DNA of 64,000 bases from Rhizobium sp. CF080 (GTDB taxonomy: Bacteria; Pseudomonadota; Alphaproteobacteria; Rhizobiales; Rhizobiaceae), in the NCBI RefSeq assembly GCF_000282095.2, contig NZ_AKKC02000009.1, positions 1 to 64,000 of the forward strand, read 5' to 3'. Within the stretch, counting starts at the first letter, position 1, and each line of letters starts with the position of its first letter. This document shows, piece after piece, positions 1 through 64,000 of the stretch. The notes beneath the pieces were generated by a model. That model made no database searches. It saw nothing but the letters and a program-made list of their open reading frames with translations, and was not told where the DNA came from. Made by a program: the position numbers and the translations under genes.

Positions 1-2
1 CG

Positions 3-1409
3 AAGCCGGTGGAGCCGTGGGAAGGCACCAAGCCTGCGGTTACCTATGGAGAGAATTGCTTCATCCCGGACATGAAGACGGTGGCGGGCGACGAACTCTT
101 CAACCCGCATCGCTACCTGCCGATGAGCGAGAATTGCCAGTATCTCAACATCTGGACGAAGGGCATCAAGGACGGCGCCAAGCGCCCGGTCATGGTCTGG
201 CTGCATGGCGGCGGTTACACCAACGGTTCGGGCATAGAACTGACCTCCTATGACGGAGAGAACCTTGCCCGCAAGGGCGATGCCGTCGTCATCACGCTCA
301 ACCATCGCCTGAACGTGCTCGGTTTTCTCGATCTTTCGGCCTATGGCCCGGAATATAAGCAGTCCGGCAATGCCAGCATGGCGGATCTCGTGGCAGCGCT
401 GCAATGGGTGAAGGACAATGCCGAAGCTTTCGGCGGCGACCCGAACAATGTTACGATCTTCGGCCAGTCCGGCGGCGGCAGCAAGGTGCGTACCCTGATG
501 GGCCTACCGGCAGCCAAGGGCCTGTTCCACAAGGCGATCGTCCAGAGCGGTGCCACCACCAGCCCGGTCACGTCGCAGAAATCGGCGCAGCGCGTCGCCG
601 AGTTGACGCTCAAGAACCTCGGGCTCGATGGCTCCAAGGTGGGTGACCTGAAGACGGTGCCTTATCCGAAGCTCCTGGAAGCCGCCACCAAGGCGCTCGA
701 TGAGGCCAAGAAGGAAGGCGATCCGAACCCGCGCTGGGCGCCGGTCGTTGATGCAGCCTATCTGCCGCGTGATCCGGTCGGCGACGCCTGGGTGGATCAG
801 GCCCGCGACATCCCGCTTCTGATCGGCACGGTGCTCAACGAAAGCGAAACGATTATCCGCAACAACCCGGCTGTTCTTTATGCGGACAACAAGAACAAGT
901 GGACGGACGAGCGGGCACAGGCAAAGCTCAAGGAACGTTTCGGCGACAAGGCGAATGCGGTCGGCAAGGCCTTCCTCGAAGCCTATCCGAACAAGAAGCT
1001 CTCCGACGCTTTCTTCGTCGATCTGAGCGGCCGCCCGGGCACGCTGAAGAATACCCAGCTCAAGGCAAAGCAGGGCGGGGCGCCGGTCTATAGCTATGTC
1101 TTCTCGTGGGAATCACCGGCCATGGGCGGCATCGGCATGTCGTGGCATTGCTCGGAAATCTCGCATGTCTTCGCCAATGCGGCACTTGTCGCTACGGCCA
1201 CCGGCGGCGGGGCGGATGCGGTCGCCATGTCGGAGAAGATGAGCCAGGCCTGGGTCAATTTCGCTCGCAGCGGCAATCCGAGCCACAAGGGCCTTCCCGA
1301 ATGGCCGGCCTATACGGTGGAAAAGGGCGCGACGATGATCTTCGACAACAACAGCGAGGTCCGCTTCAACCACGACCTGCCGCTGCTGAAGGCCGCCGGC
1401 GTGATGTAG
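3..1409 (+). CDS. Type-B carboxylesterase/lipase family protein (5' end outside window)
   Basis: Alpha/beta-hydrolase of the carboxylesterase type-B family, which hydrolyses carboxylic esters. The open frame runs in from the left edge, so the N-terminal part is missing; a GTG at position 9 falls inside the conserved domain and is not a credible start. Visible family features are the oxyanion-hole region WLHGGGYTNGSG, the nucleophile elbow GQSGGG (462-479), an acidic residue in NESE near 840 and the catalytic-histidine region WHCSEISH near 1140-1165. The protein ends at TAG 1407-1409. Substrate cannot be told. The next gene, a ceramidase-like hydrolase, lies 170 bases downstream on the same strand. 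Confidence 0.9.
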   Translation, partial: KPVEPWEGTKPAVTYGENCFIPDMKTVAGDELFNPHRYLPMSENCQYLNIWTKGIKDGAKRPVMVWLHGGGYTNGSGIELTSYDGENLARKGDAVVITLNHRLNVLGFLDLSAYGPEYKQSGNASMADLVAALQWVKDNAEAFGGDPNNVTIFGQSGGGSKVRTLMGLPAAKGLFHKAIVQSGATTSPVTSQKSAQRVAELTLKNLGLDGSKVGDLKTVPYPKLLEAATKALDEAKKEGDPNPRWAPVVDAAYLPRDPVGDAWVDQARDIPLLIGTVLNESETIIRNNPAVLYADNKNKWTDERAQAKLKERFGDKANAVGKAFLEAYPNKKLSDAFFVDLSGRPGTLKNTQLKAKQGGAPVYSYVFSWESPAMGGIGMSWHCSEISHVFANAALVATATGGGADAVAMSEKMSQAWVNFARSGNPSHKGLPEWPAYTVEKGATMIFDNNSEVRFNHDLPLLKAAGVM

Positions 1410-1579
1410 TCGGCAGCCGGGCTGTCACCAGCACATAACGAGCTACGGGCGCGGCAGACAAGATCGCCTGCCACGCCCAAGGGCCGGCCACGGGGAGGCG
1501 GTTATGCCGGCTCTCCATTATTTGGCTCGTCCCGGCTTGGGAGCGAGCCGATCGGCCGGATTTTTTCAGGAGGAATATT

Positions 1580-2989
1580 GTGGAGAACAAAATGAAGAAA
1601 GCAGCCACCGTACTGGCAATCGCCGCCTGCGCCGTCACGATGACGATGATGCCGGCCGGCGCACAGGAGAAGGCCGGGACACTGCGCGTCGGCACGGCGC
1701 GCATCGACATCACCCCGCCGGCAAATGCCGCCTATCCGGCGATGAACGAATACGAACACGAGAAGCTCTATCTGCGGGCGATCGTTGTCGACAACGGTAC
1801 GACGAAGGCGGCATTCCTCGGCGCCGATCTCGGCGGCATCAACGAGAATGTCTGGGCTGACGCCAGCAAGCGCATCGCCGAGAAACTCGGCGCGCCGGCG
1901 GAGAACATCATCCTGTCGTCCACCCACACCCACAGTGACTGGCCGGCCAACGCCACGACGGCGCCGGGCCAGCCACGCTACGGCAGCGATTTCGTGGCGA
2001 ATGTGGCGCTCGATGCGGTGACAAAGGCGATGGCCGGGCTGCAGCCCGCGCTCGTCGGTTATTCCACCGGCGAGTCCTATCTCAACGTCAACCGCGACGT
2101 GGTCGACGACGAGACGCATCTGTGGACGCAGGCCGCCAATTTCAAAGCCTTCTCCGACAAGACCGTCGGCGTGCTGTCCTTCGTCAAGCCGACCGGCGAG
2201 CCGATCGCGGCCTATGTCAATTACGCCATGCACCCGGTCAACGGCTACCTGTCCGGCTTCGTCAGCGGCGATTTCGCGGCCGCGACCAGCCGTTATGTCG
2301 AGCAGAACCTCAGCGATGACATGGTGACGATCTTCACGCAGGGCGCATCCGGCGACCAGAATCCGCGTTGGCTGCGCACCGGCACGAACACGCTTGCCTC
2401 CAAGACCGGCGTCAAGATCAGCGGCTACGAGATGACCCGCGAAAAGATCGAGGCGCCGCTCCGCAACAAGCAGGTGGCGGACGGGCCGCTCGATCCCAAG
2501 GTAGCCCGCCAGCTCGGCGAATACATGCAGGCGCTCGGCGTCATCCTCGGCGAAGAGGTGATCCGGGTCATGTCGCATACGGACGGCCGGCTGAAATCGC
2601 CGGAGATCTGGGGCGCGCAGAGCACGTTGACATGCCCGGGCCGGACGCGGCTCGACAATGCCCGCGAAGGCGTGGCCGGCCAGTACAAGGACGGCGACAA
2701 TGTCGATATCCGGCTCGGCGTCGTCGGCATCGGCGATATCGCACTCACGACGGTCAATGCCGAGATCTACAGCCGCATCGGCCAGCGCACCAAGGAGGCA
2801 TCGCCGCTTTCCAAGACGATGCTGGTGACGCTTGCCAACGGTCGCGCCAATTCCGGTTACATTCCCGACGACGAGTCCTTCCAGCACCAGACATTCCAGG
2901 TGCTTGGCTCGAAGCTCAAGCCGGGCTGCGCCGAAGACGGGATCGCCAGCGGGATTGCTGCCTTGGTGAGCGGCCACCTCACCCAATGA
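1580..2989 (+). CDS. Neutral/alkaline ceramidase-family secreted hydrolase
   Basis: Resembles the N-terminal catalytic domain of neutral/alkaline non-lysosomal ceramidases, zinc amidases that cleave the N-acyl bond of ceramides. The start is GTG 1580, because AGGAGG at 1568-1573 sits 6 bases upstream; the in-frame ATG at 1592 would be 18 bases away. Residues 1-28 form a signal peptide ending AGA|Q, so the product is exported. Family features are VGTARIDITPP at the mature N-terminus, the metal-ligand-like STHTHS, and AMHPVNG followed by GASGDQNP. At 469 residues it lacks the C-terminal domain of full-length ceramidases. Many bacterial proteins of this type have no proven substrate, so the exact activity is uncertain. 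Confidence 0.8.
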   Translation: MENKMKKAATVLAIAACAVTMTMMPAGAQEKAGTLRVGTARIDITPPANAAYPAMNEYEHEKLYLRAIVVDNGTTKAAFLGADLGGINENVWADASKRIAEKLGAPAENIILSSTHTHSDWPANATTAPGQPRYGSDFVANVALDAVTKAMAGLQPALVGYSTGESYLNVNRDVVDDETHLWTQAANFKAFSDKTVGVLSFVKPTGEPIAAYVNYAMHPVNGYLSGFVSGDFAAATSRYVEQNLSDDMVTIFTQGASGDQNPRWLRTGTNTLASKTGVKISGYEMTREKIEAPLRNKQVADGPLDPKVARQLGEYMQALGVILGEEVIRVMSHTDGRLKSPEIWGAQSTLTCPGRTRLDNAREGVAGQYKDGDNVDIRLGVVGIGDIALTTVNAEIYSRIGQRTKEASPLSKTMLVTLANGRANSGYIPDDESFQHQTFQVLGSKLKPGCAEDGIASGIAALVSGHLTQ

Positions 2990-3062
2990 GGTGACGCGGG
3001 GCCGAGGCCACCCCGAAGGAGGCCGGTCTGGCGAGACCGGTCTGCGATACTGTGCCATCTGG

Positions 3063-3096
3063 GGCGCCATCCGGACGATCAGTACCGGATGGCGCC
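3063..3096 (+). terminator. Hairpin downstream of the ceramidase-like gene
   Basis: A perfect 12-bp stem (GGCGCCATCCGG with CCGGATGGCGCC) encloses a 10-base loop and is followed by AATTG. It lies 74 bases after the stop codon. There is no strong T-tract, so it is a likely but imperfect transcription terminator. Confidence 0.55.
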
Positions 3097-3107
3097 AATT
3101 GCATGAT

Positions 3108-3121
3108 CTAAAACGTTTCAG
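3108..3121. promoter_or_regulatory. LacI-family-type operator upstream of the beta-glucosidase
   Basis: CTAAAACGTTTCAG is a near-perfect palindrome around a central CG, with one mismatched pair, in the form typical of LacI/GalR-family operators. It overlaps a second inverted repeat, TTTCAGA (3116-3122) with TCTGAAA (3130-3136). It lies about 100 bases before the beta-glucosidase start and no regulator gene is adjacent, which suggests control of the glycosidase by a distant sugar-responsive repressor. Confidence 0.5.
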
Positions 3122-3219
3122 AATTATCATCTGAAATCTGTACAATCGGGCTTGGCTTGGTTAAACCGCCGCCGAACACGGTCTGGCAGACCACCCGCAA
3201 CCAGCTATGGCGGCATCCA

Positions 3220-4593
3220 ATGATCGATCCCAAGACATTTGCGAAGCGTTTCCCCGGCGATTTCCTGTTCGGGGTCGCGACGGCGTCCTACCAGATCGAA
3301 GGCTCGACCAAGGCGGACGGCCGCAAATCCTCGATCTGGGATGCGTTTTCCAACATGCCGGGCCGGGTCCATAACCGAGACAATGGCGATATCGCCTGCG
3401 ATCACTACAATCGCTGGGAGCAGGATCTCGATCTCATCCAGGAAATGGGCGTCGAAGCCTATCGGTTCTCGATCGCCTGGCCGCGGATCATTCCGGAGGG
3501 TACGGGCCGGATCAACGAGAAGGGGCTGGATTTCTACGACCGGCTGATCGACGGCTGCAAGGCCCGCGGCATCAAGACCTATGCGACGCTCTATCACTGG
3601 GACCTGCCGCTGGCGCTGATGGGCGAGGGCGGCTGGACGGCGCGTTCGACGGCCTATGCCTTCCAGCGTTATGCCAAGGTGGTGATGGCGCGGCTCGGCG
3701 ACCGGCTCGATGCGGTGGCGACCTTCAACGAACCCTGGTGCATCGTCTGGCTCTCCCACCTCTACGGCATCCACGCACCGGGCGAAAAGAACATGCAGGC
3801 GGCGCTTGCCGCCATGCACCATGTCAATCTCGCTCATGGCCTCGGCGTCGAGGCGATCCGGCATGTGACGCCGAACGTGCCGGTCGGCACCGTCATCAAC
3901 GCTGCGTCGATCATCGCCGGCTCCGACAGCCCGGCCGATATCGCCGCCGCCGAGCGCGCCCACCAGTTCCACAACGGCGCCTTCTTCGATCCTGTCTTCA
4001 AGGGTGAATATCCGAAAGCGTTCCTGGAAGCGCTCGGCGACCGCATGCCGGTCGTCGAAGAGGGCGATCTCAAGATCATCAGCCAGAAGCTCGACTGGTG
4101 GGGTCTCAACTATTACAAGCCCGACCGCGTCCATGATGATGCGACGCGCACCGGCGATTTCCCGTGGACGGTGGAGGCGAAGCCCGCCAGCGACGTCAAG
4201 ACAGATATCGGCTGGGAGGTCTATTCGCCGGGCCTGAAGCTGCTGGTCGAGGATCTCTACCGCCGCTACGACCTGCCGGATTGCTACATCACCGAGAACG
4301 GCGCCTGCTACAACATGGAACCGGAAAACGGTGAGGTGGATGACCAGCCGCGTCTGGATTATTATGTCGAGCACCTTTCCGTCGTCGCCGACCTGATCAA
4401 GGACGGCTACCCGATGAAGGGTTATTTCGCCTGGAGCCTGATGGACAATTTCGAATGGGCGGAGGGCTACCGCATGCGGTTCGGTCTCGTGCATGTGAAT
4501 TACGAGACCCAGGAACGGACGATCAAGAAAAGCGGCAAATGGTATCGCGAGTTCGCCTCGTTGTTCCCGAAAGGCAACCATAAATCGGCGTAA
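3220..4593 (+). CDS. GH1 family beta-glucosidase
   Basis: Family 1 retaining glycoside hydrolase, about 457 residues, which is normal for the family. It would hydrolyse beta-glucosides in the cytoplasm, since no signal peptide is seen. The N-terminus RFPGDFLFGVATASYQIEG, the acid/base motif TFNEPW (Glu about residue 171) and the nucleophile motif YITENG (Glu about residue 359) are all intact. ATG 3220 gives the usual family N-terminus; the frame stays open up to a TTG at 3157 but the extra residues have no family match. The LacI-type palindrome at 3108 is a candidate operator. The EAL gene follows directly. Confidence 0.93.
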   Translation: MIDPKTFAKRFPGDFLFGVATASYQIEGSTKADGRKSSIWDAFSNMPGRVHNRDNGDIACDHYNRWEQDLDLIQEMGVEAYRFSIAWPRIIPEGTGRINEKGLDFYDRLIDGCKARGIKTYATLYHWDLPLALMGEGGWTARSTAYAFQRYAKVVMARLGDRLDAVATFNEPWCIVWLSHLYGIHAPGEKNMQAALAAMHHVNLAHGLGVEAIRHVTPNVPVGTVINAASIIAGSDSPADIAAAERAHQFHNGAFFDPVFKGEYPKAFLEALGDRMPVVEEGDLKIISQKLDWWGLNYYKPDRVHDDATRTGDFPWTVEAKPASDVKTDIGWEVYSPGLKLLVEDLYRRYDLPDCYITENGACYNMEPENGEVDDQPRLDYYVEHLSVVADLIKDGYPMKGYFAWSLMDNFEWAEGYRMRFGLVHVNYETQERTIKKSGKWYREFASLFPKGNHKSA

Positions 4594-4659
4594 ATGCGAA
4601 GATCCTTTTTTAAGGGATGCTGTGATACCCATCGCCTCCTGATTGCTGGAGATAGTGCG

Positions 4660-5409
4660 ATGGCTGGTTGTGTGGGATGCCGCGATGGCGAGGGTTTCGA
4701 AATCCCATTTTCGATGGCTTTCCAGCCGATCGTCGATCTGCGAACCGGTACGGTCTTCGCGCAGGAGGCCCTGGTTCGCGGGCTCGGTGGAGAGGGCGCC
4801 ATGTCGGTCCTGTCGCAGGTAACAGAGCATAACCGATATGCGTTCGACCAGCAGTGCCGCGTCAAAGCCATTCAGCTTGCGGCGCGCCTGGGCGCTGATT
4901 GTCCGGATACCAAGCTTTCCATCAATTTCATGCCGAACGCCGTCTACGAGCCGCGGGCCTGTATCCGGTTGACGCTTGCGACGGCCATGCAGGTAGGTTT
5001 CCCACTGGACCGCATCATCTTCGAATTCACCGAGGGCGAGCAGGTGGATGTGAAACATCTCCTGAATATTCTGCGCACCTACAAGGACATGGGCTTCAAG
5101 ACGGCGATCGACGATTTCGGCGCCGGTTATTCAGGGCTCAACCTGCTTTCGCAATTCCAGCCGGATATCGTCAAATTCGATATGGAGCTGATCCGCGGCA
5201 TCGATACCGACCCGGCCAAGCGCGTCGTCGTCAAACACAGCCTGGCGATGCTTGACGAATTCGGCGTCGTTGCCCTTTGCGAAGGCGTGGAAACGCACGA
5301 GGAACTCAAGGTCCTGCAGGATCTCGGCGTATCGCTGGTGCAGGGCTACATTTTCAGCCGGCCGACCTTCGAGAGCTTTGCAAGTCCGGAGATGAAACTG
5401 GCTTCGTGA
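4660..5409 (+). CDS. Stand-alone EAL-domain cyclic-di-GMP phosphodiesterase
   Basis: A 249-residue protein that is almost entirely an EAL domain, predicted to hydrolyse cyclic-di-GMP to pGpG in the cytoplasm. It keeps EALVRG, NFMPN, EFTEGE, DDFGAGYSG, KFD and EGVET, so it should be active. ATG 4660 is preferred because GGAG (4648-4651) sits 8 bases upstream; the in-frame ATG 4594 abuts the stop of the beta-glucosidase gene and adds 22 residues with no family match. A Cys-x2-Cys near the N-terminus (CVGC) could bind metal or respond to redox, which is inference. No sensor or GGDEF domain is attached. Confidence 0.88.
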   Translation: MAGCVGCRDGEGFEIPFSMAFQPIVDLRTGTVFAQEALVRGLGGEGAMSVLSQVTEHNRYAFDQQCRVKAIQLAARLGADCPDTKLSINFMPNAVYEPRACIRLTLATAMQVGFPLDRIIFEFTEGEQVDVKHLLNILRTYKDMGFKTAIDDFGAGYSGLNLLSQFQPDIVKFDMELIRGIDTDPAKRVVVKHSLAMLDEFGVVALCEGVETHEELKVLQDLGVSLVQGYIFSRPTFESFASPEMKLAS

Positions 5410-5649
5410 CGCGGATTGCCGCCTAATCCGTCCGAATATTTTCCATCCCCCGCAATATCTGGAAATTCGTTTCTCGGCCCGGCGACGCTGCGGTGCAATA
5501 AGAGCACTGGATTGTCGGCCGAGTGGCGGCTGCGTGTGGACGAGACATGGGTAGACTACTATATCGACGCGTGAGCCGAATGTGTGATTGACCAGCGGGA
5601 TGTTCCCTTGTGTCACCATTGCGCCGGCCGGTCCGTAAAAGAGTTTCCG

Positions 5650-6777
5650 ATGTCTATAAAAGTTCAAACCCTGCCCGAGGCGCAGCACGGCGCCGTGTCG
5701 ATACCGCCTGAACAACCCCTGTCTTCACCAATATCGATGGTCACTTTCGAAGCGGTGACGAAGCGGTTCGGCGGGGCTGACGACAAGAGCCAGTTCACTG
5801 CTCTCGACGGTATCGACCTTTCGGTTGCGCGCGGCGCGATCACCGGCATTATCGGCCGCTCGGGCGCCGGCAAGTCGACGCTGATCCGGCTCGTCAACGG
5901 GCTGGAAAAGGCGACCTCCGGCCGCGTCGTCGTCGATGGCGTCGAGGTGGGCGATCTTTCAGAGACGGGGCTTCGGGACCTGCGCCGCCATGTCGGCATG
6001 ATCTTCCAGCACTTCAATCTGCTTTCGTCGCGCACCGCCTTCGACAATGTCGCCCTGCCGCTCGAGATCGCCGGCCTTTCCGCCAAGGCGATCCGCGACA
6101 AGGTCGCGCCGCTGATCGATCTGGTCGGTCTTGGCGACAAGTCGGACCGTTACCCGGCCGAACTCTCCGGCGGCCAGAAGCAGCGCATCGGCATCGCCCG
6201 GGCGCTTGCCACCTCGCCGAAACTGCTGCTCTCCGACGAGGCGACCTCGGCGCTGGACCCGGAAACCACGCAGTCGATCCTGGCGCTTCTGAAGCGCATC
6301 AATGCCGAACTCGGCCTAACGGTGCTTCTGATCACCCACGAGATGGAGGTGGTGAAGACCATCGCCTCCGATGTCGCGGTGATCGACCGTGGCAAGATCG
6401 TCGAGGCGGGTCGCACCTTCGACGTCTTCACCGGCGCCAAGCACGAGACGACGCGCTCGCTTCTGTCGGCAGCGCTCGGCACCAATCTGCCGGACTGGAT
6501 CCGCTCGAACCTGAAGCCGCAGCCCTCGGCAGGCGATCGCGTGCTGGTGCGGCTGATCTTCTTCGGCTCGACGGCCTTCCAGCCACTGACCGCCCGGCTG
6601 GTCACCGAACTCGGCGCCGACGTGAACATCCTCGCCGGCACGATCGAGGAGATCGCCGGCGAACCCTATGGTTCGCTGGTCGTCGCCTACCCGGCCGATC
6701 CCGCTGTCACGGAGCGCGCCGAACGCTTCTATGCCGCAACCGGTCTCACCACGGAGGTGCTCGGTTATGTCGCTTGA
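5650..6777 (+). CDS. metN: Methionine ABC transporter ATP-binding protein MetN
   Basis: ATPase of the MetNIQ D/L-methionine importer, about 375 residues. It has a Walker [11 protein letters not shown]-loop IFQHFNLL, signature LSGGQKQR and Walker [17 protein letters not shown]-terminal NIL domain follows (from about residue 300), the regulatory methionine-binding domain characteristic of MetN. ATG 5650 is chosen although its ribosome-binding site is weak; upstream GTG codons add non-conserved sequence. About 30 residues precede the ABC domain, slightly longer than usual. First gene of metNIQ; no methionine riboswitch was recognised in the 240-base upstream gap. Confidence 0.95.
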
Positions 6778-7435
6778 TATGCTTTTCGGCCTTCTTTCGA
6801 AGGCGCTGTGGCAGACCCTGCAGATGGTCGCCGCCGCCGGCCTGATCGGTTCGCTGATCGGCCTGCCGATCGGCGTGTTCCTGGCAACCAGCGGCAAGGG
6901 TGAGCTCTTCCCCGCACCGGTCAGCAACCGCATCATCGGCGCGATCGTCAACGCGGCGCGCTCGACGCCCTTCATCATCCTGGTGGTGGCGATCATCCCG
7001 TTCACGCGTCTCGTCACCGGCACCTCGATCGGCACCTATGCCGCGATCGTGCCGCTCACGGTCGCGACCATTCCCTTCGTCGCGCGGCTTGCCGAAGCGG
7101 CGATCCGCGAGGTGGACAAAGGCCTGATCGAGGCCGCCCGCGCCATGGGTGCCACGCCGCTGCAGATCGTCTTCAAGGTGCTGCTGGCAGAAGCCAAACC
7201 CGGCCTCACGCTCGCGCTGACGCTCACCCTCGTCAGCCTGGTCGGCTATTCGGCCATGGTCGGCGCGGTCGGTGGCGGAGGCCTCGGCGATCTCGGCATC
7301 CGCTACGGCTACCAGCGCTTCATGCCGGATGTGATGCTGGCCGTCGTCGTGGTGCTGATCGTGCTCGTCCAGGCGATCCAGAGTGCCGGAGATGCGCTCG
7401 CCCGCCGCTTCGACAAGCGCAACCGCAAGACCTGA
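6767..7435 (+). CDS. metI: Methionine ABC transporter permease MetI
   Basis: Inner-membrane permease of the methionine importer, 222 residues with about five membrane segments and the EAA-loop region [23 protein letters not shown]. The start is ATG 6767, which overlaps the end of metN by 11 bases and has GGAGG 9 bases upstream inside metN; this suggests translational coupling. The pairing with MetN (NIL domain) and MetQ makes the assignment firm. Confidence 0.95.
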
Positions 7436-7502
7436 CACTTCAATCCCGGAAAACCAGCCTCCCAAGACTGGCGTATATATAATCGAACCCAAGGAGACAC
7501 TT

Positions 7503-8279
7503 ATGAAGAAGCTCATCATCGCGGCGGCACTCGCCGCCTTCGTTGCTGCGCCGGCACTTGCCGAAGACATCAAGATCGGCGTCACGCCCGGCCCGCATGC
7601 GCAGATCATGGAAAAGGTCAAGGAAGTCGCGGCTGCCAAGGGCCTCAACATCCAGATCCTCGAATTCTCCGACTACGTCGTGCCGAACCAGGCGCTGGCC
7701 GACGGCGAACTCAACGCCAATTCCTTCCAGCACCAGCCTTATCTCGACAACCAGGTCAAGGATCGCAAGTTCGATATCGTCAGCGTCGCGCAGACCGTCA
7801 ACTTCCCGATGGGCGTCTATTCCAAGAAGGTGAAGAGCCTCGCCGACCTGAAGCAGGGCGCCACCGTCGCCATCCCGAACGACCCGACCAATGGTGGCCG
7901 CGCGCTGCTCATCCTCGCCGACCAGGGCCTGATCAAGGTCAATGCCGCCAAGGGCCTGAAGATCGGCCCGGCCGACGTGACCGAGAACCCGAAGAAGATC
8001 GAGTTCGCCGAACTCGACGCCGCCCAGCTGCCGCGCTCGCTCGACGATGTCGACGCCTCGGTCATCAACACCAACTACGCATTGGAAGCCGGCCTCAACC
8101 CGAAGACCGATCCGGTCGCCAAGGAAGGTGAAAAGGCCCCTTACATCAACATCATCGTCGTCAAGGCGAAGGACAAGGACGCGGCCTGGGTGAAGACCCT
8201 CGTCGAGGCCTATCACAGCGCTCCGGTGAAGGATTTCGTCAACACCCAGTTCAAGGGCGCCGTCATCGCCGCCTGGTAA
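7503..8279 (+). CDS. metQ: Methionine-binding protein MetQ
   Basis: NlpA-family substrate-binding protein of the methionine importer, 258 residues. A cleavable signal peptide (about 21 residues, ending ALAE) is visible. No lipobox cysteine is present, so the protein is probably soluble in the periplasm rather than a lipoprotein as in E. coli. Family sequence IKIGVTPGPHAQIMEKVK begins the mature protein, followed by ANSFQHQPYLDNQ and the GATVAIPNDPTNGGRAL segment. AAGGAGA precedes ATG 7503 at proper spacing. Last gene of metNIQ, followed by a hairpin terminator. Confidence 0.95.
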   Translation: MKKLIIAAALAAFVAAPALAEDIKIGVTPGPHAQIMEKVKEVAAAKGLNIQILEFSDYVVPNQALADGELNANSFQHQPYLDNQVKDRKFDIVSVAQTVNFPMGVYSKKVKSLADLKQGATVAIPNDPTNGGRALLILADQGLIKVNAAKGLKIGPADVTENPKKIEFAELDAAQLPRSLDDVDASVINTNYALEAGLNPKTDPVAKEGEKAPYINIIVVKAKDKDAAWVKTLVEAYHSAPVKDFVNTQFKGAVIAAW

Positions 8280-8304
8280 TATCGAATTCTCGAAAATTCT
8301 TCGT

Positions 8305-8334
8305 GGGCCGGCCCTCTACTGCGAGGACCGGCCC
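8305..8334 (+). terminator. Terminator after metQ
   Basis: GGGCCGG-C-CCTC pairs with GAGG-A-CCGGCCC around a TACTGC loop, an 11-bp stem with one mismatch. It begins 26 bases after the metQ stop and is followed by ATTTACTTT. Confidence 0.65.
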
Positions 8335-8396
8335 ATTTACTTTAACGCTATCTGAAGGAATACCCGCGAAAGATGTAGGACTTCACGAGGTCTTCG

Positions 8397-10595
8397 ATGC
8401 GGCTTCTTCCGTCTCGCTTCCGCCGCTCCGCAACACTTGGCCGTCGCTCCGCCGTGACGTCGATGCTGCTTGCCTTCGCGGTGGTCGTGGTTCTGGTGAC
8501 GATCTTCATCCTGACTGCACTCGACCGCATCGCCGACTACGCCAATCGCCTCGATGACGGGCGCTCGCAGGAGACGACGACAGGCGCGATCCAGACGTTC
8601 GAAGAGCAGCTGCATGCGACGCTCAACGATTACGCCGCCTGGGACGATGCCGCCCAGTTCGTCTATGCGGATGATCAGGCCTGGGTCGTCAGCAACTATG
8701 GGGAGATGACCGCCAACAGCGATCTCTTCGACGTCGCGATCGTCATGGACATGAACCAGAACGTGCTGATGGCCTATCAGGACGGCGCGCCGGCCAACTG
8801 GGCCCCGCGTGACTATTTCGACAGCTCGCTGTGGACGCTGTTCGACAAGGCGAGTTCCGCCGGCGCGGAAAACCTGCCGGAGGCAGCCGATTTCGTGCAG
8901 ACCAAAAAGGGTGTGGCGGCCGTCGGCGTCGCGTTGATCCGGCAGAAATCGGGGCAGCTCGATCAGCCGGTCTCGAACCGCCGCTTCCTGATCTTTGCCC
9001 GGCATCTCGACGAGGCCAAGGTTCAGAAACTCTCCGATACCTATGTCATCGAGGGGCTTCGTTTCGCGAGCCCAGCCCATACCGTGTCCAACATGGTGGA
9101 GATCCGCAATATCCACGGCAAGGTGTTGCAGCGGCTCGTGTGGAATTCGCGCAGGCCGGGCGACATGGGTTATGCCCAGGTCCGGCCGCTCGTCTATTGC
9201 GCGCTCGCCATGGTCGGCCTGTTTTTCCTCCTCCTCTTCGTCAGCGGCAGCAACACGCTCAACCGCCTGACGGCGGACGAAGCGTCGGCGCGGCATCTCG
9301 CCATGAGCGACCGGTTGAGCGGGCTCCTCAACCGCGCCGGCTTCTTCGCCGCTCTCGATGCGCTGGTGCTGCAGAGCCGCCGCAACAACAATGACGTGGC
9401 GCTGCTCTATCTCGATCTCGACGGTTTCAAGGAAGTCAACGACGCCTATGGCCACGGTACCGGCGACAAGCTGATCCGCGGCGTCGCGGCCGGCCTCAAG
9501 ACGCTGGTCGGCGATACGGCGACCCTTGCCCGCGTCGGCGGCGACGAGTTCGCCATCGCGCTCGCGACCACGGATATCGCCCGGGTCGTGGATACGCTAA
9601 GCGACCGCATTCTCGGTTTTTTCGACGAGCCCTTCGTGATCGGCGAGAGGGTCGCGACGATCGGCACCTGCATCGGCGTCGCCATTTCGCCGCGCGGCAA
9701 GGTCTCCGGCGAGGAGCTGGTGCGGCGTTCCGACATGGCCATGTATCACGCCAAGGAAACCGGACGCGGCCGCACCGAATATTACCGGCCGGAAATGGAT
9801 GCGCAGCGCGAAGAGCGCAACATGCTGGAAATCGACCTCAGGATTGCCATCGAACGCCGGGAGCTCAGCGTCGTCTACCAGCCGGTGGTGGATGCCAGGA
9901 CCTGGCGGATCATCGGCGTCGAGGCGCTCGCCCGCTGGAACCGCACCGGTTACGGCCCGGTCTCGCCCGACGTCTTCATTCCAATCGCCGAATCGACCGG
10001 GCTCATCGACCAGCTCGGCCTGTTCGTGCTGCACCGCGCCTGCGAAACGCTGACATTGTGGCCGGAGCTCAAGCTCGCGGTCAACATCTCGCCCGGCCAG
10101 TTCCGCGATCCGGCATTTGCCGTGCATGTCGCGTCGGTGTTCCGCAAGACCGGCACCGATCCTTCCCGCATTACGCTGGAAATGACCGAGGGCTATTTCA
10201 TCCAGAGCCCGGAACGCGCCCGCGCCGCGCTTGCCAAGCTGAAACAGCTCGGGGTGAAGATCGCTCTCGACGATTTCGGTGCCGGCTTTTCGAGTGTCGG
10301 ATATCTGCGCCAGTTCGGTTTCGACCGGATGAAGATCGACAAGTCGCTGGTGCATGCGCTCGAGGAGGGCGGCCGCGCCGTCGATCTCTTGCAGGCGACC
10401 GTGGCGCTCGCCCGCTCACTGGAAATCCCGGTCACCGCCGAAGGCGTCGAGACGGAGGCGCAGGCGATGCAGCTGAGGCTGACTGGCTGCGACGAGTTGC
10501 AGGGCTATCTGTTCGGCAAGCCGATGTCATGGGAAAAGATCGACATCATCTACCGCGGCAACCGACTGCCGGGCGGGATGAGCGGGGCGGCGTGA
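8397..10595 (+). CDS. CHASE4-GGDEF-EAL cyclic-di-GMP signalling protein
   Basis: Membrane receptor of 732 residues. The N-terminal transmembrane helix (about residues 20-42) is followed by a periplasmic CHASE4-like sensor, recognisable by the NDYAAWDDAAQFV segment, then a second helix near residue 265. The GGDEF domain (about 300-460) has an intact ARVGGDEF but lacks the upstream RxxD inhibitory site. The EAL domain (about 475-720) keeps EALARW, EMTEGYF, DDFGAGFSS and EGVET. Both synthesis and breakdown of cyclic-di-GMP are possible on sequence; which dominates cannot be told. It follows the met operon terminator and appears to be a single-gene unit. Confidence 0.93.
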   Translation: MRLLPSRFRRSATLGRRSAVTSMLLAFAVVVVLVTIFILTALDRIADYANRLDDGRSQETTTGAIQTFEEQLHATLNDYAAWDDAAQFVYADDQAWVVSNYGEMTANSDLFDVAIVMDMNQNVLMAYQDGAPANWAPRDYFDSSLWTLFDKASSAGAENLPEAADFVQTKKGVAAVGVALIRQKSGQLDQPVSNRRFLIFARHLDEAKVQKLSDTYVIEGLRFASPAHTVSNMVEIRNIHGKVLQRLVWNSRRPGDMGYAQVRPLVYCALAMVGLFFLLLFVSGSNTLNRLTADEASARHLAMSDRLSGLLNRAGFFAALDALVLQSRRNNNDVALLYLDLDGFKEVNDAYGHGTGDKLIRGVAAGLKTLVGDTATLARVGGDEFAIALATTDIARVVDTLSDRILGFFDEPFVIGERVATIGTCIGVAISPRGKVSGEELVRRSDMAMYHAKETGRGRTEYYRPEMDAQREERNMLEIDLRIAIERRELSVVYQPVVDARTWRIIGVEALARWNRTGYGPVSPDVFIPIAESTGLIDQLGLFVLHRACETLTLWPELKLAVNISPGQFRDPAFAVHVASVFRKTGTDPSRITLEMTEGYFIQSPERARAALAKLKQLGVKIALDDFGAGFSSVGYLRQFGFDRMKIDKSLVHALEEGGRAVDLLQATVALARSLEIPVTAEGVETEAQAMQLRLTGCDELQGYLFGKPMSWEKIDIIYRGNRLPGGMSGAA

Positions 10596-10789
10596 GCTCC
10601 TTACGCGTCACGTGGGCCTCTACGTCCTGAGGTCTGGATCCTCGGGTCGAGCCCACGGCAGAATAGGGCCATTTCTCATCCTTGTGATATTCTCTGGGTA
10701 CAAACGAAGGATACAAGCAGGAAAATTATCAACAAGGCGCCCGAGCCGCATTGCCCGGTACTGCCTCAGCTTCGACCCGGGTGAACTCA

Positions 10790-11047
10790 ATGACATCGCC
10801 ATTGTTCAAGATACTACGCCGGCTCGACGAGGCGCACATCCATTACTTCATCGAGCGGCACCGGGATGACACGATCGACATTACCGCGACGATCGTCGGT
10901 CAGCGCATCGAGATATCGGTATTCGAGGACGACCACGTCGAGATATCGCGCTTTGTCGGACACGAGGAGATCGAGGGCGAAGACGTCCTACATGCGATCA
11001 TCGACCGGGAGATAGCAGAAGAGCTACGTTACGAGAAGAAAGACTGA
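10790..11047 (+). CDS. Small conserved-looking protein of unknown function
   Basis: An 85-residue soluble protein that I do not recognise. ATG 10790 has GGGTGA (10779-10784) upstream and gives a clean N-terminus MTSPLFKILRRLDEAHIHYF; the open frame extends upstream to 10751 without support. The pattern (an amphipathic first helix, then beta-strand-like segments ITATIVGQRIEISVFED and VEISRF, then an acidic helix) suggests a compact alpha/beta fold. It stands alone between the GGDEF-EAL gene and the RidA locus. Confidence 0.6.
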   Translation: MTSPLFKILRRLDEAHIHYFIERHRDDTIDITATIVGQRIEISVFEDDHVEISRFVGHEEIEGEDVLHAIIDREIAEELRYEKKD

Positions 11048-11116
11048 CGGCAGAGCGCCGATTATTCACTGGCGAACCGTCGGACCCCATTTGTCCGGGA
11101 TACTAGCCCAACCGTC

Positions 11117-11173
11117 TCCGCCGATATACCTCACGCCGCGCTTCTTGGCGAGCCTGATTTGGAGCTGGCGCCG
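11117..11173 (-). pseudogene. Degenerate second copy of the trhO 3' end
   Basis: Bases 11117-11173 match 11802-11858, the 3' end of trhO, at about 86% identity with no gaps. On the minus strand it reads [18 protein letters not shown], against [18 protein letters not shown] at the real trhO C-terminus. It has no stop at the equivalent position and no start, so it is a remnant. The RidA gene and its operator array lie exactly between the two copies, 685 bases apart. Confidence 0.75.
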
Positions 11174-11199
11174 GCTGCGGAAGCAGCTCCTTTATTCCA

Positions 11200-11265
11200 C
11201 ATACGCCGCGTATGCCAATTGACATACGCGGCGTATGTGATGTAAAGGCGCATACGGGGCGTATG
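11200..11265. promoter_or_regulatory. Three tandem palindromic operators over the RidA-gene promoter
   Basis: Three 15-bp palindromes of the form CATACGCNGCGTATG lie at 11200-11214 (perfect), 11223-11237 (perfect, extendable to 17 bp) and 11251-11265 (one mismatch). TTGACA (11219-11224) and TGTAAA (11241-11246) form a promoter-like pair with a 16-base spacer, and the second palindrome fills that spacer. A further half site, CCCGTATG, follows at 11274. The arrangement fits a repressed promoter, for example by a TetR- or GntR-type protein; no such regulator gene is adjacent. Confidence 0.7.
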
Positions 11266-11354
11266 TCAACGCGCCCGTATGTTAAAACCAAAGGCCGGAT
11301 GCGAAGAGCCATCACGACGCGGCGGAAACCGGCCTTTCAAAAAGGAATGAAGCA

Positions 11355-11753
11355 ATGAGCACACGCGAGGCGATCTTCCCTGCCGGCCGGCATGCACTCT
11401 ACGAAGAGCACCGCTATTCGGCGGCCATCCGCTCTGGAGACCTTCTGTTCGTTTCCGGCCAGGTCGGCAGCCGGGTAGACGGTTCACCGGAGCCCGACTT
11501 CGAGCGTCAGGTGCAACTGGCGTTCGACAATCTGGCGGCCGTATTGAAGGCGGCCGGCTGCACGTTTCAGGACGTCGTCGACGTCACGACCTTCCATCCC
11601 GATCCGCAGGCCCAGCTCGAAACCGTCATGGCCGTGCGGCAAAAGGCGATCGGCGAGGCACCCTATCCGAACTGGACAGCGGTCGGCGTCACCTGGCTCG
11701 CCGGTTTCGATTTCGAAATCAAGGTGATCGCCCGGATACCGCAGGCGGCTTGA
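11355..11753 (+). CDS. RidA/YjgF-family protein
   Basis: A 132-residue member of the Rid superfamily. RidA itself deaminates reactive enamine/imine intermediates, but many relatives have other roles. Family features are LFVSGQVG near residue 35, QVQLAFDNLAAVLKAAGCTFQDVVDVTTF in the middle, and a C-terminal FEIKVIARIP. The archetypal RidA arginine in the strand before the C-terminus (usually R-V-E-I/EAIA) appears as FEIKVIA, so substrate use may differ. AAAGGAA sits upstream of ATG 11355. The three-palindrome promoter and the flanking trhO duplication suggest that this gene was inserted next to trhO. Confidence 0.85.
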   Translation: MSTREAIFPAGRHALYEEHRYSAAIRSGDLLFVSGQVGSRVDGSPEPDFERQVQLAFDNLAAVLKAAGCTFQDVVDVTTFHPDPQAQLETVMAVRQKAIGEAPYPNWTAVGVTWLAGFDFEIKVIARIPQAA

Positions 11754-11798
11754 AGCAGCGACAATGCGCTCGCGCCAGCGATCTGGCGCGGGCAAGCC

Positions 11799-12743
11799 TT
11801 ACCCGCCGATATGCCTCACGCCGCGCTTTTTGGCGAGTGCGATCTGGAGCTGGCGCTGGCGGTAGCGATCGCGGTCGTCCTCGGTGCGGGTCGGGTAGCA
11901 GTTCGAGCAGGAGACGCCTTCCTCGTAATGGGGCGAGGTCACTTCTTCAGCCGTGATCGGGTTGCGGCAGGCGTGGCAGAGCTTGTGGTTGCCTTCCTTC
12001 AATCCGTGCTCGACGGACACGCGTTCGTCGAAGACGAAGCAGGCGCCTTCCCAGAGGCTTTCCTCGGCGGGCACCTCTTCCAGATATTTCAGGATGCCGC
12101 CCTTGAGGTGGAAGACTTCGTCGAACCCCTCTTCCTTCATGAAGGCGGTCGCCTTCTCGCAGCGGATACCGCCGGTGCAGTACATGGCAATCTTCGGCTT
12201 GTTGTGCAGGCCGGGATTGTTCTTCACCCAGTCGGGAAACTCGCGAAATGTCTTGGTCTGCGGATCGACGGCGCCCTTGAAGATGCCGATCGCCGTTTCG
12301 TAGTCGTTGCGGGTGTCGATGACGATCGTTTCCGGATCGGAAATCAGCGCGTTCCAGTCTTTCGCCTCGACATAGGTGCCGACGATGCGCTTGGGGTCGA
12401 TGTCCTCGACGCCCATGGTGACGATTTCCTTCTTCGGCCGCACCTTCATGCGCAGGAAGGGCATTTTGGAAGCACGGCTTTCCTTGTGCTCCAGGCCGGC
12501 GAATTCCGGCTGGGCGCGCAGATAGGTGATGAGGCCAGCGATCGCCGCGTCGGAGCCGGCAACCGTGCCGTTGATGCCCTCGCGGGCGATCAGCAGCGTG
12601 CCCTTGATGCCGTTCTCGTCGCAGAAGGCCTGCAGTGGCTCGCGAAAGCTCTCATAGCGGTCGAAACGCGCGAAATGATAGAGCGCGGCGACGAGCCAGG
12701 CGCCCGTTGTTTCCGGGCGGGTTTGAAGGATGTTGTCGGTCAT
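11799..12743 (-). CDS. trhO: tRNA uridine(34) hydroxylase TrhO (rhodanese family)
   Basis: Oxygen-dependent tRNA uridine-34 hydroxylase (formerly YceA), 314 residues, which forms 5-hydroxyuridine in the wobble position. The N-terminal domain contains [17 protein letters not shown]. The rhodanese domain contains the active-site loop [15 protein letters not shown] with the catalytic cysteine. A C-terminal zinc-binding-like cysteine set ([14 protein letters not shown]) follows. Length and motifs match the family. A degenerate copy of its last codons lies at 11117-11173. Confidence 0.93.
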
Positions 12744-12760
12744 GGCGCTGAAATACAGCG

Positions 12761-13753
12761 TCAGGACACGCCGCGCAACGCGGTTTCTTTCGCAGGTGCT
12801 TCATGCGCCCTGTGCAGCTTTGCCGCACGGCGCTCCCTGCGCGGCGCGGTAGCCGCCTTTTCCCAGAGCAGCGTGATCAGCCCGCTTTCCGTCTCGGCGC
12901 TGTCGGCAAACACCTCGTGCGCCGCTTCCAGCGCCTCGTACCGCAGCGCCTGCTGGCGGGTGATGATGGAGCCGAGCACCAGCGCCAGCGTGTCGCTGTC
13001 GCCGAACAGTTCCGGGTTTTCGTTGACGAGCCCGGTCAGCACCGAGAGGTCGTGCTCATGGCCGAGCAGATCGACAAGCGCTTTCGCCTGCTTCTGTTTG
13101 GCGAGCATCGCGGAGGGCCAGATCTCGCTGAGCAGGGACAGGTGCATCCAGTAGGTCTGGCCGCATTTTCGCAGCTCGTGATAGACCTCGGCATCGCCGT
13201 GTTCCTCGCAGCCGGCCAGTGCGCCGAGCGCTTTCTCGCGCTGTTTCTTCCAGGCCCTGGCGAGCCGCTTGGCCGTCTTGTGCGGATCGTCGTCGAGATC
13301 GAGGTCGTCGAGGGCCGCGATCGCGGCGCGACAGGTATCGGCGGCCGCTGCCATCTTGGCCGGCAGGTCGTGTTCCTCCGAAGCGATCCGGTCGCGCCTC
13401 TCGGTCAGTGCCGTGGACGCAAAGGCGAGTGCTGCCATTTCCTCCGCGGATGTGGCTTGGGTTGCGAGATAGTCGACCGTTTCGACCAGCGCGGTCGCGT
13501 CGCGCACGGCCGAGAGCGTCTGCGCCATGTCGCGGATGCGGCTGTTTTCGCGGGCACGGAATTCCTTGGCATCCTGCTGGACCAGCCGGTAGAGGGCGCG
13601 GACCCGCTTGAAGCGTTTTCGCGCGTCGTGGACTGCCTCGTGCGGGCCGTCCGGCTGTTCCTCCAGCAGATGGATTGCCTTGGAGAGCTGGCTTTCCGCA
13701 ACCGAGCGGAACTCGTCGGTGAAGGGTTTGGCGGGCCGCAGACGGTATGCCAT
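12761..13753 (-). CDS. CHAD-domain protein
   Basis: A 330-residue, mainly helical, charge-rich protein with the conserved-histidine CHAD domain: [17 protein letters not shown] near the N-terminus and the later [17 protein letters not shown] and [14 protein letters not shown] proteins bind polyphosphate and often accompany CYTH triphosphatases. The ATG (13753-13751) shares one base with the TAA of the upstream CYTH gene, so the two are translationally coupled. In many bacteria the two domains are fused; here they are separate. Confidence 0.92.
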
Positions 13754-14226
13754 TACAGAAGTTCTCCGCTCATGTCTTCCGTTGCCATCACCATGTTGGA
13801 ATATCGTCTGTCGCCGGTGATTTCCCGGCCGATCCAGTCGGGAATGTTGGGCAGGGCGCCCACATCCTCCACCTCGACTTCGGCGACGATCAATCCCTTG
13901 TAAGCTCCGTCATAGACGTCGACTTCCCAGATATAACCTCCGTGCTCGACTTCATGACGGGTCTTTTCGAGCACGACGCCGATGGCATTCTGCGCCATCT
14001 CTTCGGCATCGGCCAAGGGGATTTCGTATTCGAATTCATCGCGGGCGATCAGGTCCCGGCCGATCTTGATGGTCAGCTTGGCGCGCTTGCCGTCCATGAT
14101 CCGGATGCGTACCGAACGGTCGTCGCCGGATGCGATATAGGCCTGCAGGAAATCGGTGGACGACGACACTTCCGAGCGCCAGCCGTCGCTCTTCACCAGA
14201 AATTTCCGTTCGATTTCCTTGGCCAT
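13753..14226 (-). CDS. CYTH-domain protein (inorganic triphosphatase-like)
   Basis: A 157-residue CYTH-superfamily protein beginning MAKEIERKFLV, which contains the EIERKFLV signature of the family. Further acidic and basic tunnel residues are visible in VRIRIMDGKRAKLTIKIG, FEYEIPLADAEEM, KTRHEVEHGGYIWEVDVYDG and VAEVEVE. Likely role is hydrolysis of tripolyphosphate or a related triphosphate. ATG 14226 has GGTGGAG upstream. It is the first gene of a two-gene operon with the CHAD gene and is divergent from eda across a 167-base gap. Confidence 0.92.
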   Translation of the reverse strand: MAKEIERKFLVKSDGWRSEVSSSTDFLQAYIASGDDRSVRIRIMDGKRAKLTIKIGRDLIARDEFEYEIPLADAEEMAQNAIGVVLEKTRHEVEHGGYIWEVDVYDGAYKGLIVAEVEVEDVGALPNIPDWIGREITGDRRYSNMVMATEDMSGELL

Positions 14227-14393
14227 GCTCCACCCGCCGCCCCGGGAATTTTTACAAACTGTGCCAACCCTAGTGCAAACTCTGCATGCCGCAAACCCGT
14301 TCGACGATGACAGCCTGTTTTTTCTCGACAATGACAGGCTTGAGGGGTATCTCGGCCTTAAAGTTTTCAATCGTTTTAGCGGAGACCTGACCC

Positions 14394-15032
14394 ATGACCG
14401 GCAAGACCGAAAAGCTGCTTTCCATCCTGAAACTGCAGCCGGTGGTTCCGGTGCTGATCGTCGACGACGCCAAGTCGGCTGTGGGTCTGGCTCGCGCACT
14501 GGTCGCCGGCGGTCTGCGGGCGATCGAGATCACCATGCGCACGCCGGCGGCCCTCGATGCGGTGAAGGCGGTGGCCGCCGAAGTCGAAGGCGCCAATGTC
14601 GGCGCCGGCACGATCCTCAACGCCCGCGATTACGAGGCGGCCGTCAAGGCGGGTTCGACCTTCATCGTCTCCCCCGGCGTCACGCCCGGTGTGCTGTCGG
14701 CCGCCAAGGACTCTCCGGTGCCGCTTCTGCCGGGTGCCGCGACCGCCAGCGAAGTGATGACGCTGCGCGAGGCCGGCTACGAGGTGCTGAAATTCTTCCC
14801 CGCCGAACAGGCCGGTGGCGCCGCCTACCTGAAGGCGCTGTCCTCGCCGCTCGCCGGCACGCTGTTCTGCCCGACCGGCGGCATTTCGCTGAAGAACGCC
14901 AACGACTACCTGTCGCTGCCGAACGTTATCTGCGTCGGCGGCTCCTGGGTCGCGCCGAAGGACCTCGTTGCCGCAGGCGACTGGGCCGGCATCACCAAGC
15001 TCGCTTCGGAAGCGGCGGCGCTGAAGGCATAG
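14394..15032 (+). CDS. eda: KDPG/KHG aldolase
   Basis: 2-dehydro-3-deoxy-phosphogluconate aldolase, 212 residues, the last step of the Entner-Doudoroff pathway (KDPG to pyruvate and glyceraldehyde-3-phosphate). The catalytic Glu lies in AIEITMRTP, GAGTILN and SPGV follow, and the Schiff-base lysine is in EVLKFFPAEQAGG. The C-terminal phosphate site is CPTGGISLKN and CVGGSW. An inverted repeat AGCCTGT (14312-14318) with ACAGGCT (14334-14340) lies in the divergent region upstream and could be an operator. No zwf, pgl or edd lies nearby, so eda stands alone here. Confidence 0.95.
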   Translation: MTGKTEKLLSILKLQPVVPVLIVDDAKSAVGLARALVAGGLRAIEITMRTPAALDAVKAVAAEVEGANVGAGTILNARDYEAAVKAGSTFIVSPGVTPGVLSAAKDSPVPLLPGAATASEVMTLREAGYEVLKFFPAEQAGGAAYLKALSSPLAGTLFCPTGGISLKNANDYLSLPNVICVGGSWVAPKDLVAAGDWAGITKLASEAAALKA

Positions 15033-15078
15033 CCGGAACTCGTTTCCGAGCTCTGACTGGTGGCCGGGGAGGGCTTGC

Positions 15079-15459
15079 ATGCACAAGGGATCATGTCTCT
15101 GCGGCGCGGTCACCTTCGAGATCGAGGGTGACCTGTCCGCGCCGGATGCCTGTCATTGTTCGAAATGCCGAAAACATTCCGGCCATTTTTTCGCATCCAC
15201 GGATGTCGTCAGGGAGCGGCTGGCGATCAAGGGTGCCGAGAACATCACCTGGTTTCAGTCTTCCGAGAAGGTCCGGCGCGGGTTTTGCGCCACCTGCGGC
15301 TCTTCCCTCTTCTGGGATCCGCTGCACAAAGACTGGATCGCCATTGCCATGGGCGCGTTTGACGGCCCGACCAGGACCCGGTTGAACAAGCATATCTTCG
15401 TCGCCGACAAAGGCGATTATTACGACATTGCCGACGGGCTGCCTCAGAACCAGCAATGA
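15079..15459 (+). CDS. GFA-family zinc protein
   Basis: A 126-residue protein of the GFA/CENP-V fold. Paired cysteines expected to bind zinc are visible: GSCLCGAVTFE, CHCSKCRKHSG and FCATCGSSLFW. The founding member was described as glutathione-dependent formaldehyde-activating, but most relatives lack a proven reaction and this one should be called only by family. ATG 15079 follows GGGGAGGG and the gene begins 47 bases after eda on the same strand, so co-transcription is possible. Confidence 0.9.
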   Translation: MHKGSCLCGAVTFEIEGDLSAPDACHCSKCRKHSGHFFASTDVVRERLAIKGAENITWFQSSEKVRRGFCATCGSSLFWDPLHKDWIAIAMGAFDGPTRTRLNKHIFVADKGDYYDIADGLPQNQQ

Positions 15460-15569
15460 ATGTCTTCGAGACCCTGTTTCTCCCGCGACACTAGGCCGCC
15501 GCAACCGGCCTTTGTAATTTGATGGCTGAATTCCTATCTCTCCCCGGAAACACAACAGGGAGATGTGCG

Positions 15570-16286
15570 ATGTTCGACGCGAAGAAGCTTCTCGACCAAT
15601 TTCTGGGGTCACAGATTCCGGGCATGTCGGGGGGAAGCGTGAGAGACCGGGCGGGGCAGGCGACCCAGCTTGCCAAGAACAACCCGCTCGCCACCGGCGC
15701 GATCCTGGCGGCCGTCCTCGGCACCAAGACCGGCCGCAACATCGCCGGCAATGTCGCCGCCGTCGGCGGCATCGCAGCGATCGCCGGCCTCGGTTATCTC
15801 GCCTACAAGAACTATCAGTCCGGCCAGTCGCCGCAGACGGCGCCGCAGCCAGCTCCCCAGGCCGACAAACCGCTGCTTTCGCCGCCGGCCGATTCACCCT
15901 TCCATCCGCAATCTTCCGCCCTCACCAACGATTTCGCGCTGACGCTGGTGCGCGCGATGATCGCCGCCGCCAAGGCCGACGGGCATATCGATGCCGGCGA
16001 GCGCGCCAACATCATGGACAAGGTGCATGCAGTCGATCTCGGCGCCGAGGCGGAAGCCTTCATCGAGAACGAGCTCGCCAATCCGGTCGATATCGACGAT
16101 CTGGTCGCGGCTGCCCGCACCGAGGAGCAGAGGGTCGAGATCTACGCCGCCTCGCGCCTCACCATCGATCCGGACACCCGTGCGGAGCGCGGTTATCTCG
16201 ACCTGCTGGCCGGCCGCCTCGGACTGAACGATGCGCTGATCGAGCATATCGACGCCACCGTTTCGGCCGCGAAGGTCAAGGCGTAA
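15570..16286 (+). CDS. TerB-like/DUF533 membrane-associated protein (YebE type)
   Basis: A 238-residue protein with the arrangement of YebE/DUF533 proteins. An N-terminal soluble stretch is followed by a glycine/alanine-rich hydrophobic segment (about residues 45-85) ending YLAYKNYQSG, a proline-rich linker, and a C-terminal TerB-like helical domain with MIAAAKADGHIDAGERANIMDKV. The acidic DGHIDAGE loop is the typical TerB metal-binding-like motif. Start ATG 15570 has CAGGGAGA upstream. Function is unknown; some relatives respond to envelope stress. Confidence 0.85.
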   Translation: MFDAKKLLDQFLGSQIPGMSGGSVRDRAGQATQLAKNNPLATGAILAAVLGTKTGRNIAGNVAAVGGIAAIAGLGYLAYKNYQSGQSPQTAPQPAPQADKPLLSPPADSPFHPQSSALTNDFALTLVRAMIAAAKADGHIDAGERANIMDKVHAVDLGAEAEAFIENELANPVDIDDLVAAARTEEQRVEIYAASRLTIDPDTRAERGYLDLLAGRLGLNDALIEHIDATVSAAKVKA

Positions 16287-16382
16287 GCCGAAGCCGCGCT
16301 ACCCTCTGTCAATTCGCTGTGTTTCCTATCCCGGTCCCGCTCCGGCGGGCTGGGGAACGCGCAATCGTCAGCGAGGTTGTGG

Positions 16383-16883
16383 TCAGTCGGCGAGTTTGAC
16401 GGCGGTGCCAGTCGCCGCGACGAACAGGATGCCGCCGGACCCGCCGGTCGACAACTCGCTGAAATCGATCTTGATGGCGATGATCGCGTCGGCATTCAGG
16501 CGGATCGCCTCGCGGCGAAGCTCGATCATGCACACGGTCCGGGCGTCGCGCACGGCGGTTTGTACGGTCTTGCTGCGACCGCCGAATAAATCACGGAAAC
16601 TGTTGGCGATATCCTTGAAGATGCTCATGCCGAGCGCCGTTTCGGCTCCGACGATCCCGACGATGCTGTCAATCTGCCGGCCCGGAATGTCGTTCCCGGT
16701 GGTGATGATGATCCTCGCAAGCGCCGGGTCATTGAGATCTTCGGGGGAGACGATACCCTCCTCGATCTTCTGGTAGGCCGATGCCATGCTTGCGGCTTCC
16801 GCCTTCGCGCGGCAGTCCCGGCAGATGCCGCCCCGCAGATCCCCGAAGCCGAATTCCCTATTGCATGAGGTGCAGACCGCCAT
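16383..16883 (-). CDS. YbjQ-like heavy-metal-binding domain protein with zinc ribbon
   Basis: A 166-residue protein. The N-terminus MAVCTSCNREFGFGDLRGGICRDC is a short zinc ribbon with two CxxC pairs. The C-terminal part (from about residue 60) is a YbjQ/DUF74 domain with IITTGNDIPGRQIDSIVGIV and a glycine-rich end VAATGTAVKL. YbjQ domains form pentamers and are annotated as heavy-metal binding, without clear function. The chosen ATG 16883 begins exactly at the zinc ribbon and has GGGAG upstream; the frame upstream to 16940 has no support. It is convergent with the TerB-like gene. Confidence 0.85.
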   Translation of the reverse strand: MAVCTSCNREFGFGDLRGGICRDCRAKAEAASMASAYQKIEEGIVSPEDLNDPALARIIITTGNDIPGRQIDSIVGIVGAETALGMSIFKDIANSFRDLFGGRSKTVQTAVRDARTVCMIELRREAIRLNADAIIAIKIDFSELSTGGSGGILFVAATGTAVKLAD

Positions 16884-16974
16884 TGGACAACTCCCATGAT
16901 TGATCTTTGAAGGGAAGCAGAGAGCCGGGACCGTGTCCATATCAAAGTGAGGATGGGAAGCAGCCGCCCTCGCT

Positions 16975-16994
16975 CTTCTCCCCTCGGGGAGAAG
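16975..16994. repeat. Small rhizobial-type palindrome
   Basis: CTTCTCCCCTCGGGGAGAAG is a near-perfect short palindrome with a minimal loop, in the 245-base gap between the YbjQ-like gene and the GNAT gene. Similar CTTCTCCCC...GGGGAGAAG units are common in rhizobial intergenic mosaic repeats. It could also work as a transcription stop. Confidence 0.5.
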
Positions 16995-17128
16995 ATGTAT
17001 GCCGTGCCGTCTTCTTCCCCATCAGCTCGAGCTCGGCAGGTCCTGCTACTTGCACGCAGACCACCTCGCTACCGGTTGCCTTTCGCGTATCGCTGGCCTA
17101 AGCCTCGGCTAAGATACAAGAGGCTGAT

Positions 17129-17824
17129 ATGCGCGATCTGAAGAACTACAAAGTTGCCGCCCCCTCTCCCGTTACCCTCAAGGGCCGGTTCGTGACGCTC
17201 GAACCCTATGACAGGGAGACCCATCTCCAGGCGCTGTGGGACGGGCTCGGCGGAAAGGACGGCATCAATCCGCTTCTCAAATATTTCCCCAACGACGATT
17301 TCGCTGATGTGAACGCGTTCGGCGACTGGCTGGAAAACGCCCGCGTCCATTCGAGCTTCGTGACGCTCGTCTCGCGCGACAACGCGACCGGCAAAGTGGT
17401 CGGCATGGCGAGCTATATGCGGCCGGATCCGAAGAACGGCGTCATCGAAGTCGGCTCGGTCGCGCATGGCGCGTCCATGAAGCGTTCGCCGCTGTCGACC
17501 GAAGTCCATTACCTGATGGCGAAACACGTGTTCGAGGGGCTTGATTACCGCCGCTACGAATGGAAATGCCACAACGAGAATGAGCCGAGCAAGACGACCG
17601 CCCGCCGTTACGGCTTCACCTTCGAGGGCGTGTTCCGCCAGCACGTCATTTCCAAGGGCGCCAATCGCGACACCGCCTGGTTCTCGATGATCGATGTGGA
17701 ATGGCCGCTGTTGAAGGCGGCCTTCGAGGCCTGGCTGTCGCCCGACAATTTCGATGCGGACGGCATGCAGAAGCGGCGGCTCGAAGATATCCGCGCCGAG
17801 CTCGCAAAAGGAACGATGGCATGA
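17129..17824 (+). CDS. GNAT-family N-acetyltransferase (RimJ/RimL type)
   Basis: A 231-residue GCN5-related acetyltransferase of the RimJ/RimL-like class. Visible are the N-terminal LKGRFVTLEPYDRETH, a central VVGMASYMRPDPKNGVIEVGSV strand pair, and the C-terminal YRRYEWKCHNENEPSKTTARRYGFTFEG, where RRYGFTFEG is the usual end of the domain. Relatives include enzymes with small-molecule or protein N-terminal substrates; the substrate here is unknown. The last four bases (17821-17824) overlap the start of the following membrane-protein gene. Confidence 0.9.
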   Translation: MRDLKNYKVAAPSPVTLKGRFVTLEPYDRETHLQALWDGLGGKDGINPLLKYFPNDDFADVNAFGDWLENARVHSSFVTLVSRDNATGKVVGMASYMRPDPKNGVIEVGSVAHGASMKRSPLSTEVHYLMAKHVFEGLDYRRYEWKCHNENEPSKTTARRYGFTFEGVFRQHVISKGANRDTAWFSMIDVEWPLLKAAFEAWLSPDNFDADGMQKRRLEDIRAELAKGTMA

Positions 17825-18027
17825 CGCCCGAGGCAAAATCGCAGGCGATCGCCGCTGCCGTCATTCTCGTCAGCATCGGGCTGGTGATCTATTTCCTGCC
17901 GACGATCGTGATGTGGATTGCCCAGTTTTCTCCGGTGCTCGCCTTTGTCATCGGCTCGCTGCTGCTGCTCGGTTTTTTTGCCATCTTCTGGCTGAGGGCG
18001 CGCTACCAGCGCAATCGCGGCCGCTGA
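17821..18027 (+). CDS. Small membrane protein of unknown function
   Basis: A 68-residue protein with two predicted membrane helices (about residues 9-31 and 38-58) and a basic C-terminus WLRARYQRNRGR, likely in the cytoplasm by the positive-inside rule. The start ATG overlaps the GNAT stop (ATGA), so both genes are translationally coupled. I do not recognise a family. Confidence 0.75.
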   Translation: MTPEAKSQAIAAAVILVSIGLVIYFLPTIVMWIAQFSPVLAFVIGSLLLLGFFAIFWLRARYQRNRGR

Positions 18028-18147
18028 CCCCGCGATCGGGGCGCAGTCCTAAGGCGTAGCCGCCTAGCCTGATGGCCGGGTTGTGCGTTGTTCCAGCCCT
18101 TGTAAGCTGCCGGCCTTGCCTGGTTTACAGGTCCTGGAGGTGCTGTC

Positions 18148-19233
18148 ATGGCGGTGGGCGAAATCAGGTCGATGACGGGCGTTCGCGGGGCGGCGGCCGT
18201 GTTCGTGATGGTCTATCATTTCGAGCTCGACCGGATCCCGTCGGACGGCGCACTCTCGACTTTCCTCAATCACGGCTATCTGTCTGTCGATCTGTTCTTC
18301 ATCCTCAGCGGCTTCGTCATGGCGCATGTCTACGGGCCGTCGTTCCTGTCGGGCGCCTTCCGGTTCGGTGATTTCCTGTGGCACCGCATCGCCCGGATCT
18401 ATCCGCTCTATCTCGCCGTGACGCTGGGGTTCATCGCGCTCGCCTTCGTCAAGTCCTCCCAGCTCGATATCGGGCCTGACGTCTTCGTCTCGAATGTCCT
18501 GATGCTGCAGGCGCTCGGCAACTGGCCGAGCATCGATCCGCCCGCCTGGTCGGTCAGCGCCGAAATGCTGGTCTACCTGCTGTTTCCGGTGATCGGCCTT
18601 TTGTGCCTGAAATCGAGCCGGACGGCGGCGCTCCTTCTCGGTATCGGAGCGCTCCTCGCGATCCTGATCCTGACGCTTGCCGCCTCGCTCCACTATATCG
18701 GGTCGACGATTTCCAAGGGACTGCTCGACCTGATCGCTGCCCCGTTCACGCTGATCCGCTGCCTTGCGGGTTTCACCCTCGGCCAGCTGCTCTGGCGGCT
18801 GCATAACGACCCGGTTGCCGCATCCTTCGCCTCGCGGACCTCGATCCAGATCTGTGTCGCTCTTCTGGCGCTGGTGGCGCTCACCCAGCCGGATTGGGAT
18901 TTCCCGATCTATCTGCTGATCATCCTGCTGATCTTCTGCCTCAGCACCGACCGCGGCATGTTTTCCGGCTTTTTCGCCTCCCGGCCGCTGCATTTCCTCG
19001 GCGACATTTCCTTTGCCGTCTATCTCACCCATTACCGGGCGCTCGGCGTCTGGAGCATGGTCGAGGGTAGGCTCGGCAATACGGGCTTCGTGATCCGCAA
19101 CGTGGTTGCGACGGTGGTGACGAGCATGGTGGTGATCGGCGTATCATGGCTGCTGCATGTGGGCATCGAACGGCCCTGCCGGCAATTGATGCGCAAGGGC
19201 AGCGCGGCTTTCGTGAGAAAGCCGGCCGCCTGA
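18148..19233 (+). CDS. Acyltransferase-3 family membrane protein
   Basis: A 361-residue integral membrane O-acyltransferase of the acyltransferase-3/OafA-NodX type, which adds acyl groups to surface polysaccharides or similar acceptors. The N-terminal signature IRSMTGVRGAAAVFVMVYHFEL (with RG-A-A) and the GYLSVDLFFILSGFVMA helix, followed by RIARIYPLYL, are typical. About ten membrane segments can be traced. CTGGAGG precedes ATG 18148. It is convergent with the Ni/Co exporter gene, and no polysaccharide cluster lies next to it, so the acceptor is unknown. Confidence 0.92.
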   Translation: MAVGEIRSMTGVRGAAAVFVMVYHFELDRIPSDGALSTFLNHGYLSVDLFFILSGFVMAHVYGPSFLSGAFRFGDFLWHRIARIYPLYLAVTLGFIALAFVKSSQLDIGPDVFVSNVLMLQALGNWPSIDPPAWSVSAEMLVYLLFPVIGLLCLKSSRTAALLLGIGALLAILILTLAASLHYIGSTISKGLLDLIAAPFTLIRCLAGFTLGQLLWRLHNDPVAASFASRTSIQICVALLALVALTQPDWDFPIYLLIILLIFCLSTDRGMFSGFFASRPLHFLGDISFAVYLTHYRALGVWSMVEGRLGNTGFVIRNVVATVVTSMVVIGVSWLLHVGIERPCRQLMRKGSAAFVRKPAA

Positions 19234-19245
19234 GAGCGACCGGGG

Positions 19246-20301
19246 TTACGCTTGCAAAGCGGCGCCGAGCAGCGACAGCCCGACCAGCAGCACGAACAGC
19301 GCGCCGCCGATCTCGATAACATGGGTGATCCGCCGTCCCGCGCGCGAGCCCGGTCCGGCAAAGCGGACGGCGAGGTCCTTGGCGGTAACCGCAAGCGTCG
19401 CCAGGATGGTGACGGTGATCGCCGTGCCGATCGACATGGCGAGGACCGACAGAACGCCGCCGAGATAAAGGCTGTTCAACAGCGCAAAGCTCATCACCAG
19501 GATCGCCCCGGAACAGGGCCGCAGGCCGACGGCAATGATCGCCGACCAGGCCTCGTGCAGGCTGAAATCCTTGGACTTCAGCATCGCCGGGTCCGGCATG
19601 TGACTGACGCCGCAGGTCTCGCAATATTCGCCGGAGCCCTGGTAGTCGTGATCGTCGATCTCGACCGCCTGGAAATTGAGTCCCGTCGGACCGCGCCCGA
19701 TCCCGGCGGGGGCTGCGACCGGCATGCTGACGACACGCATCCGGAGCGCCCGGATCTTTTTCACCAGCAGCCAGGCGCCGAACAGAGCGACCATGGCGAA
19801 GCTGGCGATCTCCATTGCCTGGGTCGCCGCCGTCATGGTGATGCCGGAACCGCGCAGCACCAGATAGGCCGCGCCGACCAGCAGCACCGCCACCACGCCC
19901 TGCAGCAGCGCCGAGATGAAGGAGATGACGACGCCGCGCTTCAGCTCGATCTCGTTGGCGATCATGTAGGAGGAGATCACCGCCTTGCCGTGGCCGGGGC
20001 CGGCGGCATGGAAGACGCCGTAGGCGAATGACAGCCCGATCAGGCCGGAGAGCGCCCAGGGGTCCTCGCGCATCGCCTTCAGCGAACCGGTCAGCGCCCG
20101 GTAGAAGGACTGCTGGTAGACGTTGATCCACGCGAAGAACGGGCCGAGCGGCCCGCCGATCGAGAATGAGGGTTCCGCCGAACCGACGCCGAGCGGCGAC
20201 TGCGCATGCGCCGAACCCGCCGTCAGGATGCCGACCGCCGCGACGGCAAGAAGGGCAGGGATCATGACGGAAGGGATAAGCGCGCTGCGGGTCGTCAGCA
20301 T
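19246..20301 (-). CDS. Nickel/cobalt transporter family (NicO/RcnA-like) membrane protein
   Basis: A 351-residue NicO-family protein with an N-terminal signal-like segment ending SAHAQ and about six or seven membrane helices. Helix motifs FHAAGPGHGKAVISSY and VGLRPCSGAILV are family hallmarks. The loop between helices carries DDHDYQGSGEYCETCGVSHMPD, a mild metal-ligand-rich region rather than the long histidine tract of RcnA. Metal specificity is not clear. Its ATG overlaps the stop of the DUF1007 gene by 7 bases, so both form one operon. Confidence 0.88.
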   Translation of the reverse strand: MLTTRSALIPSVMIPALLAVAAVGILTAGSAHAQSPLGVGSAEPSFSIGGPLGPFFAWINVYQQSFYRALTGSLKAMREDPWALSGLIGLSFAYGVFHAAGPGHGKAVISSYMIANEIELKRGVVISFISALLQGVVAVLLVGAAYLVLRGSGITMTAATQAMEIASFAMVALFGAWLLVKKIRALRMRVVSMPVAAPAGIGRGPTGLNFQAVEIDDHDYQGSGEYCETCGVSHMPDPAMLKSKDFSLHEAWSAIIAVGLRPCSGAILVMSFALLNSLYLGGVLSVLAMSIGTAITVTILATLAVTAKDLAVRFAGPGSRAGRRITHVIEIGGALFVLLVGLSLLGAALQA

Positions 20302-20939
20302 GTCAGTTCCAGTCGGGTAGCGAAGAGTTTCGACATGTCGGTGCCGGTCGGATCGTTGAAGAACGCGTCGGTCAGTGACGTGGTGTTCTGCGAGATCACC
20401 TCGTCGGGATCGGGGCGCACCACCTTGTGCTGGCAATGGGAAAAACCCTCGCCCTTGGTAATCAGGTCGCCGTCGGTCGGGAAGTCGATCGAGGTGTACA
20501 TGGAGGGATCGTAGATGCCGAAGGTGAGCCTGCCCTTGAGCGGCACCGGTTTCTCGGGCTTGACCGCAAACAGGACCATAAGCTGGTTGCCGTCGAGCGA
20601 GACATGGATCACGTCCGGCTTCTGCACGCCGACGACCGCGCCGTTGACCGTGATCGTCGTGAAATAGTGATAGTCGCCCAGCGACTTGCGCATCACCTCG
20701 CCGAGGGCCGCGAGCTCCTTGGCGTCGAGCTTGAGGTCGGTATTCTTGTCGAAATCGAGCAGCACGCTCGAGGAGAAGACCTCGTCGAAGCGCCAGACAT
20801 TGTGCAGCTCCGCGACATGGCCGTCGGTGCCGGCCACGACTTCCAGCCGCGCCTCGGCGAAGATGTGCGGGTGGGCGATCGCGGGGAGGGGAATGCAGCC
20901 TGCCGCCAGCGCGGCAATGGTCAAGACTCGGTATCGCAT
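20295..20939 (-). CDS. DUF1007-family periplasmic protein
   Basis: A 214-residue exported protein with a signal peptide of about 22 residues ending PAIAH, giving a mature N-terminus HPHIFAEARLEV. That His-Pro-His opening is typical of DUF1007 proteins, which are nearly always paired with NicO-type metal transporters; a periplasmic metal-handling role is inferred from this pairing. A central LDFDKNTDLKLDAKEL is EF-hand-like. First gene of the two-gene operon. No cobalamin or metal riboswitch is visible in the 81-base gap upstream. Confidence 0.87.
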   Translation of the reverse strand: MRYRVLTIAALAAGCIPLPAIAHPHIFAEARLEVVAGTDGHVAELHNVWRFDEVFSSSVLLDFDKNTDLKLDAKELAALGEVMRKSLGDYHYFTTITVNGAVVGVQKPDVIHVSLDGNQLMVLFAVKPEKPVPLKGRLTFGIYDPSMYTSIDFPTDGDLITKGEGFSHCQHKVVRPDPDEVISQNTTSLTDAFFNDPTGTDMSKLFATRLELTC

Positions 20940-21020
20940 TCGGCCTGTGGCTCCCCGGTTCGTCCGCCCTTGCAGTGCAGCGCAAATGAGACGGAATTTC
21001 GACTCGAACCGAGTGGGAGT

Positions 21021-22196
21021 CTAGTGCCTGGTCAGATTTTCCAGATGCTCCATGCGTTTGCGGAACTGGCTTTCGAAATCCCAGCCTTGAGCGAATCGAA
21101 GCGCGTTTTCGCCGCGCTCCACGATCGACGGACGATCCCTATCGAGTGCTGCGATTCGCTCGGCCATCGCTCCGATATCACCGAGCGGTGCGATCCAGCC
21201 GGCCTTGGATTCTGCCATCAGTGCCGACCACATCTTGTTGTCGTAGCCGGCGATCGGAACGCCGCAGCCCATCGTCTCGATATAGGTGCAGGAGGGGTCG
21301 GACTGCCTGTGGCAGCTGAGGAAGATATCCGCACCCGTTCGCGTCAGCGGCACGAGTTCCCGCTCGAAATCGACCGGATCCTTGAGGAAGACGCAGTCCT
21401 GAAGCCAGTGTTTTTGGATGTCCGCGGCGATCTCACCGGAAAGGCTTCCTTCGCCGTAGATCGTCAGCGTGAAGTCGATGCCCTGCTCGTTGAGCAGCCT
21501 GGCGATCGGAATAAGATCCTGCGACCCTTTCATCGATTCGAGCCGTCCGGAATGGATGAGCCGCAACGGCTCGCCACTGAGAAGATACCGTTTTCGCGCG
21601 TTCATCTCCTCCGGTGTCGCGAACATCGCCGGTTTCATGCGGTTGTCGAGATAGAGGAGCTGGCTGCCGCCCATGTTCCGATAAGCGGTGTGGGCCGGAT
21701 AACCGTTCGCCTGGATGCCGCGGGCGGCGCGGAAGGCGCGCTTGCGTTTGTATTCCTGCATTACCGTCCAGGCCATGCCGTAGATTTTCCGCGGCAGGTT
21801 GCGGCTATCGTCGAGCGAGATGATCTGCAGCCGGGTCTGATGAGTGTATTCGATCGAATAGACGACGGCGCTCTTCGCCTGCCGGATCACTGCCGGCGGC
21901 AACAGGTCCAGATAGGAATCCCCCGACAGCAGCGCGAGGTCGAAATCGGCAAGATGCTCTGCGGAAACCCGCTCCTCGGGCTCCAGGATACGCACCCGGA
22001 AATCCAGGTCGTCGACGTCGTAGCGACCCCCGAAGGGTATGTCGGTCGCGCCGCGCCGGATGAAGCAGGTGACTGGCCCCGACCAGTGCTGCACATGCAG
22101 GGCCATGCCGGAGACGAATTTCTTGTCGAGCACCAGCGTGCCGCTCGCCGCCTCGATCACCGGGGCCGATACGAACATCGCCAGGCTTTTCTGCAT
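21021..22196 (-). CDS. GT4-type glycosyltransferase
   Basis: A 391-residue cytoplasmic protein with a C-terminal GT-B domain of the family-4 type: LRLIHSGRLESMKGSQDLIPIARLL begins the nucleotide-sugar domain, FTLTIYGEGSL follows, and the ADIFLSCHRQSDPSCTYIETMGCGVPIAGYDN stretch contains the E-x7-G/E-like donor-site motif. The N-terminal acceptor domain is poorly conserved. GGAGGGATGG precedes ATG 22196. No polysaccharide genes are adjacent, so donor and acceptor are unknown. Confidence 0.85.
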   Translation of the reverse strand: MQKSLAMFVSAPVIEAASGTLVLDKKFVSGMALHVQHWSGPVTCFIRRGATDIPFGGRYDVDDLDFRVRILEPEERVSAEHLADFDLALLSGDSYLDLLPPAVIRQAKSAVVYSIEYTHQTRLQIISLDDSRNLPRKIYGMAWTVMQEYKRKRAFRAARGIQANGYPAHTAYRNMGGSQLLYLDNRMKPAMFATPEEMNARKRYLLSGEPLRLIHSGRLESMKGSQDLIPIARLLNEQGIDFTLTIYGEGSLSGEIAADIQKHWLQDCVFLKDPVDFERELVPLTRTGADIFLSCHRQSDPSCTYIETMGCGVPIAGYDNKMWSALMAESKAGWIAPLGDIGAMAERIAALDRDRPSIVERGENALRFAQGWDFESQFRKRMEHLENLTRH

Positions 22197-22356
22197 GGAT
22201 ATCCATCCCTCCGCGGTGACGAGACTTTTGCACGCCGAACCGCACTATGCGGATCGAATTGAAGCCTGGGCAAGCCGGCCAATAGGTCGACACATGTCGG
22301 AGAGATTACCTCGTTCGCGGTAGGAACGGCCGAGGCGCCGAGCGCCTCGCCCGGCA

Positions 22357-23250
22357 TCAATGCTGGCGGCGGAACCAGGCGGAAAGGAAGTCCACGAAGC
22401 TTCTCACCTTCGCCGGCAGATAGCGGCGATGCGGATAGACCGCATAGATGCCGCGGTCCTTGGCGATATAATCGTCGAACAGCGTTACCAGTTCGCCCGA
22501 CTGGATCGAGGCGTTGGCGATGAAATCCGGGATGATCGCGACGCCGAGGCCCGCACGGGCGGCACGCAGCGTCGCCTGCGGGCTGTTGATCTCGACCGGG
22601 CCGCTGACGGCGACCGAGATCGTCGAGCCGTCCTTGTCGGTGAAGCGGACATTGTTGTGCCAGCGGGAATTGGTGTCGATGATGAAGGGGACGCGGTTCA
22701 AATCCTGCGGGTGTTCGAGCGGGCCGTATTTCGCGACGAAATCGGCGGTCGCCACCGTATAGACCCGGAAGTCCGAGAGTTTTCGCGCGATCAGGCCGGA
22801 ATCCTCGAGCTTGGTGATACGGATCGCGAGGTCGAAATTTTCCTCGATCAAGTCGACGAAGCGGTCTTCGGCGACGATTTCCAGCGACACTTCCGTATGG
22901 CTCTTGGCGAAATCGATCAGCGACTGGCCGACCTCCGCATCGACGAAGGTGCGGGGCACGGACACGCGCAGGCGGCCCTTCAGATCGGCATTGTTCTCGC
23001 GCACCAGGTCGGCGAGGTTGTCGATCTCCTTCAGGATGTCGGCGGCGGTCCTGTAATAGGTATGGCCGGCTTCGGTCATCGAGAACTGGCGGGTGGTGCG
23101 GTTGAGCAGCAGCGCGCCGAGATCGTCTTCGAGTTCGCGCACGTATTTGGACAGCAGCGCCTTGGACCGCCCGGTCCGCCGGGCGGCGGCCGAAAAGCCT
23201 TCTGCTTCAACCACATCGATGAAGGCCCGCATGCGGGTGAGAGTGTCCAA
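22357..23250 (-). CDS. LysR-family transcriptional regulator
   Basis: A 297-residue LysR-type regulator. The N-terminal winged helix (MRAFIDVVEAEGFSAAARRTGRSKALLSKYVRELE...) is followed by a linker helix and a periplasmic-binding-like effector domain with LKGRLRVSVP, IRI and PHRRYLPAKVRSFVDFL. It belongs to the LysR class that includes CrgA/DmlR-like proteins. It is divergent from the odc transcript and a perfect 18-base inverted repeat lies between them. Target genes and effector are unknown. Confidence 0.92.
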   Translation of the reverse strand: MDTLTRMRAFIDVVEAEGFSAAARRTGRSKALLSKYVRELEDDLGALLLNRTTRQFSMTEAGHTYYRTAADILKEIDNLADLVRENNADLKGRLRVSVPRTFVDAEVGQSLIDFAKSHTEVSLEIVAEDRFVDLIEENFDLAIRITKLEDSGLIARKLSDFRVYTVATADFVAKYGPLEHPQDLNRVPFIIDTNSRWHNNVRFTDKDGSTISVAVSGPVEINSPQATLRAARAGLGVAIIPDFIANASIQSGELVTLFDDYIAKDRGIYAVYPHRRYLPAKVRSFVDFLSAWFRRQH

Positions 23251-23289
23251 ATGTCGCCCCTTTTGGTCTGGTCGATCCTAGTTGGGATT

Positions 23290-23307
23290 TTGCACGGAAT
23301 TGTGCAA
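23290..23307. promoter_or_regulatory. Inverted repeat between the LysR gene and the odc leader
   Basis: TTGCACGGAATTGTGCAA has perfect 6-bp arms around GGAATT. It starts 40 bases upstream of the LysR start codon and 32 bases before the proposed odc -35 element, a normal place for an autoregulatory LysR site. Confidence 0.45.
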
Positions 23308-23338
23308 TGCGAATTTTCGACGAAGGTCAAAAAAACTC

Positions 23339-23367
23339 TTGATTATGACCGCGAATATTCTTATCTC
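23339..23367 (+). promoter_or_regulatory. Candidate promoter for the odc transcript
   Basis: CTTGATT gives a -35 element TTGATT (23339-23344), then a 17-base spacer and TATCTC (23362-23367) as -10. CTTGA is the preferred start of alphaproteobacterial -35 boxes. Transcription from about 23374 would make a leader of some 405 nt. Confidence 0.45.
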
Positions 23368-23373
23368 CCGGTC

Positions 23374-23778
23374 AGCCCAAAGTCGCACGTGCCCGTGGGT
23401 GTCCGCCGACCCTCTATTTGGTGAGGTCATCGGTAAGGTACCTGGAACTAACCCCTCCAGTCGCTATTCCGGCCATCCGGGAAATGCGAGGACATCTGAA
23501 GCAACGACGGTGCGGGCCTTTTTGTTCTCTCCCTGCTTTCCATCAGCGGGGGTTACTGAAGAGGCACACCATCATTGCCGGAAGTGCGGTAGGGACCTCC
23601 CTCCAATCCATGGCAGACAAAGCCGGATCATTGTTCGTGGCAGAGCGTTGATCCACTTATCGCGCGTTTGAGCGTGTCAAGGAACCGGTGTCTCCACCGA
23701 TCGGGTCCTGGCGCATTCTCATCCGTCCTTTGTCCTCCGGTTCACAGCCGGAGCTTTGAGATTTGAAGGGACTGACCG
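23374..23778 (+). ncRNA. Long structured 5' leader of odc (probable speF-type element)
   Basis: About 400 bases without a credible gene separate the candidate promoter from the decarboxylase start. Local structures include CCGGCCATCCGG (near 23470), a GGTGCGGGCCTTTTTG stretch resembling a terminator (near 23508-23522) and CTCCGGTTCACAGCCGGAG just before the start codon. The speF RNA motif, a conserved leader described upstream of alphaproteobacterial ornithine decarboxylase genes, occupies this position. I assign it from position, gene context and length, not from a covariance search. Confidence 0.55.
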
Positions 23779-24912
23779 ATGACCACTGCTCGTATCCTCG
23801 ACTTCATCAAGACCCAGCGTCCCGAAGGACCATATCTTGTTGTCGATCTCGACGTCGTGCGCGACAATTTCACCGCTTTCCGTCATGCCCTGCCGGACAG
23901 CGCGATCTATTACGCGGTCAAGGCCAACCCGGAACCGGCAATCCTGAAGCTGCTCGCTTCGATGGGTTCCAACTTCGACTGCGCCTCGGTCGCCGAAATC
24001 CAGATGGCCCTCGATGCCGGCGCTTCCGCCGACCGCATCTCGTTCGGCAACACGATCAAGAAGGAACGCGACATCGCTCGTGCCTTCGCGCTCGGCGTCG
24101 GCCTCTATGCCGTCGACAGCCATGAGGAAGTCGAGAAGATTTCCCGCGCTGCCCCGGGTTCCAAGGTGTTCTGCCGGGTGCTGACCGATGGCGAAGGCGC
24201 CGAATGGCCGCTGTCGCGCAAGTTCGGCTGCGTGCCGCAGATGGCCGTCGACGTGCTCGTCTATGCTCACCAGATGGGCCTCGAGTCCTACGGCGTGTCC
24301 TTCCATGTCGGCTCGCAGATGACCAAGGTCGATGCCTGGGATGCGGCTCTTGCCGATGCCAAGCGCGTCTTCGGCTCGCTTGCAAAGCAAGGCATCGTTC
24401 TGCAGATGGTCAACATGGGCGGTGGTTTTCCGACCAAGTACCTGCGCGACGTGCCGTCTGCCGAAGCCTACGGCAAGGCGATCTTCGCTTCGCTGCGCAA
24501 GCATTTCGGCAACAACCTGCCGAAGACGATCATCGAGCCGGGTCGCGGCATGGTCGGCAATGCGGGCGTCATCAAGGCTGAAGTCGTCCTCGTGTCGAAG
24601 AAGTCGGACAACGACAATCACCGATGGGTCTTCCTCGACATCGGCAAGTTCGGCGGTCTCGCCGAAACCATGGACGAGGCCATCCGTTACCCGATCCGCA
24701 CCGAGCGGGACGGCGACGAGATGCAGCCCTGCGTTCTCGCCGGCCCGACCTGCGACAGCGCCGACGTGATGTACGAGAAGAACATGTATCCGCTGCCCGT
24801 GACGCTCACGATCGGCGACGAGGTTCTGATCGAAGGCACCGGCGCCTATACGACGACCTATTCGGCCGTCGCCTTCAACGGTTTCGACCCCCTGAAGGCC
24901 TACGTCATCTAA
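23779..24912 (+). CDS. odc: Ornithine/lysine decarboxylase (fold type III, PLP)
   Basis: PLP-dependent decarboxylase of the alanine-racemase fold, 377 residues, making putrescine from ornithine (and, in rhizobial relatives, cadaverine from lysine). The PLP lysine is in YYAVKANP, the glycine-rich phosphate loop is GGGFPTKY, EPGRGMVGNAG follows, and the catalytic cysteine region is AGPTCDSADVMYEKNMYPLP. The C-terminal EGTGAYTTTYS contributes to the dimer active site. No antizyme-type insertions are present. A strong leader RNA lies upstream and a GNAT gene downstream on the same strand. Confidence 0.93.
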   Translation: MTTARILDFIKTQRPEGPYLVVDLDVVRDNFTAFRHALPDSAIYYAVKANPEPAILKLLASMGSNFDCASVAEIQMALDAGASADRISFGNTIKKERDIARAFALGVGLYAVDSHEEVEKISRAAPGSKVFCRVLTDGEGAEWPLSRKFGCVPQMAVDVLVYAHQMGLESYGVSFHVGSQMTKVDAWDAALADAKRVFGSLAKQGIVLQMVNMGGGFPTKYLRDVPSAEAYGKAIFASLRKHFGNNLPKTIIEPGRGMVGNAGVIKAEVVLVSKKSDNDNHRWVFLDIGKFGGLAETMDEAIRYPIRTERDGDEMQPCVLAGPTCDSADVMYEKNMYPLPVTLTIGDEVLIEGTGAYTTTYSAVAFNGFDPLKAYVI

Positions 24913-24938
24913 GGGGCGGATTTCCGCTCCCTAATACC

Positions 24939-24964
24939 GCCGGCCCCGTAACCAGCCGGGGCGG
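24939..24964 (+). terminator. Candidate terminator after odc
   Basis: GCCG-G-CCCCG pairs with CGGGG-CGGC across a short loop, a 9-bp GC-rich stem with one bulge, followed by AAATTC. A shorter hairpin (GGGGCGGA with TCCGCTCC) lies immediately before it. Confidence 0.45.
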
Positions 24965-25022
24965 CAAATTCACAATTCCTCTTCATCGCCGCTGATAACG
25001 GTATTGGGTACGGGAGGCCAAG

Positions 25023-25592
25023 ATGGCCGCTGTTCTTGATTCTGTACGCGCATTCTTTGCGCCAAACTCCACTTTCACCATCGACGCCGAAACTCCGGCC
25101 GATGTGGTCGCCCGCGAAACCCTGCTCGACCGTGCCATGGGGCCGGATCGTCGCAAGAAGTCGTCGGAAAAGATCCGCCGCAACCGCGTGCCGGCCGATG
25201 GCCTCGCCATCGTCGCCCGCGACGGCGCCGGCCATGTGATCGGCACCGTGCGGCTCTGGAACATCGAAGCCGGCATCTCCTCCGAGGGCCAGGCGATCGA
25301 TGCGCTGCTGCTCGGCCCGCTGGCCGTCGACGCTGCCCACGAGGGCAAGGGCATCGGCGGGGCGCTGATGCGGGCTGCGATCGCCGAGGCCCACAAGCGT
25401 GGCCACGGCGCGATCCTGCTCGTCGGCGATGCAGCCTATTATGAGCGGTTCGGCTTCTTCGCCGACAAGACGCGGCATCTCGTCATGCCCGGCCCCTTCG
25501 AGCGTTCGCGTTTCCTGGCGCTCGAACTCAAGGCCGGCTGGCTGGAAGGTGCCGCCGGCGTGATCGTCGCCAACGGGCGCAAGCTGGCCTGA
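25023..25592 (+). CDS. GNAT-family N-acetyltransferase
   Basis: A 189-residue acetyltransferase with the YhbS-like pattern: VIGTVRLWNIEAG (strand 4), then the acetyl-CoA site LLGPLAVDAAHEGKGIGGALMRAAIAEA with the Q/R-x-x-G-x-G/A signature in the form EGKGIGGAL, and AILLVGDAAYYERFGFFAD, where YYERFGF is the classical GNAT C-terminal motif. The gene begins 110 bases after odc; a role in polyamine acetylation is possible but is only suggested by its position. Confidence 0.88.
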   Translation: MAAVLDSVRAFFAPNSTFTIDAETPADVVARETLLDRAMGPDRRKKSSEKIRRNRVPADGLAIVARDGAGHVIGTVRLWNIEAGISSEGQAIDALLLGPLAVDAAHEGKGIGGALMRAAIAEAHKRGHGAILLVGDAAYYERFGFFADKTRHLVMPGPFERSRFLALELKAGWLEGAAGVIVANGRKLA

Positions 25593-25655
25593 CAAAGGTC
25601 GAGCTTCCATCGAAGGCATTCAGCACTCAAGGTCTCGCGCCCCGACGATCTGCCA

Positions 25656-25716
25656 AACCCCGTCTCCCCGGTGGAGCGTTCCGATTGGAACGCCCTGAAG
25701 GGGAGGCGGGGTTTTT
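25656..25716 (+). terminator. Strong intrinsic terminator after the GNAT gene
   Basis: AACCCCGTCTCCCC pairs with GGGGAGGCGGGGTT (one G-T wobble), enclosing an inner hairpin GGAGCGTTCC/GGAACGCCC, followed by a TTTTT tract. It ends the odc-GNAT transcript before the ompW promoter region. Confidence 0.85.
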
Positions 25717-25768
25717 CGTGCGACAAATTCTCCCTTTCGGGCTGCAACGGCGCCTCCGCCGGCAGCGG

Positions 25769-25782
25769 TTGATCCTGATCAA
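25769..25782. promoter_or_regulatory. FNR/FixK-type anaerobox upstream of ompW
   Basis: TTGATCCTGATCAA is a perfect TTGAT-N4-ATCAA palindrome. Its centre is about 73 bases before the ompW start codon. If it activates from -41.5, transcription would begin near 25817, leaving a leader of about 32 nt. In rhizobia this sequence is bound by FixK or FnrN in low oxygen. Confidence 0.8.
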
Positions 25783-25848
25783 TCCGACTCTCGATGACCG
25801 CTCCTAAGCCTCTCCCTGCAAGATAAAAACGCGAGCAGGAGAGCTTAC

Positions 25849-26538
25849 ATGAACACGAACGGGGTACGGCATCTGAGATGGATCGCAGGCGCGGGTGCGG
25901 TTTTTTTCGCATTCGGGGCGGCCGCGGCGGATCTGACGCCTGTTCCCGTCGCCCCGGTGGCGCAGGAGGTCGCAACCGGCCGGAGCCCCTGGCAGATCCG
26001 CGTGCGCGGCTTGGGCGTGATCACTGAGGACCGCGGTTCGGTCGATGGCGTTGCGGGTTCGGACCTGTCCTATTCCGACTCGGTCATCCCCGAACTGGAT
26101 ATCAGCTACTTCTTCACCGACAATATCGCCGCCGAACTGGTCCTCGGCACGACCTACGCAAATATCAAGGAAGACGGTGCGGTCGGCGTGCCGGTCGGTC
26201 GCGCCTGGCTTCTGCCGCCGACGCTGACGCTGCAATACCATTTTACGGATTTCGGCGCCTTCAAGCCCTATGTCGGTGCGGGCGTCAATTATTCGCTCTT
26301 CTACAACCAGTCGGAAAAGCCGGGCTTCCACAATCTCGACGTCGAGAACAATGTCGGCGCGGCCCTTCAGGTCGGCTTCGACTACATGATCGACCAGCAC
26401 TGGGGCGTGAACTTCGACGTCAAGAAGATCTTCCTCGAAACCAAGTGGAAGGCCGACCACGACGTGCTCGGGCCGCTGAGCGGGAAGGCGAAGATCAATC
26501 CCTGGCTGATCGGGACAGGGGTTACCTACCGATTCTAG
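25849..26538 (+). CDS. ompW: OmpW-family outer-membrane protein
   Basis: A 229-residue outer-membrane beta-barrel of the OmpW family, which forms small eight-stranded pores for hydrophobic compounds. A signal peptide (about residues 1-27) ends GAAAA|D. The mature protein carries WQIRVRGLGVI, then SVIPELDISYFFTDNIAAELVLGTT and FKPYVGAGVNYSLFY, and ends with an aromatic terminal residue in GVTYRF, the signal for BAM-mediated insertion. The perfect FNR/FixK box upstream fits the oxygen control known for ompW genes in several proteobacteria. Confidence 0.93.
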   Translation: MNTNGVRHLRWIAGAGAVFFAFGAAAADLTPVPVAPVAQEVATGRSPWQIRVRGLGVITEDRGSVDGVAGSDLSYSDSVIPELDISYFFTDNIAAELVLGTTYANIKEDGAVGVPVGRAWLLPPTLTLQYHFTDFGAFKPYVGAGVNYSLFYNQSEKPGFHNLDVENNVGAALQVGFDYMIDQHWGVNFDVKKIFLETKWKADHDVLGPLSGKAKINPWLIGTGVTYRF

Positions 26539-26564
26539 AAGAACAACGAGGGCGGTAGGGGGGC

Positions 26565-26602
26565 GGGGCCGGCGCCAGCCAGGTGGCGCCGGCCCCGTTT
26601 TA
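26565..26602 (+). terminator. Terminator after ompW
   Basis: A perfect 12-bp stem GGGGCCGGCGCC/GGCGCCGGCCCC encloses AGCCAGGT and is followed by GTTTTATA, starting 27 bases after the ompW stop. Confidence 0.85.
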
Positions 26603-26677
26603 TAAGTCTTCATCGCATGCAGGGCGGCGGGCCGCCATCGACGACGAACGCCTCACCGTCGCGCATGAGGTAGAGCC

Positions 26678-27757
26678 TCACGGCTTCCGCCCGGCATCGG
26701 CAAGCAGCCGTTCGGCGATCTGTACCGCGTTGAGCGCCGCACCCTTCAGCAACTGGTCGCCGGCGACGAAGATCGCCAGCGTGCGGCCGGACGGATCGCC
26801 GAGATCGGTGCGGATGCGGCCGACCAGCACGTCGTCTTCGCCGGAGGCTTCCGAAGGCATCGGGAAGCGGTTACGGATGCGGTCGTCGACCAGCCGCAGG
26901 CCGGGGGCGGCGGACAGCAGGCCGCGGGCTTCCTCGGGCGATACCGGCTGGTCGAACTCGATCGAGATCGCCATGGCATGGGCGCGCAGCACCGGCACGC
27001 GGATGCAGGTGATGCCGATCGGCAGGGCGGGCACGTCGAGGATGCGGCGGGTCTCGGCCACCACCTTCAGTTCCTCGCCGTTATAGCCGCTCTCCGGGTC
27101 CATCTCGGCATTGTGGCTGAAGAGGTTGAAGGCGTAAGGGTGCGGCAGCACCTTCGGTTCGAAGACCTCGTCGGCGAGATAGGCCGCGGTCGACAGCCGC
27201 AGCTCTTCCATCGCCGCAGCGCCTGCGCCAGAGGCTGCCTGGTAGGTCGAGATGTTCAGCCGGCGGATCGGATGGGCGCGGTGGAGCGGGGCGAGCGCCA
27301 CGGTGGCGATAGCCGCGACGCAGTTCGGGTTGGCGATGATGCCCCGGTGCTGCCCAAGCGCCTCGCCGTTCACCTCCGGGACGATCAGCGGCACCGCGGC
27401 CTCCATGCGGAAGGCGGAGGAATTGTCGATGACGACGGCGCCGGCCTTCACCGCGATCGGCGCAAAGCGCTTGGAAATGCTGCTGCCGGCCGAGAAGAGG
27501 GCGATATCGACGCCCTCAAAGCTCTCCTCGGTCAGTTCCTCGATGACGAGTTCGGTGCCCTTGAATTCAACCGTCTTCCCGGCGGAACGGGCCGAGGCGA
27601 GCAGCTTCAAACCGCCGAGCGGAAAGTTGCGGGCTGCCAGGCAGTTCAGAAGCTCGACGCCGACCGCACCGGTGGCGCCGACGATCGCGACGATCGGGGT
27701 TGCGGTCGAAAGGCCGATGGACTGGCCGGGAGCGAGGTTTTCAAGATCGATCAGCAT
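26678..27757 (-). CDS. asd: [21 protein letters not shown] dehydrogenase, divergent copy
   Basis: [21 protein letters not shown] dehydrogenase, 359 residues, which reduces aspartyl-phosphate to the semialdehyde feeding threonine, methionine and lysine synthesis. It has the nucleotide loop VGATGAVGVEL, the catalytic cysteine in ANPNCVAAIA, glutamine in TYQAASGAG and the Arg/His region IRVPVLRAHA. The usual NPNCST and RVPV-x-x-GHS sequences are changed, so this looks like a divergent paralogue rather than the common rhizobial Asd; the catalytic residues are kept. ATG 27757 has a strong AAGGAG 7 bases upstream; a GTG at 27802 would encode part of the leader hairpin. A threonine-rich leader peptide lies upstream. 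Confidence 0.88.
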   Translation of the reverse strand: MLIDLENLAPGQSIGLSTATPIVAIVGATGAVGVELLNCLAARNFPLGGLKLLASARSAGKTVEFKGTELVIEELTEESFEGVDIALFSAGSSISKRFAPIAVKAGAVVIDNSSAFRMEAAVPLIVPEVNGEALGQHRGIIANPNCVAAIATVALAPLHRAHPIRRLNISTYQAASGAGAAAMEELRLSTAAYLADEVFEPKVLPHPYAFNLFSHNAEMDPESGYNGEELKVVAETRRILDVPALPIGITCIRVPVLRAHAMAISIEFDQPVSPEEARGLLSAAPGLRLVDDRIRNRFPMPSEASGEDDVLVGRIRTDLGDPSGRTLAIFVAGDQLLKGAALNAVQIAERLLADAGRKP

Positions 27758-27760
27758 TTT

Positions 27761-27787
27761 GTCTCTCCTTGGATTTTCGAGAGAGAC
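27761..27787 (-). promoter_or_regulatory. Hairpin able to hide the asd ribosome-binding site
   Basis: In the asd mRNA, GTCTCTC (27787-27781) can pair perfectly with GAGAGAC (27767-27761), which covers most of the Shine-Dalgarno AAGGAG (27770-27765). An upstream AGAGACGG (27823-27816) can pair with the same GTCTCT arm (eight pairs, one wobble) and would free the site. GCGGGG (27880-27875) in the leader ORF can pair with CCCCGC (27830-27825). These mutually exclusive pairings suggest a switch. Confidence 0.6.
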
Positions 27788-27850
27788 AGGGCTGTTTGTC
27801 ACCTTTGAATCCCGTCCGTCTCTGGCGGGGTTTTGAGGATGATGTCGCTT

Positions 27851-27928
27851 CTACCGCGCACGCACCCAAAAACGCCCCGCGTCAGCGGTCGTTTTGGTGG
27901 TGGTTTTGGTGGTCAGGTTTGCGAACAT
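27851..27928 (-). CDS. Threonine-rich leader peptide of asd
   Basis: A 25-codon ORF starting at ATG 27928 encodes MFANL followed by TTKTTTKTT, so seven of codons 6-14 are threonine and two are lysine. It ends at TAG 27853-27851, 94 bases before the asd start. Such runs of one codon in a short ORF upstream of a biosynthetic gene are the hallmark of ribosome-mediated attenuation, and threonine is an end product of the Asd pathway. A hairpin CG-A-CCGC/GCGG-GG-CG followed by five T (27892-27868) overlaps its 3' half. The proposed promoter would start transcription at, or one base before, the ATG, making it leaderless, as described for the rhizobial trp leader. Confidence 0.75.
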   Translation of the reverse strand: MFANLTTKTTTKTTADAGRFWVRAR

Positions 27929-27934
27929 GGCGGC

Positions 27935-27963
27935 TTGATAACACGAGCCTGCGGCGTCGCCAA
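27935..27963 (-). promoter_or_regulatory. Candidate promoter of the asd leader
   Basis: On the minus strand CTTGGCG gives -35 TTGGCG (27963-27958), a 17-base spacer and -10 TATCAA (27940-27935). The start would fall near 27928, at the leader-peptide ATG. It lies in the gap after the GST gene. Confidence 0.5.
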
Positions 27964-27978
27964 GCGGGTCAGCGGCGG

Positions 27979-28632
27979 CTATTTTCCCGGCCGCGCGAAG
28001 ACGTAGTCGCCGCCCTTCTGGAGCGCGCACTGATAGGCAGGTCGGGCATGGATGGTATCCAGCCAGGCGATGGTCGCCGGCCTGCTGTCGTCGAGGCCGG
28101 CGCGGCCTCTCGCTGTTTCCAGCGGAAAGCTCATCATGATGTCGGCGGCCGTCATCGTTTCGCCTGCAAACCACGGGCGGCCGGAAAGTTCTTGCTCGAC
28201 ATAGTCGAGATGGACGTCGATCATTGGCTGGACCTGTTTTCTCGCCCGTTTGCCGAGCAGCGGAACGCGGCTGACAACCAGTTTTGCGAAGATCACCGGC
28301 ATGACCGAACCCTCGGCATAGTGCAGAAACTGCCGGTACTTCAAGGCACCCGCCTCGTCGGCTGGCGGACCGAGACGGCCACCGCTTTTGGCGACGAGGT
28401 ATTCGCAGATGGCGCCGGTCTCGACCAGCTTGACGCCGGCGCCTGCGAGTGCCTCGGTGTCCTCGACGACCGGCGACTTGCCGAGCGGATGGACTTGGCT
28501 CAGCTCCGGCGGGGCAAGCATGGTCTGCCTGTCGCGCTGGTAGAAACGGATCTCGTAGGGCAGTTCCAGCTCCTCGAGCATCCAAAGCACGCGCTGCGAG
28601 CGGCTGTTGTTGAGATGGTGGACGATCAGCAT
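27979..28632 (-). CDS. Glutathione S-transferase family protein
   Basis: A 217-residue GST. The N-terminal thioredoxin-like domain begins MLIVHHLNNSRSQRVLWMLEELELPYEI and has the cis-proline/glutathione region HPLGKSPVVED and VETGAICEYL. The helical C-terminal domain ends ATIAWLDTIHARPAYQCAL. The SRSQRVLW start places it with bacterial beta/theta-like GSTs that use serine rather than tyrosine. ATG 28632 is the natural family N-terminus although the frame is open much further upstream. Substrate unknown. Confidence 0.9.
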   Translation of the reverse strand: MLIVHHLNNSRSQRVLWMLEELELPYEIRFYQRDRQTMLAPPELSQVHPLGKSPVVEDTEALAGAGVKLVETGAICEYLVAKSGGRLGPPADEAGALKYRQFLHYAEGSVMPVIFAKLVVSRVPLLGKRARKQVQPMIDVHLDYVEQELSGRPWFAGETMTAADIMMSFPLETARGRAGLDDSRPATIAWLDTIHARPAYQCALQKGGDYVFARPGK

Positions 28633-28853
28633 GGCGGGCTCCGGTGGTTGCGGCGCAAACGGCACCTTGGAACCTATACGGATCGGCCAGCGGTTCGGAC
28701 CACTCGGCGGGGCGTTGGGCGATCGCCCGGCGGGGTGGGATAGGGCCCGGCAGTGCGGCAAGCTAAGCCCCTCCCCCTTTTGGGGGTCCGCAGGACGGGT
28801 TGAGACGGGTGGCTCAACCCAGGTACGGTTGGTGAGGGGCCTTCGCTCCGCAT

Positions 28854-28901
28854 AAAACCCCTCCCGCCTGCCGGCCACCCTCCCCACAAGGGGGAGGGTT
28901 A
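28854..28901. repeat. Intergenic mosaic repeat, copy A
   Basis: These 48 bases are an exact reverse complement of 31889-31936 (copy B). They include the palindrome CCCTCCCCACAAGGGGGAGGG. Related but more diverged sequence continues on the left to about 28750 (CCCCTCCCCCTTTTGGGGG). The whole stretch fills the 323-base gap between the GST and tautomerase genes, where I see no gene. Confidence 0.85.
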
Positions 28902-28955
28902 AGACCGCCGCACCGCCTCACCTCCGATATGTGATGCTCTGCCCATATTTCTCAA

Positions 28956-29168
28956 TCACTCCCTGGCGCGGTAGGCGTCCGGGATCATGAAAATCTCGTC
29001 GGCGCGACCGTATCCGCCGTCCTTGACCTCCTCGATCAGCACCATGGTGTGAGGCCGAGCGGCCTCGCTCATGTATTCGACCAGCATCTCGGTCGTGCGG
29101 TGGACGATCTCTTCCTTCTGGGCCTTGCTGAGGGCGCCTTCGGGCGTCTTGATGTTCACGAATGGCAT
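28956..29168 (-). CDS. 4-oxalocrotonate tautomerase family protein
   Basis: A 70-residue tautomerase-superfamily protein starting MPFVNIKTPEGALSKAQKEEIVHRTTEML; Pro-2, exposed after methionine removal, is the expected catalytic base. Members isomerise enols or dehalogenate small acids. GGAGAG precedes the start. The gene is 25 bases downstream of the SDR gene on the same strand, so they probably form an operon; substrate unknown. Confidence 0.88.
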   Translation of the reverse strand: MPFVNIKTPEGALSKAQKEEIVHRTTEMLVEYMSEAARPHTMVLIEEVKDGGYGRADEIFMIPDAYRARE

Positions 29169-29193
29169 GGTTCTCTCCTTTGGTTTTGGTGTT

Positions 29194-29934
29194 TCAGATC
29201 ATGCCGCCATTGGCGCGGAGCACTTGGCCGTTGACCCAGCCGCCATCCGGGCCGGCGAGAAAGGAGACCACTGTGGCGATGTCCTGCGGCTGGCCGAGGC
29301 GGCCAAGCGGGATGGTTCTCACGATATTCTGGACCAGTTCGTCGGACTTGCCGGTCATGAACAGCTCGGTTTCGACAGGGCCGGGGGCAACTGCGTTGAC
29401 GGTGATCTTGCGCCGGCCGAGTTCTTTCGAGGCGACATGGGTCATCGCTTCGACAGCCGCCTTGGTGGCGGCATAACCGCCATAGGCTTGACCGTAGGCT
29501 CCGACGACGCTCGACGAGAAGTTGATGATGCGGCCGCCGTCGCGCAGCCGCTTGCCCGCTTCGCGAATGCCGCGGAACGTGCCGGTCAGGTTGATGGCAA
29601 GCAAGGTTTCGAAGGCCTCGTCATCCATCTCGGCGAGCGGCGCAAGCCTCATCACGCCGGCATTGTTGACGAGGATGTCGGCACCGCCGAAGTTTTGTTC
29701 CGCGGCGTCGAACAGGGTGGCGGCGGCGGTCGGGCTGCCGACATCCGCCTGCACCGCGACGGCCTTGCCGCCGCCCGCTTCGATCTCGGCAACGACCTCG
29801 TCGGCGGCCTGCCGGCTGGTTGCATAGTTGACGACGACGGCGATGCCATCCTTTGCGAGGCGGAGCGCGATGGCTCTGCCGATGCCCTTCGATGCGCCGG
29901 TGACGATCGCGACGCGTTGTCCGTTGGTGGTCAT
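29194..29934 (-). CDS. Short-chain dehydrogenase/reductase
   Basis: A 246-residue classical SDR, NAD(P)H-dependent. The cofactor loop is TGASKGIGRAIA, NNAG follows near residue 90, the catalytic serine is in IINFSSSVVGAYGQAYGGYAATKAA with the Y-x3-K pair as YAATK, and the C-terminus is GGWVNGQVLRANGGMI. The start ATG 29934 has AAGGAGAG upstream. Divergent from a LysR gene, a frequent regulator-target arrangement, and followed by the tautomerase gene. Confidence 0.93.
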   Translation of the reverse strand: MTTNGQRVAIVTGASKGIGRAIALRLAKDGIAVVVNYATSRQAADEVVAEIEAGGGKAVAVQADVGSPTAAATLFDAAEQNFGGADILVNNAGVMRLAPLAEMDDEAFETLLAINLTGTFRGIREAGKRLRDGGRIINFSSSVVGAYGQAYGGYAATKAAVEAMTHVASKELGRRKITVNAVAPGPVETELFMTGKSDELVQNIVRTIPLGRLGQPQDIATVVSFLAGPDGGWVNGQVLRANGGMI

Positions 29935-30034
29935 GGGATCTCTCCTTGGTTGGTGGCTAGGAGATATTGCTGACACGGACTGAGAACAATTGCCGATAAA
30001 TTGACATCAGAGTTCCCCTGTGGTGAACAAAGCC

Positions 30035-30928
30035 ATGGATCGTCTCGACCGCATGCAGCTTTTCGTCCGGATCGTCGAACGGCGCAGCTTTTCCGCTGCT
30101 GCCGCCGATCTCGGCCTTGCCCGCTCGACCGTCACCGAGGCTGTCAAGCTGCTGGAGGAGGGGATCGGCACGCGGCTGCTGGAGCGGACGACGCGCCACG
30201 TTACCCCGACATTGGACGGCCGGGCCTTCTACGAGCGTTGCCTTGCGATTCTGGCCGAGGTGGACGAGGCGGAGAACATCTTTCGCGATGCGCAGCCGCG
30301 CGGCCTGCTGAGGGTCGATGCGCACGGGTTCCTGACCCGCACGTTCCTTTTGCCGCGCCTCCATGAATTCCTCGACCGCTATCCGCTGCTGGAACTGCAG
30401 ATCGGCCAGGGGGACCGGCTGGTGGACCTCGTGCGCGAAGGCGTGGACTGCGTCATCCGGGCCGGCGAAATCGACGACAGCGGGCTGATCATGCGCCGGC
30501 TGGGGACGATCGCCGAAATCACCTGCGCCGGCCGGACCTATGTCGAAAAGCACGGCATGCCGTTATCGCCGGACGCGCTGGAAGGACATTCCGCCATCGG
30601 CTTCATCTCCTCGCGTACCGGCCAGATCATGCCGCTCGAATTCATGGTTGGTGGGGAGGTGCGCTACGTCACCCTTCCAAGCCGGCTGACGATCAACAAT
30701 TCCGACACGATGGTCGATCTTGCCCGCCGCGGCTTCGGCCTCATGCAGGCGCCGCGCTACCGCCTGCAAAAGGATATCGACGAGGGCGTCCTCGTCGAGG
30801 TGCTTGCGGATTTCCCGCCGCCGCCGACACCGCTTTCGGCGCTCTATCCGCAGAACCGCCAGCTTTCGCCGCGGGTGCGCGTCTTCCTCGACTGGATCGT
30901 CAAGGTGTTTGCCGAAGCCGGGCTTTGA
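30035..30928 (+). CDS. LysR-family transcriptional regulator
   Basis: A 297-residue LysR regulator: helix-turn-helix RMQLFVRIVERRSFSAAAADLGLARSTVTEAVKLLEE, linker, and effector domain with PRGLLRVDAHGFLTR and a C-terminal SPRVRVFLDWIVKVFAEA. ATG 30035 gives the usual MDRLDRMQLF start; GTG codons at 30020 and 30023 are alternatives and none has a good ribosome-binding site. It is divergent from the SDR-tautomerase operon across a 100-base region and is the likely regulator of it. Confidence 0.9.
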   Translation: MDRLDRMQLFVRIVERRSFSAAAADLGLARSTVTEAVKLLEEGIGTRLLERTTRHVTPTLDGRAFYERCLAILAEVDEAENIFRDAQPRGLLRVDAHGFLTRTFLLPRLHEFLDRYPLLELQIGQGDRLVDLVREGVDCVIRAGEIDDSGLIMRRLGTIAEITCAGRTYVEKHGMPLSPDALEGHSAIGFISSRTGQIMPLEFMVGGEVRYVTLPSRLTINNSDTMVDLARRGFGLMQAPRYRLQKDIDEGVLVEVLADFPPPPTPLSALYPQNRQLSPRVRVFLDWIVKVFAEAGL

Positions 30929-31098
30929 GACCGGCCGGAAACACAAAATCGAGATGATTGCCGCAGTGCGGGAACATTTATCCGCGGTGCGGCTTTATGC
31001 GGAATTCGCTCGACCTCTCGCCAATACTCCGCGTTTCAAGCTCCCCGCCGAGGGCTGAGCCATCCGGGCGTCCTGAGGTTCCCTGCCGGGACGTTCGA

Positions 31099-31129
31099 GG
31101 GCGCGGGTGTCCATCAGCCACCCGCGCCC
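31099..31129. terminator. Bidirectional hairpin terminator
   Basis: GGGCGCGGGTG pairs perfectly with CACCCGCGCCC (11 bp) around TCCATCAGC. It lies between the convergent LysR gene and the two-gene unknown operon; T-tracts are poor on both sides. Confidence 0.5.
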
Positions 31130-31156
31130 TGCTGTTCTGGAGCGCCGGGAAACTGC

Positions 31157-31396
31157 CTATGGCCGATAGATCGCCTGCAGCCTGGCGAGGTCGGCGATCT
31201 TCAGCTCGACGGGATCCATCTCGTCGCGCGAAGGCTTGAACCAGGCTGCCGCCTCCTGGATATGCCGGCCATAGGGTTCCGGATACATGCTCAGGCCCAA
31301 CACCCATTGCCGGACGATTTCGCGGTCCATGCGGCCCGAAGCATAACGGTCGTGCATGGTCCTGGCGGACATGGTGAGGTCTTCGACATTCTTCAT
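31157..31396 (-). CDS. Unknown protein, second gene of a coupled pair
   Basis: A 79-residue soluble protein I do not recognise. It begins MKNVEDLTMSARTMHDRY and ends KIADLARLQAIYRP, and is probably all-helical. Its ATG (31396-31394) shares one base with the TGA of the preceding gene (TGATG), so translation is coupled. An in-frame TTG one codon earlier is an alternative start. Composition resembles its neighbours. Confidence 0.65.
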   Translation of the reverse strand: MKNVEDLTMSARTMHDRYASGRMDREIVRQWVLGLSMYPEPYGRHIQEAAAWFKPSRDEMDPVELKIADLARLQAIYRP

Positions 31397-31662
31397 CAAT
31401 GCACCGCGGGATTGGGTTCGGGTTCGCCGAAGAAGGAGCGGATGCCGTCGCGCTCGACGGTTGCGAGAAACTCGTCGAAGGCTTCGCGGTCGGTCGGAAA
31501 CGGTTCTTCCCAGGAAGTGACGTCATCCTCCTCGGTGATGACTTCGAGCGTCCAGTCGCCCTGGGTGCCGGCAGGGCGGTAGATATCGACCAGCACGGTA
31601 ATGCCGTCGTCGGTGAATTCGCCGGCGAGTTCGGAATGTTCAGTCTTGGGTGCCTTGGCCAT
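31396..31662 (-). CDS. Unknown acidic protein, first gene of a coupled pair
   Basis: An 88-residue acidic protein beginning MAKAPKTEHSELAGEF, with alternating strand-like segments ITVLVDIYRP and WTLEVITEEDDVTSWEEPF. No family is recognised. ATG 31662 is preferred over upstream in-frame codons because the frame before it resembles non-coding sequence; GGACAGG sits upstream. Coupled to the following gene, which suggests that both proteins act together. Confidence 0.65.
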   Translation of the reverse strand: MAKAPKTEHSELAGEFTDDGITVLVDIYRPAGTQGDWTLEVITEEDDVTSWEEPFPTDREAFDEFLATVERDGIRSFFGEPEPNPAVH

Positions 31663-31888
31663 GTCCTGTCCGATCGTAGAAACGGCTGTCCTCGCGCTGC
31701 GGCTCCGGTCCCGGGAGGGAGAATCGGGCACGCGGCGGTGAGACCGTCGGGAATGGTCCCATACACTGCTTTCCTTTCGGGCTCCACCGTGGATGAACTT
31801 GGAGGCGGTTCTCGTTTTCGAAGAAAATGAGAACGACTTTTCGGGGTGAGGACCGTCGCATATGGGACGTGAGGCGGTGCGGCATCCC

Positions 31889-31936
31889 TAACCCTCCCCC
31901 TTGTGGGGAGGGTGGCCGGCAGGCGGGAGGGGTTTT
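31889..31936. repeat. Intergenic mosaic repeat, copy B
   Basis: Exact inverted copy of 28854-28901. Diverged similarity continues rightwards: TACGAAGACCCCTCCCCAACC here against GAGCGAAGGCCCCTCACCAACC beyond copy A, and a second palindromic end near 31963-31985. It lies in the 455-base gap (31663-32117) between the unknown pair and the serine hydrolase gene, where no gene is seen. Confidence 0.85.
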
Positions 31937-32117
31937 GTGGTACGAAGACCCCTCCCCAACCCCTCCCCACAAGGGGGAGGGGCTCCACGCACCCTCATGC
32001 GATTGCCCCTGGGTGCGTGCAGTCGCCGGCCGCTATCATCCTCACGCCCCATCATCTCTGCGTGAATCCACCCTTTCCGCCATAGTCTCGGCCGGCTTGC
32101 CGTCCTAGCTTCGTTGC

Positions 32118-33149
32118 ATGATCACTCGCCGCGCAACCCTCATCTCCCTGCCGTTCGCATTGACCGCCGCCCGTAGCCTTGCCCAGGGCGAGCGCCAGGC
32201 ACCAGTTCCGCAACCGCCCGTGACGCTCGATACCGTGCTCGGCGGCGCGGCGGAACTGGAGCCGCTGAAGGTCGTGCTCGTCGCCCGCCATGGCGGGATG
32301 CTCGCCGAGCGGGCGTTCAACGGCCGTTCGCTGAACGCCTCGACCAATATCAAATCGGCTTCGAAATCGATCATCTCGGCCCTGACCGGGATCGCTATCG
32401 ACCGCAGGCTGCTGGAGGGGCCGGACCAGAAGATCGCCCCGATCCTGAAGGCCGACCTGCCGGCAAACCCGGACCCGCGCATCCACACCATCACCATCGG
32501 CAACCTGCTCTCGATGCAGGCGGGGCTCGGGCGGCTGTCGGGGCCGAACTACGGCCGCTGGGTTGCGAGCAGCAACTGGGTGCGGTTCGCGCTCGCCCAG
32601 CCGTTCAACGACGATCCCGGCGGTTCGATGCTCTATTCGACCGCCTTGACGCATCTGCTTTCGGCGATCCTTACCAAAGTCGCCGGGAAATCGACGCTGG
32701 CGCTGGCGCGGGAATGGCTGGAGCCGGTCGACGGTTTCCGCATCGCCTCCTGGGAGCGCGACCGCCAGGGCATCTATCTCGGCGGCAACCAGATGGCGAT
32801 GACCGCCCGCTCGCTGTTGGCCTTCGGCGAACTCTACCGCAACGGCGGCAAGGCGAAGGACGGCCGCCAGGTCGTCTCCAGGGATTGGATCGACCGGTCC
32901 TGGACGCCACGCACCAATTCCCGCTTTTCCGGCGATGGCTACGGATACGGCTGGTTCCTGCGCTCGATCGGCGGCGAGGACGTCAAGTTCGGCTGGGGTT
33001 ATGGCGGGCAGATGCTCTATATCGTGCCGTCGCTCGACCTCACCGTGGTGATGACATCAGACGAGAGCGGCCCGTCGGCCCGCAGCGGCTATCGCGACGA
33101 CCTGCACGCCCTGCTTGGCGAGATCATCGGCGCCGTTCGCGCCGTTTGA
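32118..33149 (+). CDS. Serine hydrolase, class C beta-lactamase fold
   Basis: A 343-residue exported serine hydrolase of the beta-lactamase/6-aminohexanoate-dimer-hydrolase type. The N-terminus MITRRATLISLPFALTAARSLAQG is a Tat-like signal with a twin arginine. The active-site S-x-x-K is SASKS (in NIKSASKSIISALTG) and a Y-S-T near ALTH fills the second motif position. The third motif could be WGYGGQ. Such proteins may act on peptides, esters or amides; true beta-lactamase activity is not implied. Confidence 0.87.
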   Translation: MITRRATLISLPFALTAARSLAQGERQAPVPQPPVTLDTVLGGAAELEPLKVVLVARHGGMLAERAFNGRSLNASTNIKSASKSIISALTGIAIDRRLLEGPDQKIAPILKADLPANPDPRIHTITIGNLLSMQAGLGRLSGPNYGRWVASSNWVRFALAQPFNDDPGGSMLYSTALTHLLSAILTKVAGKSTLALAREWLEPVDGFRIASWERDRQGIYLGGNQMAMTARSLLAFGELYRNGGKAKDGRQVVSRDWIDRSWTPRTNSRFSGDGYGYGWFLRSIGGEDVKFGWGYGGQMLYIVPSLDLTVVMTSDESGPSARSGYRDDLHALLGEIIGAVRAV

Positions 33150-33238
33150 AGGCTGATCGCTAAAACTTGAACGACCGGACACACCGAACCGCAATCGGCT
33201 GGCGCTAGTATGCCTCGCGTCGCTATTGGGGGTGTTCC

Positions 33239-34396
33239 ATGCTGGATCTGCGGACGATCTATATCGTCTCGGCTATGACCTGCTCGGTCCTGGGCATCGT
33301 CCAGATGATCGCCTATTCCAGCGGCCGCTTCGAGCGCTGGCTGTTCTGGTGGAGCGCCAGCGGCATCGTCATCGGAGTGGGCCTGTTCAGCATCGGCCTG
33401 CGCAACATGGTGCCGGATGTCGTTTCGGTCCTGATCGGCAACAACCTGATCCTGGTCGGCTATCTGTTGCTGATCGTCTCCATCCGGCTTTTCGGCGGTC
33501 GTCCGGCGCGCTGGGGCCTGAGCTGGCTGATCCTCGCCATTCTTTCGGCCCCGCTGATCCTCTTGTGGCGGGACGATGCCAGTTCCGCGCCGCGCATCGC
33601 CATCTTCTCGCTGGTCTGCGCCCTCGGAGATCTCATGGTGGTGGTGGAAGGCATTCGCCTCGCACGGCAGGAAAGGCTGCGTTCGGCATGGCTGGTCGCG
33701 GCTATCTATCTGCCGACAGCCGGCATCTTCATCGGACGGGCCGTGCTGGCGGCGACGGGGTGGATCGGCGAAGGCGGCCTGTTCGCCCCCGGCAACGGAG
33801 CCGATGCCTGGCTCGGCCTCTGGGCGGCGCCCTTCCTGGCATTGCGCAGCATCGTCATCAATCTCATGGCGGCCGAACAGGCGGGAAACAAGCTCACCCA
33901 CCTGGCGGACCGCGATGCGCTTACCGGCGTGCTCAACCGCGGCGGGCTGATGCGCTCCTATGCCGGCCTGGAGGCCGGGCCGGTCGCCCTGATGCTGATC
34001 GATGTCGATCATTTCAAGCAACTCAACGACACGCATGGGCACGCGGTCGGCGACGAAGTGCTCAGGCGGTTCGCATCCTCCGCGGCCCTGCACCTGCGCA
34101 GCAGCGATCTCTTCGCCCGGCATGGCGGCGACGAATTCGTGATCGTCCTCAAGGGAAGCCCGGTCGAGAAGGCCGTGGAGACCGCCGAGAAGATCCGTGC
34201 CGCCTTTGCCGATTCCCTGAGGGAGATGGAAGACCTTACGGTGCTTCCGACGCTCAGCATCGGCGTGGCGACCGAGATCTGCGGCCCCGGCGAGCTCGAA
34301 AGCCTGCTGCAGCGGGCCGACCAGGCGCTTTATGCCCGCAAGCGCAACGGCCGAGACGGTATCGACACGTTCGAGGAAGACCGCCAGGCGGCCTGA
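33239..34396 (+). CDS. Membrane-bound diguanylate cyclase (GGDEF)
   Basis: A 385-residue protein with six or seven N-terminal membrane helices (residues 1-215) followed by a C-terminal GGDEF domain. RHGGDEFVIVL is intact and the upstream LRSSDLFA supplies the RxxD product-inhibition site, so cyclic-di-GMP synthesis with feedback control is expected. The membrane part resembles small-molecule or redox-sensing helical domains but I cannot name it. ATG 33239 follows a GGGGGTG sequence. Single-gene unit. Confidence 0.9.
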   Translation: MLDLRTIYIVSAMTCSVLGIVQMIAYSSGRFERWLFWWSASGIVIGVGLFSIGLRNMVPDVVSVLIGNNLILVGYLLLIVSIRLFGGRPARWGLSWLILAILSAPLILLWRDDASSAPRIAIFSLVCALGDLMVVVEGIRLARQERLRSAWLVAAIYLPTAGIFIGRAVLAATGWIGEGGLFAPGNGADAWLGLWAAPFLALRSIVINLMAAEQAGNKLTHLADRDALTGVLNRGGLMRSYAGLEAGPVALMLIDVDHFKQLNDTHGHAVGDEVLRRFASSAALHLRSSDLFARHGGDEFVIVLKGSPVEKAVETAEKIRAAFADSLREMEDLTVLPTLSIGVATEICGPGELESLLQRADQALYARKRNGRDGIDTFEEDRQAA

Positions 34397-34742
34397 ATGC
34401 GGGGACGATTCCGCAGCGGGGAGCAGAAATTCCCTTTTCGTTTGAAGCAAATTCGCGTCGAAATAACCCTGCGTCATCCCCGCCTGTGCGGTTGCGGCCA
34501 TACTGGTCGCGTCACAGGGCAGGGAGCCGGGTCGCATTCCACGGAGAACATCCGGCGCCCGGTGATGGTCGCAAAGGCGAGGGCGGCTCCGTCAGGGCGC
34601 CGACCGCCGAGAGGTGCAAGGTATCGGAATTCGGACCCTCCGCTACCCACCTTTCGGGAAAACCGGAACGATCGGGCAGGCAGAACAGCCTGACACTTAT
34701 ACCACCTGATACAAGCTGCCTGCCCGTCCCGTATGGACCAGG

Positions 34743-34768
34743 CCGCGGCGGAGATTTTTCCGCCGCGG
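34743..34768. terminator. Hairpin in the gap before the WD40 gene end
   Basis: CCGCGGCGGA pairs perfectly with TCCGCCGCGG around GATTTT. It lies 21 bases beyond the WD40 stop codon and 346 bases after the diguanylate cyclase stop, so it probably terminates the minus-strand WD40 transcript. The rest of the gap 34397-34788 holds nothing I can name. Confidence 0.5.
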
Positions 34769-34788
34769 TCATTCGTGCCGGGATTAAC

Positions 34789-35775
34789 TCAAGCCGAGAT
34801 ATCGATGACGCCGCAATCGCCAGCATCGGAGGAGAAGGCGACGAGCTTGCCGCTGGCGCTCCAGCTCAATCCGGTAATGCCGCCCTTGCCGGGCCGGCGC
34901 AGGAGCGCTTCCTTGGCGTCGGCCAGCCTCACGCCAAGGATCATGCCGTCGATGAAACCGATGGCGAGCACTTCCTCGGCCGGATGGAAGGCCACCGACG
35001 TGACCATGATATTGGCGCGGGTGCCGAGTTCCTGCGGTGCCTTGCCCATCGGGCCATCCTTGGCCGAAAACGGCCAGACGATCGCCGCCGGCGCACCCGA
35101 CGAGGCGAGCCATTTGCCCTTCGGCGACCAAGAGAGCGACTTCACCTTGGCCGGATAACCGGTCATCCGCATATGGCGGTTCTCGCCCGGCTTGCCGTCG
35201 AGCTTCCAGCCGTGGAGTGCATTTTCCTGCATCGTCGTCACCAGGAAGCGCCCGTCCGGCGAGAAGGTGACGGCGTTGTGAGCGCCCTTCCATTCGAGAT
35301 CGACCGGCGGCGCATTGGTGCCGACCCAGTGCAGCGAGACGCCGTTGTAACGGGCGGCGGCGATCCTGAGGCCCTTGCTCGCGAAGGCGAGGCCTTCGAC
35401 GCTGCGCTCTTCGGGAAATTCCTTCAGCGTGCCGTCGTTCAGCTTCACGAAGCTCGACTTGCCATGCGCATAGGCGACCGCATTCTGCGGACCGCCGGCG
35501 ACGACGCTGATCCATTTGCGCGGCGCTTCGGCGATCAGGGTCGCCTCGCCATTGCTGCCGATACGCATCACCTTGCCGTCCTCGCCGCCGGTCAGCAGCG
35601 TGGCGCTGAAGGGATCGCGGATGCAGGTCAGGAGACCTTGATGAGCCTCCGTGACTTTCTCTCCGCCATCCAGGCGGTGGATCGTGCCGGCGGCGGTGGC
35701 AAAGAACGGGACGTCGCCGAGGAAATGCGCGGCGACGACATGGCCTTCCAGATCAAGCGGTGCAACAGTCGGCAT
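34789..35775 (-). CDS. WD40-repeat protein
   Basis: A 328-residue beta-propeller of WD40-like repeats; six to seven can be counted, for example ISVVAGGPQNAVAYAHGKS, VTFSPDGRFLVTTMQENALHGW, KSLSWSPKGKWLASSGAPAAIVW and TGLSWSASGKLVAFSSDAGDCGVID. No signal peptide. It follows the COG0523 GTPase gene on the same strand with a palindromic repeat between them. The recurring pairing of WD40 and COG0523 genes suggests a scaffold role in metal trafficking, which is inference. Confidence 0.85.
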   Translation of the reverse strand: MPTVAPLDLEGHVVAAHFLGDVPFFATAAGTIHRLDGGEKVTEAHQGLLTCIRDPFSATLLTGGEDGKVMRIGSNGEATLIAEAPRKWISVVAGGPQNAVAYAHGKSSFVKLNDGTLKEFPEERSVEGLAFASKGLRIAAARYNGVSLHWVGTNAPPVDLEWKGAHNAVTFSPDGRFLVTTMQENALHGWKLDGKPGENRHMRMTGYPAKVKSLSWSPKGKWLASSGAPAAIVWPFSAKDGPMGKAPQELGTRANIMVTSVAFHPAEEVLAIGFIDGMILGVRLADAKEALLRRPGKGGITGLSWSASGKLVAFSSDAGDCGVIDISA

Positions 35776-35793
35776 TACGCAGCATTTCTCCCG

Positions 35794-35840
35794 GGCATGA
35801 CGTGGTCCGAAAACCGCTTCACACTTTTCGGCGTCATGCC
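35794..35840. repeat. REP-like palindrome between GTPase and WD40 genes
   Basis: GGCATGACG (35794-35802) and CGTCATGCC (35832-35840) are perfect arms, with inner arms CCGAAAA and TTTTCGG. This GCATGA...TCCGAAAACCG...CACTTTTCGG...TCATGC pattern is a familiar dispersed rhizobial palindrome. It overlaps the stop codon of the GTPase gene. A degenerate relative lies at 59318-59365. Confidence 0.75.
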
Positions 35841-36964
35841 GCTACCTCACAAGCCCTGAAACTCTTCTCGATCTTGTCGACGTCGAGATCGCGGCCGATG
35901 AAGACGAGGCGCGATTCGCGCTTTTCGCCATCCTTCCACGGACGCTGGTGATCGCCCTCGACGATCATGTGGACGCCCTGCACGACATAACGTTCCTCGT
36001 CGCCCTTGAAGGCGATGATACCCTTGAGGCGCAGGATGCTCGGGCCGTCGGTCTGGGTGATCTTCTGGATCCAAGGAAAGAACCGTTCCGGGTTCATCTC
36101 GCCGCCGCGCAGCGAAATCGACTTCACCGTGACGTCATGGATCGGCGACATTTCGCCGTGGTGGTGATGGTGGTGATCGTGGCCGTGATGATCGTGATCG
36201 TGGTCATGCGCATGATGGTCATGATCGTGATGATGGTGGTCGTGCCCATGGTCGTGGTCGCAATCCGGGCCGCAGACATGGTCGTCATGGCCCTGATCGA
36301 GGAAATGCGGATCGTTTTCGAGCGCGCGTTCCAGGTTGAAGGCGCCCTGATCGAGCACGCGGGCGAGATCGACGCCGGAACGGCTGGTCTTGTAGACGCG
36401 GGCGGTCGGGTTGATGGCGCGCACCACGTCTTCGATGATGGCCAGTTCTTCCGGGGTGACGAGGTCGGTCTTGTTGATGACGACGACGTCGGCAAAGGCG
36501 ATCTGGTCTTCGGCTTCGCGGCTGTCCTTCAGGCGCAGCGGCAGGTGCTTGGCGTCGACGAGGGCGACGACTGCATCGAGCTCGGTCTTGGCGCGCACGT
36601 CGTCATCCATGAAGAAGGTCTGGGCGACCGGGACCGGATCGGCAAGGCCGGTGGTCTCGACGATGATGCCGTCGAAGCGGCCGGGGCGGCGCATCAGGCC
36701 CTCGACGACGCGGATCAGGTCGCCGCGCACGGTGCAGCAGACGCAGCCGTTGTTCATTTCGTAGATCTCTTCATCCGACTCGACGATCAGGTCGTTGTCG
36801 ATGCCGATCTCGCCGAACTCGTTGACGATGACCGCGTATTTCTTGCCGTGGCTTTCGGAGAGAATGCGGTTCAGCAGCGTCGTCTTGCCGGCGCCGAGAT
36901 AACCGGTGAGCACGGTGACGGGAACGGGCTTCGGGGTGGCTGTGTCGGTCATTTTTTCGGCCAT
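35834..36964 (-). CDS. COG0523 GTPase, zinc chaperone type (CobW domain)
   Basis: A 376-residue G3E P-loop GTPase. Walker A is GYLGAGKTT, the metal-binding CxCC is NGCVCCTVRGDL, and the G motifs ETTGLADP and NKTD are intact. A long His/Asp-rich insert (about residues 223-262) and the C-terminal CobW domain (SLRGGEMNPERFFPW...) follow. These features match zinc-handling members such as ZigA/ZNG1 rather than CobW. ATG 36964 has GAGG upstream; ATG 36952 is an alternative. A Zur-like site lies about 95 bases upstream, consistent with induction by zinc shortage. Confidence 0.9.
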   Translation of the reverse strand: MAEKMTDTATPKPVPVTVLTGYLGAGKTTLLNRILSESHGKKYAVIVNEFGEIGIDNDLIVESDEEIYEMNNGCVCCTVRGDLIRVVEGLMRRPGRFDGIIVETTGLADPVPVAQTFFMDDDVRAKTELDAVVALVDAKHLPLRLKDSREAEDQIAFADVVVINKTDLVTPEELAIIEDVVRAINPTARVYKTSRSGVDLARVLDQGAFNLERALENDPHFLDQGHDDHVCGPDCDHDHGHDHHHHDHDHHAHDHDHDHHGHDHHHHHHGEMSPIHDVTVKSISLRGGEMNPERFFPWIQKITQTDGPSILRLKGIIAFKGDEERYVVQGVHMIVEGDHQRPWKDGEKRESRLVFIGRDLDVDKIEKSFRACEVAA

Positions 36965-37056
36965 GGGGAAACCTCGAGAGACTTTGAAAGCGCCCGGTGG
37001 GCGCGGAAGCTTGGTTCGCCTCATATAAGGGTAAGCCGGGACGAGTTCAAAGGGTT

Positions 37057-37075
37057 TGTATGTTATAAGATCACA
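37057..37075. promoter_or_regulatory. Candidate Zur box upstream of the GTPase gene
   Basis: TGTATGTTATAAGATCAC has the core ATGTTATAAGAT, close to the alphaproteobacterial Zur palindrome with core ATGTTATAACAT; the right arm is ATAAGATCAC against ATAACATNAC. It lies about 95 bases upstream of the COG0523 gene, a class often controlled by Zur. Assigned by eye, with one core mismatch and a weak left arm. Confidence 0.45.
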
Positions 37076-37216
37076 TCGGCTACAGGATGCAGCAGAAGCG
37101 GTTAGCCCGCCTATGAAAGGGTCCTATGAAAATTCATCGGTGACTAGCCGCTCTATCAAAAAATCGGCATCTCCCCTAACAAATGTTCCTGGGGACAGGC
37201 GGGGTCTGCTGTTTGA

Positions 37217-37867
37217 ATGGAACGTCAATTTGATGGGTTTCTTACGTGCTGTCCGAATCCGTCAGACACAGAGGGGTCGGGCATAAGGGACAGGGTCCAG
37301 CGCGGCAGGACCTCGCTCCGATATTTTCTCGGCGATGACCTTCGCCGCAGCCGTTTCTTCGCAAACAGCGTCAACGACGACCGCATCATCGCCATCAAAT
37401 CCGGCGATGAGATGATCGGTTACGCAGCCTTTTACCTCCGGGGGAAAGGTCCCTTGTCTCCGGCCTTCCCGGCGTTTCTGTCCGAATACGGACTTCTCAA
37501 GGGTTTTGGGAATTTCCTGCTGTTCAAGGCGACGGAACCGCGCGTCAATGCGTCGACGCTCTACATCTACAACATCAACGTCGATGCGAAGCAGCGCGGC
37601 AAGGGCGCCGGCAGCGCGCTGATCGATGCGATTTCCGACTTGGCGGCGATGAACGGCTGCACGTCCGTCAAGCTCCAGGTTGCCGCCCACAATCGCGCGA
37701 TGATCCTCTACCTCAAGAAGGGTTTTGTGGTCACCGGCGCGATGAAGATGCGCTGGCTGAAGCGCTTCTTTCCGTTTGAATGTCTGGTGGACATGGAACT
37801 GCGGCTTGAGCCGGCCAAGGTGGTCGCGGTATCGGTCGTGGTGGAGACGGTCCCGGAGGCGGCTTGA
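37217..37867 (+). CDS. GNAT-family N-acetyltransferase
   Basis: A 216-residue acetyltransferase. The acetyl-CoA site is LYIYNINVDAKQRGKGAGSALIDAI, with RGKGAG as the Q/R-x-x-G-x-G/A loop, followed by NGCTSVKLQVAAHNRAMILYLKKGFVV, where A-x5-Y-x-K-x-GF is the usual C-terminal pattern. The first 55 residues are poorly conserved, so the true start may lie inside; ATG 37217 is the longest candidate. Substrate unknown. It ends 12 bases before the toxin gene, convergent. Confidence 0.8.
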   Translation: MERQFDGFLTCCPNPSDTEGSGIRDRVQRGRTSLRYFLGDDLRRSRFFANSVNDDRIIAIKSGDEMIGYAAFYLRGKGPLSPAFPAFLSEYGLLKGFGNFLLFKATEPRVNASTLYIYNINVDAKQRGKGAGSALIDAISDLAAMNGCTSVKLQVAAHNRAMILYLKKGFVVTGAMKMRWLKRFFPFECLVDMELRLEPAKVVAVSVVVETVPEAA

Positions 37868-37878
37868 TTTCTTGCCGC

Positions 37879-38277
37879 TCAAGCGGATGATGACTTGATC
37901 GCCGAAACCACATCGGTCTTGGCAAAATCGTCACCTACATAGAGAAGCGGACAGTTGAATTCCTTGGCCGTCGCATAGGCGAAGCAATCGCCGAAATTGA
38001 GCGAAGCCTTGTGAAAGCCCTTGCCGAACAGAGCGTAAGCCACAGCGGCGCGTTCTGCTCTTACTGCGTCCAGCTCGATGATGGTGATGGGGAGCCTGTC
38101 GATCAGGTTCGTAAGGCCAGGTAGACATTTCTGTCCACGAGCGACAATCAGAGCTTCGGTGAGAGTGGCTGCGTTGAGGAGGACCTTGGATTCCCGCGTG
38201 AGTACCTCCTGGCAATCAAAGGCACCAATTTCATTCTTGACGATGGCGATCAGAGCTGACGTGTCGACGACAATCAT
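37879..38277 (-). CDS. PIN-domain toxin (VapC family)
   Basis: A 132-residue PIN-domain RNase toxin. It keeps the acidic active-site residues: MIVVDTSALIAI (Asp-5), the E in LTEALIV, and NFGDCFAYATAKEFNCPLLYVGDDF with two [10 protein letters not shown]. Such toxins cut RNA, often tRNA, when freed from their antitoxin. The ATG overlaps the antitoxin stop by four bases (ATGA), the standard antitoxin-first arrangement. Confidence 0.92.
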   Translation of the reverse strand: MIVVDTSALIAIVKNEIGAFDCQEVLTRESKVLLNAATLTEALIVARGQKCLPGLTNLIDRLPITIIELDAVRAERAAVAYALFGKGFHKASLNFGDCFAYATAKEFNCPLLYVGDDFAKTDVVSAIKSSSA

Positions 38278-38531
38278 GCCGGCAAGCCGTCGTCACCATA
38301 GAGAAAATCCTGGCTTCGCTCAGCAGGGACGTCATCGGCCTTGGGTTCGGGAGCCATGGCTCTGATTTCCTCGATCAGTGCTCTGCGTTGATCGCGCGTC
38401 AGTTCCGGCTCAATGGGTACAAGCCTTGCGATCTTATGACCTCTTCGCGTGAGAACGACATCTTCTCCAGCTTCCGCGCGATGAAGGAGTTCAGTCAGAC
38501 TTGCTTTGGCCTCGCTCACTGAAATTTCCAT
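38274..38531 (-). CDS. Phd/YefM-type antitoxin
   Basis: An 85-residue antitoxin beginning MEISVSEAKASLTELLHRAEAGEDVVLTRRGHKIARLVP, the classical Phd/YefM DNA-binding N-terminus. The C-terminal part (PKADDVPAERSQDFLYGDDGLPA) is the toxin-wrapping region. GGAG 7 bases before ATG 38531 favours this start over ATG 38543. First gene of the module; it would bind its own promoter, where a palindrome lies next to the start. Confidence 0.92.
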   Translation of the reverse strand: MEISVSEAKASLTELLHRAEAGEDVVLTRRGHKIARLVPIEPELTRDQRRALIEEIRAMAPEPKADDVPAERSQDFLYGDDGLPA

Positions 38532-38541
38532 GACATGCTCC

Positions 38542-38552
38542 ATTGGTCCAAT
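38542..38552. promoter_or_regulatory. Palindrome at the toxin-antitoxin promoter
   Basis: ATTGGTCCAAT is a perfect 11-base palindrome directly upstream of the antitoxin gene; TGGTCCA is repeated 13 bases further on. It is a natural candidate for antitoxin autoregulation. Confidence 0.45.
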
Positions 38553-38588
38553 TACATGGTCCAGATATACGCTTGTCGTGTCGTCGAT

Positions 38589-39386
38589 TCAACATTGCTC
38601 CAATGCTGCGAGATCGAACCTCGCCACATCCTCCAGCAATTCGATGATGCCCTTCACCGCATGCGCGACCAGCACCTCGCCCCGTTCGGCCGTCGCCGCA
38701 GCCGCGTTGCCGGCGACGCCTTGTGGGTTGAGGTCGGACATCTTCCAGCCGAAGGCGTGCGGGCCATAGGCGCGCAGATGCTTGAAATCGCGGGAAAAAT
38801 CCGACTGACGGGAGGGGAAGTTTTCAGCCCTGGCCATATCGACACGGTCCGGATGGAGCGCCAGCATCACCGATGTCTCGATGTCGCCGCCGTGGATGTC
38901 AACCGCCTTGTCTGCCGGCGCGATCCAGCCGTCCGGCTGGCCGAAGCGGGTCCAGCTCGTCGCCACCGCCAGCATGCCGAACCGCACCCGCGCCTCGGTC
39001 GCCACGATCGTCAGGAGCGGCGAATTGCCGCCATGGGCATTGAGCAGCACCAGTTTGTCGATGCCTTTGCTATGAAGGTCACTGGCAATGGAGAGCCAGC
39101 GATTGACGGCCTCATCGAAGGCAAGCGTCTTCGTGCCGGTGACATCCATGTGCTCTATCGAATAACCGACTGGTTCCGTGGCTAAAAACGTGACTGGTAG
39201 GTCGGCGGGCAGGGCAGGGATGAGGCGGGCGACCAACCCCTCGGCTATCAGTGTGTCGGTCTCGAAAGGCAGGTGCGGTCCGTGCTGTTCGTGGGCGCCG
39301 AGCGGCAGGACAGCGATCCACTCTCGCCTTTCTGTGGACGCAAGTGTCGTATCATTGTCTTGATAACGCGGCGAAGGATGCGGCAT
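38589..39386 (-). CDS. Creatininase-family amidohydrolase
   Basis: A 265-residue creatininase/MftE-like protein. Metal-binding motifs are LPLGAHEQHGPHLPFETD near residue 34, LLNAHGGNSPLL near 110 and VDIHGGDIETSVMLAL near 150. Family reactions include creatinine, formamide and mycofactocin-precursor peptide hydrolysis; no mycofactocin genes lie nearby, so the substrate is unknown. ATG 39386 gives a plausible N-terminus; the frame stays open upstream but the extra sequence overlaps the divergent promoter region. Confidence 0.9.
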   Translation of the reverse strand: MPHPSPRYQDNDTTLASTERREWIAVLPLGAHEQHGPHLPFETDTLIAEGLVARLIPALPADLPVTFLATEPVGYSIEHMDVTGTKTLAFDEAVNRWLSIASDLHSKGIDKLVLLNAHGGNSPLLTIVATEARVRFGMLAVATSWTRFGQPDGWIAPADKAVDIHGGDIETSVMLALHPDRVDMARAENFPSRQSDFSRDFKHLRAYGPHAFGWKMSDLNPQGVAGNAAAATAERGEVLVAHAVKGIIELLEDVARFDLAALEQC

Positions 39387-39469
39387 CTGGCGGTGGTTTC
39401 CGGGTTTCGATATGCATAGCGCGGCACAGATATAACGGTTCCTTCTCCAGGGCAAAACGGGCAGAGCGA

Positions 39470-39961
39470 ATGAGCAAGAAGAAGGGCGACAAAAAAGCCA
39501 AGTCCGGCAAGAAGAAGGAGCTGGAAGGCCTGTCGGCCACAGACCTTGCGCCGGCGATCACCCAGGCTGCCCGCTCGATGCGCACCGCGCTCAGCCGCAG
39601 CCTCGGCGAAAGCGGGCTTTATGCCGGCCAGGACGGCGTCATCCTGATCCTTGCCGAAGAGGACGGCATGACCCCCGGCCAGCTCGCCATACGGCTCGGC
39701 GTCAAGGCCCCGACCATGACCCGCACGATCGGCCGGATGGAGGCTCAAGGCTTCCTGGAACGCCGCGCAGACGGCACCGACGGGCGCCTCACGAAAGTGC
39801 ACCTGACGGAAGCCGGATTGCAGACCGTCGAACAGATCGGCCGTTCCGTCTCAGCATGCGGTTCGATGGCCGCAAAAGGCCTTTCCGACAAGGAGATCCG
39901 CACGCTCCTCAAGCTTCTGAAAACCGTCGAGCAGAATCTCCAGTCGAACCCGGACGACTGA
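39470..39961 (+). CDS. MarR-family regulator with lysine-rich N-terminus
   Basis: A 163-residue winged-helix MarR protein. The first 19 residues (MSKKKGDKKAKSGKKKELE) are strikingly lysine-rich, followed by a dimerisation helix, then the DNA-binding domain with LAIRLGVKAPTMTRTIGRMEAQGFLERRADGTDGRLTKVHLTEAG. The basic tail could add non-specific DNA or RNA contacts. It is divergent from the creatininase-family gene with an 83-base gap; a regulatory link is likely but not shown. Confidence 0.9.
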   Translation: MSKKKGDKKAKSGKKKELEGLSATDLAPAITQAARSMRTALSRSLGESGLYAGQDGVILILAEEDGMTPGQLAIRLGVKAPTMTRTIGRMEAQGFLERRADGTDGRLTKVHLTEAGLQTVEQIGRSVSACGSMAAKGLSDKEIRTLLKLLKTVEQNLQSNPDD

Positions 39962-40006
39962 GGCTGATTTCCTTTTGAAATTTTCGCTGTCACAGGATTG
40001 TCGCAC

Positions 40007-40038
40007 CGAATTAAATTGTTTATTTAAAGTTTAATTCG
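40007..40038. promoter_or_regulatory. AT-rich inverted repeat upstream of the LacI gene
   Basis: CGAATTAAA (40007-40015) and TTTAATTCG (40030-40038) form perfect 9-bp arms with a 14-base AT-rich spacer containing TTTAAA. Centre 55 bases before the LacI start; a candidate autoregulatory site or promoter-embedded operator. Confidence 0.45.
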
Positions 40039-40077
40039 AGCATCGGATAGCGATGCCGGCCATTGCGGGTGGGGGAA

Positions 40078-41100
40078 ATGGCACAAAAGATCAAGTTGTC
40101 GACGATCGGCGAGAGCCTCGGTCTTTCCACCGCCACCATATCGCTTGCGCTGCGCGACAGCCCGCTGGTCGCCGCCGATACGCGGGAAAAGATCAAGGAA
40201 CAGGCGAGAGCGCTCGGCTACATCTACAATCGCCGCGCGGCCAGCCTGCGGACCTCCCGCTCCGGCATTATCGGCGTCGTGGTGCACGACATCATGAACC
40301 CGTTCTACGGGGAAATCCTCAAGGCGATCGAAAGCGAGCTCGACCGCAGCCGCCATACCTTCATCCTGTCCAACCACTACGACTCGGTCGAAAAACAGCG
40401 CACCTTCATTGAAACGCTGCTGCAGCTGGGCGGGGACGGGGTGATCATGTCGCCGGCGATCGGCACGCCGATCGAGGATATGAGGCTCGCGGAGGAAAAC
40501 GGCATGCCGGCCATCCTCGTTGCCCGCTCGATGGAAGGCGTCGAACTGCCGACCTATCGCGGCGACGACAGCTACGGCATTTCACTTGCGACCAACCATC
40601 TGATCGGCCTCGGACATCGGGTCATCGCCATGATCGGCGGCACGGACCAGACGTCGACCGGCCGCGACCGCTACCAGGGTTATGTCAATGCGCTGCGCAA
40701 GGCAGGCATCGAGGTGGATCCGAACCTGCGCATTCCCGGGCCGCGCTCGAAGCAGGGCGGGTTCGAGGCGGCGGTGCATTTCCTCTCCCTGCCGCAGAAG
40801 CCGACCGCCGCCGTCTGCTGGAACGATCTGGTGGCGATCGGCCTGATGAACGGCATTGCCCGCGCCGGGCTGATGCCCGGCCACGACATCTCAGTCACCG
40901 GTTACGACGATCTGGAAGAGGCCTCGATTGCGACACCCGCACTGACGACGGTGTGGAACGGCCAGACGGAAGTCGGCCGGCTTGCGGCGCGCGCGCTGCT
41001 CGACCGCCTTGCCGGCAGCCACGAGCCGGACGGCATCCATCTGATCAAGCCGGAAATGCGCATCCGCCAGTCAACCGGCGTGCACCGGCCAAGGGCTTAG
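40078..41100 (+). CDS. LacI-family transcriptional regulator
   Basis: A 340-residue LacI/GalR regulator. The N-terminal helix-turn-helix is IGESLGLSTATISLALRDSPLVAADTREKIKEQARALGY, the hinge RRAASLRTSRSGIIGVVV follows, and the sugar-binding domain contains DDSYGISLATNHLIGLGHRVIAMIGG, CWNDLVAIGLMNG and the C-terminal TVWNGQTEVGRLAARALLDRL. GGGGGAAA precedes ATG 40078. No sugar-transport genes are adjacent; its stop overlaps the stop of the convergent FUSC gene. Confidence 0.93.
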   Translation: MAQKIKLSTIGESLGLSTATISLALRDSPLVAADTREKIKEQARALGYIYNRRAASLRTSRSGIIGVVVHDIMNPFYGEILKAIESELDRSRHTFILSNHYDSVEKQRTFIETLLQLGGDGVIMSPAIGTPIEDMRLAEENGMPAILVARSMEGVELPTYRGDDSYGISLATNHLIGLGHRVIAMIGGTDQTSTGRDRYQGYVNALRKAGIEVDPNLRIPGPRSKQGGFEAAVHFLSLPQKPTAAVCWNDLVAIGLMNGIARAGLMPGHDISVTGYDDLEEASIATPALTTVWNGQTEVGRLAARALLDRLAGSHEPDGIHLIKPEMRIRQSTGVHRPRA

Positions 41101-42164
41101 GCTTTGGGTGCCGCGGTCTGCGGCAGCAGAAGGATGGCTCCCTGGTTGACGAAAAGCACCATGCAGGCGGCGAAGACGGTCGCGTAGAGCCGGTCCCAGA
41201 GCATGCCGACCGGGATGACATGATCGGCCGTGCCCATGGCCATCATCATCAGCGGCGCCATGACGATCGAATAGGCGAGGTAGTTCCTGGCCCGCAGGAA
41301 TGGCCGGCAGCCGCCGAGAACGGCGATGCTCAGGACGTCCGCCCAGGCGGGCAGAGCCAGGAATGAAAGCAGGCCCGCACAGCAGACGCCGACGATGACT
41401 CCGATCACCCTTTGCGTCGTCTTCAGCGGCATGCGCTCGGGCCGCCGTTCGACCAGCAGCACAAGCGTCAGCGCCGCCCAATGAATGTCGTGGGAGGGAA
41501 AAAGCGCGTGCGCCAGCGAGACGGCGCCGAGGCAGAAGACCAGCCGGATCGGATACTGCCAGCCCGCCAGTTCCCCCAACGAGCGCTTCAGCCGGTTGAA
41601 CTTCTGCCCGGCGGTCGGGACACGTTCGGTTTCAATCGGCTTTTCCTCAGGCTTGCGGATGCGATCGACGATGGCGGACATGCCGATATGCAGGATCATC
41701 GCGAAGAGCGCGCCGCTCATGACAACGGCAAAGATCAGCAGCGGATCTGCGCTCGTCGTCGCCACGATGCCGCCGACCATCATCAGATAGAAGACGAACC
41801 GCATCGAGGCTGCCACCATAGCCCGATCGAACCCGCCGACGACGCCTGCAATCGCCGCAAGCGTAAGGCTCGCCACTTGGCCGGCCATGCCCATGCGGCC
41901 GATGAGGCAGGCAAGTCCTGCCGCGAGCGCCAGCGTCGCGAAGGCGGCACCCGCACTGCCGGCTTGCACCCTCAACTTGCCATGCGCTACGGTTCCGCTC
42001 ATCGCCATGCCGCCGACGAGGCCGAGGCCCGTATGATGCCCCCTTGCGGCCAGCAGCGCCGGGACGGCCATGGCAAGCGCCGAAACGACGATCTCGATCG
42101 CCGTCACTTCTTTTTCCGTCGACCAGCGAAAGGCTCCGGCAACGTGATTGAGTGTCTGTTTCAT
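41097..42164 (-). CDS. FUSC-family aromatic-compound-exporter-like membrane protein
   Basis: A 355-residue integral membrane protein with two sets of five to six helices around a cytoplasmic loop (RIRKPEEKPIETERVP), the duplicated FUSC/YccS-like layout. Family members export aromatic acids such as p-hydroxybenzoate and related compounds. ATG 42164 begins MKQTLNHVAGAFRW; an upstream in-frame ATG at 42212 overlaps the operator and is unlikely. Divergent from a MarR gene with a perfect palindrome between, so repressor-inducible efflux is the natural model. Confidence 0.83.
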   Translation of the reverse strand: MKQTLNHVAGAFRWSTEKEVTAIEIVVSALAMAVPALLAARGHHTGLGLVGGMAMSGTVAHGKLRVQAGSAGAAFATLALAAGLACLIGRMGMAGQVASLTLAAIAGVVGGFDRAMVAASMRFVFYLMMVGGIVATTSADPLLIFAVVMSGALFAMILHIGMSAIVDRIRKPEEKPIETERVPTAGQKFNRLKRSLGELAGWQYPIRLVFCLGAVSLAHALFPSHDIHWAALTLVLLVERRPERMPLKTTQRVIGVIVGVCCAGLLSFLALPAWADVLSIAVLGGCRPFLRARNYLAYSIVMAPLMMMAMGTADHVIPVGMLWDRLYATVFAACMVLFVNQGAILLLPQTAAPKA

Positions 42165-42204
42165 CCGCCGTCTCTCAAGGCCAGGTTTGAGCAGTGGCGG
42201 AATA

Positions 42205-42219
42205 ATACGCAATGCGTAT
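42205..42219. promoter_or_regulatory. MarR operator between the FUSC and MarR genes
   Basis: ATACGCAATGCGTAT is a perfect palindrome around one central base, inside the 58-base divergent region and only 3 bases before the MarR start. One MarR dimer bound here could repress both genes. Confidence 0.7.
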
Positions 42220-42222
42220 CAT

Positions 42223-42678
42223 ATGTCCAGTGATCGGGACGAAGCCTCGACGTTGATCGTGCGCAGCGTGCTGCTGCTCGGCCGACGCCTGCGCGCAGCG
42301 CGAGCGGAAGGCTCAGTCAGCCTTTCGACGATCGCCATGCTCGCCACGCTTCACCGGCTCGGCCCGATGCCCGCCTGGCGCCTTGCCCAGGAGGAACGCC
42401 TGCAGCCGCAATCGGTCACCCGCATCGTCGCAGCCATGGAACGCGACGGCTTCATCAGCCGTAGCCGCAGCGAACAGGACCGCCGCGAAATCGAGTTGGC
42501 GCTTACGCCGCATGGCCGCAAGGTTCTCTCCGAAGATATCCGCTCCCGCAGAGCCTGGCTGGAAAAGGCGATCGAAGCCAGCCTAGGGGACGAAGAGCGC
42601 GAAACGCTGATGGAGGCTTCGCAGATCATGCTGAAGCTTGCTTATGTGCATGTCGAAGGAGAGCCGGGGCAGGAGTAA
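42223..42678 (+). CDS. MarR-family regulator of the divergent exporter gene
   Basis: A 151-residue MarR protein. Its winged helix is STIAMLATLHRLGPMPAWRLAQEERLQPQSVTRIVAAMERDGFISRSRSEQDRREIELALTPHG, flanked by dimerisation helices. The start ATG 42223 lies next to the palindrome at 42205, so mRNA leaders would be very short. The divergent FUSC exporter is its obvious target; the ligand is probably an aromatic compound, by analogy with MarR-exporter pairs. Confidence 0.92.
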   Translation: MSSDRDEASTLIVRSVLLLGRRLRAARAEGSVSLSTIAMLATLHRLGPMPAWRLAQEERLQPQSVTRIVAAMERDGFISRSRSEQDRREIELALTPHGRKVLSEDIRSRRAWLEKAIEASLGDEERETLMEASQIMLKLAYVHVEGEPGQE

Positions 42679-42735
42679 CTTTTGCCGTATCCGGCGCCCT
42701 GACGGGTTGGGGGGCAGGCGGCGACCTTGTGAGTG

Positions 42736-43509
42736 TCAAGCCGCCACGTTGGTAATCGCCTTGCGGGCCGCATAGGCGCGGACCGCTTCGCCGAACGCGT
42801 GGAACAGCGCCCGGGACGGCGCATCGGTTTCGGCCCAGTATTCCGGGTGCCATTGCACGCCGACCGCAAAATTCTTGGCGTCGATGACTGAAACAGCCTC
42901 GATCGTGCCGTCTTCGGCCGTCGCTTCGACCTTCAGACGCGGGGCGGTTTCGGCGATCGCCTGGCGGTGCAGAGAGTTCACCTGGACCTCGCCCGTGAGG
43001 CCCAGATAATTGGCGATGCAGGAGCCTTCAGCCACGAAGACCGGCTGGCGGATCGCATACATGCCGTCGCGCTCCTTCACATCGGGTTTGCGGTGATCCC
43101 AGATACCCGGCTGTTCCTGGATTTCGCTTGCAAGGGTGCCGCCGAGCGCCACGTTCAGTTCCTGGATGCCACGGCAGATGGCGAGCAGCGGAATGCCGCG
43201 GTCGATCGCCCGGCGGATGAGCGGCAGGGAGGTCGCATCGCGGGCCGGATCGAAGGGACCGTCACCGGCCGTGGCCTCCCTGCCGTAGAGCGAGGGGTGA
43301 ACATTGGTCGCCGAACCGGAAACCAGCACGCCATCGACGCGGTCGAGGATCGCGTCGGTCTCGTTGCCCTCTTCGAAAGCGGGGATGATGAAGGTCATCA
43401 CATCCGCCACCTTCAGCGCCGCCTGGACATATTGGTTCGGCGAGGCATGCCAGATCGCTCCGTCCAGTTCGCGGATATCAGCGGGCAGGGCGACGATCGG
43501 TTTCGGCAT
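42736..43509 (-). CDS. Class I glutamine amidotransferase-like hydrolase (PuuD type)
   Basis: A 257-residue peptidase-C26 protein similar to gamma-glutamyl-GABA hydrolase PuuD. The nucleophile elbow is LLAICRGIQELN with the catalytic cysteine, VNSLHRQAI follows, and the His-Glu pair is in GVQWHPEYW. In the Puu route such an enzyme frees GABA from gamma-glutamyl-GABA. No other puu genes lie nearby, so the substrate may be another gamma-glutamyl compound. Divergent from the TRAP binding-protein gene across a 306-base gap. Confidence 0.88.
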   Translation of the reverse strand: MPKPIVALPADIRELDGAIWHASPNQYVQAALKVADVMTFIIPAFEEGNETDAILDRVDGVLVSGSATNVHPSLYGREATAGDGPFDPARDATSLPLIRRAIDRGIPLLAICRGIQELNVALGGTLASEIQEQPGIWDHRKPDVKERDGMYAIRQPVFVAEGSCIANYLGLTGEVQVNSLHRQAIAETAPRLKVEATAEDGTIEAVSVIDAKNFAVGVQWHPEYWAETDAPSRALFHAFGEAVRAYAARKAITNVAA

Positions 43510-43713
43510 CAGGCTCTCCAACAAAGCAGGCTGTAACGGCTCGCTTCGTTGTGCCGCCGGACACCGCCTCAAGTCAAGTTCCAGGCCGTGCCTTCCGGTC
43601 TGCATTGCTCAAGGAATAAGCATCGCCCCTTTGAAATATCTTAGGAATCCAGTTTCGACGGGACGCTACGAAAGTCTAAGGTCAAAAGACGTTCCCGCAT
43701 TAAGGAATATTAG

Positions 43714-44922
<1,209 letters not shown>

Positions 44923-44950
44923 TCGCAGATCGGGCAGGTCTCATTTCAGG

Positions 44951-44979
44951 AACCCCGGATCGGAAGGTCCGGGGTTTTT
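44951..44979 (+). terminator. Terminator after the TRAP binding-protein gene
   Basis: AACCCCGGA pairs perfectly with TCCGGGGTT around TCGGAAGG and is followed by a T-tract (TTTTTGTTT), 28 bases after the stop codon. Confidence 0.9.
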
Positions 44980-45020
44980 GTTTGCCCGCGGTTCGGCTGG
45001 TTGCGGCAGGTTGTGCCGTC

Positions 45021-45048
45021 TCGACAATCACACGCGCTTATCTATGAT
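45021..45048 (+). promoter_or_regulatory. Promoter-like pair of tandem unit 1
   Basis: TCGACA (45021-45026), a 16-base spacer and TATGAT (45043-45048). Both hexamers and the spacer are identical in unit 2. A start near 45055 would give a leader of about 105 nt before the small ORF. Confidence 0.55.
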
Positions 45049-45159
45049 TGCAGCGTTCGAGGGCTGAAGCAGCACGCTCCGCGGCCAGCCGGAGCATCGG
45101 TGAAGACGGGCTTCACCGACTTCAAGCAAAAGCCCTGCTCTCGAACTGGAGGTGATGCG

Positions 45160-45249
45160 ATGTGGAAACCACTGAGCATTACGTTGCTGTTTAGGAAAAA
45201 TCGGACGGGCTGGTCAGTGTCCGTCCGATTCATGTTCTTAACCAAGTAA
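45160..45249 (+). CDS. Small basic peptide of unknown function, copy 1
   Basis: A 29-codon ORF starting MWKPLSITLLFRKNRTGW and ending FMFLTK. GGAGGT (45148-45153) sits 6 bases before the ATG. It has six basic and no acidic residues, and alternating hydrophobic/polar positions around a KNRTG turn suggest a cationic beta-hairpin. No family is recognised. A longer frame upstream to 45001 is open in this copy but interrupted by TGA in copy 2, so the short ORF is the shared unit. The ORF also contains an RNA stem, so selection may act on the RNA. Confidence 0.6.
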   Translation: MWKPLSITLLFRKNRTGWSVSVRFMFLTK

Positions 45250-45366
45250 CAAAGGAGGGCAGAGTTCGCGCTCTGTCCTCCACTCCGAAAATATACTCTC
45301 CCGTCAGCAGCCTGACAAGGGAAGCCGATCATCGATCTTTGTCAGGTTGCGGAAGGTTGTGTCGTC

Positions 45367-45394
45367 TCGACAATCACACGCGCTTATCTATGAT
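45367..45394 (+). promoter_or_regulatory. Promoter-like pair of tandem unit 2
   Basis: TCGACA (45367-45372), 16-base spacer, TATGAT (45389-45394); identical to the pair in unit 1. Confidence 0.55.
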
Positions 45395-45505
45395 TGCGAC
45401 GTTCGAGGGCTGAAGCAGCACGCTCCGTGGCCAGCCGGAACATCGGTGAAGACGGGCTTCACCGACTTCAAGCAAAAGCCCTGATCTCGAACTGGAGGTA
45501 ATGTG

Positions 45506-45592
45506 ATGTGGAAACCACTGATCATTACGCTGAGGTTTAGGAAAAACCGGACAAGCTGGTCAACAGCCGTCCGGTTCAGGTTCCTAATCTAA
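45506..45592 (+). CDS. Small basic peptide of unknown function, copy 2
   Basis: A 28-codon ORF starting MWKPLIITLRFRKNRTSW and ending VRFRFLI, aligned with copy 1 without gaps until the last codons. GGAGGT lies 6 bases before the ATG. It carries seven basic and no acidic residues. About a quarter of positions differ from copy 1, mostly conservative or basic gains. MWKPL, FRKNRT and VRF are kept. Some codon changes are silent and compensated in the RNA stem (AAT to AAC with CGA to CGG). Confidence 0.6.
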   Translation: MWKPLIITLRFRKNRTSWSTAVRFRFLI

Positions 45593-45675
45593 GCAAACGG
45601 AAAGCAGGGAGGCACCCCTGTCTTCCACTCCAAAAATATACTCTCCCATCAGCAACCTGACAAGAGAAGCCGCCC

Positions 45676-47184
45676 TTAGGGGTTGATCTTCGGGGGCTCG
45701 CCGAAGTTCGGCATGCCGGGCAATCCCTGCTGGCCGGGTTGGGCCGGCGCGCCGTCCATCGGGGGCAGGCCGAAATTCGGCATCTGGTTGCCGCCGCCAT
45801 TGCCGTTGCCGAAGCCGGGCACCTCGATCTTGATCGTGTTGAGATCGACGTCCGGCGCCTTGTCCAGCCAGTAGGTGACCGACTCGGGCCAGAAGATCAC
45901 GATGGCGACCAGGACGAGCTGCATGCAGAGCCACGGAATGGCGCCGAGATAGATATCCTTGGTCTTGACCGATTTCGGGGCGATCGAACGCAGATAGAAG
46001 AGCGCGAATCCGAAGGGCGGGTGCATGAACGAGGTCTGCATGTTGATGCAGAGCAGGACGCCGAACCAGATCAGGTCGATGCCGAGCGCGCTTGCGACCG
46101 GCGCCAGCATCGGGATGACGATGAAGGCGATCTCGAAGAAATCGAGGAAGAAGGCCAGGAAGAAGATGAAGATGTTGACGAAGATCAGGAAGCCGATGGC
46201 GCCGCCCGGAACGTGAGACAGAAGATGCTCGATCCACAGGCCGCCATCCATGCCCTGGAAGACGAGGCTGAAGCAGGTGGCGCCGACCAGGATGAAGACG
46301 ACCATGGAGGTGATCGTCATCGTCGAGTGCATGCCTTGGCGCAGCAAATCCCAGGTGAGACGGCGATGCATCGCAGCGATGGCCATGGCGCCGACGACAC
46401 CGAGCGCGCCTGCTTCCGTCGGGGTTGCGAGGCCCATGAAAATGGTGCCGAGCACGAGGAAGATCAGCACGATCGACGGGACCATGCCCCAGAGGACCTT
46501 CATGACCAGAGCCGCGTTCATCTCGCCGCGCGCTTCGGGCGGCAGCGGGGGAACGTCTTTCGGCCGGAAGATCGACAGGCCGAGGATGAACAGCATGAAG
46601 ATCGTGACCTGCAGGATCGAAGGTCCGATCGCGCCGAGATACATGTCGCCGACGGAACGGCCCAACTGGTCGGCCAATACGATCAGCACGAGCGAAGGCG
46701 GGATGACCTGGGTGATGGTGCCCGATGCGGCGATGACGCCCGTCGCAAGCCGCGGGTTATATCCGTATTTCAGCATGATCGGCAGCGAGATCACGCCCAT
46801 GGTGATGACCGAGGCGGCGACCGTGCCGGTAATCGCGCCGAGGATGGCGCCGACGACGATGACCGCATAGGCGAGGCCGCCGGGGACGGCGCCGAACAGC
46901 TTGCCCGTTCCTTCGAGCAGGTCTTCGGCCAGGCCGCAACGCTCCAGGATGGCTCCCATGAAGGTGAAGAAGGGAATGGCGAGCAGCAGGTCGTTGGAGA
47001 CGATCCCGAAGATGCGGAACGGCAACGCCTGCATGAAGGCGAACTCGAAATGGCCGGTGGCGATGCCGAGAAGACCGAAGAACAGGCCGACGGCCGAGAG
47101 CGAAAAGGCGACCGGGAACCCGTAGAGCATGAATATGATCATGCCCAGGAACATTGCCGGCGGCATTATACCGTATGCGAACAT
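45676..47184 (-). CDS. TRAP transporter large permease (DctM family)
   Basis: A 502-residue integral membrane protein with about twelve helices, the ion-coupled permease of a TRAP transporter. Family sequence GMIIFMLYGFPVAFSLS, AVIVVGAILGAITGTVAASVITMG and GVIAASGTITQVIPPS is present. The C-terminus has a Pro/Gly/Asn/Met/Gln-rich tail of about 45 residues (from NGNGGGNQMPNFG) not usual for DctM. It follows the small permease gene by 27 bases. Transcribed towards the tandem repeats and the binding-protein gene. Confidence 0.93.
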   Translation of the reverse strand: MFAYGIMPPAMFLGMIIFMLYGFPVAFSLSAVGLFFGLLGIATGHFEFAFMQALPFRIFGIVSNDLLLAIPFFTFMGAILERCGLAEDLLEGTGKLFGAVPGGLAYAVIVVGAILGAITGTVAASVITMGVISLPIMLKYGYNPRLATGVIAASGTITQVIPPSLVLIVLADQLGRSVGDMYLGAIGPSILQVTIFMLFILGLSIFRPKDVPPLPPEARGEMNAALVMKVLWGMVPSIVLIFLVLGTIFMGLATPTEAGALGVVGAMAIAAMHRRLTWDLLRQGMHSTMTITSMVVFILVGATCFSLVFQGMDGGLWIEHLLSHVPGGAIGFLIFVNIFIFFLAFFLDFFEIAFIVIPMLAPVASALGIDLIWFGVLLCINMQTSFMHPPFGFALFYLRSIAPKSVKTKDIYLGAIPWLCMQLVLVAIVIFWPESVTYWLDKAPDVDLNTIKIEVPGFGNGNGGGNQMPNFGLPPMDGAPAQPGQQGLPGMPNFGEPPKINP

Positions 47185-47211
47185 GAGCGGCTTATTCCCC
47201 AGAATTTCTTG

Positions 47212-47751
47212 TTATTGGAGCGGCTTTTCGTAGGTCGTATCGACCTGGAGTATGCCCAGAAGGCCCGCGATGCGCTTCACCAGTTCGGAGAGGCCCTGCA
47301 GCGCCAAAAGGAAGAAACCCGCCACGATGATCAGCTTGACCGGCCAGCGGATGAGGCCGCCGGCATTCGACGACACTTCACCCTGCGCGTAGGACAGCGC
47401 AAAGAAGGGCCAGGCGAGCCAGGCAAGGTAAAGGCAGGCCGGGATGAGGAAGACGATCAGGCCGATCGTATCGATCCACAGGCGGGCACGGTCCGAAACG
47501 GAGCCGTAGATCAGGTCGACGCGAACGTGCTCGTTGAGCCTCAAGGTATGTGAGGCGCCGAGCAGCACGATGAAGGCGAAGAGATACCACTGGATTTCAA
47601 GCCAGCCGTTGGAACTGTAGTTGAAAAGGTAGCGGATAATGGCGTTGCCGGCGCTGATGAGCGTGCAGGCGAGGACCAGATAGCCGGAGAATTTGCCAAC
47701 GATTTCGCTCAAGCGATCGATGAGACCGCTGATCTTCAACAATGCAGCCAT
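47212..47751 (-). CDS. TRAP transporter small permease (DctQ family)
   Basis: A 179-residue membrane protein with four helices, the small permease of the TRAP transporter. Family features are GNAIIRYLFNYSSNGWLEIQWYLFAFIVLLGASHTLRLNEHVRVDLIY. It is the first gene of the permease operon. The region upstream (47752-48057) carries a motif TAGACC-TTG-GTTTAC on the minus strand that is echoed in front of the binding-protein gene as TAGACC-AAAAT-GTTTAC (43733-43749). Confidence 0.92.
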   Translation of the reverse strand: MAALLKISGLIDRLSEIVGKFSGYLVLACTLISAGNAIIRYLFNYSSNGWLEIQWYLFAFIVLLGASHTLRLNEHVRVDLIYGSVSDRARLWIDTIGLIVFLIPACLYLAWLAWPFFALSYAQGEVSSNAGGLIRWPVKLIIVAGFFLLALQGLSELVKRIAGLLGILQVDTTYEKPLQ

Positions 47752-48057
47752 GCTTTCCCCAATTCCGACGGGTCTCTCTTATCCCGCCCGTTCTTGGATG
47801 GCGATGTAAACCAAGGTCTAAGAAAAGGAAAGTCCTAATAGACTGGGTTTTCGTCTACAAAAAGCCGGATCATAAGGGGTTGCGCAAGCTGTCGATGGGT
47901 TGCGCCCGTCGTGGAGGCGGCCTCTTGAAAAATTTAGCTATGCCGTTGGCAATTTGTTCAGCAAACTCTCAAGAACCCCCCAATGAAAGGGGGTTGCAAG
48001 GCGCGCGGACAAGCAAATTTTAAAGGGTTTCCCGCAGTGTCGACCGGAAGACAAGGG

Positions 48058-50388
48058 ATGAACCCGATGAAAGAGACCGAAGCGAAGACGTTGTCGACGG
48101 ATGTGTATCTGTCGTTCGTCACGTCGCTGTTTGGAAATCGCGGCACATTGTGGACCGGCGTGGTTGTTCACGTCCTGTGGTGCCTGCTCGTTTTCCATTA
48201 CAGCGGTGCGCAATTCTATCTCCTGTTTGCCTGCGGGTTCGCGGCGGTGTTTGCCTATCGCATGTACTGGTTCCACCGGTTCGACAAGGTGGACAAGGCG
48301 TCGCTGACCCATGACGATATCGCTGCCTGGGAGCAGCAATATGTGATCGGCGCGTTCCTTGCGGCCTTTCTGCTCGGCGTCGCCAGCGGTTACGCCCTGC
48401 TCGTGCTGGAAAACCCCTTCGTCGGCTTCACCTGCATCGCCATGACGCTCGGCTCGATGATGTCGATCGTTGGCCGCAACTACGGCTCGCGCATCGCCGT
48501 CGATCTCCAGACCCTCGGCTGCTGCGGGCCGATCCTGATCGCCTGCCTGTTTACCGAGGATCTGCATCTGGCGCTGATGTCGTTGCTGCTCATCCCGTTC
48601 GGCCTCACCACGCGGTCGATGGCCAATGGCGTGCGCGAATTCCTCTATGAGAACGTCATCGCCTCGCGGAAGATGGCAATCATCGCCGGCCGTTTCGACA
48701 TCGCACTGAAGACGATTTCCCACGGTCTCGTCATGCTCGACGGCGAAGGCAAGATCCAGGTGATCAACCGTCGCGCCCGCGATCTGCTCGGCCTCGACAA
48801 GAAGAGCGATCTGAAGGACCGCGATTTCGCCGCCGTGCTCTGCGAAGATGCGGAAAATGCGCCCGAAACCATCCTGCGGCAGCTTTCCAAGCTGGCCGAC
48901 GGCACGCTTGAACGCGCGCTCTTCAAGTTCAAGGACGAGCGCCACCTCGAATTCTCGGTCAGCCCGCGTTCCGACGGCGGTGTCGTGCTGATCTTCGAAG
49001 ACGTCACAGCCCGTCTCGCGGCCGAGGAAAAGGTGCTGCACATGGTGCGGTTCGACGCCCTGACGGGCCTGCCGAACCGCGGCCACTTCGCGGATCTTTC
49101 GACCAAGAAGCTGAAACGCCGCGGTGAGGCGCTCGCCGCGCTCGCCGTGTTCGACGTGGACGGTTTCAAGCATGTCAACGACCTGCGCGGCCATGTGGTC
49201 GGCGACCGGCTGCTTGCGGCGATCTCGGCAAGGCTCTCGGCGCTGAAGACCGACGGCCTGCTGGCGGGCCGTCTGGTCGGCGACGAATTCGTCGTGCTTT
49301 TGACCGGTGGCGACGACGGTTGCGAACTGGAGCGTCAGGTCCGGCGTATCCACGCCGAGATCCAGGGTGACTATTATGTCGATGGCCTTCGCCTTCCCGT
49401 TTCGATGAACAGCGGTTGTGTCATCCTGCCCTCGCAGGACTTCGATATGGAAAACTGGCAGATCAAGGCGGACCTTGCCCTCAATCATGCGAAATCGACC
49501 GGCAACGGCACGCTGACTGTGTTCCTTTCGGAAATGGACGCCCAGTATATCGACGAGCAGAAGCTGCGCGTCGACCTTCGTCAGGCGATCGAGAACCATG
49601 GCCTGCATGTCGTCTATCAGCCGATGTATCGTCCCGATGGCTCCGGCATCGAATGCAGCGAGGCTCTGGTGCGCTGGCGCCATGCGGAGCGCGGCATGGT
49701 GGGGCCGAACGTCTTCATCCCCATGGCCGAGGATATGGGGCTTGTCTCGCATATCACCCATCTGGTGCTCGATCAGGCCTGCCGCGACTGCGCGACCTGG
49801 CCGGAGCCGATGGCCGTTTCCGTCAACCTTTCGATCCAGGACCTGCGCAACGACGATATCGTCGGCTATGTCGCCGACGTGCTGAAGCGCTATGCGCTCG
49901 ATCCGTCGCGGTTGCATCTCGAAGTCACCGAAAGCTGCTTCATGGACGAACCGGTGGCGGTCAGCGCCATTCTCAACCAGTTCCGCGTGACCGGGGTGAC
50001 GATTGCGATCGACGATTTCGGCACCGGATTCTCGAGCCTCAGCTATCTCGACTCCCTGCCGCTCGACGTGGTCAAGATCGACCGGGCGTTCATCCGCAAT
50101 ATCGCCGAGGATCAGCGCAAGCTGAAGCTGCTGCGCGGCATCGTGCACCTGTCCCGCGAACTCGGCCTCAAGATCGTCGTCGAAGGCGTGGAAACGAAGG
50201 AGCAGCTCGCGCTGATCAACCGCCATCGGTTCTCCGACCTGGTGCAGGGTTACGTGTTTTCCATGCCGGTCGCGTCCGAAAAGATCATCGAGCTGGCGGC
50301 CGAGGCTGCCCCCACGGCCAAGCTTTCGGCTATCCGACGCGGTGCCAAAAGTGCACAGGCCTCGCCTCTGCGGGCCGCAGCGCGCTGA
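48058..50388 (+). CDS. GGDEF-EAL protein with degenerate GGDEF
   Basis: A 776-residue membrane protein: about six helices (residues 25-205), a PAS-like stretch (FDIALKTISHGLVMLDGEGKIQVINRRARDLLG), a GGDEF domain and a C-terminal EAL domain. The GGDEF motif reads RLVGDEF, with the first glycine changed to valine and no RxxD site, so it is probably not a cyclase and may be a GTP-binding regulatory domain. EAL residues are intact: SEALVRW, VTESCF, DDFGTGFSS and EGVET. It should act mainly as a cyclic-di-GMP phosphodiesterase. ATG 48058 has GGAAG upstream. Confidence 0.9.
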   Translation: MNPMKETEAKTLSTDVYLSFVTSLFGNRGTLWTGVVVHVLWCLLVFHYSGAQFYLLFACGFAAVFAYRMYWFHRFDKVDKASLTHDDIAAWEQQYVIGAFLAAFLLGVASGYALLVLENPFVGFTCIAMTLGSMMSIVGRNYGSRIAVDLQTLGCCGPILIACLFTEDLHLALMSLLLIPFGLTTRSMANGVREFLYENVIASRKMAIIAGRFDIALKTISHGLVMLDGEGKIQVINRRARDLLGLDKKSDLKDRDFAAVLCEDAENAPETILRQLSKLADGTLERALFKFKDERHLEFSVSPRSDGGVVLIFEDVTARLAAEEKVLHMVRFDALTGLPNRGHFADLSTKKLKRRGEALAALAVFDVDGFKHVNDLRGHVVGDRLLAAISARLSALKTDGLLAGRLVGDEFVVLLTGGDDGCELERQVRRIHAEIQGDYYVDGLRLPVSMNSGCVILPSQDFDMENWQIKADLALNHAKSTGNGTLTVFLSEMDAQYIDEQKLRVDLRQAIENHGLHVVYQPMYRPDGSGIECSEALVRWRHAERGMVGPNVFIPMAEDMGLVSHITHLVLDQACRDCATWPEPMAVSVNLSIQDLRNDDIVGYVADVLKRYALDPSRLHLEVTESCFMDEPVAVSAILNQFRVTGVTIAIDDFGTGFSSLSYLDSLPLDVVKIDRAFIRNIAEDQRKLKLLRGIVHLSRELGLKIVVEGVETKEQLALINRHRFSDLVQGYVFSMPVASEKIIELAAEAAPTAKLSAIRRGAKSAQASPLRAAAR

Positions 50389-50443
50389 ATTCTGCCTGAA
50401 ATTGCAACAGTGTTAACGGTTTTGGTACGTTAGGAGACGCTTA

Positions 50444-50458
50444 TTAACCGTTTATTAA
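50444..50458. promoter_or_regulatory. CtrA-type site 1
   Basis: TTAACCGTTTATTAA fits the CtrA consensus TTAA-N7-TTAA exactly and is followed by CC. It lies about 85 bases before the FeeM-like gene. Confidence 0.65.
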
Positions 50459-50522
50459 CCATAACATTTAGAATTTTATTCAATTCGGGTTCCATTCATT
50501 GCGGGCTATGGGTCTTTTAGGG

Positions 50523-50537
50523 TTAATCCATGGTTAA
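50523..50537. promoter_or_regulatory. CtrA-type site 2
   Basis: TTAATCCATGGTTAA is a second perfect TTAA-N7-TTAA match, ending 5 bases before the ATG of the FeeM-like gene. A site this close to the start codon could act by repression, or the real start may lie downstream (ATG 50558). Confidence 0.6.
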
Positions 50538-50542
50538 AGCAC

Positions 50543-51316
50543 ATGGAACAAATACCGATGCCCCTAGGCCAGACCTTTCCCGACGGAAACTTTTCGAGCA
50601 AACTACTCTCCACTCTCGACCATGTTGAGTACCGACGGATCGAGAGCAACGAAGATTTCGAGGATATCGCTCGGCTGCGATACAAGGCGTACAAGACGCA
50701 TAACGTGCTGCCGGTGGCGGCAACCAAGCTCATCGACGAGATCGATTTCGACAAGAATGCGCATGTCTTCGGCGTCTATTACGACGAGGAACTGGTCAGC
50801 ACGATCCGCCTCCATTACGTCACGCCGGAACACCGGGTCTGCCAGTCGATCAGCATCTTTCCGGAGGCCGTGAACGGCCTTCTCGATGCCGGGATGACGC
50901 TGATCGATTCGGCGCGTTTCGCCATCGCCCCGGAATATGCCAGCGAACTTTCGGCCATGCCCTACCTGACGGTGCGCCTGACCCCGGTCGCGGCGATCTA
51001 TTTCGATGCGGACCGGGTGTTGCAGCCGATCCGCCCGGCGCATGCGGCATTTTACCGCCGCTTCTTCTACGCCCAGCCGCTCGTGCCGCCGCGGCGGATC
51101 CCGCTATACGATTTCGATCTGATGCTGCTCGCCTCGCAGACGCGCGAATTGCGTTCCAAGATGATGAAGCGCTTCCCGGCGTTCCAGTCCGAAGCCTATG
51201 AGCGCCGCCTGCTGTTTGCGCGCTCTTCGAATTTCGACACCGCGCCGCTCACCATCCTGCCGACGGCCCGCATCGCCGGCCGCCCGAATTCCCCCGAAAT
51301 GTCCTATGTCACCTGA
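50543..51316 (+). CDS. FeeM-like GNAT-fold N-acyl amino acid synthase
   Basis: A 257-residue protein of the autoinducer-synthase/FeeM type, GNAT-fold enzymes that join an acyl chain to an amino acid or related amine. Features are ARLRYKAYKTHNVL near residue 50, HVFGVYYDEELVSTIRLHYV (strand pair), and the acyl-handling stretch LIDSARFAIAPEY. It is not a classical LuxI: the LuxI pattern around R-x-x-V is different and no LuxR gene is adjacent. Product not known. Two CtrA sites precede it. Confidence 0.75.
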   Translation: MEQIPMPLGQTFPDGNFSSKLLSTLDHVEYRRIESNEDFEDIARLRYKAYKTHNVLPVAATKLIDEIDFDKNAHVFGVYYDEELVSTIRLHYVTPEHRVCQSISIFPEAVNGLLDAGMTLIDSARFAIAPEYASELSAMPYLTVRLTPVAAIYFDADRVLQPIRPAHAAFYRRFFYAQPLVPPRRIPLYDFDLMLLASQTRELRSKMMKRFPAFQSEAYERRLLFARSSNFDTAPLTILPTARIAGRPNSPEMSYVT

Positions 51317-51507
51317 AGCCAGACGCTTTGGCGTACCGGAAGCCATTGTGGCGGCATTGCGCTTTCCCATTGCTTTGGTGTAAGGCCTGAACAGACGTCC
51401 ATCCTGCCGGTCGAGGCATGATTCCGGATGTCGACAAGGGTTTTCCCGCACGCGCCGACGCTTCGATCAAGCGGGCCCGCGTGCGGTTGATGAAGGAGAC
51501 GGGACTG

Positions 51508-51732
51508 ATGGACAATCACCATAGCGGGCCGGCGGAAACGGGCGCTCCCATGGATTATGCGGAACACGACAGGACCTACAATGCCTTCATCGCCGGTGCG
51601 AAATGGGGCACGATGGTCATCGTCATCCTGATGATCGCCATGGCTGCCGGTTTCTTCGGCGGCGCAGGCTTCATCGGCAGCCTTCTCGTTTTCATCATTC
51701 TCAATATCGCCGGCGTTTTCCTGCTGCGTTGA
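51508..51732 (+). CDS. aa3-type cytochrome c oxidase subunit IV
   Basis: A 74-residue single-helix membrane protein whose N-terminal part DNHHSGPAETGAPMDYAEHDRTYNAFIAGAKWGTM and following hydrophobic segment match the bacterial aa3-type oxidase subunit IV family. AAGGAGAC precedes ATG 51508. It stands alone upstream of the transhydrogenase genes, a neighbourhood common in rhizobia. Confidence 0.9.
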   Translation: MDNHHSGPAETGAPMDYAEHDRTYNAFIAGAKWGTMVIVILMIAMAAGFFGGAGFIGSLLVFIILNIAGVFLLR

Positions 51733-51818
51733 TCCGGTTCGGCCAGCCCGGCCACCGGCTTTGAGGCAGGGCGAAATATTTCGCCCGCCTTGCGATATCG
51801 ACTGGGAGGAGACAGTCT

Positions 51819-53099
51819 TTGCCGAAGATCGTATTTGTATGCCGCGAAGGTTCCGACGAACCGCGCGTGTCCGCTTCGCCCGAGAGCGTCAAGCGGCTTT
51901 CCGGACTTGGCCTTTCCGTTCTGGTTGAGAGCGGAGCAGGCCTTTCCTCCGGTGTTCCCGATGCGGATTTCGAAGCCACGGGCGCCCGCATTGCCGGTCC
52001 CGGCGAGGTCGGTTCGGCGGATATCATCCTGAAGGTCAATCGGCCGACTGCGGCGGAGATGGCATCCTACAAGCCCGGCGCCGTGGTGTTTGCGGTTATG
52101 GACCCGTATGGCAACGAGGCGGCGCTTGCGGACATGGCGAAAGCTGGGCTCACCACCTTTGCGATGGAGCTGATGCCGCGCATCACCCGCGCCCAGTCGA
52201 TGGACGTGCTGTCGTCCCAGGCAAACCTTGCCGGATATCGCGCCGTCATCGACGCATCCCATGAATATGGCCGCGCCATGCCGATGATGATGACCGCCGC
52301 CGGCACCGTGCCCGCCGCAAAAGTATTCGTCATGGGTGCCGGCGTTGCCGGTCTGCAGGCGATCGCCACGGCCCGGCGTCTCGGCGCCGTCGTGTCGGCC
52401 ACCGACGTTCGCCCCGCCGCCAAGGAACAGGTCGCCTCGCTCGGCGCCAAGTTCATCGCGGTCGAGGACGAGGAATTCAAGGCGGCCGAAACCGCTGCTG
52501 GTTACGCCAAGCCGATGTCCGAAGCCTATCAGGCGAAACAGGCGGCACTGGTCGCCGAGCACATCGCCAAGCAGGACATCGTCATCACCACGGCCCTCAT
52601 CCCCGGCCGTCCGGCCCCGAAGCTGGTATCGCGCGCCATGCTGGCCTCGATGAAGCCGGGTTCGGTGGCGGTCGACCTCGCCGTCGAACGCGGCGGCAAT
52701 ATCGAAGGCTCGGAAAAGGGCAAGGTCGCCGATGTCGAGGGTGTCACCGTGATCGGTTACGCCAATGTCGCAGGCCGCATCGCCGCGTCCGCCTCGGCGC
52801 TTTATGCCCGCAATCTGTTCGCCTTCATCGAGACCATGGTCGACAAGGGCACCAAGGAATTTGCCATCAATGTCGAGGACGAGCTGGTCAAGGCGACCAT
52901 GCTGACCAACGGCGGCCAGGTCGTGCATCCGAATTTTGCCGCTGCTGCGGCTGCGCATGCCGGCGAGGCACCGGTTGTCGTGACGGCTGGCCCGACGGCG
53001 ACCCCGGCGGGGGAGCCGACCGCCGCAAAACCGACCCGCGCCCGCAAAAAACCTGACGCCGAGACGACCGGGGATGCCGCAGCCGAGGAGACGCTTTGA
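51819..53099 (+). CDS. pntAA: NAD(P) transhydrogenase subunit alpha 1
   Basis: NAD(H)-binding component (domain I) of the proton-pumping transhydrogenase, 426 residues. It starts at TTG 51819 with GGAGGAGA upstream. It has the signature regions GLTTFAMELMPRITRAQSMDVLSSQANLAGY, the Rossmann motif VMGAGVAGLQAIATARRLGAVVSATDVRPA, and a variable Ala/Pro/Thr-rich C-terminal linker. In rhizobia, PntA is split into alpha-1 and alpha-2, as here. The stop codon shares one base with the next start. Confidence 0.95.
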   Translation: MPKIVFVCREGSDEPRVSASPESVKRLSGLGLSVLVESGAGLSSGVPDADFEATGARIAGPGEVGSADIILKVNRPTAAEMASYKPGAVVFAVMDPYGNEAALADMAKAGLTTFAMELMPRITRAQSMDVLSSQANLAGYRAVIDASHEYGRAMPMMMTAAGTVPAAKVFVMGAGVAGLQAIATARRLGAVVSATDVRPAAKEQVASLGAKFIAVEDEEFKAAETAAGYAKPMSEAYQAKQAALVAEHIAKQDIVITTALIPGRPAPKLVSRAMLASMKPGSVAVDLAVERGGNIEGSEKGKVADVEGVTVIGYANVAGRIAASASALYARNLFAFIETMVDKGTKEFAINVEDELVKATMLTNGGQVVHPNFAAAAAAHAGEAPVVVTAGPTATPAGEPTAAKPTRARKKPDAETTGDAAAEETL

Positions 53100-53497
53100 T
53101 GGCCAGTGAAGCAATGGAAAAGGCGCTGGAGCAGCTCGACCAGGCCGTGAATGCCGTGGTGAGCGCAGCCGCCCAAGCGCCGGAAGCCGCGAGCGCCGCA
53201 ACCGGCGGAGCGATCGATCCTTTCGTGTTCCGGCTGGCGATCTTCGTGCTGTCGATCTTCGTCGGCTATTACGTCGTCTGGTCGGTGACGCCGGCGCTGC
53301 ATACGCCGCTGATGGCGGTCACCAACGCGATCTCTTCGGTCATCGTCGTCGGCGCGCTTCTTGCGGTCGGCGTATCGGCTAGCGGGTTTGCGACCGGCTT
53401 CGGTTTCGTCGCTCTGGTGCTCGTCTCTGTGAACATTTTTGGCGGCTTCCTGGTAACCAGCCGGATGCTCGCCATGTACAAGAAAAAAGATCGCTGA
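53099..53497 (+). CDS. pntAB: NAD(P) transhydrogenase subunit alpha 2
   Basis: A 132-residue membrane component with three to four helices, from FVFRLAIFVLSIFVGYYVVWSVTPALHTPLMAVTNAISSVIVVGALL onwards. The N-terminal ALEQLDQAVNAVVSAAAQAP is a soluble helix. TGATG overlap with pntAA couples translation. Together with PntAA and PntB it forms the complex that drives NADPH formation from NADH with proton entry. Confidence 0.94.
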   Translation: MASEAMEKALEQLDQAVNAVVSAAAQAPEAASAATGGAIDPFVFRLAIFVLSIFVGYYVVWSVTPALHTPLMAVTNAISSVIVVGALLAVGVSASGFATGFGFVALVLVSVNIFGGFLVTSRMLAMYKKKDR

Positions 53498-53510
53498 GGG
53501 TTCGGATACC

Positions 53511-54911
53511 ATGTCGCAGAGCCTCGCAGCTTTCCTCTATCTCGTGTCCGGCGTGCTGTTCATCACGGCGCTCCGGGGTCTTTCCCACCCGACGACCAGC
53601 CGCAAGGGCAATTTCTACGGCATGGTCGGCATGGCAATCGCCATCGTCACCACCCTGCTGCTTGCCACGCCCACCTTCGGCGGCTTCATCCTGATCGTTC
53701 TGGCGCTCAGCATCGGCGGCGGGGCAGGGGCCTATATCGCCCGGACCATCCCCATGACGGCGATGCCGCAGCTCGTCGCCGGCTTCCACTCGCTGGTCGG
53801 CTTTGCCGCCGTGATGGTGGCGGCGGCGGCGCTTTATGCGCCGGATTCCTTCGGCATCGGCGCGATCGGCCATATCCACGGCCAGGCGCTGATCGAACTG
53901 GCGCTTGGTGCTGCGATCGGCGCGATCACCTTTACCGGCTCGGTCATCGCCTTCCTGAAGCTCGACGGGCGGATGTCCGGCAAGCCGATCATGCTGCCCT
54001 ACCGGCACTTCATCAATATCGGCCTGCTGGTCCTCGTCGTCGTCTTCATCTTCGGCCTGGTGCAGACCGAAAGCCATTTCGACTTCTGGCTGGTCGTGGT
54101 GCTGGCGCTGGCGCTCGGCGTGCTCTTGATCGTGCCGATCGGCGGCGCCGACATGCCGGTCGTCGTGTCGATGCTGAACTCCTATTCGGGCTGGGCCGCC
54201 GCCGGCATCGGGTTTACGCTCGGCAATCTCGCACTGATCATCACCGGCGCGCTGGTCGGCTCCTCCGGTGCGATTCTCTCCTACATCATGTGCAAGGGCA
54301 TGAACCGCTCCTTCATCTCGGTCATCCTGGGCGGCTTCGGCGGCGAGACGGCGTCTGCCGCCGGCGATGACGGCGTACAGCGGACGGTGAAGCAGGGTTC
54401 GGCCGACGACGCGGCCTTCCTGATGCAGAACGCCGAGAAGGTGATCATCGTGCCGGGTTACGGCATGGCGGTTGCCCAGGCGCAGCATGCTCTGAGAGAG
54501 CTCGCCGATACGCTGAAGAGCCACGGCGTCGAGGTGAAATACGCGATTCATCCGGTCGCCGGCCGCATGCCGGGCCACATGAACGTGCTGCTCGCCGAAG
54601 CCAACGTCCCCTATGACGAAGTCTTCGAGTTGGAAGACATCAACGCGGAATTCGCCCAGGCCGACGTCGCCTATGTGATCGGCGCCAATGACGTGACCAA
54701 CCCGGCGGCGCGCGACGACAAGACCTCGCCGATCTACGGCATGCCGATCCTCGACGTCGACAAGGCCAAGACCTGCCTGTTCGTCAAGCGCTCGCTGGGC
54801 TCGGGTTACGCCGGCATCGACAACACGCTGTTCTACAAGGACGGCACGATGATGCTGCTCGGCGACGCCAAGAAGATGACCGAGGACATCGTCAAGGCGA
54901 TGAAGCACTGA
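53511..54911 (+). CDS. pntB: NAD(P) transhydrogenase subunit beta
   Basis: Proton-channel and NADP(H)-binding subunit, 466 residues. About nine helices (residues 1-265) carry the GFHSLVGFAAVMVAAAALY channel segment, then the NADP-binding domain with VIIVPGYGMAVAQAQHALRELAD and a C-terminal VKRSLGSGYAGIDNTLFYKDGTMMLLGDAKKM. Third gene of the pntAA-pntAB-pntB operon, ending with a strong terminator. Confidence 0.96.
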   Translation: MSQSLAAFLYLVSGVLFITALRGLSHPTTSRKGNFYGMVGMAIAIVTTLLLATPTFGGFILIVLALSIGGGAGAYIARTIPMTAMPQLVAGFHSLVGFAAVMVAAAALYAPDSFGIGAIGHIHGQALIELALGAAIGAITFTGSVIAFLKLDGRMSGKPIMLPYRHFINIGLLVLVVVFIFGLVQTESHFDFWLVVVLALALGVLLIVPIGGADMPVVVSMLNSYSGWAAAGIGFTLGNLALIITGALVGSSGAILSYIMCKGMNRSFISVILGGFGGETASAAGDDGVQRTVKQGSADDAAFLMQNAEKVIIVPGYGMAVAQAQHALRELADTLKSHGVEVKYAIHPVAGRMPGHMNVLLAEANVPYDEVFELEDINAEFAQADVAYVIGANDVTNPAARDDKTSPIYGMPILDVDKAKTCLFVKRSLGSGYAGIDNTLFYKDGTMMLLGDAKKMTEDIVKAMKH

Positions 54912-54941
54912 GTGATTAGCGGATAGTGAGCAGTGAATTGA

Positions 54942-54966
54942 AGCCCGGCAGTGCCGGGCTTTTTTG
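54942..54966 (+). terminator. Terminator after pntB
   Basis: AAGCCCGGCA and TGCCGGGCTT form a near-perfect hairpin followed by six T, 30 bases after the pntB stop. Confidence 0.95.
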
Positions 54967-55009
54967 TGAAGACGCTTCGTGCGAGATTGGAAGGGAGCAG
55001 GAGGCCAGA

Positions 55010-55180
55010 ATGGCGAAGATTGCCGATCAGACACACGCTGCCGAAGAGCTTTCGCTGCGGGAATCGCAGCAGCCTCTCTCCCAGGTTTCCCGTGAAGAGG
55101 TTTTGAGGCGATTGGAAAAATTCCGTGGCCGGCTTCCTGACGATTTTATCTTCGACCGGGATGATGCGAATTGCCGGTAA
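55010..55180 (+). CDS. Small soluble protein of unknown function
   Basis: A 56-residue ORF starting MAKIADQTHAAEELSLRES and ending in the charged segment EEVLRRLEKFRGRLPDDFIFDRDDANCR. A good ribosome-binding region (GGAGCAGGAGG) precedes ATG 55010. The helical, charge-rich character and the LPDDFIFDRDDAN end resemble small antitoxin-like proteins, but no toxin gene follows directly. Function unknown. Confidence 0.55.
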   Translation: MAKIADQTHAAEELSLRESQQPLSQVSREEVLRRLEKFRGRLPDDFIFDRDDANCR

Positions 55181-55190
55181 TTTTTCGAGC

Positions 55191-56156
55191 ATGACTATCC
55201 CCACCAGTCACCCTTTCGATTTCGATCCCACCTATGGCATGGGGCTGAAGCAGCTTCAGGCCGTGGCGCCGCCGCAGGCGCCGGACGGATTCGATGGGTT
55301 CTGGAAGGACCGCTACCGGCGGGCGATGACCGTCGATCCTGAGCCGGGCCTGCGCAAGAACGGGATCGACCATCCGAAATGGCATGTCTTCGACATCGCC
55401 TACATGTCGAGCGGCCGGTTTCCGATCGGCGGGTGGCTTCTCTTACCAAAAAAAGGTGAAATCCGGCGGGGCCTCGTCGTCGGCCATGGTTATGGCGGGC
55501 GCGATGCGCCGAATCTCGATATTCCGGTCGAGGAGACCGCTATCCTCTTTCCCTGCTTTCGCGGCATGTCGCGCAGCACCCGCCCGCCCATCTCGCCGGA
55601 CTCCTATTGGCACGTGCTGCACGACATCGACAAGCCGGACCGCTATATCATTGGCGGTTGCGTCGAGGACCTGTGGGTCGGGGTGAGCATGCTGATCGCC
55701 CTCTATCCCTGGCTGTCCGGTCATATCGGCTATAGCGGCATCAGCTTCGGCGGCGGCATCGGCGGGCTTGCCATTCCCCATGACAACCGCATCGACCGGG
55801 GCCACCTGTCGCTGCCGACCTTCGGGCATCAGGAACTGCGGCTGAAGCTGAAAAGCATCGGCAGCGCGGCTTCCGTGCAGGCCTATCAGGCGAAATACGG
55901 CAATGCGCTGAAGACGCTGCGCCTGCATGATTCGGCGGTGGCGGCGAGCCGTATCACCGTGCCGATGCTGATGAGCGTGGCGCTGTTCGATCCGGCGGTG
56001 GCGCCGCCCTGCCAGTTCGCGGTCGCCAACGCCATTCCGAAATCAAAATTTAACGAAAATTTCATCCTGGATGCCGGGCATTTCGATTATCCTGACAGTG
56101 CGTCGCAAGAGGCGGCCCTTCGCGAGAGGGTCGGACAGTTCTTCAAGGTGTCATGA
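55191..56156 (+). CDS. Acetyl xylan esterase/cephalosporin-C deacetylase family hydrolase
   Basis: A 321-residue alpha/beta-hydrolase of the AXE1 family. The nucleophile elbow is GYSGISFGGGIG (Ser in G-I-S-F-G). An acid residue lies in VALFDPAVAPP and the histidine is in DAGHFDYPD. The N-terminal PFDFDPTYGMGL and WKDRYRRA part are family-typical. No signal peptide, so the enzyme is probably cytoplasmic and may deacetylate imported sugars or other acetyl esters. ATG 55191 starts 10 bases after the small ORF. Its stop overlaps the next start by four bases. Confidence 0.87.
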   Translation: MTIPTSHPFDFDPTYGMGLKQLQAVAPPQAPDGFDGFWKDRYRRAMTVDPEPGLRKNGIDHPKWHVFDIAYMSSGRFPIGGWLLLPKKGEIRRGLVVGHGYGGRDAPNLDIPVEETAILFPCFRGMSRSTRPPISPDSYWHVLHDIDKPDRYIIGGCVEDLWVGVSMLIALYPWLSGHIGYSGISFGGGIGGLAIPHDNRIDRGHLSLPTFGHQELRLKLKSIGSAASVQAYQAKYGNALKTLRLHDSAVAASRITVPMLMSVALFDPAVAPPCQFAVANAIPKSKFNENFILDAGHFDYPDSASQEAALRERVGQFFKVS

Positions 56157-56881
56157 ACCGCGAATATCTGCGCTGGTACAGCCAGCGGCTCCATCGAGAC
56201 ATGGAACTCCTGGTGTTCGGCCATGCCGGCGCCAAGGTGTTGATGTTCCCGACCCGCGAGGGGCGTTTCTGGGAATATGAAGAGCTCGGCATCGTTGGAA
56301 GCCTGGCCGACAAGATCCGGGCCGGCCAGTTGCAGCTCTACTGCGTCGACGGCCTGGCGACCGAGACCTTCTACGACAGCCGGCAGCATCCCTCGGTGCG
56401 CATCCGCAGGCACGCGGCCTTCGAGGATTATATCCTCAACGAGGTTCTGCCGCTGATGGCCACCCGGAACGGACATGACTGCACGATCGTGCAGGGCTGC
56501 AGCCTCGGCGCCTTCCAGGCCGCCAGCATCGCATTCCGCCATCCGCACCTTTTCCGCAAGCTCGTCGCGTTTTCGGGGCGTTACGACCTGACCCTGAAGG
56601 TCGAGGCGTTCGGCGACCTGCTGGATGGTTATTACGACGAGACCGTCTACTTCCACACCCCGTCGCATTTCCTGCCCGGCATCAGCAGCGGGTGGCAGCT
56701 CGACAGGCTGCGGCAGGTGGAGATCGTGCTGACGATCGGCGATGCCGACCCGTTCTTCGACAACAACCAGCATCTCAGCCGAGTTCTGTCGGAGAAAGGG
56801 GTGGGGCATCTGATGCATGTCTGGGACGGGCGCGCCCATCGGGCCGCCGTCTGGCGCAAGATGGCGGCGCTTTATATCTGA
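56153..56881 (+). CDS. Alpha/beta-hydrolase esterase (COG4947 type)
   Basis: A 242-residue putative esterase. The nucleophile elbow is VQGCSLGAFQA, with G-C-S-L-G replacing the common G-x-S-x-G middle residues. DADPFFDNN is the acidic region, and HVWDGRAHRAAVWRKM the catalytic histidine region. The N-terminus MNREYLRWYSQRLHRDMELLVFGHAG matches small cytoplasmic esterases. ATGA overlap couples it to the AXE1-type gene; both enzymes may act on one substrate. Confidence 0.85.
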   Translation: MNREYLRWYSQRLHRDMELLVFGHAGAKVLMFPTREGRFWEYEELGIVGSLADKIRAGQLQLYCVDGLATETFYDSRQHPSVRIRRHAAFEDYILNEVLPLMATRNGHDCTIVQGCSLGAFQAASIAFRHPHLFRKLVAFSGRYDLTLKVEAFGDLLDGYYDETVYFHTPSHFLPGISSGWQLDRLRQVEIVLTIGDADPFFDNNQHLSRVLSEKGVGHLMHVWDGRAHRAAVWRKMAALYI

Positions 56882-56913
56882 GCGCACGGCAGCCCCGCTT
56901 GCGAGGGCAAGCA

Positions 56914-58206
56914 TTAGCTTGCGAGGCGCGGCGTCGAGACGATCTTCAGGAAGAGGGTATTCATTGCATCGCTGATGCCCTGCGACGGGCTGACCTCGAA
57001 GAAATAGCCGGGAGACGAACACTCCTGCATCCGGGTGCTGATTTCGCTCTGGAACGGCTTGATCCAGGAATTGTACCAGCTGTTGGTCGGCAGCGGCAGA
57101 TAGGTCGTGTAGAGGACGGCGATCCTGTATCCCTTGTTCTTGAGTTTTTGGCATGCCTTTGTGTCGATCGGCTCCTGGCATCGGCTGCTAGTGAGCTTCT
57201 TGGTACAACCCGCCGGCTTCTTGCTGTCGCCCAGGCCGTCCGACACGAAGAACAGGATTTTTTCCGGGCTGGAGGACGTCAGTCCGGTCCCAGGCGTACC
57301 CATCTTGTCGCCGATATTCTTCATGGCGAGATCGAAATCCGTCTGCTGGTCGTTGTTATAGCCCTGGTAGGGGATCGACATCAGGTCGATCAGCGAAGAC
57401 TTGCTCTTGGCGTCGGCAAGATTGTCGGTCAGCGGGCTGATCTCGAGCAGCTTGGTATCCTCGGCCTTCTGACCGAAGGTATAGACCGCCATCCGATACT
57501 GGTTGCTGCTCTTGCGTACCGATACGGCGGTGTCCATCAGCGCCGCCGTTGCTCGGGCGACGACATCGATGCGGATCGTCACGCCGAGGCGCTTGGCGAG
57601 ATTGTAGTAGCTGTTCGGATCCTCGACGCCGTTGTTGACGATATGGCAGGCGAAGGCACATTTGTCGGAGGTATTGGCAACCATGGTGTTGATGTCGGCC
57701 GTCGTGGCGCCGACCCCCATGGAGGGCGTGTTGTCGAGCAGAAGGTAGAAATCCCGGTAGGTTTCCGTCTGAAAGACCGCCGTTGCCTGGCCGGTGATCG
57801 TGAACTCGTTCTTGCCGATGACCTGCAGAAGCGTGGTCGGCACGGTTGCGGTATAGGTAAAGACCGCCGTCAGCTGGTTGTTGACCTTGGTGACGGTCGC
57901 GCCATGGTCCGTGAGGACGTAGCCGGTCATTGATGCGAGCTGGGCCGCGAAGATCTTTTCGGCATCCTGGACGGCCGGAGTGATCTGGCCGTCGCTCCCC
58001 ATCTTCATGGCTTCCGCCGTGCCGATGGACGTTTCCGCGACGGCACCCAAGGCGGCGGCGTCCGCCGCACCCTGCAGCTGGTTCTTGACCATGAGGGCGT
58101 CGGCCAGATCGATGGCAAGACCCGCGGTCGCGATCAGCGGCACCAGCAGAAAGGCGCTCATCACGCCGAAGTTTCCGGACCTGTCTTTCAAGAGTTTAAT
58201 CAGCAT
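56914..58206 (-). CDS. TadG-like protein with vWA domain
   Basis: A 430-residue surface protein. The N-terminus LLKDRSGNFGVMSAFLLVPLIATAGLAIDLADALMVKNQLQGAADAAALGA is the TadE/TadG-like pilus-assembly segment with a membrane helix. A von Willebrand A-type domain follows (DFYLLLDNTPSMGVG, with the MIDAS-like DNTPSMG, T instead of the usual S at the second position; later ILFFVSDGLGD). Four pairs of cysteines in the C-terminal half may form disulfides outside the membrane. No other tad genes are in the window. Role in adhesion or pilus assembly is inferred. Confidence 0.83.
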   Translation of the reverse strand: MLIKLLKDRSGNFGVMSAFLLVPLIATAGLAIDLADALMVKNQLQGAADAAALGAVAETSIGTAEAMKMGSDGQITPAVQDAEKIFAAQLASMTGYVLTDHGATVTKVNNQLTAVFTYTATVPTTLLQVIGKNEFTITGQATAVFQTETYRDFYLLLDNTPSMGVGATTADINTMVANTSDKCAFACHIVNNGVEDPNSYYNLAKRLGVTIRIDVVARATAALMDTAVSVRKSSNQYRMAVYTFGQKAEDTKLLEISPLTDNLADAKSKSSLIDLMSIPYQGYNNDQQTDFDLAMKNIGDKMGTPGTGLTSSSPEKILFFVSDGLGDSKKPAGCTKKLTSSRCQEPIDTKACQKLKNKGYRIAVLYTTYLPLPTNSWYNSWIKPFQSEISTRMQECSSPGYFFEVSPSQGISDAMNTLFLKIVSTPRLAS

Positions 58207-58375
58207 TCCTGCGTCCCGTTTTTATCGGGTGACAGTAATGCTAAATAGTAACGCCTTTATTAGTTGCATCTGTTATTAACTTTTGGCGGCATGGCCGCAC
58301 CGTCGCAAGCATCGCGCTTGCGTCGGATGAAATTCCGTCGGTCTCGGGTCTTGCCGCAGCAGCGCTGCGCGGGTC

Positions 58376-59275
58376 TCAGGTATTGGCGCGGGTGCGGGCA
58401 GCGCCGTCCTGGGCGGGCTTGTAGTTCGGGTCGAGGCGCATGGCGTGCGAATAGGACTTGTAGGCACGCGCCTTGTCGCCGCGGCGCTCATAGACCAGCG
58501 CCTGGTTTGCCCAGGATTCGGCGAGCTTGTCGTTGAGCTCGATGGCCCGGTTGAAGTCGGCAAACGCGTTGTCGTCGTCGTTCAGGGCGACGTAGGAGAT
58601 GCCGCGGCCGTTATAGGGTTCCGGCGAATTCGCAGACAGCGAGATGGCTTTCGAGAAATCCTCGATCGCCTGGGCGTGCTGGCCGCGCAGCTGATAGATC
58701 AGGCCGCGATTGTGCCAGGCGCGGCCATCGGTGGTTTCGAGCTGGATCGCCTTGTTGAAGTCGTTGAAGGCTTCGTTGGTGCGGCCGGCCTGGCGATAGA
58801 TATTGCCGCGGCCGATATAGGCGACGTCGTAGTTCGGGTTTATCTGGAGCGAGCGGTTGTAGTCGTTCGCCGCTTCGACAGGCTTGCCCATGTTGCGGTA
58901 GACCAGAGCCCGGTTGGCATAGGCCTGATAGAATTGCGGATTGAGCTGGATGGCGCGGTTGAAGTCCTCAAGCGCGCGCGAAAACTCGCCGGCACGTCCA
59001 TAGGCCGTGCCACGGACATTGTAGCCTTCCGGATCCTGCGGGCTGGAGCTGATGACGGAAGAAAGCGAAGCGATGTTCTCTTGCGACCCCTGGGCGCGAT
59101 CGACGGTGATCATGTCGGTCGAGGTTGTGGTCGAGCAGCCGGCGAGCGCCAGGAGGGCAATCAGCGCGGCGGGCAGGGCAGATTTGCTGCGACTATGAGA
59201 GATACGGGGCGACATACGGGTCGAGAGGCCGGAAATTTCGGTTCCACGATTGAGAACGGCATATTTGGCGGCCAT
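58376..59275 (-). CDS. TPR-repeat lipoprotein
   Basis: Six or seven tetratricopeptide repeats (for example YNVRGTAYGRAGEFSRALEDFNRAIQLNP and AWHNRGLIYQLRGQHAQAIEDFSKAISL) follow a lipoprotein signal LALAGC, so the protein is anchored in an envelope membrane, probably the outer one. Start is uncertain: ATG 59275 (GAGGA upstream) gives a long n-region; ATG 59215 gives a normal lipoprotein signal but no ribosome-binding site; the most upstream ATG 59323 lies inside a repeat palindrome and is unlikely. Role is probably scaffolding of an envelope complex. Confidence 0.85.
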   Translation of the reverse strand: MAAKYAVLNRGTEISGLSTRMSPRISHSRSKSALPAALIALLALAGCSTTTSTDMITVDRAQGSQENIASLSSVISSSPQDPEGYNVRGTAYGRAGEFSRALEDFNRAIQLNPQFYQAYANRALVYRNMGKPVEAANDYNRSLQINPNYDVAYIGRGNIYRQAGRTNEAFNDFNKAIQLETTDGRAWHNRGLIYQLRGQHAQAIEDFSKAISLSANSPEPYNGRGISYVALNDDDNAFADFNRAIELNDKLAESWANQALVYERRGDKARAYKSYSHAMRLDPNYKPAQDGAARTRANT

Positions 59276-59317
59276 CAGGCGCTTTTCCTCATGTCGGGCA
59301 AGGAGCGGTTTATTGTC

Positions 59318-59365
59318 CTGCATGCCGCTATCCCAAAACCGGTTTCAGCTTCGGGCGATATGCAG
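59318..59365. repeat. Degenerate REP-like palindrome
   Basis: CTGCATGCCGCTATCCC...GGGCGATATGCAG, with AAAACCGGTTTCAGCTT in the middle, is a worn copy of the pattern seen at 35794-35840. It lies just upstream of the TPR gene. Confidence 0.55.
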
Positions 59366-59451
59366 GTGGTTCTCAGACCAAATCAAAAGAGCGGCGGCGC
59401 CCATGTCGCCACCGCCCTGAAAGCACATGAAAACGTCCAAAAAGCGGCCGA

Positions 59452-59697
59452 TCAACGAGCCGGGCGTGCCGGAGCCGTACGAGCCGGAGCCGCAATCAGG
59501 CCTTCGCGCTGCATGCGCTTGCGGGCCAGCTTGCGGACGCGACGAACAGCCTCTGCCTTTTCGCGGGCGCGCTTTTCAGACGGCTTCTCATAATAATCAC
59601 GCATCTTCATTTCACGGAAAATGCCTTCGCGCTGCATCTTCTTCTTGAGAGCGCGGAGCGCCTGATCAACGTTGTTGTCGCGGACTAGTACCTGCAC
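59452..59697 (-). CDS. rpsU: 30S ribosomal protein S21
   Basis: An 81-residue S21 protein, the small basic ribosomal protein that helps initiation. The start is GTG 59697 ([60 protein letters not shown] follows), with AAAGGAA upstream at proper spacing. The Ala/Pro/Arg-rich C-terminal tail is typical of alphaproteobacterial S21. The gene stands alone. Confidence 0.96.
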
Positions 59698-59947
59698 GTG
59701 AACCCGTTCCTTTAATGTGTTGCCCGCCTGGATCGGTACGATTCGAGGCGAAAGAATAACGTCCGCTCGGCCTGGAGCTGAGCGATTGATGACGGCAGAT
59801 AGCAGAAGAGATGTGCGAAGTCCAGACGGTTTAAGGTCGATTGCGCCAATTCGGCGGCCTTTTGCGGGGCTGCCGCAAAATGTGAAGAGCCTGTCGCAGT
59901 TTACAGTTAGAGTGCCGGCCGATCCAGGCGAATTAGGAGACCCGGCC

Positions 59948-60427
59948 ATGAAACACCCTTTATCTCAGGCGGAACGCAACAGCGCGGCCGGAAGCGGCTC
60001 GATGCCCGAGGGCGGTTTCAACCGGCTGGTTCCGGAACTGGACGTGACCGATATCGGCGCGAGCCTCCGATTCTGGTGCGACTATCTCGGGTTCCGCGTC
60101 GCATACGACCGGCCGGCGGCCGGGTTTGCCTATTGCGAGCGCGACGGCGCGCAGGTGATGCTGTGCCAGATCAACGGCGAATGGGTGACCGGCCCGCTGG
60201 AGCGCCCGTTCGGACGGGGAATCAATTTCCAGATCATGGTCGAGGATATCGAGCCGCCGCTTGCAAGGCTCAGGGAGGCGGAGTGGCTGCTGTTCCGGGA
60301 CGTCAGGGAAAGCTGGTATCGGGTCGGCGACGAGGAGCGCGGCTCGCGCGAGTTCCTGGTCCTCGATCCCGATGGTTATCTCGTCCGGTTCTCGCAAAGC
60401 CTTGGTTCGAGAGTCGCGGCACCGTGA
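59948..60427 (+). CDS. VOC-family (bleomycin-resistance-like) protein
   Basis: A 159-residue vicinal-oxygen-chelate protein. After a 20-residue tail, [30 protein letters not shown] begins the domain, and [18 protein letters not shown] ends it. The glutathione-type or metal-binding positions of glyoxalase I are not clearly conserved; the pattern is closest to bleomycin-binding resistance proteins. AGGAGA precedes ATG 59948. Divergent from rpsU. Confidence 0.85.
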
Positions 60428-60480
60428 CCCGGATGCGCCCGGTCGGCGGCGATATTCGCCGGTGTCGATACGGAAGGCGA

Positions 60481-60510
60481 ATGCGTCGCAATACGGCCAT
60501 TGCGTCGCAT
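60481..60510. promoter_or_regulatory. Inverted repeat upstream of soxB
   Basis: ATGCGTCGCAAT (60481-60492) and ATTGCGTCGCAT (60499-60510) form a near-perfect inverted repeat (one mismatched pair) with a 6-base spacer. Each arm contains the small palindrome TGCGTCGCA, and TTGCGAT follows at 60517. About 80 bases before soxB; a likely regulator site for the sarcosine oxidase operon. Confidence 0.55.
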
Positions 60511-60590
60511 ATTGATTTGCGATGGGTATGGCTCTACCCAAATGCCGGCTCCCGCGATCGGGGCTGACGATCCGAGGAGTTTGAGGCGAG

Positions 60591-61844
60591 ATGCGCAGAT
60601 ATTCGGTTTTCGCCGTTGCCCGCGAGGCCATGCGTGCCCACAAGGGCTGGGAGGCGCAGTGGACCTCGCCGGAGCCGCGCAGCGCTTACGACGTGATCAT
60701 CGTCGGCGCCGGCGGGCATGGTCTCGGGGCTGCCTATTACCTGGCCAAGGAACACGGCATCACCAATGTCGCGGTGATCGAAAAGGGCTGGCTCGGTGGC
60801 GGCAATACCGGCCGCAACACGACGATCATCCGCTCCAACTATCTCTATGAAGAGAGCATGGATATCTACGAGCACTCGCTGAAGCTCTGGGAGGGCTTGA
60901 GCCAGGACCTCAACTACAATGTCATGTACTCGCCGCGCGGCGTGATGATGCTGTCGCACAACACCCACGACATGCAGAGTTTCAAGCGGCATATCAACGC
61001 CAACCGGCTCTACGGTATCGACAACGAATGGCTGACCCCGGAACAGGCCAAGGCCTATGTGCCGGTTCTCGATATTTCCAAGACCGCGCGCTATCCGATC
61101 AACGGTGCTGCCCTGCAGCGGCGCGGCGGCACCGCCCGCCACGATGCGGTCGCCTGGGGTTATGCGCGGGCTGCGTCGGATCGCGGCGTCCACATCATCC
61201 AGAATTGCGAAGTGACCGGCATCCGCCGCGGGCCGAACGGCGAGGTTCTGGGCGTCGAAACTTCGAAGGGTTTCATCGGCGCGAAGAAGATCGGCGTTTC
61301 GGCCGCCGGGCATTCCTCCGTGGTGATGGAGATGGCGGGCGTCCGAGTCCCTCTCCACAGCACCCCTCTGCAGGCGCTGGTGTCCGAGCCGCTGAAGCCG
61401 ATCTTCCCCTGTGTCGTCATGTCGAACACGGTGCATGCCTATATCTCGCAGTCGGACAAGGGCGAGCTCGTCATCGGCGCCGGCACCGACCAGTATAATT
61501 CCTATTCCCAGACCGGCGGGCTGCAGATCATCACCCATACCCTCGACGCCATCTGCGAGCTGTTCCCGATCTTCCGGCGCGTCAAGATGATGCGCCAGTG
61601 GGGCGGCATTACCGACAACACTCCCGACCGCTCGCCGATCCAGGGCGTGACGCCGGTGCCGGGCCTGTTCGTCAATTGCGGCTGGGGCACCGGCGGTTTC
61701 AAGGCGACGCCTGGTTCGGCCAATCTCTTCGCGCACCTGATCGCCAAGGGCGAGCCGCACCGGCTGGCGGCAGGACTGACGCTCGACCGGTTCCGGACGG
61801 GACGGCTGATCGACGAGGCCGCGGCTGCCGCGGTGGCGCATTAA
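60591..61844 (+). CDS. soxB: Sarcosine oxidase subunit beta
   Basis: Catalytic FAD subunit of heterotetrameric sarcosine oxidase, 417 residues, which oxidises sarcosine to glycine and a one-carbon unit. The dinucleotide motif is DVIIVGAGGHGLGAAYYLAKEHG; GGGNTGRNTTIIRSNY, WGGITDNTPDRSPI and a C-terminal GWGTGGFKATPGSANLFAHLIA match SoxB. First gene of soxBDA(G), with the inverted repeat at 60481 upstream. Confidence 0.96.
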   Translation: MRRYSVFAVAREAMRAHKGWEAQWTSPEPRSAYDVIIVGAGGHGLGAAYYLAKEHGITNVAVIEKGWLGGGNTGRNTTIIRSNYLYEESMDIYEHSLKLWEGLSQDLNYNVMYSPRGVMMLSHNTHDMQSFKRHINANRLYGIDNEWLTPEQAKAYVPVLDISKTARYPINGAALQRRGGTARHDAVAWGYARAASDRGVHIIQNCEVTGIRRGPNGEVLGVETSKGFIGAKKIGVSAAGHSSVVMEMAGVRVPLHSTPLQALVSEPLKPIFPCVVMSNTVHAYISQSDKGELVIGAGTDQYNSYSQTGGLQIITHTLDAICELFPIFRRVKMMRQWGGITDNTPDRSPIQGVTPVPGLFVNCGWGTGGFKATPGSANLFAHLIAKGEPHRLAAGLTLDRFRTGRLIDEAAAAAVAH

Positions 61845-61859
61845 TACAGGGACATCAAG

Positions 61860-62201
61860 ATGCTGCTGATCCATTGCCCCTATTGCGAGGAAGATCGCTC
61901 CGAGCTGGAATTCCGCTGGGCCGGTGAGGCGCATATTGCGCGGCCGGAGAATATCTCAGCGATTTCCGACGAGGAATTCGCGGAATTCTTCTTCCTGCGC
62001 AACAACGAAAAGGGCCTCACCTATGAGCGCTGGCGGCATATCCATGGCTGCGGCCGGTTCTTCAATGCGGCCCGCGACACGGTGAGCGACAGGTTCCTGA
62101 TGACCTACAAGGCAGGAATGCCGAAGCAGCCGGTGCCGGAAACGGGTGCGTCCGAAAAGACCGTCGAGACCTATGAAGCAACCGAGGGAGATGCCCGATG
62201 A
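61860..62201 (+). CDS. soxD: Sarcosine oxidase subunit delta
   Basis: The small zinc-containing subunit, 113 residues. IHCPYCEEDRSELEF near the N-terminus, then FFLRNNEKGLTYERWRHIHGCGRFFNAARDTVSDRFLMTYKAG, supplies the conserved Cys and His residues. It follows soxB by 15 bases and overlaps soxA by four bases (ATGA). Confidence 0.95.
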   Translation: MLLIHCPYCEEDRSELEFRWAGEAHIARPENISAISDEEFAEFFFLRNNEKGLTYERWRHIHGCGRFFNAARDTVSDRFLMTYKAGMPKQPVPETGASEKTVETYEATEGDAR

Positions 62202-64000
62202 GCGCTTCCTCCAATTCCGGCGCCTTCCGCATCAAGGGTGCGGGGCGTCTGACGCCCGCCCGCACGGCGCGCTTCACCTTCGACGGCAAGAGCTTTACCG
62301 CGCTGGAAGGCGATACCGTCGCTTCGGCGCTCCTGGCGCATGGCGTGCATCTGCTTGGCCGTTCGTTCAAATACCACCGGCCGCGCGGCATTCTCTCCGC
62401 CGGGCCGGAAGAGCCGAATGCGCTGATCGATGTGTCGCGCGATGCGGCGCGGCGCCAGCCGAACGTGCGGGCCACCGTGCAGGAAGTGTTCGACGGGGCG
62501 AAGATCGTCTCGCAGAACCGCTGGCCGTCGTTGAAGTTCGATGTCGGGGCGATCAACAATCTCTTCTCGCCCTTCTTTGCGGCCGGCTTCTACTACAAGA
62601 CCTTCATGTGGCCGCGGGAGGCCTGGGTGAAGGTCTACGAACCCTTCATCCGCCGTGCGGCCGGCCTCGGCGTCGCTCCGACGGAAGAGGATCCGGATCA
62701 CTATGCCAACCGTTACGCCCATTGCGACGTGCTGATCGCCGGCGCCGGCGTGGCTGGCCTGACGGCGGCGCTTTCGGCGGCCGCGACGGGGGCGAGCGTT
62801 TTCCTCGTCGACGAGCAGCCGGAGGTCGGCGGCGCGCTGCACTACGATGCCGCGACCATGATCGACGGGCAAAATGGATATGACTGGGCGCAGGCGAGTG
62901 CCGCGAAGCTCAAGGCCATGCCGAACGTGACGGTTCTGACCCGCACGACAGTGTTCGGTTATTACAACCACGGTTTCCTCGGCCTCGTGGAGCGGGTGAC
63001 CGACCATGTCGCAAAGCCTGACAAGAGCAGCCCGCGCGAGCGGCTGTGGCAGGTGCGGGCGAAAAAGGTGGTGCTGGCGACCGGGTCGATCGAGCGGCAC
63101 ATGGTATTCGCCAACAACGACCGGCCAGGCATCATGCTGGCCTCCGCGGCGCGCACCTTCCTCAACCATCACGGCGTCGCGGTCGGCCGCAACGTCGGCG
63201 TCTATACGGCGCATGATTCGGCCTACGAGGCGGCCTTCGACCTGAGGCGGGCGGGTGTTTCCATCGCGGCGATCGTGGACAATCGTGCCGATCCCAGCGA
63301 GGCGCTGCTGGCGGAAGCCCGCGCGCTCGGCATTTCCGTGCTGAGCGGCCATTCGGTGACCGATACCGGCGGCCGGCTGCGGATTTCCTCGATGACCGTC
63401 GCACGCAATGGCGGCGGCAATGCCCGCAGAATAGCAGTCGATGCGCTGATCATTTCGGCCGGCTGGACGCCCTCCGTGCATCTGTTCTCGCAGTCGCGCG
63501 GAAAGCTGCGGTTCGACGACGTCAACCAGCGTTTCCTGCCGGATATCTATGCGCAAGATTGCGTTTCTATCGGCGGCTGCAACGGCACGGACGACTTGGC
63601 CGAGTTGATCGACGAGGCGATTGCGGCCGGCGGCGGTTCGGTGGCGCTTTCTGGTGAAAACCGGTTCGAATGGACCGGCGGCATGATCGGTGCGGCGGAA
63701 GGGGCCGGGCCGGATACGACCGTAAAAGCCTTCGTCGATTTCCAGCATGACGTGACCGCCAAGGACATCCGCCTTGCAGTGCGCGAGGGCATGCACTCGA
63801 TCGAGCATATCAAGCGCTTCACCACCAATGGCATGGCGTCGGACCAAGGCAAGCTTTCCAACATGCACGGCCTGGCGATTGCCGCCGAAATGCTCGACCG
63901 GCCGATCCCTAAGGTGGGACTGACCACGTTCCGCGCGCCCTATACGCCCGTGACATACGGCACGCTGGTCGGCCATTCGCGCGGAGAACTGTTCGACCCG
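62198..64000 (+). CDS. soxA: Sarcosine oxidase subunit alpha (3' end outside window)
   Basis: Large subunit, starting at ATG 62198 and open to the right edge (601 codons visible of roughly 980). The N-terminal part (FTFDGKSFTALEGDTVASALLAHGVHLLGRSFKYHRPRGI) is the 2Fe-2S ferredoxin-like domain of the SoxA family. The NAD(P)-binding domain follows with CDVLIAGAGVAGLTAALSAAATGASVFLVDEQPEVGG and further on ATGSIERHMVFANNDRPGIM. The C-terminal folate-binding aminomethyltransferase domain lies beyond the window. The ATGA overlap couples it to soxD. Confidence 0.95.
   Translation, partial: MSASSNSGAFRIKGAGRLTPARTARFTFDGKSFTALEGDTVASALLAHGVHLLGRSFKYHRPRGILSAGPEEPNALIDVSRDAARRQPNVRATVQEVFDGAKIVSQNRWPSLKFDVGAINNLFSPFFAAGFYYKTFMWPREAWVKVYEPFIRRAAGLGVAPTEEDPDHYANRYAHCDVLIAGAGVAGLTAALSAAATGASVFLVDEQPEVGGALHYDAATMIDGQNGYDWAQASAAKLKAMPNVTVLTRTTVFGYYNHGFLGLVERVTDHVAKPDKSSPRERLWQVRAKKVVLATGSIERHMVFANNDRPGIMLASAARTFLNHHGVAVGRNVGVYTAHDSAYEAAFDLRRAGVSIAAIVDNRADPSEALLAEARALGISVLSGHSVTDTGGRLRISSMTVARNGGGNARRIAVDALIISAGWTPSVHLFSQSRGKLRFDDVNQRFLPDIYAQDCVSIGGCNGTDDLAELIDEAIAAGGGSVALSGENRFEWTGGMIGAAEGAGPDTTVKAFVDFQHDVTAKDIRLAVREGMHSIEHIKRFTTNGMASDQGKLSNMHGLAIAAEMLDRPIPKVGLTTFRAPYTPVTYGTLVGHSRGELFDP

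Follow-up and report, generated by a model that had tools for sequence, protein, structure and literature searches.

Most described type I toxins are hydrophobic. AapA/IsoA of Helicobacter is present in several copies per genome, with an antisense RNA inside the peptide gene, an mRNA inactivated by a long-range fold, and AapA peptides that are membrane-active helices. The par locus of pAD1, as described in the part of the source consulted, combines convergent promoters, an mRNA of ~230 nt whose ribosome site is hidden by folding, the ~30-residue peptide Fst and a short antisense RNA, and its relatives are found on plasmids, phage and chromosomes (PMC7472228). The Fst/Ldr superfamily is characterized in the same text by a membrane helix followed by a conserved Trp and a charged C-terminus (PMC7472228). 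In Ldr/Rdl of E. coli, long tandem repeats carry one tiny peptide gene and one antisense RNA per unit, and Rdl overlaps the 5′ leader; in TxpA/RatA and BsrG/SR4 of Bacillus, it is the 3′ part of the mRNA that the antisense RNA covers, over about 75 and 120 nt (PMC4147584, as excerpted). BjsR10 of Bradyrhizobium occurs in several imperfect copies, and copy b has two convergent start sites, 128 nt apart, with complementary RNAs; it is listed as conserved only in Bradyrhizobium, and the section on it mentions no such peptide (PMC5082802).

Here, we analyzed a tandem repeat in a 64,000-nt stretch of Rhizobium sp. CF080 (NZ_AKKC02000009.1, positions 1 to 64,000), referred to as the window. Like par as described in the cited text, the repeated element has convergent promoter-like sites, a ribosome site predicted to be partly hidden, a peptide of ~30 residues, a predicted antisense RNA and copies on plasmids, a phage and chromosomes. 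Unlike Fst, a membrane helix with a charged tail, its peptide is a predicted amphipathic beta-hairpin, and no bidirectional terminator shared as in par was seen in the element, whose antisense RNA would end inside the ORF. The original prediction had pointed to a likeness with Ldr, which stands for the layout of tandem repeats, a tiny peptide and an antisense side, but not for membership: measured against the available description of Ldr/Rdl, the antisense start lies at the 3′ end, the peptide follows another pattern without a membrane helix, and there is no conserved upstream ORF. A conserved leader ORF of the Hok/Sok or Ldr/Rdl type was not found; upstream ORFs of at least 14 codons occur in 71 of 114 copies, with scattered ends. 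The position of the predicted antisense RNA at the 3′ part of the mRNA resembles what the excerpted text gives for TxpA/RatA and BsrG/SR4, but the predicted overlap includes coding region, the peptide is half the size of TxpA (59 aa) and the phylum is a different one. Like AapA/IsoA, the element is multicopy and has a putative antisense RNA that reaches into the peptide gene, but its peptide is predicted not to be helical and its long-range pairing is only predicted. It shares multiple copies and convergent starts (predicted in the element) with BjsR10 as the consulted section presents it, a comparison by description and not by sequence.

Two Tandem Repeats Lie between Convergent dctP and dctM Genes

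The window contains two direct repeats of 250 nt, 90% identical and 346 bases apart, with an additional 3′ block of 55 nt (91% identity, spacing 345). They sit between dctP (ending at 44922, plus strand) and dctM (ending at 45676, minus strand), both identified by Pfam matches (DctP and DctM), which agrees with the placement between converging TRAP genes that had been proposed. The plus strand of each repeat reads, in order, a promoter-like pair, a folded leader, GGAGG, an ATG-initiated ORF of 29 or 28 codons, a 3′ stem and the motif CACTCC. The promoter-like pair TCGACA-N16-TATGAT is identical in both copies, as first noted, and lies at 45021–45048 (10 of 12 consensus matches) and, from the promoter scan, at 45367–45394. 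GGAGG begins 12 nt upstream of the ATG in each copy (45148–45152 and 45494–45498), so the claim of a ribosome site at equal spacing before ORFs of 28 to 29 codons is borne out. The ORF of copy 1 (45160–45249, plus strand) encodes a 29-aa peptide, MWKPLSITLLFRKNRTGWSVSVRFMFLTK, with six basic and no acidic residues, and that of copy 2 (45506–45592, plus strand) a 28-aa peptide, MWKPLIITLRFRKNRTSWSTAVRFRFLI, with seven basic and no acidic residues. Identity between the copies is 97% in the leader, 86% in the initiation region and 83% in the second ORF half and 3′ stem; the earlier figure of ~94% for the 5′ halves was about right.

A promoter scan of 851 bases returned four promoter-like sites, compared to 0.2 in shuffles: two on the plus strand and one per repeat on the minus strand. 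The minus-strand sites (45318→45290 and 45663→45635) had been absent from the original prediction. Elsewhere in the window, the interval 23375–23680 matches two Rfam families, the alphaproteobacterial sRNA ar45 and a speF leader, the latter 9 bases further on.

The Element Family Is Widespread in Rhizobiales

A DNA search of 120 relatives matched 48 of them and provided 69 copies, 68 of which were aligned (two from the window). A covariance model built from the leader and ORF of the 68 aligned copies was used for all taxon surveys. In taxon samples that all include the window genome and are mostly subsets of larger groups, the model matched 54 of the 57 genomes in the genus at E ≤ 0.01 (53 with E ≤ 3e-38), 71 of 297 genomes of the family at E ≤ 1e-5 (32 of 109 genera), and 53 of 397 genomes of the order at E ≤ 0.01; 25 of these 397 match at E ≤ 2e-20 and span seven families, and the rest are weak. 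Matches in the class were limited to 2 of 385 genomes (the window genome and one weak match); in the phylum, 7 of 398 genomes matched, of which four belong to the same family and three are weak. The four class and phylum genomes outside the order were not accepted, as their matches are weak (E 1.8e-5 to 5e-4). As far as sampled, the family appears to be confined to the order.

More than 200 copies of the element were read. Under fuller scoring, the window genome has 4 matches, and six further genomes have 10, 10, 8, 13, 11 and 9, counts that are biased because these six were picked for many matches in the family survey. Copies are often arranged in tandem, with up to 13 per genome. Among the matches listed, records with the element belong to Neorhizobium, Rhizobium, Agrobacterium, Phyllobacterium, Ciceribacter and Xaviernesmea; a contig pattern scan also returned Streptomyces and other stretches, of which those without an element-model match were excluded, and pattern-scan loci do not enter the ORF and structure counts.

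Copies Occur on Plasmids, on a Phage and in Gene-Transfer-Agent Clusters

Sixteen plasmid records carry the element, from Sinorhizobium, Pararhizobium, Shinella, Ancylobacter, Roseibium/Labrenzia and Rhizobium. The ORF is intact in five of the six plasmid loci scanned (L268, L269, L270, L281 and L282); among these six, L271 (S. meliloti psymA) has no intact ORF. Rhizobium phage B1VFA also carries a copy with an intact ORF. The peptide is too short for usual gene finding; of the 19 best matches on plasmids and phage, 18 have no annotated feature beneath them.

The copies on phage B1VFA (L266) and on the Sinorhizobium plasmid pLM21S1 (L268) have common neighbors, a nicotinate/nicotinamide phosphoribosyltransferase and a prohibitin/SPFH protein, and pLM21S1 may therefore be a phage-plasmid. 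Record MW462191, filed as phage, was not used as phage evidence, since it has electron-transfer flavoprotein oxidoreductase and AMP nucleosidase genes. In this record of bacterial metabolic genes, the 29-aa ORF of the family (L267, 3707–3796) is annotated as hypothetical protein QRI43784.1. MT837352 was set aside as a weak match (E 1e-3) without annotation.

Two chromosomal sites recur in the genus, the gap between dctP and dctM and a position beside a gene starting MATLLFQAAG. The latter gene has GTA_TIM and Phage-tail_3 domains, and an NlpC/P60 protein is encoded across the element (Pfam, one locus, L334); at this locus (2810–3191) the element lies between the NlpC/P60 gene and the GTA_TIM hub gene, in opposite orientation to both. 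Among 230 loci, a set that may count the same genomes twice via two collections, the start motif of the GTA_TIM gene was found in 73, and 71 of them also have the NlpC/P60-gene motif on the same strand. In the 11 both-motif loci listed, the two genes flank the element, which reads the opposite way. These two genes are neighbors within the gene-transfer-agent cluster, where the pair goes by the names g14 and g15. In IMG/VR, all 61 loci found with the peptide carry the element, and 44 of the 61 have the start motif of the GTA_TIM gene; the remaining loci include contigs of 80–120 kb, one with a ParA-like gene nearby. IMG/VR classes as viruses many contigs of ~12–25 kb that bear the NlpC/P60 and GTA_TIM pair.

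The Sense RNA Has a Conserved Fold Predicted to Hide Part of the Ribosome Site

Both window units fold better than 200 of 200 shuffles (z −7.1 and −5.2). For five named helices, 94.7% of cells are paired across the 68 copies and 21 of 33 pairs have changed on both sides, which places the covarying stems of the original prediction beyond chance; none of 500 shuffles reached the observed pairing, and slid partners paired in 33–42%. In the leader of copy 1 (45056–45147, plus strand), P1 (45056–45064/45137–45145) encloses P2 (45076–45080/45091–45095) and P3 (45097–45102/45114–45119), with changes on both sides in 6 of 9, 5 of 5 and 4 of 6 pairs, respectively. The leader of copy 2 (45402–45493, plus strand) is part of the same alignment and covariation counts. 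The start-site stem (45152–45158/45176–45182 in copy 1, within 45148–45182) pairs a segment that takes in the final G of the ribosome site with codons 6–8 and encloses the start codon; 95.4% of its cells are paired, and 4 of 7 pairs have changed on both sides. As computed, the ribosome site is hidden by folding of the mRNA, as in type I systems.

A change to G-U keeps the pairing only on the strand that folds, and the other strand then reads C-A. On the sense strand of the 68 copies, G-U cells outnumber C-A cells in the start-site stem (106 vs 2), P1 (64 vs 16) and P2 (16 vs 2), and the same applies to the 3′ stem in 97 copies (84 vs 8); hence, these four stems are kept on the sense strand. 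The counts for P3 (4 vs 3) are uninformative. The proposal that the stems serve one sense RNA is therefore incomplete: it fits these four, but the wobbles in the stem inside the ORF favor the opposite strand. Copy 1 has its 3′ stem at 45254–45281 and CACTCC at 45281–45286, and copy 2 has both within 45599–45631 (plus strand). A pairing of CACTCC with the ribosome site appears in the computed folds of both window units; it is beyond covariation testing because both sequences hardly vary. The sense promoter scored a mean of 7.3 of 12 in 190 copies compared to 6.6 in shuffles, with at least 9 in 24 copies (13%) compared to 2.6%.

Two leader motifs, AAGCAG and CCAGCCGG, are nearly invariant though unpaired or half paired (columns 15–40 of the 68-copy alignment), which a bound protein or ligand could explain. 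In 30 tandem pairs, mean identity is 0.947 in the leader, 0.917 in the initiation region and 0.868 in the antisense region. The RNA itself could be the product, acting as a structured riboregulator or as a leader that senses a ligand, in which case the ORF would encode a leader peptide; the strong covariation, the invariant stretches and the leader as the most similar part of neighboring copies would all suit this explanation. We nevertheless consider it improbable, since there is no single downstream gene (among the neighbors that were clustered, downstream genes vary by site, and dctM faces the other way) and since the length, start, ribosome site and hydrophobic pattern of the ORF are kept.

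The ORF Encodes a Predicted Cationic Amphipathic Beta-Hairpin

A ribosome site followed by an ORF of 24–34 codons is present in 128 of 136 copies, with exactly 29 aa in 105 and an ATG start in 124. In a further set, 76 of 83 copies keep both and 7 are broken. Of the eight copies without the ORF, two have a stop at the Trp codon, and the others lost the start or ribosome site, shifted frame or changed their end. The two copies in which a stop codon replaces the conserved Trp, L015 and L029, show that broken copies occur besides intact ones. These few broken copies (8/136 and 7/83) are what a functionless, decaying duplication has in its favor; set against conservation across the order, covariation and retention of the ORF, it is hardly credible.

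When the ORFs were anchored on the Trp, which is absent in at least 4 of 128, 111 of 114 could be aligned. An Arg follows at +5 in 109 of the 111, and hydrophobic residues alternate on either side. At the hydrophobic positions −11, −9, +4, +6 and +8, the second codon base is near-invariant (entropy 0 to 0.13 bits), unlike the variable first and third bases; stops interrupt the two alternative frames in 87 and 64 of 93 copies. Pairwise dN/dS within the genus was 0.70, with 5 of 100 column shuffles equally low. We rejected it as proof of coding, since frame +1 gives practically the same value (0.68) and the measure does not discriminate; a version anchored on the start codon was discarded because it mixed two registers. 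As in type I systems, a small ORF of less than about 60 residues with a ribosome site is conserved as a protein. By computation, the family, the conservation of its ORF, the RNA structure and the conserved promoter sequence are established.

AlphaFold2, run on the window peptide with 56 other rows, predicted strands at residues 6–15 and 18–27 of 30 (mean pLDDT 78.7, pTM 0.29), with the Trp located at the turn. This agrees with the beta-hairpin-like alternation seen originally, and the peptide is predicted to be a cationic amphipathic beta-hairpin. The mean net charge of 190 peptides is +5.3. The original description of six or seven basic and no acidic residues fits both window copies, but only 115 of the 190 family peptides are free of acidic residues. 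A membrane-like hydrophobic stretch was found in only 3 of the 190, and we rejected membership in Fst/Ldr on this basis, together with the two predicted strands, the Trp at the turn, the lack of a family-model match and, for Ldr, the position of the antisense side.

The main rival to a toxic peptide is a nontoxic regulator under the same control: a translated, antisense-controlled peptide that is held low and acts, for instance, on a membrane complex, the ribosome or gene-transfer-agent production. A cationic, amphipathic and not hydrophobic peptide would be in keeping with such a role, as would the recurrent chromosomal sites in the genus (the dctP-dctM gap and the position beside the GTA_TIM gene). 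The copies on plasmids, phage and phage-like contigs with other neighbors, the tandem arrays and the broken copies are better explained by a selfish module, and we regard the nontoxic regulator as possible, though rather unlikely.

A Conserved Opposite-Strand Promoter Suggests an Antisense RNA That May End inside the ORF

Just past the 3′ stem and CACTCC, the minus strand has a promoter-like pair of the form TTGNNN-N17-TATATT that points back into the repeat (TTGTCA-N17-TATATT at 45290–45318 in copy 1 and at 45635–45663 in copy 2, each with 10 of 12 matches). Across 164 copies, its mean score is 8.7 of 12 compared to 6.5 in shuffles, and 96 copies score at least 9 compared to 2% of shuffles; in a further 26 of the 190 copies it could not be scored, as a CACTCC-like anchor or sequence is missing. 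The spacer is 17 in 123 of the 164, and the promoter ends 3 nt from GGAGTG in 99. A companion tally stands at 104 of 114 copies. The opposite-strand promoter is thus better conserved than the sense promoter.

An RNA from this promoter would span the 3′ stem and part of the ORF. In copy 1, the ORF-internal stem (45199–45230, coordinates from the plus-strand scan) is followed on the minus strand by a T-run (45200–45196), which we read as the terminator of a putative antisense RNA of ~90 nt (45194–45284, minus strand), both ends being placed by the promoter and the T-run. By homology and from its antisense fold, copy 2 has a corresponding stem with a minus-strand T-run (45545–45576) and, by the same reasoning, a putative RNA of ~90 nt (45540–45629, minus strand). 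An A-run of at least 4 before the ORF stem, equivalent to a minus-strand T-run after it, is present in 51% of 111 copies compared to 11% of synonymous recodings. Lysine directly before the stem is encoded by AAA in 55 of 72 cases (55:17), compared to 50 of 107 (50:57) elsewhere (p 1e-4). Read in sense, the ORF stem has more C-A than G-U cells (45 vs 6 in 68 copies, 59 vs 22 in 111), the reverse of the other stems and the pattern that folding in the antisense RNA would predict, although this excess is confounded by conservative codon changes (Val/Ile, Gly/Ser), which could account for part of it.

Roughly half of the copies have no minus-strand T-run, and in 29 of 97 neither stem is followed by a T-rich tail. 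A terminator scan called the ORF stem of copy 1 on the plus strand; its minus-strand calls omitted the ORF stem and, in copy 2, included part of the 3′ stem (45620–45605) as terminator-like. Because the T-runs are patchy and the scan calls discordant, the 3′ end of the antisense RNA is uncertain, and it may differ between subfamilies. The idea that the antisense region diverges faster between tandem copies, which would keep the RNAs specific, looked suggestive with 9 pairs but found no significant support once 23 arrays with 30 pairs were compared (p 0.16 and 0.19, with 27 pairs in the compared bin).

The minus-strand promoter could also be the useful part of the element, a cassette for leftward genes such as the gene-transfer-agent hub gene, with the ORF being incidental. 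Its orientation toward the g14-like and g15-like genes, where the element lies between them, would fit this explanation. In the window, however, the minus strand runs from the element into dctP in antisense, and the ORF is kept across the order, which makes a promoter cassette very improbable.

The Element Matches No Described Family in Database Searches

In Rfam, including the rhizobial ar sRNAs, the element has no match above the gathering threshold; weak matches to psm_mec (E 0.2) and to a Betaproteobacteria toxic sRNA (E 0.18) were put down to chance, the second overlapping a terminator-like site behind dctP. Two peptides searched against Pfam and NCBIfam and three searched against PHROGs and PADLOC gave no match, and nothing was found among the sequences of solved structures in PDB for the few members searched. 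Among the matches listed from the open-access literature (subscription papers, preprints and supplements being outside this scope), no description of the element was recognised. Likewise, none of the best matches listed from that literature was recognised as describing a type I toxin-antitoxin family that is native to rhizobia. With more than 200 copies read and no database match, the suggestion of a new small-peptide/structured-RNA element is supported. The conditions named beforehand as refuting it, an absence of homologs beyond this locus or a loss of the stems and ORF, did not hold, as ORF and stems are conserved across genera.

A Proposed Type I-Like Module in Rhizobiales

We propose that each repeat is probably a stand-alone module with the design of a type I toxin-antitoxin system, in which the peptide is kept off by an antisense RNA. 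The plus strand would produce a weakly promoted mRNA with a folded leader of ~90 nt and a partly hidden ribosome site, encoding the cationic beta-hairpin peptide of ~29 residues. From the minus-strand promoter past the 3′ stem, an antisense RNA of ~90 nt would be made. With its end inside the ORF, it would pair with the second coding half and the 3′ stem, thereby switching the peptide off; CACTCC could additionally pair with the ribosome site. Once the antisense RNA is lost, the mRNA would unfold and be translated into the peptide. We infer both transcripts, the antisense control and the toxicity from the sequences.

The peptide is most likely growth-inhibiting, a role suggested by the architecture and the distribution of the element. 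Such an activity would account for the twofold control, the high copy number and tandem arrangement, the existence of broken copies and the occurrence on plasmids, on a phage and in gene-transfer-agent clusters. The scarcity of peptides with a transmembrane-like stretch, the patchy T-runs, the discordant terminator calls, the confounded C-A excess, the 26 copies that could not be scored for the antisense promoter, the nondiscriminating dN/dS and the nonsignificant divergence test count against the type I-like module. More tentatively, the elements may represent an order-wide, previously unnamed type I superfamily of Rhizobiales, with a soluble or surface-active cationic beta-hairpin toxin and an antisense RNA ending inside the toxin gene, one stem being code and opposite-strand terminator at once; having settled in gene-transfer-agent clusters, it may guard or time their expression.

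The module would work like a type I system, yet fits no named family by the membership tests run. It offers a testable case of selection on a single DNA stem in two roles, protein code and antisense terminator. The element would represent an overlooked part of these genomes, near-universal in the genus with up to 13 copies per genome, carried on plasmids and a phage and located inside gene-transfer-agent clusters.
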